Shown: positions 1 through 64,000 of the stretch, one piece after another
Position numbering within the stretch: position 1 is the first letter of the stretch
Layout: the number at the start of each line of letters is the position of its first letter
The notes under the pieces: generated by a model
The model's input: the letters and a program-made list of their open reading frames with translations, nothing else
Databases searched by the model: none
What the model was told of the DNA's origin: nothing
Source: Acidiphilium acidophilum
Lineage (GTDB): Bacteria; Pseudomonadota; Alphaproteobacteria; Acetobacterales; Acetobacteraceae
DNA: 64,000 nt
Assembly: GCF_033842475.1 (NCBI RefSeq)
Contig: NZ_JAWXYB010000018.1
Span: 2,649,501-2,713,500, forward strand
Reading direction: 5' to 3'
Program-made: the position numbers and the translations under genes

Positions 1-947
1 GAAGGAAGCTGCGTCATGTCGAGAAACGCCGCATTGGCCGCGAGCAGCCGCCCGTCATTGCCGGTGACCACAAACCCGTCCGGCGCGCTTTCGATCAGCT
101 TGAGCAGCTTCGCCTTGCTGTCGGACAGCAGGTTGTTCGGATCGACCGGGCTGACCGGCGAAAGCCGGAGCAGGAAGTTCTGCCCCTCGCCCTGACGCAG
201 CAGGAACGCGGAAATCCGCATCTCGCCCTCGTGACCCGCCAGCCGGATCCGCACATCGTCCATCCGCCCGGCGGAGCGGATCGAGCCCAGCAGTTGCGCG
301 GTCGCATCCTGGCTCTCCTCATCGACCAGCGCGGCAAAAGCCAGCCCCGACAATTTATCGCGATCGCCGAACAACCGCTGCGCCGCCGGGTTGGCCTCGA
401 TGATCTTCTGGTTCTGCCCGTCGAGCACCAGCACCGGTTCGGTCGACATCTGAAACAAAATCCGGTAGCGCGTCTCGACATGGCGCAGCCGCGAATAATC
501 GCGCTCCAGCGATTGCTGCACATCGATCAGCCGCTGCTGGAGCGATGCCAGCGCCCTCAAATCCCGCCCGAACGCAATCGCCCGGCCGCTCCGCCCGACC
601 GGAATGGTCGAGAACAGGATCGGCACATCGATCCCCTCGCGCGCGGCATAATTCACGTGCCGCCCCAGCGGATTGGGCCGGTCGTCCGATTTTCCCGCCA
701 TGTCGCGCAACATATCGGCGACCTTGGGCCGGCTCTCCACCGTAACCGTCTCCGCCCAGGCCCGCCCGATCCAGGAATCGCTCTGCTCGAACTCATTGGC
801 GAACGCCGCACTCTGGAATGCCACGTCGCGAATGATCCCCTTGCGATCGATGATCAAAGCGATGTCGGCGGCGGCGGCAATCAGCATGCCCGCGGCATCG
901 GCATCGACATCGGCGAGCCATTTCGCAGGAGTCTTGAAGGCTTTCAT
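1..947 (-). CDS. ppsR: PpsR/CrtJ transcriptional repressor, 3' part cut by window edge
   Basis: The first 315 codons are present and the rest lies beyond position 1. The protein begins MKAFKTPAKWLADVDADAAG and shows one PAS-like region in residues 1-120. A connecting helix rich in Arg/Gln follows, then a second PAS near 150-260, and a third begins near 285 (LIESAPDGFVVTGNDGRLL). This multi-PAS order is that of PpsR/CrtJ, the oxygen-responsive repressor of bacteriochlorophyll, carotenoid and light-harvesting genes. The C-terminal helix-turn-helix would be outside the window. The ATG at 947 has no strong Shine-Dalgarno sequence. It follows ppaA on the same strand after a 137-bp gap, the usual pairing of antirepressor and repressor, and diverges from the bch operon. 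Identification rests on domain order and context. Confidence 0.85.
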   Translation of the reverse strand, partial: MKAFKTPAKWLADVDADAAGMLIAAAADIALIIDRKGIIRDVAFQSAAFANEFEQSDSWIGRAWAETVTVESRPKVADMLRDMAGKSDDRPNPLGRHVNYAAREGIDVPILFSTIPVGRSGRAIAFGRDLRALASLQQRLIDVQQSLERDYSRLRHVETRYRILFQMSTEPVLVLDGQNQKIIEANPAAQRLFGDRDKLSGLAFAALVDEESQDATAQLLGSIRSAGRMDDVRIRLAGHEGEMRISAFLLRQGEGQNFLLRLSPVSPVDPNNLLSDSKAKLLKLIESAPDGFVVTGNDGRLLAANAAFLDMTQLP

Positions 948-1084
948 CGGTAACCACACTTTCGAATGTATCGCCCTGATCTGATGTAACCTTGATACCC
1001 CCATGTCAACGCGACCGCCTTGTTGTGCGATCGTATCGATCGCAGCGCAGCGGCCCGGCCATCCCCACCCCCATCATCCGCCGT

Positions 1085-2104
1085 TCAGCCCGGCAGTTCA
1101 TGTTGTTGGTCGAACATCCCGTCGGCCTCGAACAGCGCTTCCTGCGCGTCCCGTGCCGTAGCATCGGCGCCCACGAATTGCGCCCGCTCGGGATGATCGA
1201 CGAATGCCTTCCCCCCGACCATCACCCCAAGAGCCGGGTTCAGCGCGGTCTGCCGCAACGCGCGGATCACCGACGGCAATCCCTTGAGCCCGCGCTCGGC
1301 GCTGACCGAAAGCCCGACCACATCGAACCAGTTGCGCCGCACCGTGCTCATCAGGCAGGCGCGCGTTATCATCGGCTCGCTCTGCACCACCCATCCCGCC
1401 CGGCGGAACACATCCGTGATCACAACGACCCCGAAACTATGCTGCTCCCCCGGTGCCGCCGCGATCAGCAAATGCCGCTCCCGCCCGCGCAGGCTGGTCG
1501 CATCGCTGATCGGCGAGGCGGTCTCCCGCACGATCTGATTGAGCCGGATCATTCCGAGCGTGACCGTGGTGAAATCGCACTGGTCGGTCTCCCACATCTC
1601 GCCCAGCCGCCGCGCCGTCGGCGTCAGCAACAGGTCGAGCACCTGCTCGCGGGTCACCCCGCGTTCGACCATCTCGCGCACCGCGCCCAGCGCCTCGGCC
1701 AGATGATCCTCCAGAATCAACCGCAGAAACCGCTCGAATTCCGCCGGCAGCGGCGGCGTCACCGTATCGCTCCCGCGCGGCGCGGGACGCGGCCGGTTGG
1801 CCAGCATCTGCGGCAGAACCTCGATAGCGATCGCGCGTTCGAGCAGATGCGCCCACGGGCGGATCACGGTCTGGTGCCGATGCGCCTCGGCCTCGGCGCC
1901 GCGCCCCGTCCCCGCCGCGTCATAAATCCGGTCCCCCGCGAGGGCCCGTTCGGCGCCGCGCGCCAGTTGCGGTGTGCCCGACATCGAGAGCCGCGCCATC
2001 GGCGAACCGGCCCGCGCACCGCCGGTCCGATCCGGCTGGGGCTCCGCGTGCCGCTCCTGATCCTGGCCAGCGCGAAATCCCCGGGGCTGAGTGGCGTCTC
2101 TCAT
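1085..2104 (-). CDS. ppaA: PpaA/AerR-type B12-binding antirepressor
   Basis: This is a 339-residue protein with a variable N-terminal third (residues about 1-100). A helical B12-binding cap follows at about 110-190 (FLRLILEDHLAEALGAVREM). The C-terminal cobalamin-binding Rossmann fold is at about 200-330 (LLIAAAPGEQHSFGVVVITD). AerR/PpaA proteins bind cobalamin and relieve CrtJ/PpsR repression, and this gene sits directly upstream of ppsR on the same strand. The start at 2104 is chosen because AGGAGG lies 7 bases upstream. An in-frame ATG 14 codons earlier has no such site. Light or redox input through B12 is family knowledge and is not visible here. Confidence 0.85.
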   Translation of the reverse strand: MRDATQPRGFRAGQDQERHAEPQPDRTGGARAGSPMARLSMSGTPQLARGAERALAGDRIYDAAGTGRGAEAEAHRHQTVIRPWAHLLERAIAIEVLPQMLANRPRPAPRGSDTVTPPLPAEFERFLRLILEDHLAEALGAVREMVERGVTREQVLDLLLTPTARRLGEMWETDQCDFTTVTLGMIRLNQIVRETASPISDATSLRGRERHLLIAAAPGEQHSFGVVVITDVFRRAGWVVQSEPMITRACLMSTVRRNWFDVVGLSVSAERGLKGLPSVIRALRQTALNPALGVMVGGKAFVDHPERAQFVGADATARDAQEALFEADGMFDQQHELPG

Positions 2105-2153
2105 CGATAGCCTCCTGAACTCTGACGTGAACATGCTCCAGAACAATCACAAG

Positions 2154-2187
2154 TGTCAAGTTCAATTGACGTAAATAAAGGTTGACA
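2154..2187. promoter_or_regulatory. Tandem PpsR-like operator overlapping a putative bchF promoter
   Basis: The PpsR/CrtJ consensus is TGT-N12-ACA. Two near matches abut here: TGT-N12-ACg at 2154-2171 and cGT-N12-ACA at 2170-2187, sharing the central CG. The first is a good inverted repeat (TGTCAA / TTGACg). A TTGACA hexamer at 2182-2187 could be a -35 box, with TAGCTT 18 bases on as a weak -10. A repressor bound here would cover the -35 box of the rightward bch operon and the upstream region of ppaA. It is inferred from sequence only. Confidence 0.5.
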
Positions 2188-2392
2188 GTGGGGCCTTCGT
2201 AGCGGTAGCTTTCGACCTGTCGCTAGCTCGCGGCAGAGGAAACTCTGATGAACTACGCTACGATCTTGACGTTTTACCATGGTCGGCTCCCGGTCGTCTG
2301 GCCCCCGGCTCTCCGCACGATCGCGGCTCCGGTGTTAACCTATCCTTCATGCGCCGATCGATCGAACGCCTCCTTTAAGGACATGTCAAGCG

Positions 2393-4242
<1,850 letters not shown>

Positions 4243-4246
4243 CGCC

Positions 4247-5768
4247 ATGCAACTGACCCTCTGGACCTATGAAGGCCCTCCCCATATCGGCGCAATGCGG
4301 ATCGCCACCGCGATGCAGGGCATCCACTACGTCCTCCACGCCCCGCAAGGCGACACCTACGCCGATCTGCTGTTCACCATGATCGAGCGGCGCGACCGCC
4401 GCCCCCCGGTCACCTACACCACCTTCCAGGCGCGCGATCTCGGGTCCGATACCGCGACCCTGTTCAAAAATGCGGTGCGCGATGCCTATGAGCGCTTCAA
4501 ACCCGAAGCCATGATCGTCGGCGCGTCCTGCACCGCCGAGCTGATCCAGGACGATCCGGGCGGCCTCGCCGCCGCACTCGGCCTGCCGATCCCGGTGATC
4601 GCCCTCGAACTCCCCGCCTATCAGCGCAAGGAAAACTGGGGTGCCGCCGAAACCTTCTACCATCTGGTCCGCGCCGCCACCAACAATGTCGCGGTGCCCG
4701 CCCGCACCGGCCGCCCGGTCTCGGTCAACATCCTCGGCCCGGCAGCACTCGGGTTTCGCCACCGCGACGACCTGATCGAAGTGACCGACCTGCTGGGCAA
4801 ACTCGGTGTCGCCATCAACGTGATCGCCCCGCTGGGTGCCCGCTTCGCCGATCTCGCGCGCATCCCCGAAGCCGATGCCAATATCGTGCTCTACCCCGAA
4901 ATCGCCGGCACCGCGGCCGCCTACCTCGCCCGCAAATTCAGCCAGAAAACCATCGCCACCGTGCCGATCGGCCTGAACGCCACCCGCGAATTCGCCGCCG
5001 AAATCGCGGCCCTGACCCATCGCCCCCTGCCGGACGATCTGGAATCGGGTGCCCGCTCCGCATGGTACGCCCGCTCGGTCGACAGCACCTACCTCACCGG
5101 CAAGCGCGTGTTCGTCTTCGGCGATGCCAGCCACGCCATCGCCCTCGCCCGGGTCGCCGCGCGCGAAATCGGCTTCACCGTGGTCGGCCTCGGCAGCTAC
5201 AGCCGCGAATTCGCCCGCGAGGTCAAAGCCGCCGCCGCGCTCTACGACATCGAAGCCCTGATCAGCGACGATTACCTGACCATCGAAGCCGCGATCGCCG
5301 CCGCCCAGCCCGAGCTGGTGCTCGGCACCCAGATGGAACGCCACATCGCCAAGCGCCTCGGCATTCCCTGCGCGGTGATCTCCGCCCCCACCCATGTCCA
5401 GGATTTCCCGGCCCGCCACTCGCCCTTCGCCGGGTTCGAAGGCGCCAACGTCCTGTTCGACACCCTCACCCACCCGCTGATGATGGGGCTGGAAGAGCAT
5501 CTGCTCGGCATGTTCCGCGAGGATTTCGAATTCAACGACCAGGCCGCCCCCTCGCATCTCGGTGCCGAAGCCGCCGCGCCCACCCTCACATCCCCCATCG
5601 CAGCATCCATCCCCGCCGCACCCGACGCTCCGGCCCCGGTCGGCTGGGAGGCTTCCGCCGAGGCCGAACTGAAGAAAATCCCGTTCTTCGTGCGCGGCAA
5701 GGCGCGGAAGAACACCGAGCTTTTTGCCGCCGAGCATGGCGTGACCCTGATCACCATTGAAACGATCT

Positions 5769-5797
<29 letters not shown>
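4247..5797 (+). CDS. bchB: Light-independent protochlorophyllide reductase subunit B
   Basis: BchB (516 residues) is the partner of BchN and carries the protochlorophyllide-binding site. It opens with the invariant [20 protein letters not shown]. Asp36 (APQGD), the unusual aspartate ligand of the NB cluster, is present. The core continues through [20 protein letters not shown]. The C-terminal domain after an Ala/Pro-rich linker (about 440-465) ends with the small fold that starts [20 protein letters not shown]. It begins 4 bases after the bchN stop, and its end overlaps the bchH start. Confidence 0.97.
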
Positions 5798-10296
<4,499 letters not shown>

Positions 10297-10297
<1 letters not shown>

Positions 10298-10995
10298 TGC
10301 CCGAGGCGACCTACCAGCTCCGCCGCGGCGAGATCGAAACCTATTTCGACCGCACCGCCGCCACCGCCTGGGCGCGCCTGACCTCCGATGCCCCGGTCAG
10401 CGGCATCCGTGCCCGGGTCCGCGCCGGGCGCGACGCCATGCGCGCCACCATCCTGTCCTACCTGCCGGACGACCTCACCGGCGCCCGCCTGCTCGATGCG
10501 GGATGCGGCACCGGCGCCCTGTCCCTCGAAGCCGCCGCGCGCGGCGCCGATGTCGTCGCGGTCGATCTCTCGCCCACCCTGATCGACCTCGCCCGCAGCC
10601 GCGCCGCCAATATCCCCGCTGCCGCCCACATCGAGTTCCGCGCCGGCGACATGCTCGATGCCAGCCTCGGCAGCTTCGATTTCGTGGTCGCGATGGACTC
10701 CCTGATCCATTACCAGCGCGCCGATGTCGTCGCCTCCCTCGCCCGCATCGCCCCGCGCGTCCGCCACAGCATCATCTTCACCTTCGCCCCCGGCACCCCG
10801 CTGCTCGTCACCGCCCGCATGATCGGCCGCCTGTTCCCCCGCAGCGACCGTTCCCCCGCGATCGAGCCGCAGCCCGAAGTCAAACTCCGCCGCGCCATCC
10901 GCCAGACCCCCGCCCTCGCTGGCCTCACCCCGGCCCGCACCAACCGGATCTCGCGCAGCTTCTACATCTCCCAGGCCCTGGAGCTGTCCCGATGA
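10297..10995 (+). CDS. bchM: Mg-protoporphyrin IX O-methyltransferase
   Basis: BchM transfers a methyl group from SAM to the C13 propionate of metallo-protoporphyrin, just before the cyclase step. The 232-residue product has SAM motif I LLDAGCGTGALSLEAAARGA (about residues 65-84), motif II VVAVDLSPTLIDLAR and the family string DFVVAMDSLIHYQ. The start at 10297 shares a base with the bchL stop codon (TAATG). It overlaps lhaA by 4 bases at its end. Length and motifs are normal. Confidence 0.95.
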
Positions 10996-11173
10996 GCAAG
11001 CGCACCATCGAGCGGAAAATGACCCCGTTCTGGATGAAGCTGGACACCAGCTGGCTCCCCTTCGCCGATGCCGCCACCCCCGAACTGCCGATGCGCCGCC
11101 TGCTCCGCCTCTCGCTGTTCCAGCTCACGGTGGGCATGTCCGCAGCCCTGATGATCGGCACGCTCAACCGCGT

Positions 11174-11181
11174 CATGATCG
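11174..11181. repeat. Left 8-bp target-site duplication of the IS256 element
   Basis: CATGATCG directly left of the element, identical to the copy at 12535-12542. It belongs to lhaA codons 61-63. Confidence 0.93.
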
Positions 11182-12534
11182 GGTGGTGTAACCTGACGTC
11201 TGGAAATTCATTTTGGGTTGGGAGTTGGTGCCCTTGCCGGGGCATGCCCCGGCAAGGGCTGTTCATTCTGGTATTCCATGCAGTTGTTCACACCAACATG
11301 GAGACCGATGAATGGACGCCAAAAAGGATACGATTATCGAGGCACTTTTGGAACATCTGATCGAAAACGGCGCAGGCGATATCGCCACGGTATTTGCCAG
11401 GACCTTCGAACTCGCCATGCAGATCGAGCGCGAACGCTTCCTCCACGCCAGTCACTACGAGCGCAACCCCGATCGTCAGGGTTACGCCAATGGCTACAAG
11501 CCCAAGCGGATCGATACCCCGGCCGGGTCGATCACCGTCGATGTCCCCAAAACCGCCGGTCACGTGGGCGAACCCTTCTACCCACAGTCCCTCGAACGCG
11601 GCCGACGCTCGGTCCGCGCCGTCATGGTCGCCGTCGCCGAAATGTACATCAAAGGCGTCTCCACCCGCGACGTCGAGGCCGTCATGCGCGAATTCGGCAT
11701 CGAAAGCCTCTCCTCCGCTCAGGTCAGCCGCGCCAGCAAGCTGCTCGATGACGAACTCGCCGCCTGGCGCACCCGACCCCTCGCCGAGATCCGCTACCTC
11801 ATCCTCGACGCCAGATATGAAAAAATGCGCGATAATGGCGTCGTCCGCGATGCCGCCGTGCTCTCGGCCATCGGCATCGGACCCGATGAACGCCGCCGTG
11901 TCCTCGGCGTCTCGGTCGCCCTTTCCGAGGCCGAAGTCCATTGGCGTGCCTTCCTCGAAAGCCTCCATCAGCGTGGCCTGCGAGGCGTCGAATTCATCGT
12001 CTCCGATGACCATGCCGGATTGCACGCCGCACGCCGCGCCGTCTTCGGCGCCGCACACTGGCAACGATGCCAGTTCCACCTCGCCCAAAACGCCATCCAC
12101 CACGCCCCCAACCACGCCATCCGCAAACGCATCGGCGCAGAACTCCGGACCGTCTGGAACGCAAATTCCCTCGCCGCTGCCCAGATCGCTCTCACAACCC
12201 TCGTCAATGCCTATCGCGACACCGCACCAAAGCTCGCCGATTGGCTCGAACGAAATATCCCCGAAGGCCTCACCGTCTTCACACTGCCAGAACCCCACCA
12301 GCGCCGGCTTCGCACTTCCAACCCCATGGAACGCGGCATCCAGCAGGAACTCAAACGCCGCACCACCAAAATCAGGGTCTTCCCCAACGAAGCCTCCCTC
12401 GAACGCCTCGTCAGCGCCGTCCTCGTCGAAATCGATGAAAAATGGGCCGCCGACACCAAGGGCTACATCAAGTGGGACTACCAGGATGCCTGACCCCCGC
12501 TCGCCCTATTTTCCAGACATCAGGTTGCTCAATC
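11182..12534 (+). mobile_element. Complete IS256-family insertion sequence (1353 bp)
   Basis: The ends form imperfect 25-bp inverted repeats that match at 20 of 25 positions. The left end is GGTGGTGTAACCTGACGTCT and onward. The right end, read inward, has the same GTCTGGAAA core. The element is flanked by direct copies of CATGATCG (8 bp), the size generated by IS256 transposition. It contains one intact transposase gene in the same direction as the host operon. The clean target duplication and intact transposase indicate recent transposition. It may be polar on puhABC, acsF, puhE and hemA unless it carries an outward promoter. Confidence 0.95.
11312..12493 (+). CDS. IS256-family (mutator-type) transposase
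   Basis: This 393-residue DDE transposase shows catalytic residues in the expected contexts: D166 in YLILDARY, D232 in FIVSDDHAGL, and Glu in the C-terminal helix NPMERGIQQELKRRTTKIRV. The central signature HWQRCQFHLAQNA (about 249-261) is typical of the family. It is full length, without frameshift, and therefore probably active. It starts at ATG 11312, 130 bp inside the element, and stops 41 bp before the right end. Confidence 0.96.
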   Translation: MDAKKDTIIEALLEHLIENGAGDIATVFARTFELAMQIERERFLHASHYERNPDRQGYANGYKPKRIDTPAGSITVDVPKTAGHVGEPFYPQSLERGRRSVRAVMVAVAEMYIKGVSTRDVEAVMREFGIESLSSAQVSRASKLLDDELAAWRTRPLAEIRYLILDARYEKMRDNGVVRDAAVLSAIGIGPDERRRVLGVSVALSEAEVHWRAFLESLHQRGLRGVEFIVSDDHAGLHAARRAVFGAAHWQRCQFHLAQNAIHHAPNHAIRKRIGAELRTVWNANSLAAAQIALTTLVNAYRDTAPKLADWLERNIPEGLTVFTLPEPHQRRLRTSNPMERGIQQELKRRTTKIRVFPNEASLERLVSAVLVEIDEKWAADTKGYIKWDYQDA

Positions 12535-12542
12535 CATGATCG
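12535..12542. repeat. Right 8-bp target-site duplication of the IS256 element
   Basis: CATGATCG directly right of the element. It contains the ATG from which the downstream lhaA fragment could be reinitiated. Confidence 0.93.
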
Positions 12543-13824
12543 TCGAACTCCACGTCTCCGCCGCCCTGGTCTCCTTCATGATCGCCCTGCCCCTGCTGCT
12601 CGCCCCGGTGCGCGCGGTGATCGGCTTCCGCTCGGATGGTTACCGCTCGGTGTTCGGCTGGCGCCGGGTGCCGTTCATCTGGTTCGGCACCATGGCCCAG
12701 TTCGGCGGTCTCGCGGTGATGCCGTTCGCCCTGATCATCCTCAGCGGCAATGCGGTCGGCCTGCCGATCTGGGGCAAAATCGGCGGCGCCCTCGCCTTTC
12801 TGTTGGTCGGCGCGGGCATGCACACCACCCAGACCGCCGGCCTCGCCCTCGCGACCGACCTCGCCCCCGAAAGCGCCCGCCCGCGCGTCGTCGCCATGCT
12901 CTGCGCCATGCTCCTCGCGGGCATGATCTTCGGTGCCCTCCTGTTCGGCTGGCTGCTCACCCCCTACGACCAGTTCCACATGATCCAGGTGATCCAGACC
13001 ACCGCGCTGATCACCATCGTGCTCAACAGCATCGCCCTCTGGAAACAGGAACCCCGCCGCCGCTACGCCGATGACGAAGCCCTGCCGGACCGCCGCGCCG
13101 GGATGGAAACCCTCGCCGCCGCCTGGGGCCTCTTCCGCGCTCAGCCGCTCGCCATCCGCCGCCTCGTCACCATCGGCCTCGGCACCCTCGCCTTCTCGAT
13201 GCAGGACATCCTGCTGGAACCCTATGGCGGGCAGGTCCTGCACCTCCCGGTCGGCGAAACCACGGCCCTCACCGCCATGCTCGCCGCCGGCGCCGGCATC
13301 GCCGCCCTGGTCGCCCGCGCCCGCCTCACCCGGGGCGGCGATCCCTACCGCATCGCCGCCGCCGGGGTCATGGTCGGCCTGCTCGCCTTCAGCTGCGTGA
13401 TCTTCGCCGCCCCGCTCCATTCCGGCCTGATGTTCGGCGCGGGCGTCGGGCTGATCGGCTTCGGCGGCGGACTGTTCCTGGTCGGCACCCTGTCGGATGC
13501 CATGAACCGCGTGGTGGGCGACATGAGCGGTCTCGCGCTCGGTGCCTGGGGTGCGGTGCAGGTCCTCGCCTCCGGCATCGCCATCGCCATCGCGGGCGTC
13601 CTGCGCGGCACCATCGCCACCCTCGCCACCCACGGCGCGTTCGGTCCCAGCTTCACCGGCCCCGCCGTCGGGTACGACGCGGTCTATCACATCGAAATCT
13701 ACCTGCTGTTCGCCACGCTCATCGCGATCGGGCCGCTGGTCCGCCGCTCCACCGCCCCCACCGCAACCAGCGGCCCCGCGCAGCACGACGCTGCGTTCGG
13801 CCTGAAATAACCACGAGGTCCGTC

Positions 13825-14679
13825 ATGCAAACCGGTGCAATCACTCCCTATATCGACGTCGCGCAATTGGTCCTCTACGCGTTCTGGATCTTCTTCTTCG
13901 GCCTCGTGATCTACCTGCAGCGCGAGAGCAAGCGCGAGGGCTACCCGCTGGTCACCGGCCACAAGGGCAAGCGCCTCGAAGGCTTCCCGCCGCTGCCCAG
14001 CCCGAAAACCTTCCTCCTGCCGGACGGCCAGACCAAAACCGTGCCCTGGAACGAGCCGATCGAGGTCATCAACGCCCGCCCCAGCGCCCCGTGGGACGGC
14101 GCGCCGATCATCCCGCTCGGCAACCCGATGCTCGATGGCATCGGCCCCGCCGCCTACACCCAGCGCGGCACCGACCCCGAGCGGATGCCGGACGGCGAAA
14201 TCCGCATCGTCCCCCTCCGCGTCGCGACCGATCACTGGGTCGCCGCCGAAGACCCCGACCCACGCGGCGCGCCAGTGATCTGCTGCGACGGCACGATCGG
14301 CGGCACCGTCACCGATATCTGGATCGACCGCGCCGACCAGATGCCGCTCTGGATCGAAGCGAGCGTCACCGCCGACCCCGCCCGCCGGGTGATGTTCCCG
14401 ATCGCGCTGTGCCGGGTGATCTCGAACGCCAACCCGTTCGACAATGCCTGGGTCAGCTTCGGCAGCATCGTCAGCGGCAGCCGGGGCCGCTCCGGCCTGC
14501 CCCGCTCGGCCAGCGGCGTCTCGGTCAAACTCGCCTCGGTCACCGCCGCGCAATTCGCCATCGCGCCCGGCATCGCGCATCCGGACATCATCACCCCGCG
14601 CGAGGAAGATCGTCTGATGGCCTATTTCGCCTCCGGCCATCTCTACGCCACCGCCGCCCGTTCGGAGCCGCTGCTGTGA
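13825..14679 (+). CDS. puhA: Photosynthetic reaction centre subunit H
   Basis: PuhA (284 residues) caps the cytoplasmic face of the type II reaction centre and guides protons to the secondary quinone. One transmembrane helix is near the N-terminus (residues about 12-32, VLYAFWIFFFGLVIYLQRES). The family strings REGYPLVTGHKGKRLEGFPP and IWIDRADQMPLWIEA follow, and the soluble domain ends with ITPREEDRLMAYFASGHLYA. GAGG precedes the ATG at 13825. It lies 14 bp after the lhaA stop and overlaps puhB by 4 bases. Confidence 0.97.
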   Translation: MQTGAITPYIDVAQLVLYAFWIFFFGLVIYLQRESKREGYPLVTGHKGKRLEGFPPLPSPKTFLLPDGQTKTVPWNEPIEVINARPSAPWDGAPIIPLGNPMLDGIGPAAYTQRGTDPERMPDGEIRIVPLRVATDHWVAAEDPDPRGAPVICCDGTIGGTVTDIWIDRADQMPLWIEASVTADPARRVMFPIALCRVISNANPFDNAWVSFGSIVSGSRGRSGLPRSASGVSVKLASVTAAQFAIAPGIAHPDIITPREEDRLMAYFASGHLYATAARSEPLL

Positions 14680-15371
14680 GCGCCCCGCACGATCAAGCAG
14701 CCCGCCGCACCCCCACACGCGGCCTGCCGCACGAGCTGCCCGCCGGGGAAACCCTGCTCTGGCAGGGCGCACCGAGCTTCCGCGCCCTCGCCTTCGGTGC
14801 CTTCCATCTGCGCTTCTGGGCGATCTATGTCGCGATCATGCTGGCCTGGGGCATCATCAGCGCCCTGATCTCGCATCATTCGATGCAGATGGCCGAAGCC
14901 GCCGGATTCTGGTCGCTCTTCCTCGGCGTGCTCGCCCTCGGCCTGGTCCTCGGCTTCGCCCTGCTCACCGCGCGCACCACCATCTATTCCATCACCAGCA
15001 AACGCGTGGTGATCAGCTACGGTGCCGCCATCCGCAAGCATTTCAACCTGCCGTTCCGCGCCATCCTCTCGGCCGATCTCCGTACCGCGCCGGACGGCAC
15101 CGGCGATATCGTGATGGCACCGGAAGCCGACCGCAACCTCTCCTACATACTGCTCTGGCCCCACGTCCGCGCCGGCCGTCGCGCGCGGGTCGAACCGGTG
15201 CTGCGCGGCATCCCCGAGGCCGGGCGCGTCGCCCGCCTGCTCGCCGAAGCGCTCGACCCCGCCCGCCCCGCAACCCTGCCGATCCCCGCCCTCACCCCCT
15301 CGCGCGGCGACATCCGCCAGGATAACGGTGCCATGACACCCTCCCTCGCCTCGCGCGGTCACGCGGCATGA
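14676..15371 (+). CDS. puhB: Photosynthetic complex assembly protein PuhB
   Basis: PuhB is a membrane protein needed for reaction-centre and LH1 assembly. The 231-residue product starts with GTG at 14676 inside the puhA stop (GTGA). It has PHELPAGETLLWQGAPSFRA near residue 16, two membrane helices (about 40-100) and a bacterial PH-like domain from about 105 (TTIYSITSKRVVISYGAAIR). The frame stays open upstream across puhA, but that part is out-of-frame shadow. Its stop overlaps the puhC start. Confidence 0.9.
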   Translation: MSAPHDQAARRTPTRGLPHELPAGETLLWQGAPSFRALAFGAFHLRFWAIYVAIMLAWGIISALISHHSMQMAEAAGFWSLFLGVLALGLVLGFALLTARTTIYSITSKRVVISYGAAIRKHFNLPFRAILSADLRTAPDGTGDIVMAPEADRNLSYILLWPHVRAGRRARVEPVLRGIPEAGRVARLLAEALDPARPATLPIPALTPSRGDIRQDNGAMTPSLASRGHAA

Positions 15372-15838
15372 GCGACACCGCCCATTTTCACGACGACGAC
15401 GCCCCGCCCCATGTGCCGCGCTGGGCGGTCATCGCGGCGGGATGCCTCATGCTCGGCACCGTGGCGCTGGCCACGATCTCGCGCCTGACCACCCCCGCCT
15501 ACACCCTGCCCCCCGCCACCGCGCCGATCATGGCGCTGCGCTTCCTGCAAACCCCGGCCCAGGCCCTGATCGTGCAGAACGCGGCAACCGGCAAACAAAT
15601 CACCACACTCGCCCCGAGCGCCGATGCCTTCCTGCGCACCACCCTGCGCACCATGATCGAGGCCCGCCTCGCGGACGGTTTTTCCCGCACAGCCCCGTTC
15701 CTGCTGATCCCCGCCGCCCACGGCGTCCTGATGCTCGACGATCCCACCACCGGCGAACACATCGACCTGCAAGCCTTCGGCCCGAGCAATTCCGGCCAGT
15801 TCAAGGCCCTGATGCACGATAACGGAGACAACTCATGA
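15368..15838 (+). CDS. puhC: Photosynthetic complex assembly protein PuhC
   Basis: A 156-residue protein with a short His/Asp-rich cytoplasmic head (HFHDDDAPPHVPRW), one transmembrane helix (about residues 19-42) and a periplasmic domain containing the family pattern ALRFLQTPAQALIVQNAATG. PuhC supports LH1/reaction-centre organisation in Rhodobacter. It starts by ATGA overlap with puhB and its end overlaps the next gene by 4 bases. Confidence 0.88.
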   Translation: MSDTAHFHDDDAPPHVPRWAVIAAGCLMLGTVALATISRLTTPAYTLPPATAPIMALRFLQTPAQALIVQNAATGKQITTLAPSADAFLRTTLRTMIEARLADGFSRTAPFLLIPAAHGVLMLDDPTTGEHIDLQAFGPSNSGQFKALMHDNGDNS

Positions 15839-16152
15839 TCGGCACCAAACAACGCGTCGACCTGCGCTGCCTGCTCGATTTCGAACAGACGCCGGAAAGC
15901 CTCCACGCCCACGCCATCCCCCAGGATGTCGAGATCCGGCCCGGCGATGAAATCCTCCTGCACGACGTCCCCGACATGGTCGGCTTCGGCGAGCGCCTGA
16001 CCGGCGAATGCGGAGCCACCCTTCTGCGCGCCGGCCCGCTCGAACGGCTCTGGACCCAGTTCCGCTCGCTGTTCGAAATCGCCGAGCTCTACGAGGTCGG
16101 CTTCCAGCCGCTCGACGACGTCAATATCGCGACCATCCACCACGGAGCCTGA
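15835..16152 (+). CDS. Conserved photosynthesis-cluster protein between puhC and acsF
   Basis: A soluble 105-residue protein without membrane segment or known catalytic motif (begins [20 protein letters not shown]). A small gene at this position is common in proteobacterial photosynthesis clusters, which is why it is judged real. The 4-base overlap with puhC and the 4-base gap to acsF show that it is co-transcribed and probably translationally coupled. It is acidic, with two Cys (one in TGECGATLL). A role in the cyclase or in complex assembly is a guess from position only. Confidence 0.75.
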
Positions 16153-16156
16153 GATC

Positions 16157-17260
16157 ATGAACGCCATGACCAGCACCATCGCCGCCCCCGAGGCCCATAC
16201 CGCCCCCAACGCCCAGACCGCTCCGAACGCCCAGACTGAAGCCGCGCAGAACAGCACCATGCTGAGCCCGCGCTTCTACACCACCGATTTCGCCGCCCTC
16301 GACAGGATCGACGTCGGCCCGATCCGCGATCAGTGGGAAACCCTCATGGAAGAGCTGAAAGCCGACCCCAACAAGGGCCATTTCGCCCGAACCGACGAAT
16401 TCAAGGTCGATATTTCGGGCATGCCCGAACCGCTCCGCCGCGAATTCCTCGATTTCCTGGTCAGTTCCGTCACCGCCGAGTTCTCCGGCTGCGTGCTCTA
16501 CGCCGAAATCAAGAAGCGCTGCGGCAATCAGGATCTCCGCCGCCTGTTCGGCTATATGAGCCGCGACGAGGCCCGCCATGCCGGCTTCATCAACGAGGCC
16601 CTGCGCGACCTCAACACCCGCGTCGATCTCGGCTTCCTGACCCGCGCCAAAAAATACCATTTCTTCAAGCCGAAATTCATCTTCTACGCGACCTACCTGT
16701 CCGAAAAGATCGGCTACGCCCGCTACATCACCATCTACCGCCAGCTCGAAGCCCATCCCGAGCTGCGCATCCACCCGATCTTCAAATGGTTCCGCGAATG
16801 GTGCAACGACGAGTTCCGCCACGGCGAAGCCTTCGCCCTGCTGATGCGCGCCAACCCGTGGATGCTCACGGGACTGAACAAGCTCTGGGTCCGGTTCTTC
16901 CAGCTCGCGGTCTTCGCCACCATGTATGTGCGCGATCACGCAAGGCCGCATTTCCACGCCGCCCTCGGCCTCGACCCCACCGAATACGACATGCAGGTGT
17001 TCCGCATCACCAGCAAAATCGCCGAGCAGGTCTTCCCGATCACCCTCGACATCGAAAACCCGAAATTCCTCGCCGGACTCGAACGCCTCCGTAAAATCGA
17101 TGTCGCCAATCAGGCGATCCGCGACCACAAGGGCATCGGTGCCAAACTCAAACGCGCGGGCCATGCGGTGCAGGCCGCCGCCGCCTTCGCTTCCCTCTTC
17201 CTGATGCGCGCCAAATCCAAACCCCTCCCGGCGGATGTGCGCCTGCAACCCGCCTGGTAA
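16157..17260 (+). CDS. acsF: Aerobic Mg-protoporphyrin IX monomethyl ester cyclase
   Basis: AcsF is the oxygen-dependent diiron cyclase that forms the isocyclic ring E. The 367-residue protein has the carboxylate/His diiron signatures [30 protein letters not shown] and [17 protein letters not shown] (about residues 110-230). An extra Ala/Thr/Gln-rich N-terminus of about 35 residues precedes the core. An in-frame ATG at 16166 is an alternative start. Its presence fits bacteriochlorophyll synthesis under air. The anaerobic enzyme BchE is not in this window. Confidence 0.97.
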
Positions 17261-17272
17261 GGAGACAAGCCC

Positions 17273-19225
17273 ATGAGCAACTACATCATCCCCGGCCTGT
17301 TCGCCCTGTTCATCTGGTGGTTCAGCACCGGCGCGATCATCTTCCTCGATGGCCTGCCCCGCCCGACCTTCAAATGGAGCATGCTCGGCGCCACGGCGGT
17401 GTTCGCCATCTGCGTGATCGGTCTGGTCAAGGTCAGTGGCGAAACCACCGTCGCCGCCGCCTACTGGGCGTTCGGCTTCGGCCTGTTCGCCTGGGGCTGG
17501 CAGGAAATCAGCTTCTACATGGGCTTCGTCACCGGCCCGCGCACCGCCTCCTGCCCGGAAAACTGCAAGGGCTGGAAGCATTTCGGCCACGCGATCCAGA
17601 CCAGCCTGTGGCACGAGCTCGCCATCATCGCCTCCGCCGCGCTGATCATCGGCCTCACCTGGGGCCAGCCCAACCAGGTCGGTGTCTGGACCTTCATGGT
17701 CCTGTGGTGGATGCACCAGAGCGCCAAGCTCAACGTCTTCCTCGGCGTGCGCAACCTGAACGAGGAGTTCCTGCCCGAACACCTCAACTTCCTCAAAAGC
17801 TTCCTCAAGCGCAAATCGATGAACCTGCTGTTCCCGTTCTCGATCACCATCTCCACCGTGATCGGCACGATCATGTTCGAACATGCGGGCCGCGCCACCA
17901 CCGGCTTCGCCCGCGCCGGGGACACGTTCATCGGCGTCATGATGGCGCTCGCGATCCTGGAGCACTGGTTCCTCGTTCTGCCCCTCCCGGCGGCGAAACT
18001 CTGGAGCTGGGGTCTGAAATCCCACAAACCGGCCAAAGCCTTCGACGTCGAAATCGTCGCGGGCTTCCTCGGCGCCGGCAAAACCACCTTCATGCGTCGC
18101 CGGCTCGACATGCTCGGCAGCGTCCCCGCCGAATCGCGCGAAAAAACCGTCGTGCTGGTCAATGATTTCAGCACCGTCGGCATCGACGGCTCGCTGCTGC
18201 GCGGCCAGGGTGCCGATGTCGTGGAACTGCCCAACGGCTGCATCTGCTGCACCCTGAAAAACGACCTCGCCAGCCAGCTCGAAGAGGTCGTCGGCAAATT
18301 CGCCCCCGACCGCGTGCTGATCGAACCCTCCGGCGTCGCCGACCTCGCCTCGCTGATCGGCGTGCTCGAACGCCCGGCCATCGCGCCGTTCAAACGCAGC
18401 CTCACCGTGGTCACCATGATCGACGCGAGCGCCTTCCTCGGCGACTATACCGAAATGCAGGGTCATTTCAGCGCCCAGGCCCGGCTCGCATCGCTGCTGA
18501 TCGTCAACAAGACCGATCTGGTCAGCGCCGCCGAACGCGACACCGTCGAGGAAACCCTGCAACGTCTCAACCCCGACGCCCGGATCATCACCGCCCGCTA
18601 CGGCGCGGTCCCGGCGGACCTTTTCGCCACCACCAAAGCCCGCAAGGACCCCACCGCCGCCGACGACGCCCGCGCCCTGGCCAAACCCGCCCCGATCCGC
18701 CACGTCGCCGAACACCAGCCCATACCCGCCCCACTTGCCCCCGCCTCGATCGCCCCCGCTTCGATCGCCCCCGTTTCGATATCGCCGGCCCACGATCACG
18801 ACGATCATGGCCACGATCATCATCACCACGACCATCACCACGATCATGGCCACGACCACACCTGCACCGACACCGGCTGCAACCACCCGGATCATGACCA
18901 CGGGCACGACCACGCCCATCAGGACGCCCTCGGCTTCGGCTCCTGGGCCGGCACGCTCGACACGATCATCGACACCGATGCCCTCCGCCACGTGCTCGAT
19001 GCCGCCGCCGCGGGCGAATTCGGCACCATCGCCCGGCTGAAAGGCCTCGCCCGCTCCGGTCGCGGCTGGGTGCAGTTCGACATTGCGGGCCACCGCGCCA
19101 GCATCTGCGCCTTCGCCGCCCCGGCCGACGAACAACCCCGCGTCATCGCAATCGGCCGCAACCTCGACGAAGCCGGCCTCGCCGCCGCCTTCTCCGGCTG
19201 CTCCATGCGCCTCGCCGCCGAATAA
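17273..19225 (+). CDS. puhE: PuhE fused to a CobW/COG0523 metallochaperone GTPase
   Basis: This is a 650-residue in-frame fusion. Residues 1-250 are PuhE (DUF3623), a multi-pass membrane assembly factor of the photosynthesis cluster ([40 protein letters not shown]). After a linker of about 12 residues, a G3E GTPase follows: Walker [10 protein letters not shown] at 264-272, [10 protein letters not shown], the CxCC metal site NGCICCT with Cys323, Cys325 and Cys326, IEPSGVADL, and the base motif NKTD. Residues about 507-549 hold 20 His and 2 Cys. A CobW C-terminal domain closes the protein. COG0523 proteins deliver Zn or other metals. The membrane anchor places that activity at the photosynthetic membrane. 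There is no stop or start signal at the junction, and both halves look complete. Confidence 0.95.
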
Positions 19226-19248
19226 CGCACCGAACTGGGAGACGACCG

Positions 19249-20460
19249 ATGAACTACGAAAACTTCTTCACCACCAGCCTCGACCAGCTCCACCGCGAAG
19301 GCCGTTACCGCGTCTTCGCCGACATCGAACGCCACGCCGGCAGCTTCCCGCAAGCCACACGTTACGGCGCGGACGGTGAACGCAAGGTCACCGTCTGGTG
19401 CTCCAACGACTATCTCGGCATGGGCCAGCACCCCACCGTGCTGAGCGCGATGCACGAAGCGCTCGACAAATGCGGTGCCGGCGCGGGCGGCACCCGCAAC
19501 ATCGCCGGCACCAATCATTTCCACACCCTGCTCGAACGCGAACTCGCGGACCTCCACGCCAAGGACAGCGCCCTGCTGTTCAACTCCGGCTACATGTCGA
19601 ACTGGGCCTCGCTCTGCACCCTCGCCCACAAACTGCCCAACTGCGTCGTCCTGTCCGATGCCTCGAACCACGCCTCCATGATCGAAGGCATCCGCCACAG
19701 CCGCGCCCAGTGCGAGGTCTTCGCCCATAACGACCCCGCCGACCTCGCCCGCAAACTCGCGGCGATCGACCCCTCCCGCCCCAAACTGATCGCCTTCGAA
19801 TCGGTCTATTCGATGGACGGCGACGTCGCTCCCATCGCCGAGATCTGCGACGTCGCGGATCACTACGGCGCCATGACCTATCTCGACGAAGTCCACGCCG
19901 TCGGCCTCTACGGTGCCCATGGCGGCGGCATCTCCGAACGCGAAGGCATCGCCCACCGCCTTACGGTAATCGAAGGCACCCTCGCCAAAGGCTTCGGCGT
20001 GATCGGCGGCTACATCACCGGCTCGACCGCCCTGTGCGATTTCGTCCGCAGCTACGCCTCAGGCTTCATCTTCACCACCGCCCTCCCGCCGATGGTCGCC
20101 GCCGGGGCGCTCGCCAGCATCCGCCACCTCAAATCCAGCAGCGCCGAACGCGACCGCATGCACGAACGCGTCGCCCGCCTCCGCGCCAAACTCACTCGCG
20201 CCGGCCTGCCCCATCTCGACAATCCCAGCCACATCGTCCCGGTCATGGTGGGCGATGCCGCCCAGTGCAAATCGATCAGCGACGCCCTGCTCGACCGCTT
20301 CGCGATCTACGTCCAGCCGATCAACTACCCCACCGTCCCGCGCGGCACCGAACGCCTCCGCCTGACCCCCTCGCCGCTCCATACCGACGCCGATATCGAC
20401 CATCTGGTCGACGCCCTCGCCACGATCTGGCACGAAAGGTCGATCCGCCACGCCGCCTGA
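19249..20460 (+). CDS. hemA: 5-aminolevulinate synthase
   Basis: HemA (403 residues) condenses glycine and succinyl-CoA to 5-aminolevulinate, the first tetrapyrrole precursor in alphaproteobacteria. PLP fold-type I motifs are present: the substrate loop [27 protein letters not shown], and the PLP lysine K247 in [18 protein letters not shown] ribosome site precedes the ATG at 19249. As the last gene of the photosynthesis run, it probably supplies precursor under the same control. A housekeeping copy may exist elsewhere. Confidence 0.97.
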
Positions 20461-20550
20461 CCACCCTCCGCCTTGTCCCTCGGCCGCGCCCCCCAATATG
20501 CGGTCGAGGAGCCCGGCACACCGCCCCTCCGGCGCGCGTCGGAGATCACC

Positions 20551-21738
20551 TTGCTGAAACACCTCGCTTTCGCCGCCGCCATCCTCGGCCTCACCGCCTG
20601 CGCCATCCCCAAACCCGGCAGCTTCTACCGCAACATCAGCGCCAAAGGTGCCCGACCCGGCGCAATCCTGCGCGAACGCCCCTACGCCGCCTCACCATCG
20701 GATGCCACCGCCATCCAGGTGATCTACGCCTCCACCGGCGTCAGCGGCCACCGCGTCCCGGTCTCCGGCGTCATCTACATCCCCCACACCAAAGCCCCCA
20801 AAGGCGGCCGCGACATCATCGCCTGGGCCCACCCCACCACCGGCGCCGCCGCGGGCTGCGCCCCCTCGCTCGACGCCCACAACTTCGCCGGCCTCAGCCT
20901 CGCCGGCAGCATCCCCGGCCTGCAGAAATTCCTCCACGCGGGCGATATCGTCGCCGCCACCGACTATCAGGGCCTCGGCGTCGCCGGCACCCACCCCTAT
21001 CTGATCGGCAAGGCCGAAGCCGCCGACATCATCGACAGCGTCCGCGCCGCCCGCGCCCTCCCGGGAGCCGATGCCAGCCGCAATTACGGCGTCTGGGGCC
21101 ATTCCCAAGGCGCCCAGGCCGCCCTCTTCGCCGGCCAGACCGCCGCAGCCTACGCGCCCGACCTCCACCTCGTTGGCGTCGCCGCCGCCGCCCCACCGAC
21201 CGCGCTCGGCCCCGAACTCCAGCACCCCAACTCCAACAGCGGCCGCGTCCTCACCGCCTATGTCTACGCCACCTGGTCGAAACTCTACCACGTCAGCATG
21301 ACGCCCCCGGTCGCCCCGCAAGCCGTCCCCCTGGTCGAAAAAGCCGCGACCAAATGCATCAACTCGGTCGGCCAATACCTCATCGCCGCCCGCGCCGGTG
21401 CCGCCCTCAAACCAGTCTTCCTCGCCCGGAACCCGCTGACCACCCCGCCCTGGCCCGCCCTCTTCCACGAAAACTCCCCCGGCTACGCCCCCGCCGGCGC
21501 ACCTCTCCTGATCACCCAGGGCACCGCCGACACCACCGTCCTTCCGAAATACACCAACGCCTTCGTCCGCCGCGCCTGCCAATTGGGCGACACCGTGGAC
21601 TACATCAAACTCAAAGGCGTCACCCACATCTTCACCGGCTACCGCTCGGCCAAACTGGTCGCCGCCTGGTTCGCCCTGCGCTTCGCCGGCACCCCGCCGC
21701 CCACCACCTGCCCCGGTTGGATCGAAGTCAAAGGCTGA
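20551..21738 (+). CDS. Secreted lipase / alpha-beta hydrolase, lipoprotein
   Basis: A 395-residue serine hydrolase resembling secretory lipases (LIP family). The TTG at 20551 is chosen because GGAG lies 7 bases upstream and it gives a lipoprotein signal peptide (hydrophobic 4-15, lipobox LGLTAC with Cys17). The nucleophile elbow GHSQG puts Ser185 at the expected place. QGTADTTVLPKYTNAF probably carries the acid, and KGVTHIF the catalytic His. It is outside the photosynthesis operon by function and has a 90-bp gap after hemA. Its 3' end overlaps the convergent bioD by 11 bp. Confidence 0.8.
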   Translation: MLKHLAFAAAILGLTACAIPKPGSFYRNISAKGARPGAILRERPYAASPSDATAIQVIYASTGVSGHRVPVSGVIYIPHTKAPKGGRDIIAWAHPTTGAAAGCAPSLDAHNFAGLSLAGSIPGLQKFLHAGDIVAATDYQGLGVAGTHPYLIGKAEAADIIDSVRAARALPGADASRNYGVWGHSQGAQAALFAGQTAAAYAPDLHLVGVAAAAPPTALGPELQHPNSNSGRVLTAYVYATWSKLYHVSMTPPVAPQAVPLVEKAATKCINSVGQYLIAARAGAALKPVFLARNPLTTPPWPALFHENSPGYAPAGAPLLITQGTADTTVLPKYTNAFVRRACQLGDTVDYIKLKGVTHIFTGYRSAKLVAAWFALRFAGTPPPTTCPGWIEVKG

Positions 21739-22378
21739 CCAGCCACGCCTCCCACTCTGCCGAGCCGAACACCACCACATCCCCCGCCCCATGCCGCAGC
21801 AACGCCTCCCGCGTCGCCGCCACCGGCACCGGCAGATCCCCCACCCCGTTCACCACCACCTTGGCCACCACCACCCCCGCCACCCGCAACGCCTCGATCG
21901 TGCACAGCGTATGACTGATCGCACCGAGATACCCCCCGCACACCACAATCGCCGGCAATCCCAGCGCCACCATCCAGTCCCGCACCGTCCGCCGCTCATC
22001 CAGCGGCACCATCGCCCCGCCCACCCCCTCGATCAGCAACGGCACATCCGCCGCCGCCATCTCGCGCCGACAAAACTCCACCACCTCATCGAACGGCACC
22101 ACCCGCCCCGCCCGCCGCGCCGCCATATCCGGCGATACCGGATCGGCAAACCGCCACGGACAAATCCTCCCCACCACCGCATCGCTGGTCATCTGCCCCA
22201 TCGCCGCCAGCAACACCCCGGCATCGCTCGCAGCCGACCGCGCCGGCTGATACCCGCTCGCCACCGGCTTCAGCGCCCACGCCTTCACCCCACGCCCCCG
22301 CCAATGCCGCAGCATCGCCGCCGCCACATGGGTCTTGCCGATATCCGTCCCCGTCCCGGTCACGAAAAACTGCCTCAT
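21728..22378 (-). CDS. bioD: Dethiobiotin synthetase
   Basis: BioD (216 residues) closes the ureido ring of dethiobiotin using ATP and CO2. The N-terminal P-loop FFVTGTGTDIGKTHVAAAML (residues 4-23), the catalytic KPVASGYQ and the phosphate/metal loop LLIEGVGGAMVPL are present. The start overlaps the bioF stop by 4 bases, so bioF-bioD form a leftward operon. The protein is normal in length. Confidence 0.95.
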   Translation of the reverse strand: MRQFFVTGTGTDIGKTHVAAAMLRHWRGRGVKAWALKPVASGYQPARSAASDAGVLLAAMGQMTSDAVVGRICPWRFADPVSPDMAARRAGRVVPFDEVVEFCRREMAAADVPLLIEGVGGAMVPLDERRTVRDWMVALGLPAIVVCGGYLGAISHTLCTIEALRVAGVVVAKVVVNGVGDLPVPVAATREALLRHGAGDVVVFGSAEWEAWLVSL

Positions 22379-23514
22379 GCCACCCCCATCACCCGCTCGC
22401 GCACCACCTCTGCCAGCCGCATCACATCCGCCTCCCGATGCGCCGCCGAAAACGCGAACCGCAACCGCGCCGTCCCCTCCGGCACCGTCGGCGGCCGGAT
22501 CGCCGCGACCAGAAACCCCGCCGCCTCCAACTCAGCCTGCCCCGCCAGCGCCGCCTCCGCACCCCCCAGCACCAGCGGCACGATGGGACTCGCCGCCTCC
22601 GGCAACCCCACCGCCCCGGTGAACATCCGCGCCAGCCGCACCGGACGCGCACATAACTCCGCATCCCCCGCCATCACATCCAGCGCCGCCGCCGCCGCCG
22701 CCACCACCCCCGGCGGCAACCCCGTCGTATAAACGAAACTCCGCGCCCGATTCCGGATCAACTCGCACACCGGCACCGACGCACATAAATACCCGCCATA
22801 CCCCCCCACCGCCTTCGACAGCGTGCCCATCCGCAACGAAACCCCGTCATGCGGCGACCCGCGCCCGCCATCGAGCACCCCGATCCCATGCGCATCGTCG
22901 CTCATCAGCCACGCCCCGGCCTCCGCCGCCACCACCGCCAGCGCGTCGATCGGCGCGACATCCCCATCCATCGAAAACACCCCGTCCGTCGCCACGATCG
23001 CCCGCCGAAACCCGCACCCCGCCATCACCCGCCGCAAATCGCCCACATCGTTATGCCCGAACCGCACCACCGCCGCCCCCGACAACCTCGCCCCCGCCCA
23101 GATGCACGCATGCGCCAGCTCATCCACGAACACCGCATCCCCCGCCCCCACCAACGCCGGAATGATCCCGATATTCGCCAGATACCCCGACCCGAACACC
23201 ACCGCATCCGCCGTGCCCTTCAACGCCGCTAGCCGCGCCTCCAACCCCCGGTAAAGCGGATGATCCCCCGTCACCAACCGCGACGCCCCCGCCCCGACCC
23301 CATACCGACGCGTCGCCGCCACCGCCGCCTCGATCACCGCCGGATGCTGGGATAAATTCAGATAATCGTTGCAGGAAAACGAAATCAGCCCCACCCCGTC
23401 CCGCACCGCAACCGCCCCCACCCCCCGCGCGACCTGCCGCACCCGCCGCCGCAACGAACCCGCCTCCAGGGCCGCCAGCTTCGCCGTCGCGAAATCGTCC
23501 AGTGACCGGGTCAT
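22375..23514 (-). CDS. bioF: 8-amino-7-oxononanoate synthase
   Basis: BioF (379 residues) condenses pimeloyl thioester with alanine. It is a PLP fold-type I enzyme with FSCNDYLNLSQHPAVIEAA, GAGASRLVTGDHPLY, DDAHGIGVLDGGRGS and PLP lysine K234 in GTLSKAVGGYGG. It is related to HemA elsewhere in the window, but the context with bioD, bioB and bioA settles the assignment. It is the first gene of the leftward bioFD pair. The AT-rich repeat at 23544 lies just upstream of its start. Confidence 0.95.
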   Translation of the reverse strand: MTRSLDDFATAKLAALEAGSLRRRVRQVARGVGAVAVRDGVGLISFSCNDYLNLSQHPAVIEAAVAATRRYGVGAGASRLVTGDHPLYRGLEARLAALKGTADAVVFGSGYLANIGIIPALVGAGDAVFVDELAHACIWAGARLSGAAVVRFGHNDVGDLRRVMAGCGFRRAIVATDGVFSMDGDVAPIDALAVVAAEAGAWLMSDDAHGIGVLDGGRGSPHDGVSLRMGTLSKAVGGYGGYLCASVPVCELIRNRARSFVYTTGLPPGVVAAAAAALDVMAGDAELCARPVRLARMFTGAVGLPEAASPIVPLVLGGAEAALAGQAELEAAGFLVAAIRPPTVPEGTARLRFAFSAAHREADVMRLAEVVRERVMGVA

Positions 23515-23543
23515 CGGGGCGCGAACAAAAGAAAAGCACAGTC

Positions 23544-23590
23544 AAGCGCTTCTTTTTTTGTAAAAAAAGAAACAAAAAAACTTTTATTCG
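23544..23590. repeat. Half copy (left arm) of a dispersed palindromic repeat
   Basis: AAGCGCTTC-T7-G...A7-GAAAC followed by an A-run and CTTTTAT matches the left arm of the full elements at 26329, 28802, 30217 and 51421. The right arm is missing or degenerate. It lies between bioF and the MFS gene, both on the minus strand, and may act as a terminator for neither or either strand. Confidence 0.7.
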
Positions 23591-23629
23591 CTTGGTATCT
23601 GCCGCTTTTACTGTCTGCGCCTGAATTTT

Positions 23630-24874
23630 TCATCGACGTGTCCCCGCTGCGAAAACCGCACCCCGCTTCAACCGAACCGCCGCATAAACCCCCACCGCCG
23701 CCGCCGCAAACCCCGAAGCCGCACCCACCCCCAACGCCCAGCGCGGCCCGAACCGATCCGCCACCAAGCCGATCAACGGCGCCCCGATCGGCGTTCCCCC
23801 CAACGCAACCCCGACCCGCAACGCCATCACCCGCCCCCGCATCGCCGGCTCGGTCGAAAGCTGCATCAAACTATTGGTCGTGTTGGTAAACGTCAGCGTC
23901 GCCGCTCCCATGACCACGAGCGCCCCGGCAAACCACCAATACCCCGGCGCCAACGCCGCCAGCGTACACCCGATCCCGAAAACCCCCGCACCCGCCAGCA
24001 ACGAACCGAACCCCGCCTCGCGCCGCCCCGCGCCGAACAAAGCCCCGGCAACCGTCCCCACCGCCATGACCGAAGACAAAACCCCATACCCGCGCGCATC
24101 GGCATGAAACACCGTAACCGCCATCGTCGAAATGAAAATCGGAAAATTCAATCCGAACGTGCCGAACAGAAACAGCATCGCCAGAATCGCGATCAGATCC
24201 GGCCGCCCCCGCACATACCGCAACCCTTCGATGAAATTCCCCTTGGCCCGCGTAACCCGCGCATGCGGATCGAGGTCGCCGAGCCGTAGAAACCCAAGCG
24301 ACATCACCACCGCCGCGAACGAAACCCCGTTGGCCAGAAACGCCCACCCCGTCCCCCCATCGGCAATGATCACCCCCGAAACCGCCGGCCCGATCATCCG
24401 CGCGAGGTTGAACGAGGTCGAGTTCAGCGACACCGCATTATGCAGATCGCCATCGCCCACCAACTCTGCAACGAACGTCTGGCGCACCGGCGCATCGAAC
24501 GCCGCCGCACTGCCGAACAGAAACGCAAACACATAAACCTGCCAGAGCCGAACAACCCCGGCCACCGTCAGCAGCCCGAGCCCCAGCGCCAGCGTGCCCA
24601 TCACCGCCTGCGTCACCATCAGCAGCTTGTGCTGGTTCAGCCGATCCGCCGCCCCGCCCGTCCACGGCAACAACAGAAATTGCGGCCCGAACTGCAGCCC
24701 GAGCACGATCCCCACCGCCGAGGCGTCATGATGCGTGAGCCGCGTCAGCACCAGCCAGTCCTGCGCCGTCGCCTGAATCCATGTGCCGATATTGGAAACG
24801 AACGCACCAATGATCCACACTCGATAATTGAACCCGCGCAGCGACCGAAACACCCCGATCGCACCCACCCTCAC
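23630..24874 (-). CDS. MFS transporter (EntS / MFS_3 type)
   Basis: A 414-residue major facilitator with twelve predicted membrane segments. It begins VFRSLRGFNYRVWIIGAFVS, followed by GTWIQATAQDWLVL, and has the MFS cytoplasmic loop GGAADRLNQHKLL near residues 73-85. This subgroup contains exporters such as EntS, but the substrate cannot be read from the sequence. It is the last gene of the MarR-hydrolase-membrane protein-MFS run and overlaps the preceding gene by 4 bases. That layout suggests drug or phenolic export controlled by the MarR protein. Confidence 0.85.
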   Translation of the reverse strand: MRVGAIGVFRSLRGFNYRVWIIGAFVSNIGTWIQATAQDWLVLTRLTHHDASAVGIVLGLQFGPQFLLLPWTGGAADRLNQHKLLMVTQAVMGTLALGLGLLTVAGVVRLWQVYVFAFLFGSAAAFDAPVRQTFVAELVGDGDLHNAVSLNSTSFNLARMIGPAVSGVIIADGGTGWAFLANGVSFAAVVMSLGFLRLGDLDPHARVTRAKGNFIEGLRYVRGRPDLIAILAMLFLFGTFGLNFPIFISTMAVTVFHADARGYGVLSSVMAVGTVAGALFGAGRREAGFGSLLAGAGVFGIGCTLAALAPGYWWFAGALVVMGAATLTFTNTTNSLMQLSTEPAMRGRVMALRVGVALGGTPIGAPLIGLVADRFGPRWALGVGAASGFAAAAVGVYAAVRLKRGAVFAAGTRR

Positions 24875-25200
24875 AGACGCTCCACCCGGTTCCCGCCATG
24901 AAATCGCCCGAAATGCCGGGCCGAAAACACCGCAATCACCAACGCCCCCGCCCCGCTCGCCAGCACGTCATACGTATCCCGCAGCCCGAACTGCCCAACC
25001 CGGCAGATCAGCACATACCCGACCACAATATTGAAAAACCCCCACACCACATTGACGGTGGAGGACGACAACCCCTCCCCCGGCGGCCTGGCAAACGGCG
25101 ACTGAAACGCCCGACCCATCATGCCGCTGACAAAATGCGGAATCGCATTCGCGAACAACGCGCCGCCGAAAAAATAGGCCGCCAGATCAAGCCCCCTCAC
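24871..25200 (-). CDS. Small integral membrane protein
   Basis: A 109-residue protein with three to four hydrophobic segments (AAYFFGGALFANAIPHFVSG, NVVWGFFNIVVGYVLI, GAGALVIAVFSARHF). No characterised family is recognised with certainty. Overlaps of 4 bases with both neighbours bind it into the MarR cassette. It may be an accessory of the downstream exporter, an inference from position. Confidence 0.7.
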   Translation of the reverse strand: MRGLDLAAYFFGGALFANAIPHFVSGMMGRAFQSPFARPPGEGLSSSTVNVVWGFFNIVVGYVLICRVGQFGLRDTYDVLASGAGALVIAVFSARHFGRFHGGNRVERL

Positions 25201-25766
25201 GATCCCCCCTCCCGTGCGTCGAGCAGGGCGATAACGTCGCGCGTCACCCCGGTCTCGCCGAGCCGCGGAAACACGTTCGCGATACTGTAATCATGCGCCC
25301 CCGCCCGCATATCGGTCATGGCATCGATCGCAAGCGTCACGTTGAACCCAAGCTCATACGCCTGCCGCGCGGTCGCCTCCACGCCGGTCGCGGTCGCAAT
25401 GCCCGCAATCACCACCTGGGTCACCCCGAGCGCCTTCAGCCGCGCGTCCAGATCAGTGGTCGCAAACGCCCCCCACGACCGCTTCGTCACCAGAATATCG
25501 CTGTCCCGCCGCCCCAGTTCCGCAACGAGATCCGCCCATCCCGCCCCACCGGGCAAAGCCGGACGCGGCTGTTCGGTCCGACCCGGCGCCCCGCCCGTCA
25601 CATTGACCAGCACCACCGGCAACCCCCGCGCCCGGAACGCATCCGCAAGCGCCCGCGCCCGCTCGACGACACCCCCGACCGGATGCACCAGCGATCGCTC
25701 GACAATGCCCTTCTGCAAATCAACGACGATCAGAGCCGAATTCGGATCGAGCACGGTCAACGCCAT
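25197..25766 (-). CDS. Isochorismatase-family hydrolase
   Basis: A 189-residue cysteine-hydrolase-like fold with the N-terminal catalytic Asp in SALIVVDLQKGI (about residues 10-21), a Lys in ILVTKRSWGAF, and the loop GIATATGVEATARQAYELGF. The position that is a nucleophilic Cys in nicotinamidases is Gly here, as in true isochorismatases and many uncharacterised members. Its reaction is therefore unlikely to be amide hydrolysis by thiol. The start at 25766 is supported by AGGAG 6-10 bases upstream, while the longer open frame upstream overlaps marR. The gene is 40 bp after marR. Confidence 0.85.
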   Translation of the reverse strand: MALTVLDPNSALIVVDLQKGIVERSLVHPVGGVVERARALADAFRARGLPVVLVNVTGGAPGRTEQPRPALPGGAGWADLVAELGRRDSDILVTKRSWGAFATTDLDARLKALGVTQVVIAGIATATGVEATARQAYELGFNVTLAIDAMTDMRAGAHDYSIANVFPRLGETGVTRDVIALLDAREGGS

Positions 25767-25806
25767 AAAAATCTCCTTATCGAAAGTAAACCGGATCGTC
25801 CCGCCG

Positions 25807-26247
25807 TCAGTCCTCGACGAGCCGCTTGAGCAAGCCCACCGCTGAAGCAAGCTGTTCCTGCTCCCGAACCGACAGCCGCGCGGCAATCGTCCGGGTCAAC
25901 CAATCCTGTTTGGCCACCCGCCCGTCATGAACCCGCTTGCGAAACAAATCTGTCAGCGCAAGCAGCGTCTGGCGCCCATCATGCGGATCAGGCGCGCCGC
26001 TGACCAAACCCGCCCCCTCCAGCGCAGCCACGATCGGCCCGATCGATTGCTGCCGCATCCCCTCCGCCCGCGCAATCGCCGCCGCCGTCGCCGGACCGTC
26101 CGACTCCAGCCGCAACAACACCGAAACCTGCGACGGCGTCAGATCCCCCTCACCTCCCTGCTCCCGCAACCGCCGCCTCAACTTGCCGAGCAACGCCCGC
26201 AACTCCTGTGCCAACATCGGCGCCAACGGCAAAACCCCATCACCCAT
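25807..26247 (-). CDS. MarR-family transcriptional regulator
   Basis: A 146-residue winged-helix regulator: dimerisation helices at both ends and the DNA-binding core LTPSQVSVLLRLESDGPATAAAIARAEG (about residues 36-63), with the wing in APDPHDGRQTLLALTD. It is the first gene of the leftward four-gene cassette and presumably controls it. Two identical 11-bp repeats lie in its own promoter region, with a similar site before the next gene. The ligand is unknown. Confidence 0.88.
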   Translation of the reverse strand: MGDGVLPLAPMLAQELRALLGKLRRRLREQGGEGDLTPSQVSVLLRLESDGPATAAAIARAEGMRQQSIGPIVAALEGAGLVSGAPDPHDGRQTLLALTDLFRKRVHDGRVAKQDWLTRTIAARLSVREQEQLASAVGLLKRLVED

Positions 26248-26268
26248 CCGGCCACACTACAAGATAGT

Positions 26269-26292
26269 AAGGTAAACTGTCAAGGTAAACTG
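26269..26292. promoter_or_regulatory. Candidate MarR operator: paired 11-bp direct repeats
   Basis: AAGGTAAACTG occurs at 26269-26279 and again at 26282-26292. On the minus strand the repeats cover TTGACA (a -35-like hexamer) and the region up to the marR start 22 bp away. A related sequence, AAAGTAAACCG, is at 25783-25793 in the short gap before the isochorismatase gene. Autoregulation by the adjacent MarR protein is inferred. Confidence 0.4.
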
Positions 26293-26328
26293 CACATAAG
26301 TAGCCCAATTGGGGTGAGGTCAAGGGAA

Positions 26329-26460
26329 GCAAGCACTCTTCTTTTTTTGCAAAAAAAGAAGCAAAAAAACTCTGATTCCCTCTGGTCCGTGCCGGTGAAA
26401 CCACCTCGGACCCAGATCAAAAAAGTTTTTTGCTTCTTTTTTCCAAAAAAGAAGTGCCTT
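26329..26460. repeat. Full copy of dispersed palindromic repeat (marR-bioB divergent region)
   Basis: The left arm is CTTC-T7-GC-A7-GAAG followed by CAAAAAAACT. The core is about 55 bp with its own inverted repeat (TCTGG ... CCCAGA). The right arm is AAGTTTTTTG then CTTC-T6-CC-A6-GAAG. The two arms are inverted relative to each other, so the whole element is palindromic. Here it sits between divergent genes, so it cannot be only a terminator. Confidence 0.85.
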
Positions 26461-26569
26461 CCTCACTTTACTTCCTTCACCCAACCCCGCATCGCCGCAA
26501 ACCCTTCCCGTCCTGCCCTGCCCGGTTTATCGTGGTGCCCGATGCCGTAGCGGCAAACCGGAGAGATCG

Positions 26570-27523
26570 ATGTCCCTGACGCTCGAACACCCATCCCCCA
26601 CCCGTGCCCGTATTGCGGCCCTGCTGGTTCTGCCGCTGCCCGAGCTGATTTTCCGTGCCCAGACCATTCATCGTCAGCATTTCGACCCGACCGCGATCCA
26701 GATTTCCACGCTTCTGTCGATCAAGACGGGCGGCTGTCCCGAGGATTGCGGCTATTGCCCCCAATCGGCGGGGTTCGAGGCCGGTGTTCCCGCCTCGAAG
26801 CTGATGGACCTCGAACCCGTGCTCGAAGCCGCCCGCCGCGCGCGCGATGCCGGGGCGCAGCGTTTCTGCATGGGCGCAGCCTGGCGTTCGCCCAAGGATC
26901 ACGATCTCGATCGTGTCGCCGGCATGGTCGCGGGCGTCAAGGCGCTCGGCCTCGAAACCTGCGTCACGCTTGGTATGCTCCGCCCCGATCAGGCCAACCG
27001 CCTGAAATCCGCCGGGCTCGACTATTACAACCATAATCTCGACACCTCGCCCGAGTTCTACGGCACCATCATCACCACCCGCGTCTATCAGGACCGGCTC
27101 GACACCCTCGCCGCCGTCCGCGATGCCGGCATCAACGTCTGCTGCGGCGGCATCATCGGCATGGGCGAAGACCTCGACGACCGCGCCGGCCTCCTCGCCG
27201 CCCTGGCCGATCTCGACCCCTACCCGGAATCGGTCCCGATCAACGCCCTCGTCGCGGTCAAGGGCACCGCGCTGGGCGATGCCGCCCCGATCGACCCGAT
27301 CGATTTCGTCCGCACCATCGCCGCCGCCCGCATCGCCATGCCGAAATCCTATGTCCGCCTGTCCGCCGGCCGCGAAGCCCTCTCGGACGAAGCCCAGGCG
27401 CTCTGTTTCCTCGCCGGTGCCAACTCGATCTTCTATGGCGACACGCTGCTGACCACCAGCAACCCCGCCGTCGCGCGCGATAACGCCCTGTTCGAAAAAC
27501 TGGGCCTCACCCGCCAATCGTGA
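26570..27523 (+). CDS. bioB: Biotin synthase
   Basis: BioB (317 residues) is the radical-SAM enzyme that inserts sulfur into dethiobiotin. The CxxxCxxC cluster motif is at Cys56, Cys60 and Cys63 ([13 protein letters not shown]). [27 protein letters not shown] and [13 protein letters not shown] carry the remaining conserved residues, including those for the [2Fe-2S] cluster. The ATG at 26570 follows a GAGAGATCG context. It overlaps bioA by 4 bases, so bioBA form a rightward operon. Confidence 0.97.
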
Positions 27524-28845
27524 CCACGCCCACCGCCACCCCGTCTCCCGCTGCGCCGCCAGCCTGGCTCACCACCGGCTGGAACCATGTCTGGCTGCCC
27601 TACGCCCAGATGCAGACCGCCCCGCTGCCGCTGCCGGTCGTGCGCACCACCGGCAGCGAAATCCACCTCGCGGATGGCCGCGTCCTGATCGACGGCATCG
27701 CCTCGTGGTGGACCGCCTGCCACGGCTACAATCACCCCCACATCATCCAGTCGGTCGCCGCCCAGCTCGAAGCGATGCCCCACATCATGTTCGGCGGCCT
27801 CGCCCACGAACCGGCCTACCGCCTCGCCACCCGCCTCGCCGCCCTCCTGCCGGACCCGCTCGACCGGGTGTTCTTCACCGATTCCGGCTCCGTCGCGGTC
27901 GAGGTCGCCATGAAAATCGCGGTCCAATCCCGCCTCAACCGCGGCCAGCCCAACCGCACCAAATTCCTCGCCTTCCACGGCGGCTATCACGGCGACACCT
28001 TCGCCACCATGGCGATCTGCGACCCCGAGGAAGGCATGCACAGCCTGTTCGCAGGCATGCTGCCCCCCCACATCATCGCCCCTTTGCCGCGCGATCCAAC
28101 CTCCCGCGCCACCTTCGATGACCTTGTGGAACGCCACCACCACGAACTCGCCGGCATCATCGTCGAACCGCTGGTCCAGGGCGCCGGCGGCATGATCTTC
28201 AACGACGCCGCCACCCTCCGCCACCTCCGCACCACCGCCGACCATTACGGCCTCACCCTCATCTTCGACGAAATCTTCACCGGCTTCGGCCGCACCGGCA
28301 CCATGTTCGCCCACCAGCAAACCGGCGTCACGCCGGACATCGTCACCCTCTCGAAAGCCCTCACCGGCGGCACCTCGCCGCTTGCCGCCACCATCGTCAG
28401 CCGCGACCTCTACGACGCCTTCCTCTCGGACTCCCCGGCGCACGCGCTGATGCACGGCCCCACCTTCATGGCCAACCCGCTCGGCTGCGCCGCCGCCAAT
28501 GCCGCGCTCGACCTGTTCGAAACCCAACCCCGCCTCGCCCAGGCCGCCACCATCGCCGCCACCCTCCGCACCGAACTCGCCCCCTGCCGCGCCATCCCCG
28601 GCGTCAGCGATGTCCGCGTGATGGGCGCAATCGGCGTGGTCGAACTCGACCACATCGAAAACCCCGCCGCCCTGCGCCAGGACTTCATCGAACTCGGAGT
28701 CTGGGTCCGCCCGTTTCGCAATATCGTCTATCTCACACCTGCCCTGACGATCAGTGATGAACAGCTTCGTCTGCTGTGCAGGGTAGTGGGGGAAGGGTTA
28801 AGGAAGCGTTCTTTTTTGAAAAAAAGAACCAAAAAACTTCTGTGA
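27520..28845 (+). CDS. bioA: Adenosylmethionine-8-amino-7-oxononanoate aminotransferase
   Basis: BioA (441 residues) converts KAPA to DAPA using SAM as amino donor. It is a class III PLP aminotransferase. [54 protein letters not shown] and the PLP lysine in [18 protein letters not shown] are present. The start is GTG at 27520 in overlap with bioB. The last dozen codons ([14 protein letters not shown]) are read from the left arm of a dispersed repeat at 28802, which also supplies the stop codon. The native C-terminus was probably a little different. Confidence 0.95.
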
Positions 28846-28925
28846 ATCCGGGCCCGTGCCCCTAAAAACGCCCGTGCCCCATAGGAGCGAAAGTTTTTTG
28901 CTACTTTTTTTCAAAAAAGTAGCCT
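28802..28925. repeat. Full copy of dispersed palindromic repeat (bioA 3' end)
   Basis: The left arm GTTC-T6-G-A7-GAAC and the right arm AAGTTTTTTGCTAC-T7-C-A6-GTAGC differ from the other copies by compensating changes within each arm (GTTC/GAAC, CTAC/GTAG instead of CTTC/GAAG). Paired changes of this kind argue that arm hairpins matter. The left arm overlaps the bioA coding end. Confidence 0.82.
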
Positions 28926-28980
28926 TCTTTTTCGTGTCCCCGCTTTCTCACCCCCCACCCTCCGGGCGTATACAATCGCA

Positions 28981-29666
28981 ATGCCCTGGACCCCCACCTA
29001 CACCCCTCTCACCCTGAAGGAAAAACTCACCTTCACCGCGCGCAAACTGCGCGAGACCATGGCCACCCAGCACAAACTCCTCGGCATCGCCCTCCCGCTG
29101 CTCTGCCTGCTCGACGCCCGCTTCAGCAGCCTGATCAACCGCCTGCTCGACGCCATCGCCGCCACACCCGGCCCGCACCGCGCGCGATCCCCCCGCACCC
29201 AACCCGACTCCCCGCGCGAATCCCGCCCCCCAGCATGGCTCCGCAATTGGCACACAACGAGCCTCGGCCCACCGCCGCCTTTGCCGCGCCGCTTCGGCAT
29301 CCTCCGCCGCACCTTCGCCCATTACACGGTCAACGGCTTCATCGCCCAGATCGAACACCTCCTCACCACGCCGGACATGCAGGAGGCAATTGCCCGAAAC
29401 CCGGCCATCCCCCGCATCCTCCGCCCGCTCTGCCACCTCTGCGGCATCAACCCCCAGCCATCCTCACTCTGCCCAAACGCAAGCGCCAACCGCGCCCCAA
29501 ACCCGCACCCCAACCCATCCCGGAACCCGCGCTGCCCGACCTCGACGATCGCAGCATCTGCTATTTCATCCCCAACCCCGCCAACCCGCGCAATTTCATC
29601 CCGGTCTATCCCCCCGGCTCCCCACTCCGCTACGACACAATCCGAAAACCGAAAAAATCCCGCTGA
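28981..29666 (+). pseudogene. Acetobacteraceae-type uncharacterised gene, frameshifted
   Basis: Codons from ATG 28981 read a coherent protein up to about 29450 (MATQHKLLGIALPLLCLLDA; AHYTVNGFIAQIEHLLTTPD; RPLCHLCGIN). The sense then continues one frame back: AILTLPKRKRQPRPKPAPQP and DLDDRSICYFIPNPANPRNF, ending in a stop at 29666. The shift maps to a run of five C at 29451-29455, and one missing C would join the halves into about 229 residues. The protein has a hydrophobic N-terminal segment, a variable middle and a Pro/Arg-rich C-terminal third. No function is known to me. A sequencing error in the C run is equally possible. Confidence 0.6.
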
Positions 29667-29832
29667 CCCCCGACACTTTCGCACGCCTAAATCGTTACGA
29701 TATCGCAATTACTTAATCGTAATGCGCGTTTTCCACGCTAACCCGCCCGGCCCCCGGCACCAGCGGTTGGATCGATCCCGACCTTATGCTTGAAATACTA
29801 CCAAACCAACCCGACCACGAAAAAGGCTCCCG

Positions 29833-30210
29833 ATGATCCAGACCCTCCTCGCCATCGCCGTCTTCGGCACCCTCGGCTGCTGGGCCCGCTTCGGCCAGAC
29901 CCTGCTGATGCAGAACCTGTTCGGCCGCGAATTCCCCATCGCCGTCCTCAGCATCAACGTCATCGGCTCGTTCCTGATCGGCTTCCTGTTCTTCGAAACC
30001 CTCGACCGCCTCACCCTCGGCCCCGCCATCCGCACCGGCATCCTCACCGGCTTCCTCGGCGGCTACACCACCTTCTCCACCTTCGAACTCGAAACCCTGC
30101 TGCTCGCCGAAAACGGCGAAGTCCTCAAAGCCGCCTCCTACGTCATCCTCTCCGTCGGCATCGGCCTGATCGCCGTGTTCTCCGGCGCTTATCTGGCGAG
30201 AAACTTATGA
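29833..30210 (+). CDS. crcB: CrcB/Fluc fluoride ion channel
   Basis: A 125-residue, four-helix membrane protein. Family marks are GTLGCWARFG near the N-terminus, NVIGSFLIGFLFF (residues about 47-59) and GFLGGYTTFSTFELETLLL (about 75-93), whose Thr/Ser and Phe residues line the channel. Fluc channels export fluoride, which protects acidophiles in which HF enters readily. No fluoride riboswitch consensus is recognisable in the 166 bp upstream. A repeat element follows the stop codon. Confidence 0.93.
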   Translation: MIQTLLAIAVFGTLGCWARFGQTLLMQNLFGREFPIAVLSINVIGSFLIGFLFFETLDRLTLGPAIRTGILTGFLGGYTTFSTFELETLLLAENGEVLKAASYVILSVGIGLIAVFSGAYLARNL

Positions 30211-30216
30211 AGGGAT

Positions 30217-30350
30217 AAGCAAGCGCTTCTTTTTTGAAAAAAAGAAGCAAAAAACTTTTATACATTGGGCTTGTGCGGTCAAAACGCCCGTGACCCGGAT
30301 TAACAGAAGTTTTTTGCTTCTTTTTACCAAAAAAGAAGCCTTCTTCTTCC
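30217..30350. repeat. Full copy of dispersed palindromic repeat (crcB-pyrC convergent region)
   Basis: AAGCGCTTC-T5...A7-GAAGC, CAAAAAACTT, a core with two GCCCGTG/TTGTGCGG-like strings, then AAGTTTTTTGCTTC-T5-ACC-A6-GAAG. It fills almost the whole gap between the convergent crcB and dihydroorotase genes and could serve as a bidirectional terminator. Confidence 0.85.
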
Positions 30351-30359
30351 CCTCCCGCC

Positions 30360-31688
30360 TCAACTCCGAAACAAAACCTCCCGCCCCATCGGCGTCCCGA
30401 TCACTTCGTCCTCCACCATCACCGCCGCTCCCGCGATGATCGTCATCACCGGCCATCCGGTCACGATATCCCCCGCGAAGGGCGACCATCCGCACGGGCT
30501 TGCGAGCCAGTTCGTTTCGATCCGCCGCCGCTTGCCGAGATCGACCAGGGTGAAATCCGCATCGTACCCCACCGCGAGCCGTCCCTTGCCGACCGCGCCG
30601 TAAATCCGCGCCGGCCCCGCCGCCATCAGATCGACCAGCCGCGACAGATTGAGCCGGCCCTGATGGACCTGTTCGAGCATCACCGGCAGCAGCGTCTGCA
30701 CGCCGGTCAGCCCCGCCGCCGTCTCCGGCCAGGGCCGCGCCTTGGCGGCGGCGGGGTGCGGGGCATGATCCGACCCGATAGTATCGACCAGCCCGGACGC
30801 CACCGCCCGCCACGCCGCCTCGCGATGCCGCGCCTCGCGAATCGGCGGGTTCATCACCGCATAGGCCCCCAGCCGCTCATAGGCTTCCGGTGCCGACTGG
30901 GTCAGGTGGTTCACCAGCACTTCGAGGCTGACGAGATCATGATGATCCGCAAGGAAGCCGAACTCCTCCCCGGTCGAGACATGCAATATATGCGCGGGCC
31001 GCCCGGTCCTGCGGGCGAGCCCCACAATCCGCCGCGTGCCGAGCGCCGCACATTCGGGATCGCGCCACACCGCATGATCGGCGAAACTCCCGCCCTGCGC
31101 AAAAGCCTCCCGCCGCGCCTGCAGGCGATATTCATCCTCGGAATGAAACGCGATCCGCCGCCGCCCCGAGCGCATCACCGCCTCGATCGAGGCATCGTCC
31201 TCGACCAGCAGGTTCCCGGTCGAAGACCCCGCGAACACCTTCACCGCACACACGCCGGGCAGCGCTTCGAGGTCGCCGAGCGCGCCGATATTCCCCTTGG
31301 TCGCCCCGACATACAGCCCGACATGGCACCATGCCCGCCCGGCGATCGACTCCCGCTTCGCCGCAAGGCTCGCCGCATCCACCGCCGGCGTGCCGGTATT
31401 CGGCATATCGAACACCGCCGTGATCCCGCCGAGAACCGCCCCAAGCGTTCCGCTCGCCATGGTCTCGACCCCGGGCAATTCCGCGGCCCCGGAATCACGG
31501 AAATGCACATGCGGGTCGATCAACCCCGGCAGCACATGCAACCCGGTCGCATCGATCACCCGCGCCGCCTCCCCCCGCGCATCGAGCGAAGCGATCCGCC
31601 CGCCTTGCACCCCGATCCGCGCGGGCGCCTCGCCCCAGGGCAGCACCGCCGTGCCACTCTCGATGATCAGATCGTATCGTCCGTCCAT
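30360..31688 (-). CDS. pyrC: Dihydroorotase (class I type)
   Basis: A 442-residue amidohydrolase of pyrimidine synthesis. The metal motif DPHVHFRD is at residues 58-65. VKVFAGSSTGNLLVEDDAS holds the carboxylated lysine, IAFHSEDEYRL and AHILHVSTGEEF supply further metal histidines, and DTIGSDHAPH the catalytic aspartate. The start at ATG 31688 lies 2 bp after the asnB stop with GGAG upstream. The longer open frame upstream is inside asnB. Other cyclic amidohydrolases (allantoinase) are related, but the SSTG motif favours dihydroorotase. It is the last gene of the leftward glycosyltransferase operon. Confidence 0.85.
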   Translation of the reverse strand: MDGRYDLIIESGTAVLPWGEAPARIGVQGGRIASLDARGEAARVIDATGLHVLPGLIDPHVHFRDSGAAELPGVETMASGTLGAVLGGITAVFDMPNTGTPAVDAASLAAKRESIAGRAWCHVGLYVGATKGNIGALGDLEALPGVCAVKVFAGSSTGNLLVEDDASIEAVMRSGRRRIAFHSEDEYRLQARREAFAQGGSFADHAVWRDPECAALGTRRIVGLARRTGRPAHILHVSTGEEFGFLADHHDLVSLEVLVNHLTQSAPEAYERLGAYAVMNPPIREARHREAAWRAVASGLVDTIGSDHAPHPAAAKARPWPETAAGLTGVQTLLPVMLEQVHQGRLNLSRLVDLMAAGPARIYGAVGKGRLAVGYDADFTLVDLGKRRRIETNWLASPCGWSPFAGDIVTGWPVMTIIAGAAVMVEDEVIGTPMGREVLFRS

Positions 31689-31690
31689 GA

Positions 31691-33451
31691 TTATCGCTCC
31701 GCCAACACATCGAACACGCTGCCCGCACCCGACCCACCGAGCCCATGCCGGTGATGCCACAGCGCGAGAAACAACAGCCGCCAGCACGCCACCCCGGCCC
31801 GCTTGTCGGCGGCACGCGAAAAAATCTCCCGCACCCGCCCCGGCACCGTCATCTCCTGAATGATCGGCGCCCGCGCGACCAGCGGCGCCAGCTCATCGGC
31901 CCGCGCCGCGATCCACGCCGCCACCGGCACATCGAACCCCTGCTTCGGCGCGAAGGGCCGCGCCTGTGGCAAATGACGCTCCAGCCACCGCCGCAGCAGA
32001 TATTTGCCCACCCCCCGCCGCGCCCGCAACCGGTCGGCCAGAGCGAAGGCAAACCGCGCCACCTCCCGATCGACGAAGGGCGTCCGCCCCTCGATCGCAT
32101 GGGCCATCAGGCAGCGGTCGAGCTTGAGCAACAGATCATTGGGCAACCACCCGGCAATGTCCTCGCGCTGCGCCCGCTCCAACGCCGAGCCCCCCGGCGC
32201 CGAGCCCCCCACCACGCCGGAACGCGCCTCATCCAGCCCCGCCCGCCAGCCCTGCCCCGTCTCGCGCAGAACCCCGAGCCCGTCGAACGCCCCCCGCCGC
32301 CGCATCGGCCGCGCGAACGGCCAGGGCCGCGCCGCCGCCCGATACCGCCCGTACCCCGCGAACATCTCGTCCCCGCCCTCGCCGGACAGGATCACCTTGA
32401 CCGACCCCTTCGCATGGCGGGCCAGAAACCAGGTCGGGATGATCGCGTAATCCGCGACCGGATCATCCATTGCCGCCACGATCGCCGGCAGATGCGCCCA
32501 CATCATCGCCGCGTCGATCTCGATCCGCTCGTGGCGCGCCCCCACCGCCCGCGCACTCGCCGCCGCATCGTCGCGCTCGTCGGCGACAGTGCCGGTATCG
32601 AACCCGGCGGTCATCGCCAGCACCTTGCCCTCGTTGAGCCGCGCCATCAGCGCGAGGATCGCCGCACTGTCGATCCCGCCCGAGAGAAACATCCCGTAAG
32701 GCACGTCGCTGCGCTGATGCACCGCGACACTGTCCGCCAGCACCGCATCCAGCGCCGCCAGCGCCGCCTCCTCATCGCGCGGCACCTCGCCGGGCCGGAC
32801 CGGATCATGGTGCGCGATCGTGGTGACCGCCTCCCCCGCGATCGCCAGCGTGGTCCCCGGCGCCACCCGGTCGATCGCGGTGAACACCGTCCGGGTCCCG
32901 GTGGTAAACTGCACCTGCAACAGCTCGACCAATCGCGCGGTCGAAATCCCCGGCGCCGCCAGCCCCGCCGCCACCAGCGCCTGCGGCTCCGATGCGAAGG
33001 CGGTCCCGCGCGCCGTCGCGCTTATATAAAGCGGCTTGATCCCGAATTCGTCGCGCGCCAGCAACACCCGCCCCGCCTGCCCGTCATCGATCGCGAGCGC
33101 ATACATCCCCCTCAGATCCGGCGTGAAATCCGCCGCCGCACGGGCAAGGTACAAAGGCGGCTCGCAATCGCTGCCGGTCGCGAACCCGACCGTGCCGAGC
33201 CGCGCCCGCAATTCGGGATTGTTATAGATCTCGCCATTCCCGACCAGCGCCGACCCCGCGCCGAACAACGGCTGATCCCCGGTCGCGAGATCGATGATCG
33301 CCAGCCTCGTCTGCACCAGGGCGGCGCGGGCGCTGACATGCACCCCCGAGCCATCCGGCCCGCGATGCGCGAGCGCCCGCGTCAGCGCAGCCAGGGTCTC
33401 CGGATCGATCCGCGCACCGGGCTTCAGCGCGATCCCGGCGATGCCGCACAT
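31691..33451 (-). CDS. asnB: Asparagine synthetase (glutamine-hydrolysing)
   Basis: This 586-residue two-domain enzyme has N-terminal glutaminase with nucleophile Cys2 (MCGIAGIALKPG), RGPDG at 30-34 and the GNGEIYN loop at 71-77. The synthetase domain has the ATP pyrophosphatase loop LSGGIDSA at 256-263, and SGEGGDEMFAGYGRY further on. It makes asparagine from aspartate and glutamine. Placed between two glycosyltransferases and dihydroorotase, it could also amidate a cell-surface sugar, as some AsnB-like proteins in polysaccharide clusters do. Its start codon overlaps the preceding glycosyltransferase stop by one base. Confidence 0.92.
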   Translation of the reverse strand: MCGIAGIALKPGARIDPETLAALTRALAHRGPDGSGVHVSARAALVQTRLAIIDLATGDQPLFGAGSALVGNGEIYNNPELRARLGTVGFATGSDCEPPLYLARAAADFTPDLRGMYALAIDDGQAGRVLLARDEFGIKPLYISATARGTAFASEPQALVAAGLAAPGISTARLVELLQVQFTTGTRTVFTAIDRVAPGTTLAIAGEAVTTIAHHDPVRPGEVPRDEEAALAALDAVLADSVAVHQRSDVPYGMFLSGGIDSAAILALMARLNEGKVLAMTAGFDTGTVADERDDAAASARAVGARHERIEIDAAMMWAHLPAIVAAMDDPVADYAIIPTWFLARHAKGSVKVILSGEGGDEMFAGYGRYRAAARPWPFARPMRRRGAFDGLGVLRETGQGWRAGLDEARSGVVGGSAPGGSALERAQREDIAGWLPNDLLLKLDRCLMAHAIEGRTPFVDREVARFAFALADRLRARRGVGKYLLRRWLERHLPQARPFAPKQGFDVPVAAWIAARADELAPLVARAPIIQEMTVPGRVREIFSRAADKRAGVACWRLLFLALWHHRHGLGGSGAGSVFDVLAER

Positions 33452-34488
33452 CAGCGCCCGCCTTTGCGGATCAAGTCACCGAGCAGGGTCCGCCACGCCG
33501 CCACCACGATGGGCGCCGCGAACTCCGCCTCGTACCGCGCCCGCCCCGCAGCCGCGAGCGCCGCACCCCGCCCCCGATCGCCCAGCACATCCGCAATGGC
33601 CGCCGCCAGCGCGGCCGGATCGTCGATCGCGACCAGCAGCCCGTCCACACCCTGCGTGATCAACTCACGCGGTCCTTCCGCCGCCGCCGCCACCACCGGC
33701 ACCCCGGCCGAAAACGCCTCCAGCACCATGTTGCCGAGCGGCTCGTGGCGCGAAGAGGACACAAAGACATCCGCCGCCCTGAGCAACGCCCCCACATCGG
33801 TTCGCCAGCCCGGCAGATGCACGCGGTCGGCCACCCCGCAATCCCTGACCAGTGCGGTCAGCGCCGCCCGTTCCGGCCCCTCGCCCGCGATCACCAGATG
33901 CATGTCGGGGATCGCGGCGACCGCGCGGATCAGCACGTCGAACCCCTTGACCTCGTGCAACCGCCCGAGCCCGAGCACCAGCGTCGCCCCCGCCGGCACG
34001 CCGAGGCCCGCGCGATCCGCCGGGGCGGTCGCCGCGAAATCATCGACGAAATTCGGCACGTACGAAACCCGGTCCGCCGGCCAGCCCTCCTGCGCGATCC
34101 AGCGCACGATGTCGCGGGTGTTGCCGACCAGATGATCGCAGCGCCGGAAATACTTGAGATCGTAATACCCGCCGAGCCGCCCCACCAGAGGCCATGCCCC
34201 GCGCGGTGCCTGGCTGGCCGCCCGGCTCATCCAGGCCACCGCGATCTGGGTATCGAAATCGCGCAGCAATCGCCCCGCCCGCACCCGCGTCAGCGGGTCG
34301 AGCGGACCGCCGAACCGCAGCCCGCGCGGCTGCAATCCCGCCGCCCGCAACCGCGCCATCCGCGCCGGATCGGGGCGGATCACCGGCAGCACCGCCTCGC
34401 CGTCCCGATGCAGCGCGATGCTCAGCCGCTCGAAAAACAACTCCGCGCCGCCTTGCGCCGCCCCCGCCATGATCTGGGCGATCCTCAT
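33451..34488 (-). CDS. GT4-family glycosyltransferase
   Basis: A 345-residue GT-B enzyme. The N-terminal acceptor domain opens MRIAQIMAGAAQGGAELFFE. The donor domain has ATLVLGLGRLHEVKGFDVLI (about residues 175-195) and the retaining-GT E-x7-E motif region SSSRHEPLGNMVLEAFSAG. It probably adds a sugar to lipopolysaccharide or exopolysaccharide. It overlaps the GT9 gene by 4 bases and asnB by 1 base. The exact sugar and acceptor cannot be told. Confidence 0.9.
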   Translation of the reverse strand: MRIAQIMAGAAQGGAELFFERLSIALHRDGEAVLPVIRPDPARMARLRAAGLQPRGLRFGGPLDPLTRVRAGRLLRDFDTQIAVAWMSRAASQAPRGAWPLVGRLGGYYDLKYFRRCDHLVGNTRDIVRWIAQEGWPADRVSYVPNFVDDFAATAPADRAGLGVPAGATLVLGLGRLHEVKGFDVLIRAVAAIPDMHLVIAGEGPERAALTALVRDCGVADRVHLPGWRTDVGALLRAADVFVSSSRHEPLGNMVLEAFSAGVPVVAAAAEGPRELITQGVDGLLVAIDDPAALAAAIADVLGDRGRGAALAAAGRARYEAEFAAPIVVAAWRTLLGDLIRKGGR

Positions 34489-35381
34489 GCCGCCACCGCC
34501 TCGCCCAGCACGGCCAGCGCCGCCGCCTGAACCCGATCGACCGGGAGCGCGGCCATAGCCGCCTCACCCTCCGGCCCGTCCGCCACCACAAACGCGGTCC
34601 GCAACCCCGCCGGGGCATATTCCGAGGCGCGGGACCGGCCGAACAAACCCAGCGTCGGCGTCCCCGCCGCCGCCGCGAGATGCATCAACCCAGAATCATT
34701 GCCGATGAACAGGTCGCACCGCGCCAAACACGCGGCGGCTTCGGCGACGCTGAGCGCCCCCACCAGATCCACCGAACCGGGCAACCCCGCCAGCACCGGT
34801 GCCGCTGCCGCCCGCTCGTCAGGACCGGGGCCGCCGAACACCACGACCCGCCCGAAATCGAGACGCCGCGCGAGGTCGACGAAACGATCCGCCGGCCAGA
34901 TCTTGCCCTCCCAGTTCGCGGTCGGGCCGAGGCCGAGCACCCGGCCGCTCCCGGCCATCAGCACGTCCGCCCGGGCCCGGTCCGCCGGCGCGGTCCACAC
35001 CACCGGCAGCGGTGCCGGATCGAACCCGCAGGCCTGACCGATCTGGACATAGCGCCGCCCGGGCCGCCGCCCGCCGCGCACGATCACCCGCCGCCCGGCA
35101 CGCAGCGCGTAACCCAAAGCCGAGCCGCGAAAATCGACGATCAGTTCCCAGCGGTCCCGCATCAGGCGCGACCAGAGCGAGACCCAATGCCGCTTGTAAT
35201 CCTGTTTCTCGAAGACGATCAGCCGTTCCAGCCCGGGAAGACGCTCGAACACCCCGCGCGCCGCCGCCCCGCAGGCGACGGTGAGCCGCGCCTCGGGATG
35301 CGCGAGACGGAACCGCTCGACCACGCCCGATGCGATGACGGCGTCACCGAGACGCGAAGACGTGATGAACAGGATACGCAT
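34485..35381 (-). CDS. GT9-family (heptosyltransferase-like) glycosyltransferase
   Basis: A 298-residue protein with the ADP-heptose:LPS heptosyltransferase fold. It starts MRILFITSSRLGDAVIASGV, has LGLGPTANWEGKIWPADRFV (donor phosphate region) and ends its core with LFIGNDSGLMHLAAAAGTPT, the GT9 signature. It is the first gene of the leftward GT9-GT4-asnB-pyrC run. A role in lipopolysaccharide core synthesis is likely from family knowledge. Confidence 0.9.
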   Translation of the reverse strand: MRILFITSSRLGDAVIASGVVERFRLAHPEARLTVACGAAARGVFERLPGLERLIVFEKQDYKRHWVSLWSRLMRDRWELIVDFRGSALGYALRAGRRVIVRGGRRPGRRYVQIGQACGFDPAPLPVVWTAPADRARADVLMAGSGRVLGLGPTANWEGKIWPADRFVDLARRLDFGRVVVFGGPGPDERAAAAPVLAGLPGSVDLVGALSVAEAAACLARCDLFIGNDSGLMHLAAAAGTPTLGLFGRSRASEYAPAGLRTAFVVADGPEGEAAMAALPVDRVQAAALAVLGEAVAA

Positions 35382-35438
35382 GCGGATGCCCTCCTAGCAC
35401 GCCTTGCCGTGATGCGGCCAAGGGGCCACATCGGGCTC

Positions 35439-36269
35439 ATGGCACAACTGGCATACCTGCCCGAACGGGGCGTGATCGAAATCGGCGGGATCGACCGCGT
35501 GGCGTTTCTTCAGGGTCTGGTCTCGAACGACGTCACCCGGGCCGCACCGGGGCACTGCGTCTGGTCGGCCCTGCTGACGCCGCAGGGACGGTATCGGGCG
35601 GAGTTTTTCATCTTCGCAACGGACGATGCCCTGCTGCTCGATGCGCCGCGTATAGCCATCCCCGACATCATCACCCGGCTCTCGCGCTTCCGGCTCCGCA
35701 GCAAGGTAACGCTGACGGATCGGTCCGAGGCGTTCGCCGTCCACGCCGGATGGGATGGCCATGTCGCCACCGGGATCGCTTCACCCGATCCACGGCTGGA
35801 GGCTGCCGGGGTTCGCATCCTGGCCCCGGCGCGGCTCGATGGGTCGGCAGGACCGGAGACCTATCTCGCCCACCGCCTCGCCCTCGGATTGCCCGACCAC
35901 GCCGATCTCGAACCCGATACCACCCTGCTGATGGAAGCGGGTTTCGGCGACCTGCACGGGATCGACTGGGACAAGGGCTGCTATATGGGCCAGGAACTGA
36001 CGGCGCGGACCCGTTATCGCGGCCTGGTCAAGCGCCGCCTCATTCCGGTCGAGGCCGGGTCCGAACTGCCTGAACGCGGCAGCATCACCGCCGGTGAGCG
36101 GGAGGCGGGCGATCTGCGCACCCATAGCGGCCGGCGCGGCCTTGCGATGCTGCGGATCGACCAGCTCGACCAGCCGCTGCGGATCGGCACCATCGCGATC
36201 ACCCCCGCGCTGCCCGACTGGCTTCATCTGCCAGCCACGCCCGCCCCGATTGAAAAGGCCTCAGCATGA
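35439..36269 (+). CDS. ygfZ: YgfZ/GcvT-like folate-dependent Fe-S protein maturation factor
   Basis: A 276-residue aminomethyltransferase-fold protein with the diagnostic motif KGCYMGQELTARTRYRG (about residues 180-196), whose Cys is essential in YgfZ proteins. YgfZ/Iba57 assist repair or formation of [4Fe-4S] clusters, for example in radical-SAM enzymes such as BioB nearby. ATG 35439 gives the family start MAQLAYLPERGVIEIGG. An ATG nine codons earlier is possible. It overlaps the GST gene by 4 bases. Confidence 0.88.
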   Translation: MAQLAYLPERGVIEIGGIDRVAFLQGLVSNDVTRAAPGHCVWSALLTPQGRYRAEFFIFATDDALLLDAPRIAIPDIITRLSRFRLRSKVTLTDRSEAFAVHAGWDGHVATGIASPDPRLEAAGVRILAPARLDGSAGPETYLAHRLALGLPDHADLEPDTTLLMEAGFGDLHGIDWDKGCYMGQELTARTRYRGLVKRRLIPVEAGSELPERGSITAGEREAGDLRTHSGRRGLAMLRIDQLDQPLRIGTIAITPALPDWLHLPATPAPIEKASA

Positions 36270-36931
36270 TCGTCGTCCACCATCTCGAAGCCTCGCGCTC
36301 GCAGCGGATTCTCTGGCTGCTCGAAGAACTCGACCTGAAATACGAGGTCAGGCTCTACAAGCGGAACCCCAAGACCATGCTGGCCCCTGCCAGCCTGAAG
36401 GCGGTGCATCCGCTCGGCAAATCGCCGGTGATCACCGATGGCGACACCACGGTGGCGGAAACCGGGGCGATCATCGAATATATCATCGAGAAATATGGCG
36501 AGGGCCGCCTGATCCCGCCGCCCGGCACCGATGACCGGCGGCGCTATACCTACTGGCTGCACTACGCCGAGGGTTCGGCCATGCCGTATCTGGTGATGAA
36601 GCTGATCTTCACCGAAATGCCGAAACAGGGCCCCCGGATCGTCGCGCCTTTGCTGCGCATGATCGGCAATCAGGTCGGCGAGAAATTCCTCGATCCAAAT
36701 ATCGCGACCCATATCCGGTTCTGGGAGGACAGCCTGGCCAACATGCTCTGGTTCGCCGGACCGGAGTTGACCGGTGCTGACATCATGATGAGCTTTCCGG
36801 TCGAGGCCGCCAATGCGCGCGGGGCGCTGCGGGGCAATTTCCCGCGGATCAATGCCTTCCTTGCGGCGGCCCATGCCCGCCCGGCCTATCAGCGGGCGCT
36901 GGCGAAAGGCGGACCGTACCCCTACGCCTGA
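36266..36931 (+). CDS. Glutathione S-transferase
   Basis: A 221-residue protein with the thioredoxin-like N-domain (HHLEASRSQRILWLLEELDL; substrate-binding AVHPLGKSPVITDGDTTVAE with the Glu-Thr/Ser glutathione contact) and the all-alpha C-domain ending FPRINAFLAAAHARPAYQRA. SRS near residue 10-12 holds the likely catalytic Ser. Overlap with ygfZ suggests co-transcription. The substrate is unknown. Confidence 0.92.
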   Translation: MIVVHHLEASRSQRILWLLEELDLKYEVRLYKRNPKTMLAPASLKAVHPLGKSPVITDGDTTVAETGAIIEYIIEKYGEGRLIPPPGTDDRRRYTYWLHYAEGSAMPYLVMKLIFTEMPKQGPRIVAPLLRMIGNQVGEKFLDPNIATHIRFWEDSLANMLWFAGPELTGADIMMSFPVEAANARGALRGNFPRINAFLAAAHARPAYQRALAKGGPYPYA

Positions 36932-37784
36932 ACCCGACCGAGACGGCGGCACCGCCGACGATCAGGACAGCGGCGGCGAGGATGGTGAGCGACAGGGGCG
37001 ATCGTCCCGTCGCGATCAGCAACGCCGTCGATAAAAGCGGCGCGGCATAGGAGAGCGTTCCCAGAAGGGCGAGATCGCCGTGCTTGGTCGCGTCGTCCCA
37101 CGCGAAGAAGGCGAGCCCGACCGGTCCGATTCCGAGGCCGATCAGGGCGAGCCATTGCAAGTCATCGGGGGCGACGGTCGGCTCGCTCGCCAGATGAACG
37201 ATCAACCCGGCAATGGCGACGACCCCGCAGACCCCGGCGATCAGGTCGCTCGGCACGTCGCTGATCGTGCGATTGACCACCGAATAGAGCGCCCAGACGA
37301 AGGCGGCGGCGAGGGCGCAGAGGTAGCCGAGGGTGGAACCGGTGATGGCCGATGCCGCCGCACCATGTAGGATCAGGATGGTGCCGGTCAGTCCCATGAG
37401 TGCGCCGGCGACGTGCCTGAGATGGAGCCGTCCGCCCGGCAGGAAAGCGGCGAAGATCACGATCAGCAGCGGCCAGAGATAGGCGATCAACCCGGCCTGT
37501 GCGGGCGGCGCATGGTCGAGCGCGGTGAAATACAGCGCGTGGTAGGAGAATAATCCGATCGTGCCGATCGCCCAGGCACGCGGTGCCTGACGGAGCTGGC
37601 CGAGCCGCCCCCGCGATGCGAGCACGAGGAGACCCGCTGCGCTCGCCACCGCGAAACTGATGGTCAGGGTTTCGAACGGCGGGATTCCCCGCGTGGTCAC
37701 CGAGAGCAGGGCCAATGTGGACCAGAGCAGGATGGCGATGACGCCGGTTGCCGTGGCGCGTGCGGCCCGGCTCAGAGGCGGCAT
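36849..37784 (-). CDS. EamA/DMT-family transporter
   Basis: A 311-residue ten-helix membrane protein made of two EamA repeats (AIGTIGLFSYHALYFTALDH; GLTGTILILHGAAASAITGS; GIGPVGLAFFAWDDATKHGD). DMT exporters move amino acids or metabolites, and the substrate here is unknown. The start at 37784 is 13 bp after the nitronate monooxygenase stop. The last 83 bp overlap the 3' end of the convergent GST gene, which is unusual in extent. The C-terminal tail (GTVRLSPAPADRPGG) may be poorly conserved. Confidence 0.85.
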   Translation of the reverse strand: MPPLSRAARATATGVIAILLWSTLALLSVTTRGIPPFETLTISFAVASAAGLLVLASRGRLGQLRQAPRAWAIGTIGLFSYHALYFTALDHAPPAQAGLIAYLWPLLIVIFAAFLPGGRLHLRHVAGALMGLTGTILILHGAAASAITGSTLGYLCALAAAFVWALYSVVNRTISDVPSDLIAGVCGVVAIAGLIVHLASEPTVAPDDLQWLALIGLGIGPVGLAFFAWDDATKHGDLALLGTLSYAAPLLSTALLIATGRSPLSLTILAAAVLIVGGAAVSVGFRRRGTVRLSPAPADRPGGHGPPQGRH

Positions 37785-37797
37785 GACGCCCGGTGGG

Positions 37798-38754
37798 TCA
37801 CCCGCAAAGCGCCCGCCTCGCCGCACGATACTCGGCGATCAGCCGTTCGACCCGGATGCGGGCCGGCACCACCGCATCGATCGCGCCGATCCCCTGGCCC
37901 GAACCCCAGATATCCTTCCATGCCTTGGCCTTGGCACCTTCATGGAAATTCATCGCCGAGGCATCGCTCTGCGGCAGGGCATCGGGGTCGAGCCCGGCGG
38001 CGAGGATGCTGGGGCGCAGATAATTGCCGTGCACCCCGGTGAACAGATTGGTGTAGACGATGTCGCCGGCACCGCCATCGACGATCGCCTGCTTGTAGGG
38101 GGCCGAGGCATTGGCTTCGTCGGTCGCGATGAAGGCCGAGCCGATATAGGCGAAATCCGCCCCCATCGCCTCCGCCGCCAGCACCGAGCGCCCGGTCGCG
38201 ATCGCGCCCGACAGCGCCAGTGGCCCGTCGAACCAGGCGCGGATTTCCTGCACCAGCGCGAAGGGCGAAATCGTCCCGGCATGGCCGCCGGCACCCGCCG
38301 CCACCGCGATCAGCCCATCGGCGCCCTTCTCGATCGCTTTATGTGCGAAGCGATTGTCGATGATGTCGTGCAGCACGATGCCGCCATAGGAATGGACCGC
38401 CGCATTGACCTCCGGCCTTGCGCCGAGCGAGGTGATCACCAGCGGCACGCGATGCTTCACGCAGAGTTCGAGGTCGCGTTCGAGCCGCGCATTCGAGCGG
38501 TGGACGATCTGGTTGACCGCGAACGGGGCAGCGGGCCGGTCGGGGTTGGCCTTGTCCCACGCGGCCAGCGCCTCGGCGATTTCGGCGAGCCAGTCATCGA
38601 GCATCGCCTCGGGTCGTGCGTTGAGCGCGGGAAACGAGCCGACGATGCCTGCGGTGCATTGCGCGATCACCAGAGCCGGGTTCGAGAGGATGAACAGCGG
38701 TGAGCCGATCACCGGAATCGCCAGACGGTTCCGTAACGACGGGGGAATGCTCAT
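37798..38754 (-). CDS. Nitronate monooxygenase-like flavoprotein
   Basis: A 318-residue TIM-barrel FMN enzyme. The N-terminus is NRLAIPVIGSPLFILSNPAL, the FMN phosphate region is ADGLIAVAAGAGGHAGTISP and GADFAYIGSAFIATDEA, and VVPARIRVERLIAEY ends the protein. It oxidises alkyl nitronates in characterised relatives. It forms a leftward pair with the EamA transporter. It lies 31 bp downstream of the mbfA stop on the same strand. Confidence 0.9.
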   Translation of the reverse strand: MSIPPSLRNRLAIPVIGSPLFILSNPALVIAQCTAGIVGSFPALNARPEAMLDDWLAEIAEALAAWDKANPDRPAAPFAVNQIVHRSNARLERDLELCVKHRVPLVITSLGARPEVNAAVHSYGGIVLHDIIDNRFAHKAIEKGADGLIAVAAGAGGHAGTISPFALVQEIRAWFDGPLALSGAIATGRSVLAAEAMGADFAYIGSAFIATDEANASAPYKQAIVDGGAGDIVYTNLFTGVHGNYLRPSILAAGLDPDALPQSDASAMNFHEGAKAKAWKDIWGSGQGIGAIDAVVPARIRVERLIAEYRAARRALCG

Positions 38755-38785
38755 CCCCCGTCTCTGCCGCCGGTTTCCCTAAACG

Positions 38786-39742
38786 TCAACTACTCCCGAT
38801 CAGGATGCCGACACCGAACACGATCGCCCCGCCGAGCGCCACCTGCATCGCGGCGCGGACCGGCGAGGTATCCATGTAATGGGCGCGAATCCACGAGATC
38901 ACCGCGAGTTCGATCACCACCACGCCCACCGCCAGCGCCATCGCGATCCTGAAATCGGGGATCAGGAAGGGCAGCGTGTGGCCGATGCCGCCGAGCGTGG
39001 TCATGACCCCGGTGATGACCCCGCGCATGATCGGCGAGCCGCGCCCGGTCAGGCTGCCATCGTCCGACAAGGCTTCGGCGAAGGCCATCGAGATGCCGGC
39101 GCCGAGCGAGGCTGCGATGCCGACGATGAAGGCATCCTGCGGCCGGTCGGTCGCGAAGGCGGCGGCGAAAACCGGCGCGAGGGTGGAGACCGAACCGTCC
39201 ATCAGTCCGGCGAGACCCGGCTGGATGTAGCGCAGCACGAAGTTGCGCCGCGCGGTATCGTCCTCATGGGAGACCACGGTCTGCGGCAGGTTTTCCTCGG
39301 TCAACTGGTCGGCGATGCGCTCGTGGCCGGCCTCGGCCTCGGCGAGATCGCCCAGCAGCTTGCGGATCGAGGGGTCGGAACTGCGGCTGGCGGCGAGGCG
39401 ATAGAACCGCGCGGTTTCGACCTCCATGCTCTCGGCGAGCTTGCGGACATCCTTGATCGAGGGCTTGGGCAGTTGCCAGAGGGTTTTGCGATGGAGAAAC
39501 CCGCGCACGTCGTGGCGGCGGATCAGGGGGATGTGATCGCCGAATTTTTCCTGGAACAGGTCGATCAGGCGGCGGCGATGCTCGCTTTCCTCCGCCGCCA
39601 TGTCGAAGAACACCTTGGCCGAGCCGGGGAAATCGGCGTGCAGGCTTTCGGCGATATCCATGTAGATCCGGCCGTCCTCCTCCTCGGCGCCGATGGCGAG
39701 GGCGAGGATTTCACGTTCGCTGAGTTCTGAGAAATTTCGCAT
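38786..39742 (-). CDS. mbfA: Membrane-bound ferritin MbfA (ferritin-VIT1 fusion)
   Basis: A 318-residue protein with two domains. Residues 1-150 are an erythrin-type ferritin diiron domain (LALAIGAEEEDGRIYMDIAE, FFDMAAEESEHRRRLIDLF, DLAEAEAGHERIADQL). Residues 160-318 are a VIT1-like membrane domain (GLAGLMDGSVSTLAPVFAAA, GAGISMAFAEALSDDG). MbfA exports iron and protects against acid plus iron plus peroxide stress, useful in iron-rich acid habitats. The start context gives the family N-terminus. A Fur-like box lies 51 bp upstream. Confidence 0.93.
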   Translation of the reverse strand: MRNFSELSEREILALAIGAEEEDGRIYMDIAESLHADFPGSAKVFFDMAAEESEHRRRLIDLFQEKFGDHIPLIRRHDVRGFLHRKTLWQLPKPSIKDVRKLAESMEVETARFYRLAASRSSDPSIRKLLGDLAEAEAGHERIADQLTEENLPQTVVSHEDDTARRNFVLRYIQPGLAGLMDGSVSTLAPVFAAAFATDRPQDAFIVGIAASLGAGISMAFAEALSDDGSLTGRGSPIMRGVITGVMTTLGGIGHTLPFLIPDFRIAMALAVGVVVIELAVISWIRAHYMDTSPVRAAMQVALGGAIVFGVGILIGSS

Positions 39743-39792
39743 TGCGGCAAAATGCAGTCGCCGCGAGGATTGGTCAAGATTTCAGTTTTATT

Positions 39793-39807
39793 TGATAGTT
39801 ATTCGCA
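39793..39807. promoter_or_regulatory. Candidate iron-responsive (Fur-type) box upstream of mbfA
   Basis: TGATAGTTATTCGCA matches the 15-mer Fur consensus TGATAATTATTATCA at 12 positions and stands out as AT-rich in the 133-bp gap between mbfA (leftward) and the TPR-sulfotransferase (rightward). A TTGACC hexamer on the minus strand at 39772-39777 could be the mbfA -35 box. Confidence 0.35.
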
Positions 39808-39875
39808 TTCGCAGATCGAAGTCCGGTCGATCCCGGCACACTTGCACCGTCGCCGAAACCCTGCATGATCCACCC

Positions 39876-41750
39876 ATGAGTGCAACGACCCTGTCGATCC
39901 GGACCGAGATCGATCCCACCCCCTGCACCTGCGGCTCCGGATTGCGGGCCGTGCGGTGCTGCCGCCTGACCAGTGCGGGCTTGCCCGACCCTGCTAATCA
40001 CGCCGTGCTCGATCCGTTGCTGGAGACAGCGCGCACCGCCCGCACCGCCAACCACAACCGCGAGGCCGAACGGCATTTGCTGCAACTGCTCGATCTCGCC
40101 CCCCATCACCGCGAAGGGCTTCGCCTCCTGTTCGAGATACGCCGGGGCGAGGGGCGGATGGCGGCGGCGGAGGCGCTGATCGCGCGGATTGCGGCATTGC
40201 CGCCCGATGTCGCGGCGGCGCATGTCCAGCACGCGCAACTGCTGATCAATCAGGGCCGCCACGCCGAGGCCGAAGCACCGTCCCGCCGCGCCGCCACGCT
40301 GATGCCGCGCGACCCGACCATCCAGCACATCCTCGGGATCGTGTTCACCGAGACCGGGCGGCTCGCTGCCGGGGAACGCCACTACAGGATGGCGCTGGCC
40401 TTCGGCGATGGGCGGGATGCCGCGTTGCTCGGCAACCTCGCCTGGAACCTCCGCCAGCAGGGGCGGCTCGACGAAGCCGCTGCCACCTACGAGGCCACGC
40501 TGGCGCTGCGCCGCGAGAATGCGCGCGGCCTTGCCGGTTATGCCCAGGTCGAGGCCGGGCGGTTGCGGCTCGATGCTGCCGAGGCGCTGCTGAACGAGGC
40601 GAGCGGGCTTGCCCCGTCCGACCGGATGATCGCGGTGCTGGCGGCGCTGACCCGGCTGCATCGCGGCGATCCCGAGGCGGCGCTCGCGCGGATCGAGGCG
40701 ACGGCGGCGGCGATCGCGCCGCAATCGCTGGTCGCGACCGAATATGCGGCAAAGGGCCAGGCGCTGGAGCGGCTCGGCAGGTATGAGGAGGCGTGGGCGT
40801 GCTATGTGGCGGGGCGGAATTTCCAGCGCGAGCGGGCGAAGCGCGCGTTCGATCCCGCGCCGATCGCCTCCCGCCTCGCCGCGGTGAAATCGCTGTTCAT
40901 GGCCGACCGGCTCGCCGGACTTGGTCGGCCCGGGCCGATCGCCGGGGCGGCAACGCCGGTTTTTCTGCTCGGGACGCCGCGCGCCGGGACCTCGTTGCTC
41001 GAACAGATGCTGATGCAGAGCCCCGCGATCGACCCGGCGGATACCCGCGCGCCTTTGCCGGAGCTGTCGCGGCTGCTGCCGGCCCTGGTCAGCGGCTTCG
41101 GCGGCGAGGCGCTCGGGTTTCCCGAGGCGCTGCTCGCGACCGCCGCCGGCGAGCAGCGCGATATTCTGCCGATGCTCGCGAACCGCTATCAGGCCCTGCT
41201 GCGCGCTGCCGGCGCGACGACCGGGGAGACCCGTTTCGTGACCGATCGCAACCCCGATCTGCCCTGGCTGCTCGGGTTCGCCGCCGCGCTGTTTCCGCTG
41301 GCGCCGGTGATCCATGTGATCCGCCATCCGCTCGACGCGCTGGTTTCGGCCTTCGCGCAGGACAAGCTCTACGAGGGCAATGCCGGGGTGACGCTGCGGG
41401 GCATGGCCACCCTGTTCGATGCCCAGATGAGCGCGATCGGGCAGGTTCGGGGCCAGACCACGCTGCGCTACCTGCCGGTGCGCTACGAGGATCTGGTGCG
41501 CCGCCCGGCGGCGACGCTGCAATCCGTGCTCGATTTCATCGGGATGGCGGCGGATGCGGGCGAATTGCTCACCGCCCCGCCGCGCGCGGTGCCACGGGTG
41601 CCAGCGCATCGCGCGGTGCATCGCGCGGCGCATGAGGGGGCGGTGGGCAGGTATCGGCGGTTCGGCGATGTGTTCGGCGAGGCGATGCCGCTGCTTTCGC
41701 CCTGGATCGCGCAGCTCGGATACGGCGAGCAGCGGGACCTTGCGGCATGA
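39876..41750 (+). CDS. SEC-C-like zinc motif + TPR + sulfotransferase protein
   Basis: A 624-residue protein. Residues 17-29 carry a Zn-binding SEC-C-like motif (CTCGSGLRAVRCC). Residues about 45-380 are TPR helices (GNLAWNLRQQGRLDEAAATY). The C-terminal third is a sulfotransferase with the PAPS loop PVFLLGTPRAGTSLLEQMLM and the second PAPS contact VIHVIRHPLDALVSAF. Such proteins could sulfate tyrosines or surface sugars. The start at ATG 39876 is taken because the zinc motif follows at once. A paralogue lies at 61219-63024. It overlaps the next gene by 4 bases. Confidence 0.85.
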   Translation: MSATTLSIRTEIDPTPCTCGSGLRAVRCCRLTSAGLPDPANHAVLDPLLETARTARTANHNREAERHLLQLLDLAPHHREGLRLLFEIRRGEGRMAAAEALIARIAALPPDVAAAHVQHAQLLINQGRHAEAEAPSRRAATLMPRDPTIQHILGIVFTETGRLAAGERHYRMALAFGDGRDAALLGNLAWNLRQQGRLDEAAATYEATLALRRENARGLAGYAQVEAGRLRLDAAEALLNEASGLAPSDRMIAVLAALTRLHRGDPEAALARIEATAAAIAPQSLVATEYAAKGQALERLGRYEEAWACYVAGRNFQRERAKRAFDPAPIASRLAAVKSLFMADRLAGLGRPGPIAGAATPVFLLGTPRAGTSLLEQMLMQSPAIDPADTRAPLPELSRLLPALVSGFGGEALGFPEALLATAAGEQRDILPMLANRYQALLRAAGATTGETRFVTDRNPDLPWLLGFAAALFPLAPVIHVIRHPLDALVSAFAQDKLYEGNAGVTLRGMATLFDAQMSAIGQVRGQTTLRYLPVRYEDLVRRPAATLQSVLDFIGMAADAGELLTAPPRAVPRVPAHRAVHRAAHEGAVGRYRRFGDVFGEAMPLLSPWIAQLGYGEQRDLAA

Positions 41751-43114
41751 GCGGTGCCGCGGGGGTGAAGGTCACTTTGGGCGAGGTGCTGAACGAGATC
41801 AGCGCCTATGAGCGCGATGGCCGGCTGGAAGATGCCGAGGCGCTGGCCGAACGGGTGCTGCAGGCGGCACCCGAGCATCCGCACGTGCTGCATCTGTCCG
41901 GGATCGTTGCGTACCGGCGCGGCAAGATCCCGCTCGCGATCGAGCGGATGGAGAAATCGCTCGAACTTTCGCCGGGCGTCGCGGTCTATCCGCGCAATAT
42001 GTGCGAGATCTATCGGGGGGCCGGGCGGCTCGACGATGCGCTGCGCATGGCCGAGCGGGCGGTGGAACTCGCCCCCGAGGATAGCCGGGCTCATTTCAAT
42101 CATGCCCTGATCTGTTACGAGCGCCGCGAACTCGATGCCGCGCTGGCGGCGGCGGACCGGTCGATTGAACTGGACCCCGCGTTTCCCGAGGCGCATTTCG
42201 AACGGGCCGAAGTCCTGCTGCTCGGCGGGCGGCTCGCCGAGGGCTGGGAGAGCTACGAGTGGCGGTTCAAGCTGAAACAGGCCGAGGGCATGCTGCCCAA
42301 GACCGACAAGCCGCAATGGGACGGCAACCCGCTGCCCGAGGGCAGGCTGCTGATCGTGGCGGATCAGGGGTTCGGCGACTGCATCCAGTTCGGGCGTTAC
42401 ATTCCCTGGGCCGCCGAGCGTGCGCCGAAGCCGGTACTTGCGTGCAGCGGTGACCTCGTGCCGATTTTGCGCCAGATTCCGGGGCTCGGGCGGATCGTGA
42501 CGCGCTGGGAGACCACCGGGGAGTTCGACGCCTATATGCCGCTGTCGGGCATGCCGCGCCTGGCCGGGACGACGCTGGAGACGATTCCCGCCACGATCCC
42601 GTATCTGCATCCCGATCCCGCGAAAATCGCGGCGTGGCGGCAGCGGATCGAGGCGCTGACCCCGCAGGGCAAAAAGCGCGTCGGGCTGGTCTGGGCCGGG
42701 CGGCCGACCCACAAGAACGACCGCAAACGGACCGTGAAACTCGAACAATTCGCGCCGCTGTTCGCGCGCGGCGACATCGCGATCGTCACGGTGCAGAAGG
42801 GCGACCAGATCGCGCAGGTCGGCGGCTATTTCGGGGCGGCGCCGCTGGTCAATCTCGGGCCGAGCATCCATGATTTCACCGATACGCTGGCGATATTGCA
42901 GAGCCTCGACCGGCTGGTGACGATCGATACCTCGGTCGCGCATCTTGCCGGGGCTTCCGGCGTGGCGACCTCGGTGATCCTGCCCTATGCGCCGGACTGG
43001 CGCTGGCTGCTCGACCGGGACGACACGCCCTGGTATCCCTCGCTGCGGCTGTATCGCCAGCAGCGGCCCTATGAGTGGGCAGGCGTGATCGAACGTCTGG
43101 CCGCCGAGCTTTGA
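41747..43114 (+). CDS. TPR protein with C-terminal GT9-like glycosyltransferase domain
   Basis: A 455-residue protein. TPR units fill residues about 10-185 (EHPHVLHLSGIVAYRRGKIP; LERAEVLLLGGRLAEGWESY-type repeats). A region from about 195 (LLIVADQGFGDCIQFGRYIP) through KKRVGLVWAGRPTHKNDRKR to LVTIDTSVAHLAGASG resembles the heptosyltransferase fold seen in bacterial TPR-GT proteins of protein or flagellin glycosylation. ATGA overlap with the TPR-sulfotransferase suggests they modify the same target. The acceptor is unknown. Confidence 0.85.
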   Translation: MSGAAGVKVTLGEVLNEISAYERDGRLEDAEALAERVLQAAPEHPHVLHLSGIVAYRRGKIPLAIERMEKSLELSPGVAVYPRNMCEIYRGAGRLDDALRMAERAVELAPEDSRAHFNHALICYERRELDAALAAADRSIELDPAFPEAHFERAEVLLLGGRLAEGWESYEWRFKLKQAEGMLPKTDKPQWDGNPLPEGRLLIVADQGFGDCIQFGRYIPWAAERAPKPVLACSGDLVPILRQIPGLGRIVTRWETTGEFDAYMPLSGMPRLAGTTLETIPATIPYLHPDPAKIAAWRQRIEALTPQGKKRVGLVWAGRPTHKNDRKRTVKLEQFAPLFARGDIAIVTVQKGDQIAQVGGYFGAAPLVNLGPSIHDFTDTLAILQSLDRLVTIDTSVAHLAGASGVATSVILPYAPDWRWLLDRDDTPWYPSLRLYRQQRPYEWAGVIERLAAEL

Positions 43115-43127
43115 CGTTCCGGATCGG

Positions 43128-44156
43128 ATGACGATGGGCAGATCGATGTTTCATGCGCGGATTGTGGCTTGCGCGATGCTGGCGGGGGCGGTGTTTGCGC
43201 TGCCGGCTCACGCATCCGGCACCACGCTGACACTGTATTCGCGGCTGAGCTACGCCCCGGCGGTGGTGGCGGCGTTCACTCACAGGACCGGGATCAGGAT
43301 CAGGCTGCGCCGCCCGCCGCCAGCCGGGTTGATGGCGCGGATGATCGCGGAAGGGCATCGGCCGCGGTGGTCGCTCGCGTGGTTCTATGGTGCCGCCAGC
43401 GCGATCACGCTCGACCGGCGGGGGCTGCTGGCGCACGGGATTCCGATGCCGGTGGATCTGACGCCGGAGGCCCGCCGGGTGGCACCCGCGGATGGCGCGT
43501 TCGTGCTGACCGGACTGACCCTTGCCGCCGTGCTCGTCGCCCCGCGGGCCGCGCCCTTCGCACCTCCGGCGAACTGGACCGACCTCGCCAAGCCGGCCTA
43601 TCGCGGGCTTGTGGGGATCAACGATCCGGTGACGTCCGATCAGAGCGTTGCCGCCGTGATTTCCCTGCTGCATGCCGGTGGCGGCTGGCCCGGCGGCAAG
43701 GGGTTCGTGGTGCGGCTGCATCGGGCCGGGTTGCACATCTATACCGATACCGCGACCACTCTGGCGGCGCTGCGGAGCGGGGCGATCCAGCTCGCGATCG
43801 TGCGCGGGTCGGCGGGGTATCATTACGCCGATCACATCGACCGGTCGCTGCGGGTGATCGTGCCGCAGCCGGCGACGCTGCTGCCCGCGGTGATCGCGAT
43901 GGCTCACGGCCTCGATGGCGCGCGGCGATCCGCTGCGCTGTCGTTCATCGCGTTTGCGGAGTCGCCTGCCGGGCAGCGTATCGCCCGCGCCCGGAAGGGG
44001 GATGATGCGGCATTCCAGCCTGCGGTGAAGGATGCGGCGGTGCCGGATTATACCGCGATGCCGGCCACCGACGAGCTCGACCCGCAACACTGGGCGGGGC
44101 GGCAGGCCGCGATCGTCGCCTGGTTCTCCACGGCGATCGTCGGGCCGAGTCTGTAG
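43128..44156 (+). CDS. Periplasmic substrate-binding protein, possibly iron/metal type
   Basis: A 342-residue protein with a Sec signal peptide (residues about 1-29, cleavage after AHA) and the type II periplasmic-binding fold: TLTLYSRLSYAPAVVAAFTH, WTDLAKPAYRGLVGINDPVT, LAALRSGAIQLAIVRGSAGY. It resembles ferric-iron ABC binding proteins (FbpA type), but no ABC permease or ATPase is adjacent. The following two genes encode membrane proteins instead. Starts at 43128, 43134 and 43146 are all possible. Confidence 0.75.
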   Translation: MTMGRSMFHARIVACAMLAGAVFALPAHASGTTLTLYSRLSYAPAVVAAFTHRTGIRIRLRRPPPAGLMARMIAEGHRPRWSLAWFYGAASAITLDRRGLLAHGIPMPVDLTPEARRVAPADGAFVLTGLTLAAVLVAPRAAPFAPPANWTDLAKPAYRGLVGINDPVTSDQSVAAVISLLHAGGGWPGGKGFVVRLHRAGLHIYTDTATTLAALRSGAIQLAIVRGSAGYHYADHIDRSLRVIVPQPATLLPAVIAMAHGLDGARRSAALSFIAFAESPAGQRIARARKGDDAAFQPAVKDAAVPDYTAMPATDELDPQHWAGRQAAIVAWFSTAIVGPSL

Positions 44157-44174
44157 GGCGGCGCGGGGCCGGGC

Positions 44175-44882
44175 ATGTCCGACATTTCGGTTATTCTTGC
44201 GAGTTTTCTGACCGCCGGGGTCGAATGGGTCGAAGCCTTCACCATCGTGCTCGCGGTAGCACTCGCGATCGGCTGGCCGCGCGCGACCGCAGCCGCCGGT
44301 GCCGCGCTGGCGGTGCTGGCCCTGCTCACGCTGTTCGGGGCGCGGGCGGTCGACTCCGTCGCGGATCTGCGGATCGTGCAATTTGTCGTCGGGGTGTTTC
44401 TGACGCTGTTCGGCATGCGCTGGCTCGCGAAAGCGATCGCCCGGACCGCCGGGCTGAAGCGCCGGCGCGATGAGGCGGCGGCATTCGCGAGGGTTTCGGG
44501 GACGCTGGCGGCGACCGCGTCGCATGGCGCAATGCTGGTGGCGTTTCAGGGCGTGCTGATCGAGGGGCTGGAGGTCTGGTTGATCGTGGTCGCGCTCGGC
44601 ACCCAGACCGGCCGCACCGCTGTCGCTGCCGGGGCGGCACTTGCCGCGCTCGGCACGGTGATGGCGGCGGGCATCATTCTGCGCGCACCGCTCGCCCGCG
44701 TGCCGGAGACCGCGATCAAATATCTGGTCGGCTGCGCCATTCTCGCGTTCGGCACCTACTGGATGCTGACCGCGATGGGTTATGTCTGGCCGATCGGGGA
44801 CTACGCCTTGCCGGTGTTGATGACGGGTTATGCTCTGGGCGGACTTGTGGCGGTGCGCGCGCTCATGCAGCTCGCCCGATGA
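44175..44882 (+). CDS. Integral membrane protein with two ExxE motifs
   Basis: A 235-residue protein with about six membrane segments. Two acidic motifs lie inside predicted helices: GVEWVEAF (E17, E20) and LIEGLEVW (E130, E133). This paired ExxE pattern recalls FTR1/EfeU iron permeases (REGLE) and other metal transporters, though overall family membership is uncertain. The start ATG 44175 is 18 bp after the binding-protein stop. It overlaps a 55-residue membrane protein by 4 bases. Metal transport is inferred from motif and neighbour. Confidence 0.72.
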   Translation: MSDISVILASFLTAGVEWVEAFTIVLAVALAIGWPRATAAAGAALAVLALLTLFGARAVDSVADLRIVQFVVGVFLTLFGMRWLAKAIARTAGLKRRRDEAAAFARVSGTLAATASHGAMLVAFQGVLIEGLEVWLIVVALGTQTGRTAVAAGAALAALGTVMAAGIILRAPLARVPETAIKYLVGCAILAFGTYWMLTAMGYVWPIGDYALPVLMTGYALGGLVAVRALMQLAR

Positions 44883-45046
44883 AAAAGCTGGTCGAGATCC
44901 TGCTCGGGGACGCCGCGACCCTTGCCTGGGTCGCCGGCACGATCCTGCTCGCCAACCGCCTGCTGGGCGGCCCCTGGCATGAGGTGACCGGCTTGCTGGT
45001 TCCCCTCGCGCTGCTGCTCGGCGTTGCACTGCTCGCCCGGCGCTGA
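44879..45046 (+). CDS. Small two-helix membrane protein (55 aa)
   Basis: It begins by ATGA overlap with the preceding gene and reads MKKLVEILLGDAATLAWVAG, ending VALLARR. Two hydrophobic stretches (about residues 13-27 and 36-51) are separated by NRLLGGPWHEV. Overlap, coding-type composition and a good start make it likely to be real. It is probably an accessory subunit of the ExxE membrane protein. Confidence 0.65.
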   Translation: MKKLVEILLGDAATLAWVAGTILLANRLLGGPWHEVTGLLVPLALLLGVALLARR

Positions 45047-45100
45047 GCCCGCGCGCCGAGTTGCTTCGCCCGGAGGCTTTGCCTATAAGCCCGTCGAGAC

Positions 45101-45784
<684 letters not shown>

Positions 45785-45788
<4 letters not shown>

Positions 45789-45949
45789 GAGGCTAACAAA
45801 GCATGGTTGGCGGGGGGTGAGAAAGGGATTTCTGCTGGCGCGATGGCGGTGCGGCGGGGTTCGATTGCGCGGGTCAGGAGGTCGGGGCGGCGATTGACCG
45901 TGACGAAACAGGTGCCTCCGGCGATGCGGTTGCGGCGGTCGTCGGGCAT
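45785..45949 (-). pseudogene. Remnant of a REP-associated tyrosine transposase (RAYT)
   Basis: The frame from ATG 45949 begins MPDDRRNRIAGGTCFVTVNR, which resembles the conserved N-terminus of RAYT/TnpA-REP proteins of the IS200-like HUH class. Similarity ends after about 30 codons (RPDLLTRAIE) and the frame stops at 45785, so the catalytic HUH and Tyr parts are missing. Two REP-like palindromes lie immediately upstream, supporting the assignment. Confidence 0.6.
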
Positions 45950-45979
45950 GGGCGGAGAGGGTCGGGGATTTTAAAAAAG

Positions 45980-46012
45980 AGGCGAATGACGCTTCGCTCT
46001 TCCGCCCTACGC
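45980..46012. repeat. REP-like palindrome 1 near RAYT remnant
   Basis: Read on the minus strand: GCGTAGGGCGGAAGAGCGAA followed by GCGTCATTCGCC. The pattern GTAGGGCGGAA ... TTC(C/G)GCC with a GCGAAGC turn is typical of RAYT-associated REP sequences. Confidence 0.55.
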
Positions 46013-46059
46013 TTGCTGTTTTTGTCTTCTGGACTTGGTGTTGCCCAAGCGGCGGGGGT

Positions 46060-46096
46060 GGATGATGGGCTTCGCAAGGGCTCTGCCCATCCTACT
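46060..46096. repeat. REP-like palindrome 2 near RAYT remnant
   Basis: GATGGGC (46064-46070) pairs with GCCCATC (46085-46091) around a 14-nt loop. Read on the minus strand it starts GTAGGATGGGC, the same GTAGG head as palindrome 1. The stretch 45950-46151 holds no credible gene beyond these repeats. Confidence 0.55.
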
Positions 46097-46151
46097 TGCT
46101 TCGCTATTCCTTCTTCCGCTTGCTTTGCCTTGCTTCTTATTGGGCGGAAAA

Positions 46152-46850
46152 TCAATTCCCGAACAGTTGGCCGAGATCGAAATCGTCATCATCCTGCCGG
46201 GTCATGTACTGGAAGCGCTCATCGCGTTTTTTGTTGATGTCGTTCTTTATCATTGTATTTCCCGATGTTGTAATCGCACGCATACCACCGCCTTTGCCGA
46301 CATCACCACCGAAATCGGTCAGTCCGGTCTTGGTCGGGACAAAATGTGCGACCGACAGGGTGCCTCCAGACATGAAACATGTCACCACTACCGTAGCACC
46401 AATCCCTGACGATAAAGGTTCAGCCAACTTATTCTTGTGGGTAATAAATACTGCAGATTTAAGTGAAGTAATTATCTCCCATTGCGGTGTGCCTTGGAAG
46501 GAACAATTTGCCTCCCCGATTGCTTTTTTATTCTCGACGATATCAGCCCCCCAAGCGGCAAGCTGCCCGACTGTCATCACCAAGATTGTGCTAGTGCTTG
46601 CCTTCATACCGGGAATAGTACCAGCTGTGCGGTCAATTTGGCGTTGCTTCCCCATTGCCAGCAGAGTATTAAACGGAGTTGCATTTGTCACGATCACGAG
46701 ATGCTTTGCACTGAAATTGTTGGTAACAAAATCGACGGTTAACCCTTGAGACGTGGTAACTCTGCCATTTTCGCTTTTCGCCCATCGCTTCACCCCTTTT
46801 TTTCCGGAGTTGATACTATATTCCTCACTAAAAAAACCTATCCCGTTCAT
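46152..46850 (-). CDS. AT-rich orphan gene next to hcp (232 aa), unknown function
   Basis: Begins MNGIGFFSEEYSINSGKKGV and ends in an acidic tail, RQDDDDFDLGQLFGN. ATG 46850 is preceded by AAAGGA at good spacing. Base composition is clearly lower in GC than all neighbours and codon use differs (many A/T third positions), a sign of transfer. There is no signal peptide. The middle is Thr/Val/Gly-rich (STSTILVMTVGQLAAWGADI; GIGATVVVTCFMSGGTLSVA), suggesting beta structure, with a Gly-rich DFGGDVGKGGGMR near 190. I do not recognise a family. The position directly after hcp makes a type VI cargo or bystander possible. A terminator separates it from hcp. Confidence 0.65.
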   Translation of the reverse strand: MNGIGFFSEEYSINSGKKGVKRWAKSENGRVTTSQGLTVDFVTNNFSAKHLVIVTNATPFNTLLAMGKQRQIDRTAGTIPGMKASTSTILVMTVGQLAAWGADIVENKKAIGEANCSFQGTPQWEIITSLKSAVFITHKNKLAEPLSSGIGATVVVTCFMSGGTLSVAHFVPTKTGLTDFGGDVGKGGGMRAITTSGNTMIKNDINKKRDERFQYMTRQDDDDFDLGQLFGN

Positions 46851-46937
46851 GATTTTTCCTTTCAATTTGAACCAGAAATTAGAATCTACGGTCGGCTTGC
46901 ATCGCCGTGACCTTAAGCGATCTCATTTTATTTAGAA

Positions 46938-46957
46938 CCCGGCGCTCACGCGCCGGG
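46938..46957 (-). terminator. Hairpin terminator after hcp
   Basis: A perfect 8-bp stem CCCGGCGC / GCGCCGGG with loop TCAC, 14 bp beyond the hcp stop. On the minus strand it is followed by TTCTAAATAAAA, a weak T/A tract. It probably ends hcp transcription, leaving the AT-rich gene under its own promoter. Confidence 0.7.
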
Positions 46958-46970
46958 CCAGTTGCAGTAT

Positions 46971-47453
46971 TTAGCTCATCTTCATCGTCTTGAGGTCGAA
47001 GTTCACGACGCTCTGGGTGCCTGCCGAGCCGTCGTCTTTCATCGGGATGGAGACGAAGCTGATGGAGGAGTAGTTCAGCGAGAGCGACTCGTTCGGTTTT
47101 TCGCCGCCCGAAGACATGCTCAAGCCCGACATGATGACATCCTTCATTTTTACTTCGAGATATTTATCCGAACCGGAGCCGGCCTTGTTGGTGCGGACGA
47201 ACACGATGTCGACGTCTTTTGCGCCGCCGCTGAGGGCTTCCTTCAGCAGGTCGGGGCTCGAGATGTCGTAGTCCTTGGTAATCGTGACTTCCGAAAGGCT
47301 GGGCAGGCTGGATTCACGGCCTTCGCCGCTGCCGGACTGCATGGCAACGCCGCGCCCGACGCCCCATTGCATGCTGTGGATCTCGATATATTTCTCGAAG
47401 CCTTCGGTGGTCACGTCGCCGTTGATCGCGGCATATTTCATGTAGACAGCCAT
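46971..47453 (-). CDS. hcp: Type VI secretion tube protein Hcp (TssD)
   Basis: Hcp (160 residues) forms the hexameric inner tube of the T6SS. MAVYMKYAAINGDVTTEGFE, HSMQWGVGRG near residue 27, EVTITKDYDISSPDLLKEAL and the closing VVNFDLKTMKMS are family marks. AGGAGA precedes the ATG by 7 bases, indicating strong translation. The gene follows tssH after 27 bp on the same strand. Confidence 0.96.
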   Translation of the reverse strand: MAVYMKYAAINGDVTTEGFEKYIEIHSMQWGVGRGVAMQSGSGEGRESSLPSLSEVTITKDYDISSPDLLKEALSGGAKDVDIVFVRTNKAGSGSDKYLEVKMKDVIMSGLSMSSGGEKPNESLSLNYSSISFVSIPMKDDGSAGTQSVVNFDLKTMKMS

Positions 47454-47480
47454 TGGTCTTTCTCCTGCTGGGTTGAAACT

Positions 47481-50174
47481 TTAGCTTAGTTCGTAGCGGA
47501 ACGACCCATCGGGACCAATTCCGACTTTGACGTGGGAGATCGCCTCGCTCGCGGCCATACGGGCCAGGACCTCTGCCGAGAGTTCGGGCAGGAGGGTGCG
47601 CGAGAGGATGTTTTCCACGTTGCGCGCGCCGGAGGAGGATTCCTTGCAGCGCGCGGCAATGGTTTCGACCAGAGCGGGGTCGTATGTGAAATCGGCCTTG
47701 TACGACGCGCGCACCCGGCGGGCGATTTTCGCGAGTTGGAGGCCGACGATCTGGCGGATCACCTCGTCCGAGAGCGGGAAATAGGGGACGATGGTGACGC
47801 GGCCGAGAAAGGCGGGTTTGAAATGCTTGGCGAGCTCCGGACGGAGGGCCTCGGCGAGGCCTGCGGCGTCCGGCGCGGTTTCGGGGTCGGCGAAGAGTTT
47901 GTCGATCAGGTCGGTGCCGGCATTCGAGGTCATGATGATGACGGTGTTCTTGAAGTCGATATCGCGGCCTTCGCCGTCTTTCATGTTGCCCTTGTCGAAC
48001 ACCTGGAAGAACACGTCCTGCACGCCGGGATGGGCTTTTTCCATTTCGTCGAGCAGGATCACCGAATAGGGGCGGCGGCGGACCGCTTCGGTCAGGACGC
48101 CGCCTTCGCCGTAGCCGACATAGCCGGGGGGGCTGCCCATCAGGAGGGAGACTTTATGCTCCTCCTTGAACTCGGTCATGTTGATCGTGGTGATGTTCTG
48201 TTCGCCGCCGTAGAGCAGGTCGGCCAGGGTCAGGGCGGTTTCGGTCTTGCCGGTGCCCGATGTGCCGACCATGAGGAAGACGCCGATCGGCTTGCGCGGG
48301 TCGGTGAGTTTGGCGCGCGAGGTGCGGATGGCTTGCGCCACGGCTTCGAGCGCATGGGGCTGGCCGACGATGCGGCGCTCCATCGTGGATTTCAGGTTGA
48401 GGACGGTATTGATTTCATTGGACTGCATGCGCCCGGCGGGGATGCCGGTCCAGCTTTCGACAATCTCGGCGACGGCCTGGGCATCGACCACCGGGAAGAT
48501 CAGGGGCATTTCGCCCTGCGAGGCTTTGAGTTCGGCGGTTTTGGCCGCGAGTTCGGCGCGCAACGCTTCACGATCGGTCGGGGCGGGCGGCTCGAGGATG
48601 GTGACGTCCGCGCCGACCGCCTGAGCTTGCACGGCCGGTTCGGGCGTTTCGAGCCGGGTTCGCAGGGAGGCGATTTCGGATGCGAGTTGCTTCTCGATGG
48701 TGAAGCGGGATTCGAGGGTGGCGAGTTCATCGGTGAGGCGGGCGCGTTCCTCCGCGAGTTCCGCGACCCGTGCCGCGTGGTCACCGCCGCTCGCGGTCTC
48801 GCGATGGAGGATGGCGGTTTCGGTTTCGATCAGGTCGAGGCGGCGCTTGCGGTCTTCGATCGGGGCGGGTTCGGTGGCCTGGCTCATGGAGACGCGGGCG
48901 CAGGCGGTGTCGATCAGGGAGATCGCCTTGTCGGGCAGTTGGCGCGAGGGGATGTAGCGCGCGGAGAGGCGGACGGCTTCGCTCACCGCTTCGTCGAGGA
49001 TGCGGATTTTGTGGTGTTTTTCGAGAGTGGCGACGAGGCCGCGGATCATGGCGGTGGCCATCGGCTCCGAGGGTTCCTCGACCTTGACGACCTGGAAGCG
49101 GCGGGCGAGTGCGGCATCGCGCTCGAAATATTTTTTGTATTCAGCCCAGGTGGTGGCGGCGATGGTGCGGAGTTCGCCGCGCGCGAGGGCGGGTTTGAGC
49201 AGGTTGGCCGCGTCGTTCTGGCCGGCCTGACCGCCGGCGCCGATCATGGTGTGGGCTTCATCGATGAACAGGATGATCGGGCGGGGCGAGGCCTTGACCT
49301 CTTCGATGACGGATTTGAGGCGGTTTTCGAATTCGCCCTTCACGCCGGCACCGGCTTGCAGCAGGGCCATGTCGAGCGTGCGGAGGATGACGTTTTTCAA
49401 TGCATCCGGCACGTCGCCCTGGGCGATTTTCAGCGCCAGACCTTCGACCACGGCGGTTTTGCCGACCCCGGCCTCGCCGGTGAGGATCGGGTTGTTCTGG
49501 CGGCGGCGGGTCAGGATGTCGATGGTCTGGCGGATTTCGAAATCGCGGCCGAGGATGGGGTCGATCCGCCCGGCTTTGGCGCGGGCGGTGAGGTCTTCGG
49601 TAAATTGATCGAGAGCGGCGGAGCCGCCGGGGCGGGGCGCGCCGTCCTCGCTGCCGGTGGCGGGGGCACCGTCGGTCGCGAGGGTTGCGTTGTGCGCTTC
49701 GGTCGACGCGGACGTGATGGTGAGGAAATCACGTTTGAGAGCGTCGGGCTGGATTTTCAGCAACTGGCCCGATGCCTCACGGGCGCGGCGGGCCAAGGCA
49801 TCGTCGGACAACAAGGCCCAGAGCAGATGACCGGAGCGGGTGCGCGAGAGACCGTGTTCGATCGAGGCGAGCAGCCAGGCCTGTTTGGCGAGATCGACGA
49901 CATCCGGTGAAAGGGCCGGTGCGCGGGCGTTGCCGGTTTTCAATTTATCGAGTGCACGGTTGAGGTCGATCAGGAAACGACCGTGATCGATCTCATAATG
50001 GCGGAGGATCAGCGGAATATCGGTATCGGTGCCGTCCGCGAGTTTGAGCAGCCAGTGTTCGATTTCGACGTTGTAATGGGTGCGCGAGAGTGTGAGCCCC
50101 GCAGCGGATTCGAGGCTGCGGCGGCTATGGTCGTTCAGTCGCGCTATCAACGATTTCAAGTCGATCGCTGCCAT
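47481..50174 (-). CDS. tssH: T6SS ATPase ClpV (TssH)
   Basis: ClpV (897 residues) disassembles contracted TssBC sheaths. It has an N-domain (1-150), a first AAA domain with Walker A GEAGVGKT at 233-240 and FIDEAHTMIGAG, a coiled middle domain (about 430-530) and a second AAA domain with GTSGTGKT near 630, GSPPGYVGYGEGG and LLDEMEKAHPGVQ. The start at 50174 is chosen for GGGGAG directly upstream and the family N-terminus MAAIDLKSLIARLND. It diverges from tssA across 149 bp. Confidence 0.97.
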   Translation of the reverse strand: MAAIDLKSLIARLNDHSRRSLESAAGLTLSRTHYNVEIEHWLLKLADGTDTDIPLILRHYEIDHGRFLIDLNRALDKLKTGNARAPALSPDVVDLAKQAWLLASIEHGLSRTRSGHLLWALLSDDALARRAREASGQLLKIQPDALKRDFLTITSASTEAHNATLATDGAPATGSEDGAPRPGGSAALDQFTEDLTARAKAGRIDPILGRDFEIRQTIDILTRRRQNNPILTGEAGVGKTAVVEGLALKIAQGDVPDALKNVILRTLDMALLQAGAGVKGEFENRLKSVIEEVKASPRPIILFIDEAHTMIGAGGQAGQNDAANLLKPALARGELRTIAATTWAEYKKYFERDAALARRFQVVKVEEPSEPMATAMIRGLVATLEKHHKIRILDEAVSEAVRLSARYIPSRQLPDKAISLIDTACARVSMSQATEPAPIEDRKRRLDLIETETAILHRETASGGDHAARVAELAEERARLTDELATLESRFTIEKQLASEIASLRTRLETPEPAVQAQAVGADVTILEPPAPTDREALRAELAAKTAELKASQGEMPLIFPVVDAQAVAEIVESWTGIPAGRMQSNEINTVLNLKSTMERRIVGQPHALEAVAQAIRTSRAKLTDPRKPIGVFLMVGTSGTGKTETALTLADLLYGGEQNITTINMTEFKEEHKVSLLMGSPPGYVGYGEGGVLTEAVRRRPYSVILLDEMEKAHPGVQDVFFQVFDKGNMKDGEGRDIDFKNTVIIMTSNAGTDLIDKLFADPETAPDAAGLAEALRPELAKHFKPAFLGRVTIVPYFPLSDEVIRQIVGLQLAKIARRVRASYKADFTYDPALVETIAARCKESSSGARNVENILSRTLLPELSAEVLARMAASEAISHVKVGIGPDGSFRYELS

Positions 50175-50323
50175 CTGCTCCCCTTGCCGACCCTGAAATC
50201 CGCGCCGGTTTATTGCGATCAAAGAATGTTCTGACTGGATATTATGATCTAACGAGCCTCTTGTCCAGATTAAGAAGTTGCAACATCATGCGGCCAGAGC
50301 TCTTAACAGACTGGATTTTTGCG

Positions 50324-51406
50324 ATGGCGCTGGACATTACCGGATTGTTAGAACCGATCGATGACTCCGCCCCCTGCGGGGCCGATCTGCGCGCGGATTA
50401 TGGGGCGCAATCGGTTTATTACCGGCTGCGGGATGCAAGATCGGACGCGCGGGCGGCGGAACGGGCGGCGGATGCGGATGCGTCGCTGGAGGCCGATGTG
50501 GGGCAGCATTGGCGAAATGTCCTGCAATTGTCACAGACGGCGCTGACCCGCACCCACGATATCGAGATTGCGGCGTGGCTGACCGAGGCGCTGCTGCGCG
50601 AGGCGGGGCTGGACGGGCTCGCGGATGGTGCCATGCTGATCGAGGGATATGCCCGGCTGTTCTGGGACACCGTGCTGCCGCTGCCCGACGAGGACGGGAT
50701 TGAGACGCGGATGGCGCCGGTCGCGGGGCTGAACGGCGTGGGCGGGGACGGCACGCTGATCCAGCCGCTGCGCAAGCTCCCATTGTTCAACGGGGCGAAC
50801 GGGGCGGCGGTGTTGTTGTTCCAGTATCAACAGGCGGAAGAGACCGCGGGGTTGGGCGATGCCAAGCGCAAGGCGGCGCGGCTGGCGGCAGGAGTGCCGG
50901 ATTTCGCCAAGCTGGAGACCGAGGCGCGGGCTGCGGGGGTGGCGCATTTCACCAGCCTTGCGAAAGCGACGGATAAGGCCCTGACCGCATGGCGGGCGAT
51001 GGCGGCGACGCTCGATGCCGCGGCGGGGGCGGATGCGCCGCCGACCAGCCGGGTTGCCGAAGTGCTTGAACAAGTCATCGTGATTTCAAGACGCTACGCG
51101 CCGAACGCGCTGGCGGAATCAGTGGCGGCAGCGGAGGTGGAAGCGATGGAACCCGAGGCAATGACAGGGACGCCGGAGGCGGGACCGTCGCGCCCGGCCG
51201 TGCGGACCCGCGAGACGGCCTTGCAGCAGATTACCGAAATCGCGGAATTCTTTCGTCGTACCGAGCCGCAATCGCCGATCGCCTTGACGCTGGATGAAGC
51301 GGTACGGCGGGCGCGGCTGCCATGGCCCGAACTGATCGAGGATATTCTGGCGGATGCGGCGGTGCGGCAGGCGATGCTGACGGCGCTTGGGATCAAGTCG
51401 GGGTGA
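50324..51406 (+). CDS. tssA: T6SS baseplate/cap protein TssA (ImpA-type)
   Basis: A 360-residue protein with the ImpA N-terminal domain (LLEPIDDSAPCGADLRADYG; HWRNVLQLSQTALTRTHDIE; GYARLFWDTVLPLPDEDGIE with PLR following) and a C-terminal helical region (RETALQQITEIAEFFRRTEP, then SPIALTLDEAVRRARLPWPEL). TssA primes and caps tube/sheath growth. ATG 50324 gives the common MALDITGLLEPI start. An ATG at 50288 is an alternative. It stands alone on the plus strand between two minus-strand T6SS blocks. Confidence 0.9.
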   Translation: MALDITGLLEPIDDSAPCGADLRADYGAQSVYYRLRDARSDARAAERAADADASLEADVGQHWRNVLQLSQTALTRTHDIEIAAWLTEALLREAGLDGLADGAMLIEGYARLFWDTVLPLPDEDGIETRMAPVAGLNGVGGDGTLIQPLRKLPLFNGANGAAVLLFQYQQAEETAGLGDAKRKAARLAAGVPDFAKLETEARAAGVAHFTSLAKATDKALTAWRAMAATLDAAAGADAPPTSRVAEVLEQVIVISRRYAPNALAESVAAAEVEAMEPEAMTGTPEAGPSRPAVRTRETALQQITEIAEFFRRTEPQSPIALTLDEAVRRARLPWPELIEDILADAAVRQAMLTALGIKSG

Positions 51407-51420
51407 AGGGAAAAAGGGAA

Positions 51421-51545
51421 GAAGAAGACTTCTTTTTTGTAAAAAAGAAGCAAAAAACTTCTGATCTTTGGGCTGAAGCCGTCGAAACACCTGTATCCAA
51501 ATTAAAAAAAGTTTTTTGCTTCTTTTTTACAAAAAAGAAGCCCTT
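51421..51545. repeat. Full copy of dispersed palindromic repeat (tssA-tssC2 convergent region)
   Basis: The left arm is ACTTC-T6-GT-A6-GAAGC then AAAAAACTT. The core has TTTGG ... CCAAA. The right arm is AAGTTTTTTGCTTC-T6-AC-A6-GAAG. It occupies the convergent gap and could terminate both operons. Confidence 0.85.
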
Positions 51546-51557
51546 CCTTACTTACGT

Positions 51558-53075
51558 TCACACGCTACCCGGCGCCGACAATTCGGTGACCAGCCGGAAC
51601 GAGGCGCTGATGTCGTCGAGTTGGTAATGGGGTTGGAGGTGGATGGTGCAGCCGAAGGAGCCGGGTTTGGTGGCGTGTTCGCGCACCTCCACGCGGGCGT
51701 CGAGCAGCGGGTAGCGGGCGCGCATTTCGGGGCCGGCGTCTTTATTGGCATTTGCGTAGCGGCGCAGCCAGGTGGTGAGTTCGCGTTCGATTTCGCTGGC
51801 GGTGCGGAAGGCGCCGGTCATGTCGCGGCCCATGACCTTGATGAAATGGGCGAAGCGGGCGACGCAGACGATGGTGTTGAACTGGGCGGAGAGGCGGGCG
51901 TTGGCATCGGCGGCTTCGGCGTTGCGGCCGGCGTAGCGACGGGGGGTTTGCAGGCTGCGGGCGGCGCCGAGGACGGTCTGGCCGCCGAAGGCGAGGCTTG
52001 AGAGGGCCATCATGCCGGCATCGACCAGGGCGCGTTCCTGCGTGTCGGTCAATGCGATTTCGGCTTCGAAGCGGGCCTGGCCTTCGGCGGAATCGGGGGA
52101 GAAGTGCGGGGCGGTGCCGATGGTGATCAGGCCGCTGCCGGGCCAGTCCTGAATGTAGCCGCGCATGTCGGCGGGCCAGTCGTAGGTTGCCATGGCGCGG
52201 GCGACGGTGTGGGCGATGGCGTAGCCGGCGGCGAACCAGACGATATCGTCGGCATTGTCGATCTGTTCGACGTAGCGAAAGCCGCGTTCGGCTTCGGGTT
52301 GTTCGTCCCAGCCGGGACGGGCGCGCAGCCGGGGAAGCGCGAGGCCGATGAAGCGCATGTCCTCGCGGGTGCCGAGGTTGCGGAAGCGGAGGTGTTCGGG
52401 GCCGGAGAACTGAGCGGCAGGGTCGGCGACGCCGGAGAGATCGGCCATGCGGTCGACCCCGAACAAAGCGGGGGCGGCGCTGAAGATCATGGGTGCGAAG
52501 GCGGCGGCGGCGATGGCGGAGAGCCCGGCGAGGGCGGAGACGTCATCGGTTGGCGCACCGGGACCGGGGCGGTGGCGGATGTCGTAATCCATGACCAGCA
52601 GGCCGTAGGGTTCGCCGCCGGGGGTGCCGAATTCGTCTTCATAGATGCGGCGGAAGATCTGGCTCTGGTCGAATTCGGCGGCGCGTTCGAGATCGCGGCA
52701 GAGTTCCGGCCAGGAGGCTTGAAGGACCCGCAGCTTGAGCCGGTCGCTGACCTCCGTGCGGGTCACCAGCCAGGCGAGGCCGCGCCAGCTGCCTTCGAGG
52801 CGGGTGAACCTCGGGTGGTGGAGAATGGAGTTGATCGCGGCGGTGAGCATGGCGTCGATCGTGGCGATGTCGTGATCAAGCAGGGCACGAAACCGCGCGG
52901 GATCGCGCAGGAGGGTGGCGGCGTCCGCGCCGAACCAGAGCATCAGCGCGCTTGCCGCCGGTGCGGTGAGGAACCGGGCCAGATCGCCGGCCTCGGCGTG
53001 ATGGCGGTCCCCGAAGTAGTGGCCCGCCAGAGCCACCTCGCGCAGCCTGGGGGCTTCGCCGGCTGCGCCGCTCAT
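51558..53075 (-). CDS. Second TssC-family sheath protein (ImpD-like)
   Basis: A 505-residue EvpB/TssC paralogue. It shares with TssC the blocks [40 protein letters not shown] and EPYGLLVMDYDI, and a similar C-terminus (DAGPEMRARYPLLDARVEVR). It begins 7 bp after the tssC stop. Some imp-type T6SS loci carry this tandem. The protein is intact, so it is likely a functional variant, but whether it enters the sheath is not known from sequence. Confidence 0.88.
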   Translation of the reverse strand: MSGAAGEAPRLREVALAGHYFGDRHHAEAGDLARFLTAPAASALMLWFGADAATLLRDPARFRALLDHDIATIDAMLTAAINSILHHPRFTRLEGSWRGLAWLVTRTEVSDRLKLRVLQASWPELCRDLERAAEFDQSQIFRRIYEDEFGTPGGEPYGLLVMDYDIRHRPGPGAPTDDVSALAGLSAIAAAAFAPMIFSAAPALFGVDRMADLSGVADPAAQFSGPEHLRFRNLGTREDMRFIGLALPRLRARPGWDEQPEAERGFRYVEQIDNADDIVWFAAGYAIAHTVARAMATYDWPADMRGYIQDWPGSGLITIGTAPHFSPDSAEGQARFEAEIALTDTQERALVDAGMMALSSLAFGGQTVLGAARSLQTPRRYAGRNAEAADANARLSAQFNTIVCVARFAHFIKVMGRDMTGAFRTASEIERELTTWLRRYANANKDAGPEMRARYPLLDARVEVREHATKPGSFGCTIHLQPHYQLDDISASFRLVTELSAPGSV

Positions 53076-53082
53076 GGCGGGG

Positions 53083-54570
53083 TCAAGATTTTTGCGGGAT
53101 CCGGGCGACCATGCGCATCGAGGTGGTCAGTTCCTCCATCTGGAGCCAGGGGCGGAGATAGGCGACGGCGTTGTAGGAACCGGGCTTGCCGGGGATTTCC
53201 TTGACCTCGACCTTGGCTTCGCGGAGCGGGTATTTGGCTTTCATTTCGGGCCCGGCATCGGCGTTGCCGTTGACGTAATTGCCGATCCAGCGGTTCAGCC
53301 AGTTTTCGCAATCCTTGGCTTCCATGAACGAGCCGATCTTGTCGCGAGCCATGACCTTGAGGAAATGGGCGAAGCGCGAGGAGGCCATGATGTAGGGCAG
53401 GCGCGCGGAGATGGCGGCGTTGGCGGTGGCGTCCGGACGGTCGTATTTTTTTGCCTTCTGGGCGGATTGCGCACCGAAGAAGACCGCGTAGTCGGTATTT
53501 TTATAGTGGCAGAGCGGCAGAAAGCCGAGGTTTGAGAGTTCGAACTCGCGCCGGTCGGTGATGCCGATTTCGGTCGGGCATTTCGCGTCCATGTCGCCAT
53601 CGTCGGACTGGAAGACGTGGGTGGGCAGGTTCTCGACCTTGCCGCCGCCCTCGGCACCGCGGATCGCGACGCAGAAGCCGGAGGCGGCGAAACTGGCGGT
53701 GAGGCGCTCGCCCATCATGTAGGCGGCGTTCATCCAGCAATAATCTTTGTGGTCCTGGGCCCGCGCGGCGCCGGATGCATCGAACGGCGCTTCCTCGTAA
53801 TTGAAGGTGTCGACCGGGGCGGTGGCGGCGCCATAGGGCACCCGGGCGAGGGTGCGGGGCATGACGAGGGAGACGAAGCGGGCATCCTCGGTTTCGCGGA
53901 AGCCGCGCCATTTGGCGTATTCGGCGGTCTCGAAGATTTTGGCGAGGTCGCGCGGCTTGGACAGTTCGGTCCAGTCCGAGAAGCCGAACATGCCGGCGCC
54001 GGCGGCGGAGATGAAGGGCGCAAAGGAGGCGGCGGCGACGTTGGAGACGAGGCGCAGGCTCTCGATATCGTCGGGGTGGCTGGTCCATTCATAATCGCCG
54101 ATCAGCGCGCCATAGGGTTCGCCGCCGGGGGTGCCGAATTCGTTTTCGTAGATTTTCTTGAAGAGCTGGCTCTGGTCGAACTCGACCGCTTTGGTCAGGT
54201 CGCGGTTGAGTTCGCGCTTGGACATATTGACGACCTTGATTTTCAAGGACGTTCCGGTTTCGGAATGCGTGACGAGATGGTGCAGGCCGCGCCAGCTGCC
54301 TTCGAGCTGGAGGAAGCGGGCATCATGCATGATCGCGTTGAGCTGGGTGGACAGCCGCCGGTCGATCGCGGCGATGGCGCGGTCGATCGTGCGGGTGAGA
54401 TTTTTATCGAAGGTGACGGTGCCGGACAGGGCTTCCTGGACCAGGGTTTTCACCAGATCCTGGGCGCGATCGGGTTCGGTCTGCTTGGTGGCGCCTACCA
54501 CCTGGTCGAGCAGGCTGGTGGCTTCCGTGGTGGTCGTTGCGGCGGCGGGGCCGGATTGGGTGCTGGACAT
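53083..54570 (-). CDS. tssC: T6SS sheath large subunit TssC
   Basis: TssC (495 residues) forms the contractile sheath with TssB. The conserved blocks are [74 protein letters not shown] and the C-terminal handshake region [20 protein letters not shown]. The ATG at 54570 follows tssB by 3 bp. Length and motifs are standard. Confidence 0.96.
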
Positions 54571-54573
54571 CGA

Positions 54574-55086
54574 TCAACCCTCCTTGCCGGTGCCGAGACC
54601 AAGCTCGCCGGACAGTGATTTCAGCTCCGCATCGTTTTGCAGCACCTGTTCGAGCAGGGATTCGAGCTGTTCGGACCGGTCGGCCTTGCTCATCAGGTCG
54701 CGCAGCTTGTTACGGGTTTCGAGCAGGGATTTCAGCGCTGGCACCTGATCGACCACGCGTTCGGGGTCGAAATCCTCGATGCTGTTGAATTTGAGGTCCA
54801 CCGCCATCTGGCTGCCGTCGTTGGCGAGGGTGTTGTCGACCTTGAGTTTCAGGCCCGGCGCCATCCGGGCCATCACGTCGTTGAAATTGTCGCGGTCGAT
54901 CTGGATGAATTTGCGTTCGGCGAGGGGCTTGAGCGGCTGGGTCGGGTCGCCGGAGAAATCGCCCATCACCCCCATGACGAAAGGCAGTTCGCGGACGATC
55001 TGCGCGCCGTCGGTTTCGACGTCGTAGGTGATGTGCACCCGCGGTTTGCGCACGCGGTTGAGTTTTTCATGAATGCTGCCGCTCAT
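54574..55086 (-). CDS. tssB: T6SS sheath small subunit TssB
   Basis: TssB (170 residues) pairs with TssC. Marks: [20 protein letters not shown] at the N-terminus, [40 protein letters not shown], and [20 protein letters not shown], then the C-terminal helix. It is the first gene of the leftward tssB-tssC-tssC2 operon, with AAGGGG upstream of the ATG. It diverges from the tagJ-tssEFG operon. Confidence 0.96.
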
Positions 55087-55448
55087 TGGTCCGGTCCCCT
55101 TGAAACTTATCGTCAGATCATTCCACAGATCGGCGCGGGGTCCAAGCGCAAGACCGCCCTGCCCGGCCGCTCAGCCCCCCTCGCTCCACAGTACCGTAGA
55201 GACGATACTGCAAAGTTTGCAGGGGATATTCGATGATATTCGATCAATCCCCCGCCCCTGTCCATCGCGAATAGCGCTGTTTCGTGATGATGTTAGCGCG
55301 TTCATAGCGATCCGTAAACAAACACTTTGGCTGTGGCTCAGCCGGATCGGACATTGGGATATGTCGTTGACCGGACGATGTTATGGATTGCGCCGGACGG
55401 CAGGTTTCAATACGTTCGCTCACAGACAATAAGGCTGGGGATTGAACG
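55087..55448. promoter_or_regulatory. Divergent T6SS promoter region with perfect 10-bp tandem repeat
   Basis: This 362-bp gap between tssB and tagJ contains no credible gene. GATATTCGAT is repeated head to tail at 55225-55234 and 55235-55244, one helical turn apart. It lies in an AT-richer stretch, which suggests a regulator site. A TTGACC at about 55359 may belong to a promoter for the rightward operon. Confidence 0.4.
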
Positions 55449-56267
55449 ATGCCAGGCGATCAGACCACGGCGAGCGGCGTGACGGCAGGGACGGCGTTTC
55501 GCGAAGGACATCTCGACGCGGCGATCGCTGCGGCGACGGCGGCAGTGAAGGCGCGCCCGACCGATGTGTCGGCCCGCGTCCTGCTTGCCGAAATGCTGGT
55601 GTTTGCCGGAAATTTCGAACGTGCCGACGTGCTGCTCGACGCGGCGGGGCAGCTTGATCCCGGTGCGGCGCTGGTGGTCGCGGAGTTCCGCCAGCTGCTG
55701 CGGGGCGAAATGGCGCGCCGGCAGCTCTACCGGGATGGGCGGGTGCCGGAATTCCTCGGCGAACCCGGACCGGTCGAACAAGCCCTGCTCGCTGGCCTCG
55801 TGGCCCTGCGGGCGGGGGATGTTGCCGCGGCGCGCGCCCATGCCGAGGCCGCCGAAGCGGCGCGGTCGGCGCGGCCGGGCGGGATGGACGGGGCGAGTTT
55901 CGCCGATTTCCGCGATGCCAGCGACCTGATGGGCGGTGTTCTCGAAGTGCTGACCACGACCGGCAAATATTTCTGGGTGCCGATCGCGCGGGTGAGCGAG
56001 GCGGTGTTTCACAAGCCGGTGCGCCCGCGCGATCTGATCTGGCGGCGGGTCAGCCTCGCGGTCGAGGCCGGGCCGGATGGCGATGTGTATGTGCCGGTGA
56101 CATATGCGAGCGACGACGCCACGCTGGCCGCCGAATATCGGCTGGGCCGCGCGACCGACTGGCACGATCATGACGGGCTGGTGACCGGGATCGGTCAGCG
56201 CGAATTTCTGGTCGGCGAGGAGGCGGTGCCGGTGATGGCGCTCGGCAGCCTCGTGTTCGGCCCATGA
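55449..56267 (+). CDS. tagJ: T6SS accessory protein ImpE/TagJ
   Basis: A 272-residue protein with a TPR-like N-terminal half (AFREGHLDAAIAAATAAVKA; LLAEMLVFAGNFERADVLLD) and an ImpE C-terminal domain (TTGKYFWVPIARVSEAVFHK; PRDLIWRRVSLAVEAGPDGD; VPVTYASDD). In other bacteria TagJ binds TssB and modulates ClpV-driven sheath recycling. It is the first gene of the rightward tagJ-tssE-tssF-tssG-methyltransferase operon and overlaps tssE by 4 bases. Confidence 0.9.
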   Translation: MPGDQTTASGVTAGTAFREGHLDAAIAAATAAVKARPTDVSARVLLAEMLVFAGNFERADVLLDAAGQLDPGAALVVAEFRQLLRGEMARRQLYRDGRVPEFLGEPGPVEQALLAGLVALRAGDVAAARAHAEAAEAARSARPGGMDGASFADFRDASDLMGGVLEVLTTTGKYFWVPIARVSEAVFHKPVRPRDLIWRRVSLAVEAGPDGDVYVPVTYASDDATLAAEYRLGRATDWHDHDGLVTGIGQREFLVGEEAVPVMALGSLVFGP

Positions 56268-56794
56268 CCACGCCCACCGGTGCGCCCGGCTTCAATGAGC
56301 GGGTGCGCGATGCCGGGGCGCGGGTGCAGCTTTCACCGCTCGACCGGTTGTTCGATGATGCGCCGGATCGCGACCGCGACCGGCCACTCTCGCCGGGCGA
56401 GGCGCTGACGGTGTTGCGCCGGTCGGTGCGGCGGGATCTCGAAGCCCTGCTCAATGCCAAACGCCGCTGGAAATCCCTGCCGCCCAAACTCGGCGAGTTG
56501 CCCGGCTCGATCGCGGGATACGGGTTGCCGGATTATACCTCGGGCAGCATGGCCGATCCGGCCTCGCGCGAGGCGTTCCGTGCCGAGGTGGAACGCACCA
56601 TCCGCCTGTTCGAGCCGCGCTTCGCGCAGGTCTCGGTGGTGCTGCTGAAGGCGGAGAATAACCTCGATCCCTCGCTGCATATGCGGATCGACGGGCTGCT
56701 CCATGCCGAACCGGCTCCCGAGCCGATCAGTTTCAATACCATCGTGGATGCGACCTCGGCGGAAATCGAAGTGAAGGGCGAGCGGTTTGTCTGA
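56264..56794 (+). CDS. tssE: T6SS baseplate wedge protein TssE
   Basis: A 176-residue gp25-like protein: QLSPLDRLFDD near the N-terminus, RSVRRDLEALLNAKRRW, the GYGLPDYTSGSM motif (about residues 86-97) and VERTIRLFEPRFAQVSVVLL. TssE joins TssFG to form the baseplate wedge. It overlaps tagJ by 4 and tssF by 8 bases. Confidence 0.95.
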   Translation: MTTPTGAPGFNERVRDAGARVQLSPLDRLFDDAPDRDRDRPLSPGEALTVLRRSVRRDLEALLNAKRRWKSLPPKLGELPGSIAGYGLPDYTSGSMADPASREAFRAEVERTIRLFEPRFAQVSVVLLKAENNLDPSLHMRIDGLLHAEPAPEPISFNTIVDATSAEIEVKGERFV

Positions 56795-58604
56795 CAGCCT
56801 GCTGCCCTATTTCAATCGCGAATTGCTGGCGATCCGCAAGCTTGCCGCGGAATTCGCCGAAACCCATCCCAAGATCGCGGGGCGGTTGCGGCTCTCGCCC
56901 GACGCCATCGACGATCCCCACGTCGCCCGCCTGCTCGACGGCGTCGCGTTTTTGTCCGCGCGGGTTCACAAGCGGCTGGACGATGAATTTCCAGAGCTGA
57001 CCGATGCGCTGCTCGGCGCGCTCTATCCCGGATTTCTGGCTCCGATCCCCTCCTGCGCGATCGCGCAGTTCGAGTGCAAGCCCGATCTGCAGGCGCATCT
57101 GCGGCTGGATGCAGGGTTTGCGCTGGAGACCGAACGGGTGCGTGGCCAGGCATGCCGGTTCCAGACCGCTTACCCGGTTTCGCTGTGGCCGGTGCGGATC
57201 GAGCAGGTGCGGCTGGCCGGTCAGCCCTTCGTGGCGCCGCTCAACCCGCTGGCACCGGGGGCGGCCTCGGTGCTGCGGATCGTGGTCGGGACGATGGCGC
57301 CTGAGGTCGGCTTCGGCAAGCTCGGGCTCGACCGGTTGCGGCTGTATCTGCGCGGGGGTCAGGCGATCGCGCCGCACCTCTATGAGTTGCTCGCCGCCCA
57401 CACGATCGGCGTGGCGCTCGCGGAGAGTCCGGGCGATCCCCATCCGGTGCTGCTCGGCCCCGATGCGGTCCAGCCGGTCGGCTTCGGCGAGGACGAGGCG
57501 CTGCTGCCCTGGCCGGAGCGGGGCTTTACCGGATTCCGCCTGCTCGCCGAATATTTCGCCTTCGCCGAGAAGTTCATGTTCATCGATCTCGATGGATTGG
57601 ACCGCAAGACCTTGGCGATGGCGGGCAACCGGCTGGAGATTTTCATCTATCTCGATCGTTCGGCGATCGAGCTGGAGCGGGCGGTGAGTGCGGAACACAT
57701 CGCGCTGGGCTGCACGCCGATGGTCAATCTGTTCGCCCAGCATTGCGAGCCGATCCGCCTCGACCAGACCGACACGGAATATCGCGTGGTCGCCGATGCG
57801 CGGCGGGCGACCGGGATGGAGATCTGGGGCATCACCGCGGTGCGCGAGACCGACCGCGCCGGCACGGTGCGACCGTGGCAGCCGTTTTATCGCACCGGCC
57901 ATGGCGGGGGCGATGCGGCGGCGGGGTATTATATCGAGGCGCGCCGGCCAGCCGCGGCGGCGCTGGGCGGGACCGAGACGTTTCTGGCACCGTTCGCCCC
58001 GGACTTCGACCCTGCCGCGCCAGCCGATGCGGTGCTCTCGGTCGATGCGCTCTGCGTCAATCGCGACCTGCCGGCGGCACTGCCGTTCGGCGGCGGCCAC
58101 CCTTACCTGACGCCGATTTCGCCGCATGACGGGGTGGCGCGCAGCCTGTGCCTGACCCCGCCGGGGCCGACGCTGCGGCCACGCCTCGCCGAGCAGGGGG
58201 CGTGGCGGTTGATCAGTCATCTTTCGCTCGGACATCTTTCGGTCGTGGGCGGGACCGAGGGTGCGGCGGCGCTCCGGGATGTGCTGCGGCTGTACGACCG
58301 GGCTGAGACCGCCGAGAGCCGGGCCGCGATTGCGGCACTGATCGGCGTTTCGGCCAAGCCGGGGACCGCGCGGTTGCCCGGCGGGCGGCTTGGCGGGTTT
58401 TGCCGCGGGCTGGATGTGACGCTGGAATTCGATCCCAAACCATATCAGGAAAACGGGCTGTTCCTGCTCGGCGCGGTGCTGGAACGCTTTCTGGCCCTGC
58501 ATGGCACGATCAATTCCTTTGTTCGCACCACCTTGCGCCTGCGCGGACGGGTCGATCCGGCGATGCGGTTTCCGCCCCGCGCGGGGCACCGGACGTTGTT
58601 ATGA
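56787..58604 (+). CDS. tssF: T6SS baseplate protein TssF
   Basis: TssF (605 residues) starts with TTG at 56787, which gives the family N-terminus SDSLLPYFNRELLAIRKLAA. No ATG is suitable. Further marks are EFAETHPKIAGRLRLSPDAI, VHKRLDDEFPELTDALLGAL followed by YPGFLAPIPS, and the C-terminal GGRLGGFCRGLDVTLEFDPK with the FLLGAVLERFLALHGTINSF block. The rare start and 8-base overlap with tssE suggest tight translational coupling. Confidence 0.95.
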   Translation: MSDSLLPYFNRELLAIRKLAAEFAETHPKIAGRLRLSPDAIDDPHVARLLDGVAFLSARVHKRLDDEFPELTDALLGALYPGFLAPIPSCAIAQFECKPDLQAHLRLDAGFALETERVRGQACRFQTAYPVSLWPVRIEQVRLAGQPFVAPLNPLAPGAASVLRIVVGTMAPEVGFGKLGLDRLRLYLRGGQAIAPHLYELLAAHTIGVALAESPGDPHPVLLGPDAVQPVGFGEDEALLPWPERGFTGFRLLAEYFAFAEKFMFIDLDGLDRKTLAMAGNRLEIFIYLDRSAIELERAVSAEHIALGCTPMVNLFAQHCEPIRLDQTDTEYRVVADARRATGMEIWGITAVRETDRAGTVRPWQPFYRTGHGGGDAAAGYYIEARRPAAAALGGTETFLAPFAPDFDPAAPADAVLSVDALCVNRDLPAALPFGGGHPYLTPISPHDGVARSLCLTPPGPTLRPRLAEQGAWRLISHLSLGHLSVVGGTEGAAALRDVLRLYDRAETAESRAAIAALIGVSAKPGTARLPGGRLGGFCRGLDVTLEFDPKPYQENGLFLLGAVLERFLALHGTINSFVRTTLRLRGRVDPAMRFPPRAGHRTLL

Positions 58605-59653
58605 GTGAGGCGCCGCTCGATCGGCTGGTGCGCGCGCCGGCCCGGTTTCGGTTCGGCGCGGCGGTGCGGCTGCTCTGGCTCGCCTCCGGGCGGCGGGATG
58701 CCGGGGATGCCATCGCGTTCGGCGCACCGGTATCGCTGGTGCATCCCGCAGCGGAGGTCGATGCCGCGATGGCTCCGGATGCCGGGGGGCGCGCACGGGT
58801 TTCGACGCGGCTGATCGGGCTGCTCGGCGGGTCGAGCCCGTTGCCGCGCTGGTACAGCGAACTGGTCGCCGCCGCGAGCCGGGCGCGCTCGCCCGCGATG
58901 GTGGCCTTCATCGAATTGCTCGCGCAACGCCTTGTCGCCGGTTTTGCCGCCTCGGGGGTGAAATACCGGCCTCATTTGGCTGCCGAACTGCGCCATCGCA
59001 CCGATCCTGCGGCACGTAACGATCCTGCCGGGGACATCCTGCTCGCGCTGGCCGGGTTCAACACCAATCATCTGATCGACCGGCTGATGGTGGGGGCCGA
59101 TCCGATCCGTCACTATGCCGGTTTTTTTGCCAGCCGCCCGCGTTCGGCGGAACGGTTGCGCGCGATGCTGGGCGACTGGCTGGAGCGGCCGGTCGCGATC
59201 GTGGAATTCGCGGGCGCGTGGCTGCGGCTCGACCCCGACAGCCAGAGCCGGATGCCGCGCGGGCGGCTGCCGGGGCAGTTCAGCCGGTTGGGGGTGGATT
59301 GCGCCGCGGGGGCGCGGGCGTTCGATCAGCAGGCACGGTTCGTGATCCGGATCGGGCCGCTGAGCGCGGCGGGATTCGAGGCGTTGCTGCCGGATCGGCT
59401 GCTGCTGCACCAACTGGTCTCGATGGTGCGGGCCTATGTCGGCATGGAGGTCGATTTTGCCGTCAATCTGGTGCTCGACCCGGCGGCGATCCCGGTGGCG
59501 CGGCTGGGCGGGGCGGGCGCGCCCCGGCTTTCATGGACCGGGTGGCTGCCGGCACCGGCTTCCGGGATGACCGGCGGGCGGCGGGCGGACCAGGCACTGT
59601 TCAACGCTGCGACGATCGAGGCGCTGCCGCCGCCCCGGAGTCTGGCTGCATGA
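58601..59653 (+). CDS. tssG: T6SS baseplate protein TssG
   Basis: TssG (350 residues) begins in ATGA overlap with tssF. It shows PARFRFGAAVRLLWLASGRR, the STRLIGLLGGSSPLPRWYSE motif and the gp53-like core with SRPRSAERLRAMLGDWLERP and ARFVIRIGPLSAAGFEALLP. It completes the TssE-F-G wedge. The frame is open upstream across tssF, but that part is shadow. Confidence 0.93.
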   Translation: MSEAPLDRLVRAPARFRFGAAVRLLWLASGRRDAGDAIAFGAPVSLVHPAAEVDAAMAPDAGGRARVSTRLIGLLGGSSPLPRWYSELVAAASRARSPAMVAFIELLAQRLVAGFAASGVKYRPHLAAELRHRTDPAARNDPAGDILLALAGFNTNHLIDRLMVGADPIRHYAGFFASRPRSAERLRAMLGDWLERPVAIVEFAGAWLRLDPDSQSRMPRGRLPGQFSRLGVDCAAGARAFDQQARFVIRIGPLSAAGFEALLPDRLLLHQLVSMVRAYVGMEVDFAVNLVLDPAAIPVARLGGAGAPRLSWTGWLPAPASGMTGGRRADQALFNAATIEALPPPRSLAA

Positions 59654-61203
59654 CCTGGGGCGCCGGTTATGTCACCGATATCGCCTACGCGCCGGGCTAT
59701 TACGAGGAGCAGTCGCCCCGGCGGATGGCGCTGACCGCGCTGGTGGCGGGATATGCGGCGGCGATGCCGGAACGCGGGCAGGATTATCATTTCGTCGATA
59801 TCGGCTGCGGGCAGGGTTTCACGGCTCTCGTTCTGGCGGCGGCCAATCCGGGCTGGACCGTGACCGGGCTCGATTTCAACCCGGCGCATATTGCGCAGGC
59901 GCGGGCGCTGGCGGCAAAGGCGGGGGTGACGAACTGCCGGTTCATCGAGGCGGATTTCACCCGGTTCACCGGAGCGGATCTGGCGGATTTCGATGCGGCG
60001 AGCCTGCACGGGGTGTGGAGCTGGGTGGCGCCGGAGGTGCGCGCGGGGGTGGTGCGGCTGCTGGCCGACAAGCTCCGGCCCGGCGGGATGTGCCATGTGA
60101 GCTACAATGTGCTGCCGGCGTGGCGGGGGATGCTCGGCGTGCAGCGGTTGGTGCGCGAGGCGGGGAGCCGCAAGGCCGCGCGGGCCGACCGGCAGGCGGC
60201 GCTCGGGTTCGAGATCGTCGAGCGGTTGCGGGCGGGGGGCTCGGGCGCGATCGATCCGGCGGCGATCCGGATACTCGATGAATGTGCCGGAAAGCCTGCC
60301 GCGTATCTGGCCCATGAGTTCATGAACGAGGCGTGGTCGCCGTGTTTTCATCAGGATGTGGCGACGGCGTTGCGTGGGGCGAAGCTCGATTATGTCGGCT
60401 CGCCCCGGCTGATCGAGAATTTTCCGGCCCTGGCACTGGATGAGACGGCACTGGCGATCGCGGCGGAATTCGACGACCCGGCGATGGTCGAATTGCTCAA
60501 GGATGTCACGGGGGCGCAGCCGTTGCGCCACGATGTGTTCGTGCGCGGCGCGGTGCGGCTGAGTTCGGCGGCGCAGGCGCGGGCGCTGCGGGAGATGCGG
60601 CTGGGGCTGGCTGTGCCGCACGGGCGGCACAGCCTCGGGTTCGATACCCCCGCCGGTCGGGCCTCGATGAGCGCGGCATTGTATGAGCCGGTCTTCGCCA
60701 TGCTGGCCGCGCGCAATGCGACGGTGGGGGCGCTGCTCGATACGACGCGCGGGGAAGCCGAGGCGCGCGGGGATGAGGCGCGCGGGGCGGATAATCCGGC
60801 GGAGCTGGTCGCCATGCTGGTCGGAACCGGTCAGGTGGTTGTGGTGGCCGACGAGGCGGCGCTGATGGACCCGATCTGCGTGCGGTTGAATGCGGCGATG
60901 TTCGCCTCCGTGATGGAGGGGCGGCGCCTGACCGATCCGGTCACGCTGGCGGTACCCGCGCTTGGCGGCGGGTTGGGGTTGCCCGGGCTGGCGGCGTTCG
61001 CGGTGCTGCGCCAGCATGACTGGTTGAGCGAGGCGACGGTCGGGCAGGCCTTGCCGCCGCCGACGCGGGAGGTTTTCGCCGCCTGGGCGGAACTTGCCGT
61101 GCCGGGGGGCGATGCGGCGCTGCATGACGCGTTGATCGGCGGGTTCGAGACGGTGTTTGCCGAGCGGGCTGATGTGTTCAACCGGCTGGGGCTGCCCTGT
61201 TGA
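59650..61203 (+). CDS. SAM-dependent methyltransferase with regulatory domain, in T6SS operon
   Basis: A 517-residue protein. The N-terminal class I methyltransferase has motif I VDIGCGQG at 49-56, GLDFNPAHIAQARALAAKAG and SLHGVWSWVAPEVRAGVVRL. The middle part (about 210-320, HEFMNEAWSPCFHQDVATAL) matches the methyltransferase regulatory domain found with this class. The C-terminal third is a winged-helix-like region. ATGA overlap with tssG makes it part of the operon. It may modify a T6SS component or a cargo, or simply ride along. It has no secretion marker. Confidence 0.85.
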   Translation: MTWGAGYVTDIAYAPGYYEEQSPRRMALTALVAGYAAAMPERGQDYHFVDIGCGQGFTALVLAAANPGWTVTGLDFNPAHIAQARALAAKAGVTNCRFIEADFTRFTGADLADFDAASLHGVWSWVAPEVRAGVVRLLADKLRPGGMCHVSYNVLPAWRGMLGVQRLVREAGSRKAARADRQAALGFEIVERLRAGGSGAIDPAAIRILDECAGKPAAYLAHEFMNEAWSPCFHQDVATALRGAKLDYVGSPRLIENFPALALDETALAIAAEFDDPAMVELLKDVTGAQPLRHDVFVRGAVRLSSAAQARALREMRLGLAVPHGRHSLGFDTPAGRASMSAALYEPVFAMLAARNATVGALLDTTRGEAEARGDEARGADNPAELVAMLVGTGQVVVVADEAALMDPICVRLNAAMFASVMEGRRLTDPVTLAVPALGGGLGLPGLAAFAVLRQHDWLSEATVGQALPPPTREVFAAWAELAVPGGDAALHDALIGGFETVFAERADVFNRLGLPC

Positions 61204-61218
61204 GACGGTAGGCGGGGT

Positions 61219-63024
61219 TCAGACCGTGTAGCCGAGCCGCTCGATGATCGGGGCGAGGAGGGGCAGGACCGGTTCGAGCTGGCTGCGGTAGTGGCGATAG
61301 CGGTAGCGGGACCGGTCGTAGAGTTTCTCGGTGACCTGGGCATAGCTGGCGGTGCGGGCGTAGCGCTGGTTTTTTTCGAATTGCAGGCAGGCGGGGTCGA
61401 ACGCCTCGCCGATGAAGCCGAGCAGGGCGCGGATTTCGCGTTCCTGGTGATCGACCACGTCCTCGTAGCGGACCGCGTGGTAGCGCAGCGCGGGGATATT
61501 GGCGCGGTAATGCGCGATGAGATCGGCGATCAGGGCGTAATGTTTCGCGGTGGTGGCAAGCTCGGCGGCGCAGAACAGGCCGTGGGTGAGGTGGTTGGAA
61601 TAGACCGAGAGCACGACATCGAGCGGGTGGCGCAGAAGGTGGATGATCGGGGCTTCGGGGAACATCAGATGGATCAGGCCGAGATGGGTCTCGTTCAGAG
61701 GCATTTTATCGGTGAACCAGCGCGCCCCCTCGCGCAGGATGCCGGCCTGGCGGACGCGGGCGAGGTAGTGGTCGCGCAGGAGATCGAGCCCTTCGCGCTG
61801 GTCGCCCATCCAGAGTTCGCACAGCGCGTCCGGGTAGGTCAGGGGGCTCGCGAACAGGCGCTGGGCGAGGTGGGTGGCGTCGTTGATGAAGGGGAGTTCA
61901 TCGCCGGCGGCGATGCGCGGATGAACCGAGAGGGTTTGTTCGATCAGCGTGGTGCCGGAGCGGGGGAAGCCGACGATGAAGATGGGTTGGGGCGTGTCGG
62001 TGCGGGTGGTGGCACGCGGCAGGGTGGCGAGCCGGCGTTCGGTGAAAAAGCCGCGCAGCCGGGCGGCCATGTCGCGGGCGGCATCGTCCAGGTAGCGGCG
62101 GGCGCCGAGTTCGAGGGCGCGGGATTTGCCGGCATCGTAGGCGGCGAAGGCTTCGGGGTAGCGGCCCAGACGGTCGAGCAGGCGGCCCTGTTCGGAGAGT
62201 TCGGCGGGACCGAGGCCGTTCCCTTCACCGAGGCGGGACAGACGGGCGAGTGCGGCTTCGGTTTCGCCCTGGCGGGCGAGCACGGTGGCGCGCGTCAGCG
62301 CGACGGCCTGGTTGCCGGGCGCGAGGGCTTCGGCCTGTTCGACCAGTTCGAGCGCACGGGGGAATTTGCGGTCGGCCTCCTCGGTCCGCGCCCAGCCGAG
62401 CACGGATTGCAGCACGGTCGGGTTGATGTCGAGCGAGCGGGCATAGAGGAGGCGGGCTTCCTCGATCCGTCCCTGGGTTTTGAGGTTCCAGGCAAGGTTG
62501 GCGAGGGTGACGGCGTCGTCGCGGTCGAGCAGGCGGAGAACTTCGCGGTAGTGATATTCGCCGATCAGGGCGCGGTTGGCCTCGGTCATCACGAGGCCCA
62601 TGAGGTTATGGGCCTGGGCGTTGCGCGGGGCGATGCGGATGGCATTGCGGGCGTGGGTTTCGGCCTCCGCGAGGGCACCGCGGCCCAGCAGCATCAGGGT
62701 GAGTTCGTTGGTGGCCGCGAAATTGTTCGGGTTGATCGAGACCATGCGGCGCAGGAGGGTTTCGGCGGCGCTGATCCTGCCCTGCTGGCGGCGCAGGCGG
62801 TGGAGGGCGAACAGCGCGTCCTCGCGGCCGGGGGCGAGTTCGAGGGCGGCACAGAGGGCGATCTCGGCGGCGGCTGGATCGTTGTCGCGCAGGGCGGCTT
62901 CGGCCTGTTCGAGCAGCGGGACGACCGGGGCGGTGGCGTCCGGCGGGCTGAGCGTGGCGAGATCGAGGGCGCAGCAGCGCTGGCGGCGCAGGCCGGAACC
63001 GCAAGGGCAGGGAGCAGGGTCCAC
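61219..63024 (-). CDS. SEC-C-like zinc motif + TPR + sulfotransferase protein, paralogue
   Basis: A 601-residue relative of the protein at 39876-41750 with the same plan. The zinc motif CPCGSGLRRQRCC is at residues 6-18. TPR units fill about 25-330 (LANLAWNLKTQGRIEEARLL). The sulfotransferase has PAPS loop PIFIVGFPRSGTTLIEQTLS and second contact IIHLLRHPLDVVLSVYSNHL. The start is GTG at 63024 with a GGGG context, 5 bp after the stop of the ATP-grasp gene, so the two are probably co-transcribed. It is convergent with the T6SS methyltransferase. The substrate is unknown. Confidence 0.88.
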   Translation of the reverse strand: MDPAPCPCGSGLRRQRCCALDLATLSPPDATAPVVPLLEQAEAALRDNDPAAAEIALCAALELAPGREDALFALHRLRRQQGRISAAETLLRRMVSINPNNFAATNELTLMLLGRGALAEAETHARNAIRIAPRNAQAHNLMGLVMTEANRALIGEYHYREVLRLLDRDDAVTLANLAWNLKTQGRIEEARLLYARSLDINPTVLQSVLGWARTEEADRKFPRALELVEQAEALAPGNQAVALTRATVLARQGETEAALARLSRLGEGNGLGPAELSEQGRLLDRLGRYPEAFAAYDAGKSRALELGARRYLDDAARDMAARLRGFFTERRLATLPRATTRTDTPQPIFIVGFPRSGTTLIEQTLSVHPRIAAGDELPFINDATHLAQRLFASPLTYPDALCELWMGDQREGLDLLRDHYLARVRQAGILREGARWFTDKMPLNETHLGLIHLMFPEAPIIHLLRHPLDVVLSVYSNHLTHGLFCAAELATTAKHYALIADLIAHYRANIPALRYHAVRYEDVVDHQEREIRALLGFIGEAFDPACLQFEKNQRYARTASYAQVTEKLYDRSRYRYRHYRSQLEPVLPLLAPIIERLGYTV

Positions 63025-63029
63025 CCCGG

Positions 63030-64000
63030 TCAGTCGTTGGCGGGATAGCGCGCCATCAGCGCCTTCTGGTGGCGCCAGGCGCGCAGCAGGCGGAGCGCAC
63101 CATAGCGCTTCACGCCCTTTGCCCGCATCGTGGCACCGATGCGGAAGGCCGCGCCGTAGTGGAAGAACTGGGTGCGATAGGCTTCGATGATGCTGGTCTC
63201 GGGATCCCAGATATGGGTGGCTTCGGAGCCCGCGCCGTTGACTTCGATGATGGTGAAACCTTCGCCGCGGCGCAGCGCGTTGGCCGAGGCGTAGCGCAGG
63301 TCGAACCGGCCGAAGTGGAAATCGGGGATGTCGCGGGCGATCGCGTCGATCCGCGCGGTCAGGGCCGGGGTGATCAGATGGCGGCCATCCTTGAAGGTCG
63401 AACCGCGGCAGTGATTGCCGACGAAGACGAGGCGGACCCGCTCGCCCGTGGCGGGAATACGGGCAGCATCGGTGCCGAGCTTTTCGAGCAGAAGCGTGGA
63501 GACGGCGTTCAGACGGTCATCGGCGGCGATCAGGTCACGGATGCGCGAGGTGCCGTCCCCCACCACGACCGGGGCGTATTTCAGGGTGATCGAGGTGATC
63601 GCGCCATGGGTAGCCCCGGGTTCGCGGATGTAGAAAATACCGGCTTCGCCTTCATCGGGCGCGAGGGCTTGGAGTTGCAGGCGGGTGGCACGGGGAAAGG
63701 CATCGAGATAGCGGGCGAGGGCATCGCTGGTTTCGATCAGGCGGACCCCGGTGCCATTGCAGCTCATGTCCGGCTTGGCGACCACGGGGTAGGTGAGGTT
63801 GGCCTGCGCCATGGCGGCTTCGGCCATGATCAGGTCGCCCCCGGGGTGGGCCTGGGTGGTGATGCCGGCATAGGGGGCGATCCAGCGCTGGGCCTCGGGG
63901 CCGGCGAGGTCGAGGATGTCGTTTTTCGATTCGCCGCAGATGCCGCCGGCCTCGATGCGTGGATTGGTCAGGGCCGGGAGGGTCAGGCTGCGGTGGCGGA
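63030..64000 (-). CDS. ATP-grasp protein (D-Ala-D-Ala ligase-like), 5' part outside window
   Basis: At least 323 codons; the frame is open to the window end. Visible parts are TNPRIEAGGICGESKNDILD, the ATP-binding lysine region YPVVAKPDMSCNGTGVRLIE, ITLKYAPVVVGDGTSRIRDL, DFHFGRFDLRYASA and the metal-binding end FTIIEVNGAGSEATHIWD. This resembles carboxylate-amine ligases of the D-Ala-D-Ala ligase superfamily, in a subgroup without known product. It precedes the TPR-sulfotransferase by 5 bp. Confidence 0.82.
   Translation of the reverse strand, partial: RHRSLTLPALTNPRIEAGGICGESKNDILDLAGPEAQRWIAPYAGITTQAHPGGDLIMAEAAMAQANLTYPVVAKPDMSCNGTGVRLIETSDALARYLDAFPRATRLQLQALAPDEGEAGIFYIREPGATHGAITSITLKYAPVVVGDGTSRIRDLIAADDRLNAVSTLLLEKLGTDAARIPATGERVRLVFVGNHCRGSTFKDGRHLITPALTARIDAIARDIPDFHFGRFDLRYASANALRRGEGFTIIEVNGAGSEATHIWDPETSIIEAYRTQFFHYGAAFRIGATMRAKGVKRYGALRLLRAWRHQKALMARYPAND

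Follow-up and report, generated by a model that had tools for sequence, protein, structure and literature searches.

The photosynthesis gene cluster of Acidiphilium acidophilum encodes, in one unbroken frame, the membrane protein PuhE joined to a GTPase of the COG0523 family. The same layout recurs in other alphaproteobacterial phototrophs, and its distribution reaches far beyond the lineages in which zinc-type reaction centres are expected. The sequences place the fused GTPase in a recognizable family and indicate that it is maintained by selection. We tentatively propose, as a reading that is quite possible and falls somewhat short of probable, that a single capture produced a metal-handling GTPase of the Zn class that is tethered to the membrane and, in ordinary phototrophs, serves PuhE or a client docked to it.

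The fusion gene and its surroundings

In the window (the whole 64,000-nucleotide stretch of the A. acidophilum genome that was analysed), translation of positions 17273–19225 on the forward strand gave a stop-free frame of 650 residues. Pfam and NCBIfam profiles resolved three domains on this strand, each above its Pfam cut-off: the PuhE membrane domain (DUF3623; residues 1–253, positions 17273–18031, E = 8.8e-109), the G3E/COG0523 GTPase domain (PF02492, cobW; residues 259–439, positions 18047–18589, E = 9.7e-42) and CobW_C (PF07683; residues 556–643, positions 18938–19201, E = 5e-09, 36.3 bits against a cut-off of 22). The PuhE model TIGR03055 scored 322.3 bits against a cut-off of 164.05. 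The sequence further contains a Walker A motif, GFLGAGKT (residues 264–271, 18062–18085), a CxCC metal motif (residues 323–326, 18239–18250), the guanine-specificity motif NKTD (residues 412–415, 18506–18517) and a His-rich linker that contains CTDTGCNH and, in the translation, 20 His and 2 Cys (residues 507–549, 18791–18919), all on the forward strand. The protein therefore carries a cobW domain with Walker A and NKxD, CxCC and CobW_C, the features of COG0523/G3E membership. This agrees with the preliminary description, which had reported one 650-codon frame holding PuhE, the GTPase and CobW_C and had placed the motifs and the His stretch to within one residue of these positions; its proposal that the GTPase is tethered to the membrane is also supported, as the tether follows from the single frame. 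Four further cobW-domain matches were found in the same genome, one of them spanning just 29 profile positions. A long open frame on the opposite strand (16121–19135) was taken as a high-GC shadow.

The fusion gene is closely packed between genes of pigment synthesis. The oxygen-dependent Mg-protoporphyrin ester cyclase gene acsF (16157–17260, forward strand; TIGR02029) ends 12 bases before it, and the 5-aminolevulinate synthase gene hemA (19249–20460, forward strand; TIGR01821) starts 23 bases after it. On the same strand, the cluster also holds puhA, encoding the reaction-centre H subunit (13825–14679; TIGR01150), puhC (15368–15838; TIGR03054) and bchH, encoding the Mg-chelatase large subunit, a CobN homologue (5757–9371; NF009942 and TIGR02025 above cut-off). 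The cluster further includes puhB, bchL, bchM and a broken lhaA. PuhE membership is thus borne out by location, in a photosynthesis gene cluster with puhA and acsF nearby. The protein shares with the PuhE family the full-length domain over cut-off and the clustering with acsF, hemA and puhA; it differs in about 400 extra residues, predicted to be cytoplasmic, that occur in part of the family only. Within lhaA lies an IS256-family element (11181–12535) with 26-nt inverted ends and a target duplication of about 7–8 bp, which separates the puh genes from the upstream bch genes. The gene is split relative to that of A. rubrum (L055), so the LH1 assembly factor of this strain looks broken.

Other puh or bch genes adjoin the fusion in nearly all loci fetched. 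This setting is not universal, since the fetched flanks of two fusions (L142 and L159) lacked all eight of the other marker genes searched. The contig name prefix of L142 is that of the MAG containing L147, a second fusion copy that lies inside a cluster. The accessible literature searched, in titles, abstract openings and passages, contained no mention of the fusion, which fits the earlier statement that no function had been described for it. In term searches of the accessible text, PuhE and CobW were both absent from a study of Acetobacteraceae phylogeny (PMC10715153), CobW was absent from a study of Acidiphilium genomes (PMC7677001), and the word starts photosynth, chlorophyll and fusion were absent from a COG0523 survey (PMC2770081).

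Distribution and origin of the fusion

We searched 397 genomes of the window's family and found PuhE in 122 of them. The search gave 127 DUF3623 matches, 107 of which were examined (106 fetched and the window's own). Among the 106 fetched matches were 24 full fusions (in one of them a contig end truncates PuhE), two fusions cut by contig ends (L039 and L059), 14 PuhE–CobW_C proteins without the GTPase and 66 cases of PuhE alone. The full fusion occurred in 13 of the 40 genera examined in the family, and a 14th genus is known from a contig-end-cut copy only. Sampling across the class gave a full fusion in 3 of 29 genomes with a match (G000, G056 and G494); 16 of the 29 were read (14 plus G000 and G056), 11 had over-cut-off matches with frames of at most 315 codons and two had sub-threshold fragments. 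A phylum sample likewise gave 3 of 31 PuhE genomes (G000, G056 and G1144), 30 of them read and one (G1089) judged from frame length alone. A scan of named genomes, from which the best 80 loci out of at least 566 were kept, turned up the full fusion in Jiella, Aurantimonas, Fulvimarina (including F. pelagi HTCC2506), Pararhizobium mangrovi, Lichenibacterium minor, Rhodovibrio sodomensis, Lichenicoccus roseus and Acidocella MAGs; it also occurred in MAGs assigned to Croceicoccus and Ferrovum, an assignment that may be mistaken. PuhE stands by itself in Belnapia, two Rhodopila-labelled MAGs, three Magnetospirillum records and Acidisphaera sp. L21. Plasmid records in PLSDB contained no single place covering 80% of the fusion protein.

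The 173 distinct PuhE frames comprised 49 full fusions (counting L235, whose PuhE part is cut by a contig end), two incomplete fusions (L039 and L154), 17 PuhE–CobW_C proteins and 105 cases of PuhE alone, one of which (L059) is a contig-end-cut fusion scored as unfused. PuhE is thus normally a stand-alone protein, as had been stated before, and since most PuhE frames read are without the GTPase, the GTPase is best regarded as an accessory of PuhE. Assembly error or chance joining was considered and rejected, because the identical unbroken layout recurs in 49 of the 173 frames and because dN/dS of the GTPase part was 0.03–0.11 in 11 of 12 pairs. In the complete genome of Jiella pelagia (L154) a frameshift lies within the GTPase, either an error or a decaying copy. 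Four PuhE proteins labelled Hyphomicrobiales or Rhizobiaceae (L172:6816–7703, L177:10001–10879, L182:10001–10861 and L185:500–1342) have neither GTPase nor CobW_C and finish in a short tail containing several His; these tails are perhaps relics of the fusion.

Compared with 59 standalone COG0523 proteins, the fused GTPases formed one clade (SH-aLRT 98, stem length 1.01), and repeated capture of the GTPase is accordingly unsupported. Among the matches listed from 289 alphaproteobacterial genomes, with at most six candidates scored per genome, identity above 50% to the GTPase was seen only in fused proteins. A standalone close copy was sought in 40 genomes without a full fusion and not found, all matches to the GTPase staying at or below 44% identity. 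Six of the 40 belong to the window's genus and gave no PuhE match; three of the six are less than 90% complete, so that PuhE may be missing there because of a gap.

A PuhE tree was built from 149 rows after removal of near-identical unfused rows (172 to 149), L235 having been dropped as too short. Every one of the 50 fusion rows, 48 of them full and 2 incomplete, fell into one set of 71 rows (SH-aLRT 96), which otherwise contained 18 rows scored unfused, including the cut fusion L059, and three PuhE–CobW_C rows. All the trees were quick trees with SH-aLRT support only and many open forks. The other 14 of the 17 PuhE–CobW_C rows lay outside the fusion set, a placement not accounted for by one clade having simply lost the GTPase; at least 12 changes are needed on this tree. 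Pfam CobW_C, run on seven of these proteins, was over its cut-off in L080, L162 and L179, below it in L131 and without a match in L086, L089 and L128; the remaining assignments rest on a profile built from fused proteins, and L145 is a weak 30-residue match only. The CobW_C domains of 16 PuhE–CobW_C proteins grouped with those of the 49 full fusions (branch support 99), apart from 38 of 39 standalone proteins; the long-branch standalone row L293 fell among the fused ones. An AU test did not reject PuhE–CobW_C and full fusions as one clade (p = 0.81). Most simply, the PuhE–CobW_C form would have arisen through loss of the GTPase; it may also have come by transfer, or represent an older stage than the full fusion.

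Constraint on the GTPase, the linker and PuhE

Walker A and NKxD were retained in all 49 full fusions and CxCC in 46, and 39 had at least six His in the linker. Seven fusions kept CxCC with fewer than six linker His; three others (L060, L062 and L102) had lost CxCC and had at most two linker His while keeping Walker A and NKxD. With fewer than six linker His in 10 of 49 and no CxCC in 3 of 49, metal handling is not universal among the fusions. The L060/L062 pair, which lacks CxCC, had a GTPase dN/dS of 0.363, indicating relaxed selection. The linker evolves fast, with dN/dS of 0.14–0.57 in the 8 of 12 pairs where it was computable. A linker motif, C-x3/4-C-x0-2-H, was present in the window's protein (18791–18919) and in L053, L055, L058, L069, L072, L073, L192, L204 and L235.

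According to passages of PMC7895991, CobW has an extra Cys pair that is absent from the Zn-preferring proteins YeiR and YjiA. None of the 46 CxCC-bearing fused proteins has this pair, which does occur in 5 of 59 standalone relatives, including one encoded in the window's genome; its absence from all 46 fits a Zn-class protein. The fused GTPases share Walker A, CxCC, NKxD, CobW_C, a His-rich region (in 39 of 49) and the lack of a CobW-type Cys pair with YjiA/YeiR/ZigA-type COG0523 proteins, and differ from these in forming a clade separate from the 59 standalone proteins compared and in having a membrane protein as partner. The window's protein falls outside the ZigA family proper (NF038288; 102.7 bits against a cut-off of 600). 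It likewise falls outside CobW, the cobalt chaperone for CobNST (TIGR02475; 90.8 bits against 332.1), with which it shares the GTPase family and a client pathway that also involves tetrapyrrole metalation; it differs in having no C56/C61-like pair.

The CobW_C domain bears two sets of conserved residues. The first (W558, G584, G598, W599 and D632) stays the same whether or not a GTPase is present but differs in standalone relatives. The second (R588 and K590) is shared by full fusions and standalone proteins and is not retained in PuhE–CobW_C proteins. This pattern suggests separate faces of CobW_C, one for PuhE and one for the GTPase. The persistence of CobW_C without the GTPase in some lineages points to a role that does not need metal.

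PuhE itself is predicted to have about seven hydrophobic helices, with loop charges that fit a cytoplasmic C-terminus. Going by the title of a 2005 study by Aklujkar, cited in PMC11762602, it is said to have a role in bacteriochlorophyll production or in the shift to phototrophy. Six residues (E78, H114, E115, N154, E230 and H231) are conserved in 148–149 of the 149 PuhE rows, and each lies, by prediction, 4–6 residues from the cytoplasmic end of its helix. The chance of this depth clustering was 0.005 under a uniform model, and that of a common face about 0.13 allowing for hydropathy-window bias; because hydropathy windows push polar residues to helix ends, the clustering is weak and serves as a lead. 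A search of the PuhE profile against solved structures found no relative, the best match being ferritin (E = 1.2). A metal site at the invariant Glu and His residues near the cytoplasmic face is possible. That PuhE is a membrane metalloprotein, with its site formed by E78, H114, E115, E230 and H231 and the fused GTPase as a chaperone joined to its own client, seems doubtful; if true, PuhE would gain a chemistry and COG0523 a covalently attached client.

Zinc pigment and candidate clients of the GTPase

Acidiphilium makes Zn-bacteriochlorophyll a, and passages of PMC7242693 and PMC12654162 describe the route by which zinc enters as unknown. The preliminary description had called the protein a His-rich COG0523 GTPase and linked it to this pigment. 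Its COG0523 assignment holds, the absence of the CobW Cys pair fitting a Zn-class protein; the link to Zn-bacteriochlorophyll is not supported, for the fusion is present in Fulvimarina pelagi, Jiella, Aurantimonas, Lichenibacterium, Lichenicoccus and Rhodovibrio sodomensis. These species are not known for zinc pigment and presumably use Mg. As a proxy we used residue L168 of the reaction centre, where Glu is, we assume, the mark of Acidiphilium or Zn-type reaction centres and His is the ordinary residue. Of 30 genomes read at this position, a set without Rhodovibrio, the 26 with the fusion had Glu in 9 and His in 17, and all four without it had His. With His in 17 of 26 fusion genomes, the fusion is far wider than the Glu L168 clade rather than restricted to it; as far as can be judged from sequence, it is not confined to Zn-pigment producers, and a Zn-bacteriochlorophyll-specific function was rejected as its general role. 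Six of the Glu genomes, the window's own among them, belong to the window's genus; the other three are G023 and two labelled Acidocella. Glu L168 beyond the window's genus (L311, L314 and L322, from G023, G283 and G325, two of them Acidocella-labelled) suggests that Zn-type centres may extend beyond Acidiphilium. Another genome of the family, G043, carries two pufLM pairs (contigs C3 and C45).

A narrower version, limited to Acidiphilium, in which the fusion brings zinc into bacteriochlorophyll by supply or exchange, has points in its favour. The PuhE domain is 96% identical in Acidiphilium rubrum, a maker of Zn-bacteriochlorophyll a (PMC7242693, in the passages available), Glu L168 occurs in the Acidiphilium and Acidocella genomes read, and the 10 of 49 fusions with the C-x3/4-C-x0-2-H linker motif all belong to the Acidiphilium/Acidocella clade. 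Rhodopila, called a sister genus of Acidiphilium, had no Zn-bacteriochlorophyll a in a mat, according to a passage of PMC12542754, and the two fusion-free Rhodopila-labelled MAGs are what a zinc-pigment reading predicts. Against this, the linker motif is absent from L040, L041 and L068 of the same clade, and the PuhE of Acidisphaera sp. L21 is unfused, its genus being reported as a conditional Zn-pigment producer in the accessible part of PMC12654162. Together with the His L168 genomes and the fusion in Rhodovibrio, Fulvimarina, Jiella and others, these observations leave zinc supply an improbable explanation. On the preferred reading the fusion acts in ordinary phototrophs and would not be a device for zinc pigment; zinc supply in Acidiphilium would at most be a later use, gained through co-option.

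Other clients and other functions were also weighed. By analogy with CobW and CobNST, the fusion might, at the membrane, feed or guard Mg-chelatase BchHID, which is homologous to CobNST: bchH shares a cluster with the fusion gene, its product also matches CobN models, if below their cut-offs, and a passage of PMC7895991 proposes that GTP hydrolysis by CobW releases Co(II) to CobNST. The fused GTPase, however, is not of the CobW type and its partner is PuhE rather than a chelatase, and we consider such a metallochaperone rather unlikely. The linker and CxCC could instead act as a local trap that keeps zinc or other ions off Mg-chelatase and free tetrapyrroles; a long, fast-evolving linker that is His-rich in most fusions is as a buffer would be. 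A GTPase would be superfluous in a buffer, yet Walker A and NKxD are invariant, and seven fusions retain CxCC with few linker His, which makes a trap unlikely. Were the GTPase a nucleotide switch for which metal is no longer essential, with CobW_C as the part that works on PuhE, one would understand the 17 PuhE–CobW_C frames without a GTPase, one a weak match, the three fusions that lost CxCC and kept the nucleotide motifs, and the five CobW_C residues shared with and without the GTPase. The retention of CxCC in 46 of 49 and a GTPase that is under strong purifying selection in 11 of 12 pairs speak against it, and we regard this switch as very unlikely. Activation of the neighbouring AcsF diiron cyclase, analogous to that of nitrile hydratase by a COG0523 member assumed to aid iron insertion (PMC2770081, in part), draws on the position of acsF directly upstream in the window and within the fetched locus of most fusions. 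But acsF is not beside the fusion in L142, L159, L170 and L173, with the L159 and L173 genomes carrying it elsewhere (in L159 on the fusion's contig, about 350 kb off), and unfused PuhE likewise has acsF in most loci; we think AcsF activation highly improbable.

We return to the single capture of a Zn-class GTPase as the tentatively preferred reading, and for its metal, the direction of transfer and the client we infer the following course. In an alphaproteobacterial phototroph, PuhE would have acquired a Zn-class COG0523 GTPase at its cytoplasmic end in a single event; with the C-terminus in the cytoplasm, the GTPase would sit next to PuhE at the membrane face. A divalent metal, most likely Zn(II), may be collected by the His-rich linker and would be taken over by the GTP-bound CxCC site, with CobW_C docking the GTPase onto PuhE. 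GTP hydrolysis would then free the metal to PuhE or to a client of the bacteriochlorophyll pathway held there, and pigment synthesis or assembly could thereby be tuned to metal status.

The result weakens one tempting answer to how Acidiphilium puts zinc into its pigment, and a lineage-specific co-option can still be tested. Full fusion, PuhE–CobW_C and PuhE alone form a natural series in which each part is separately testable. The fusion physically ties what would be a metal-handling GTPase to a photosynthesis assembly factor.
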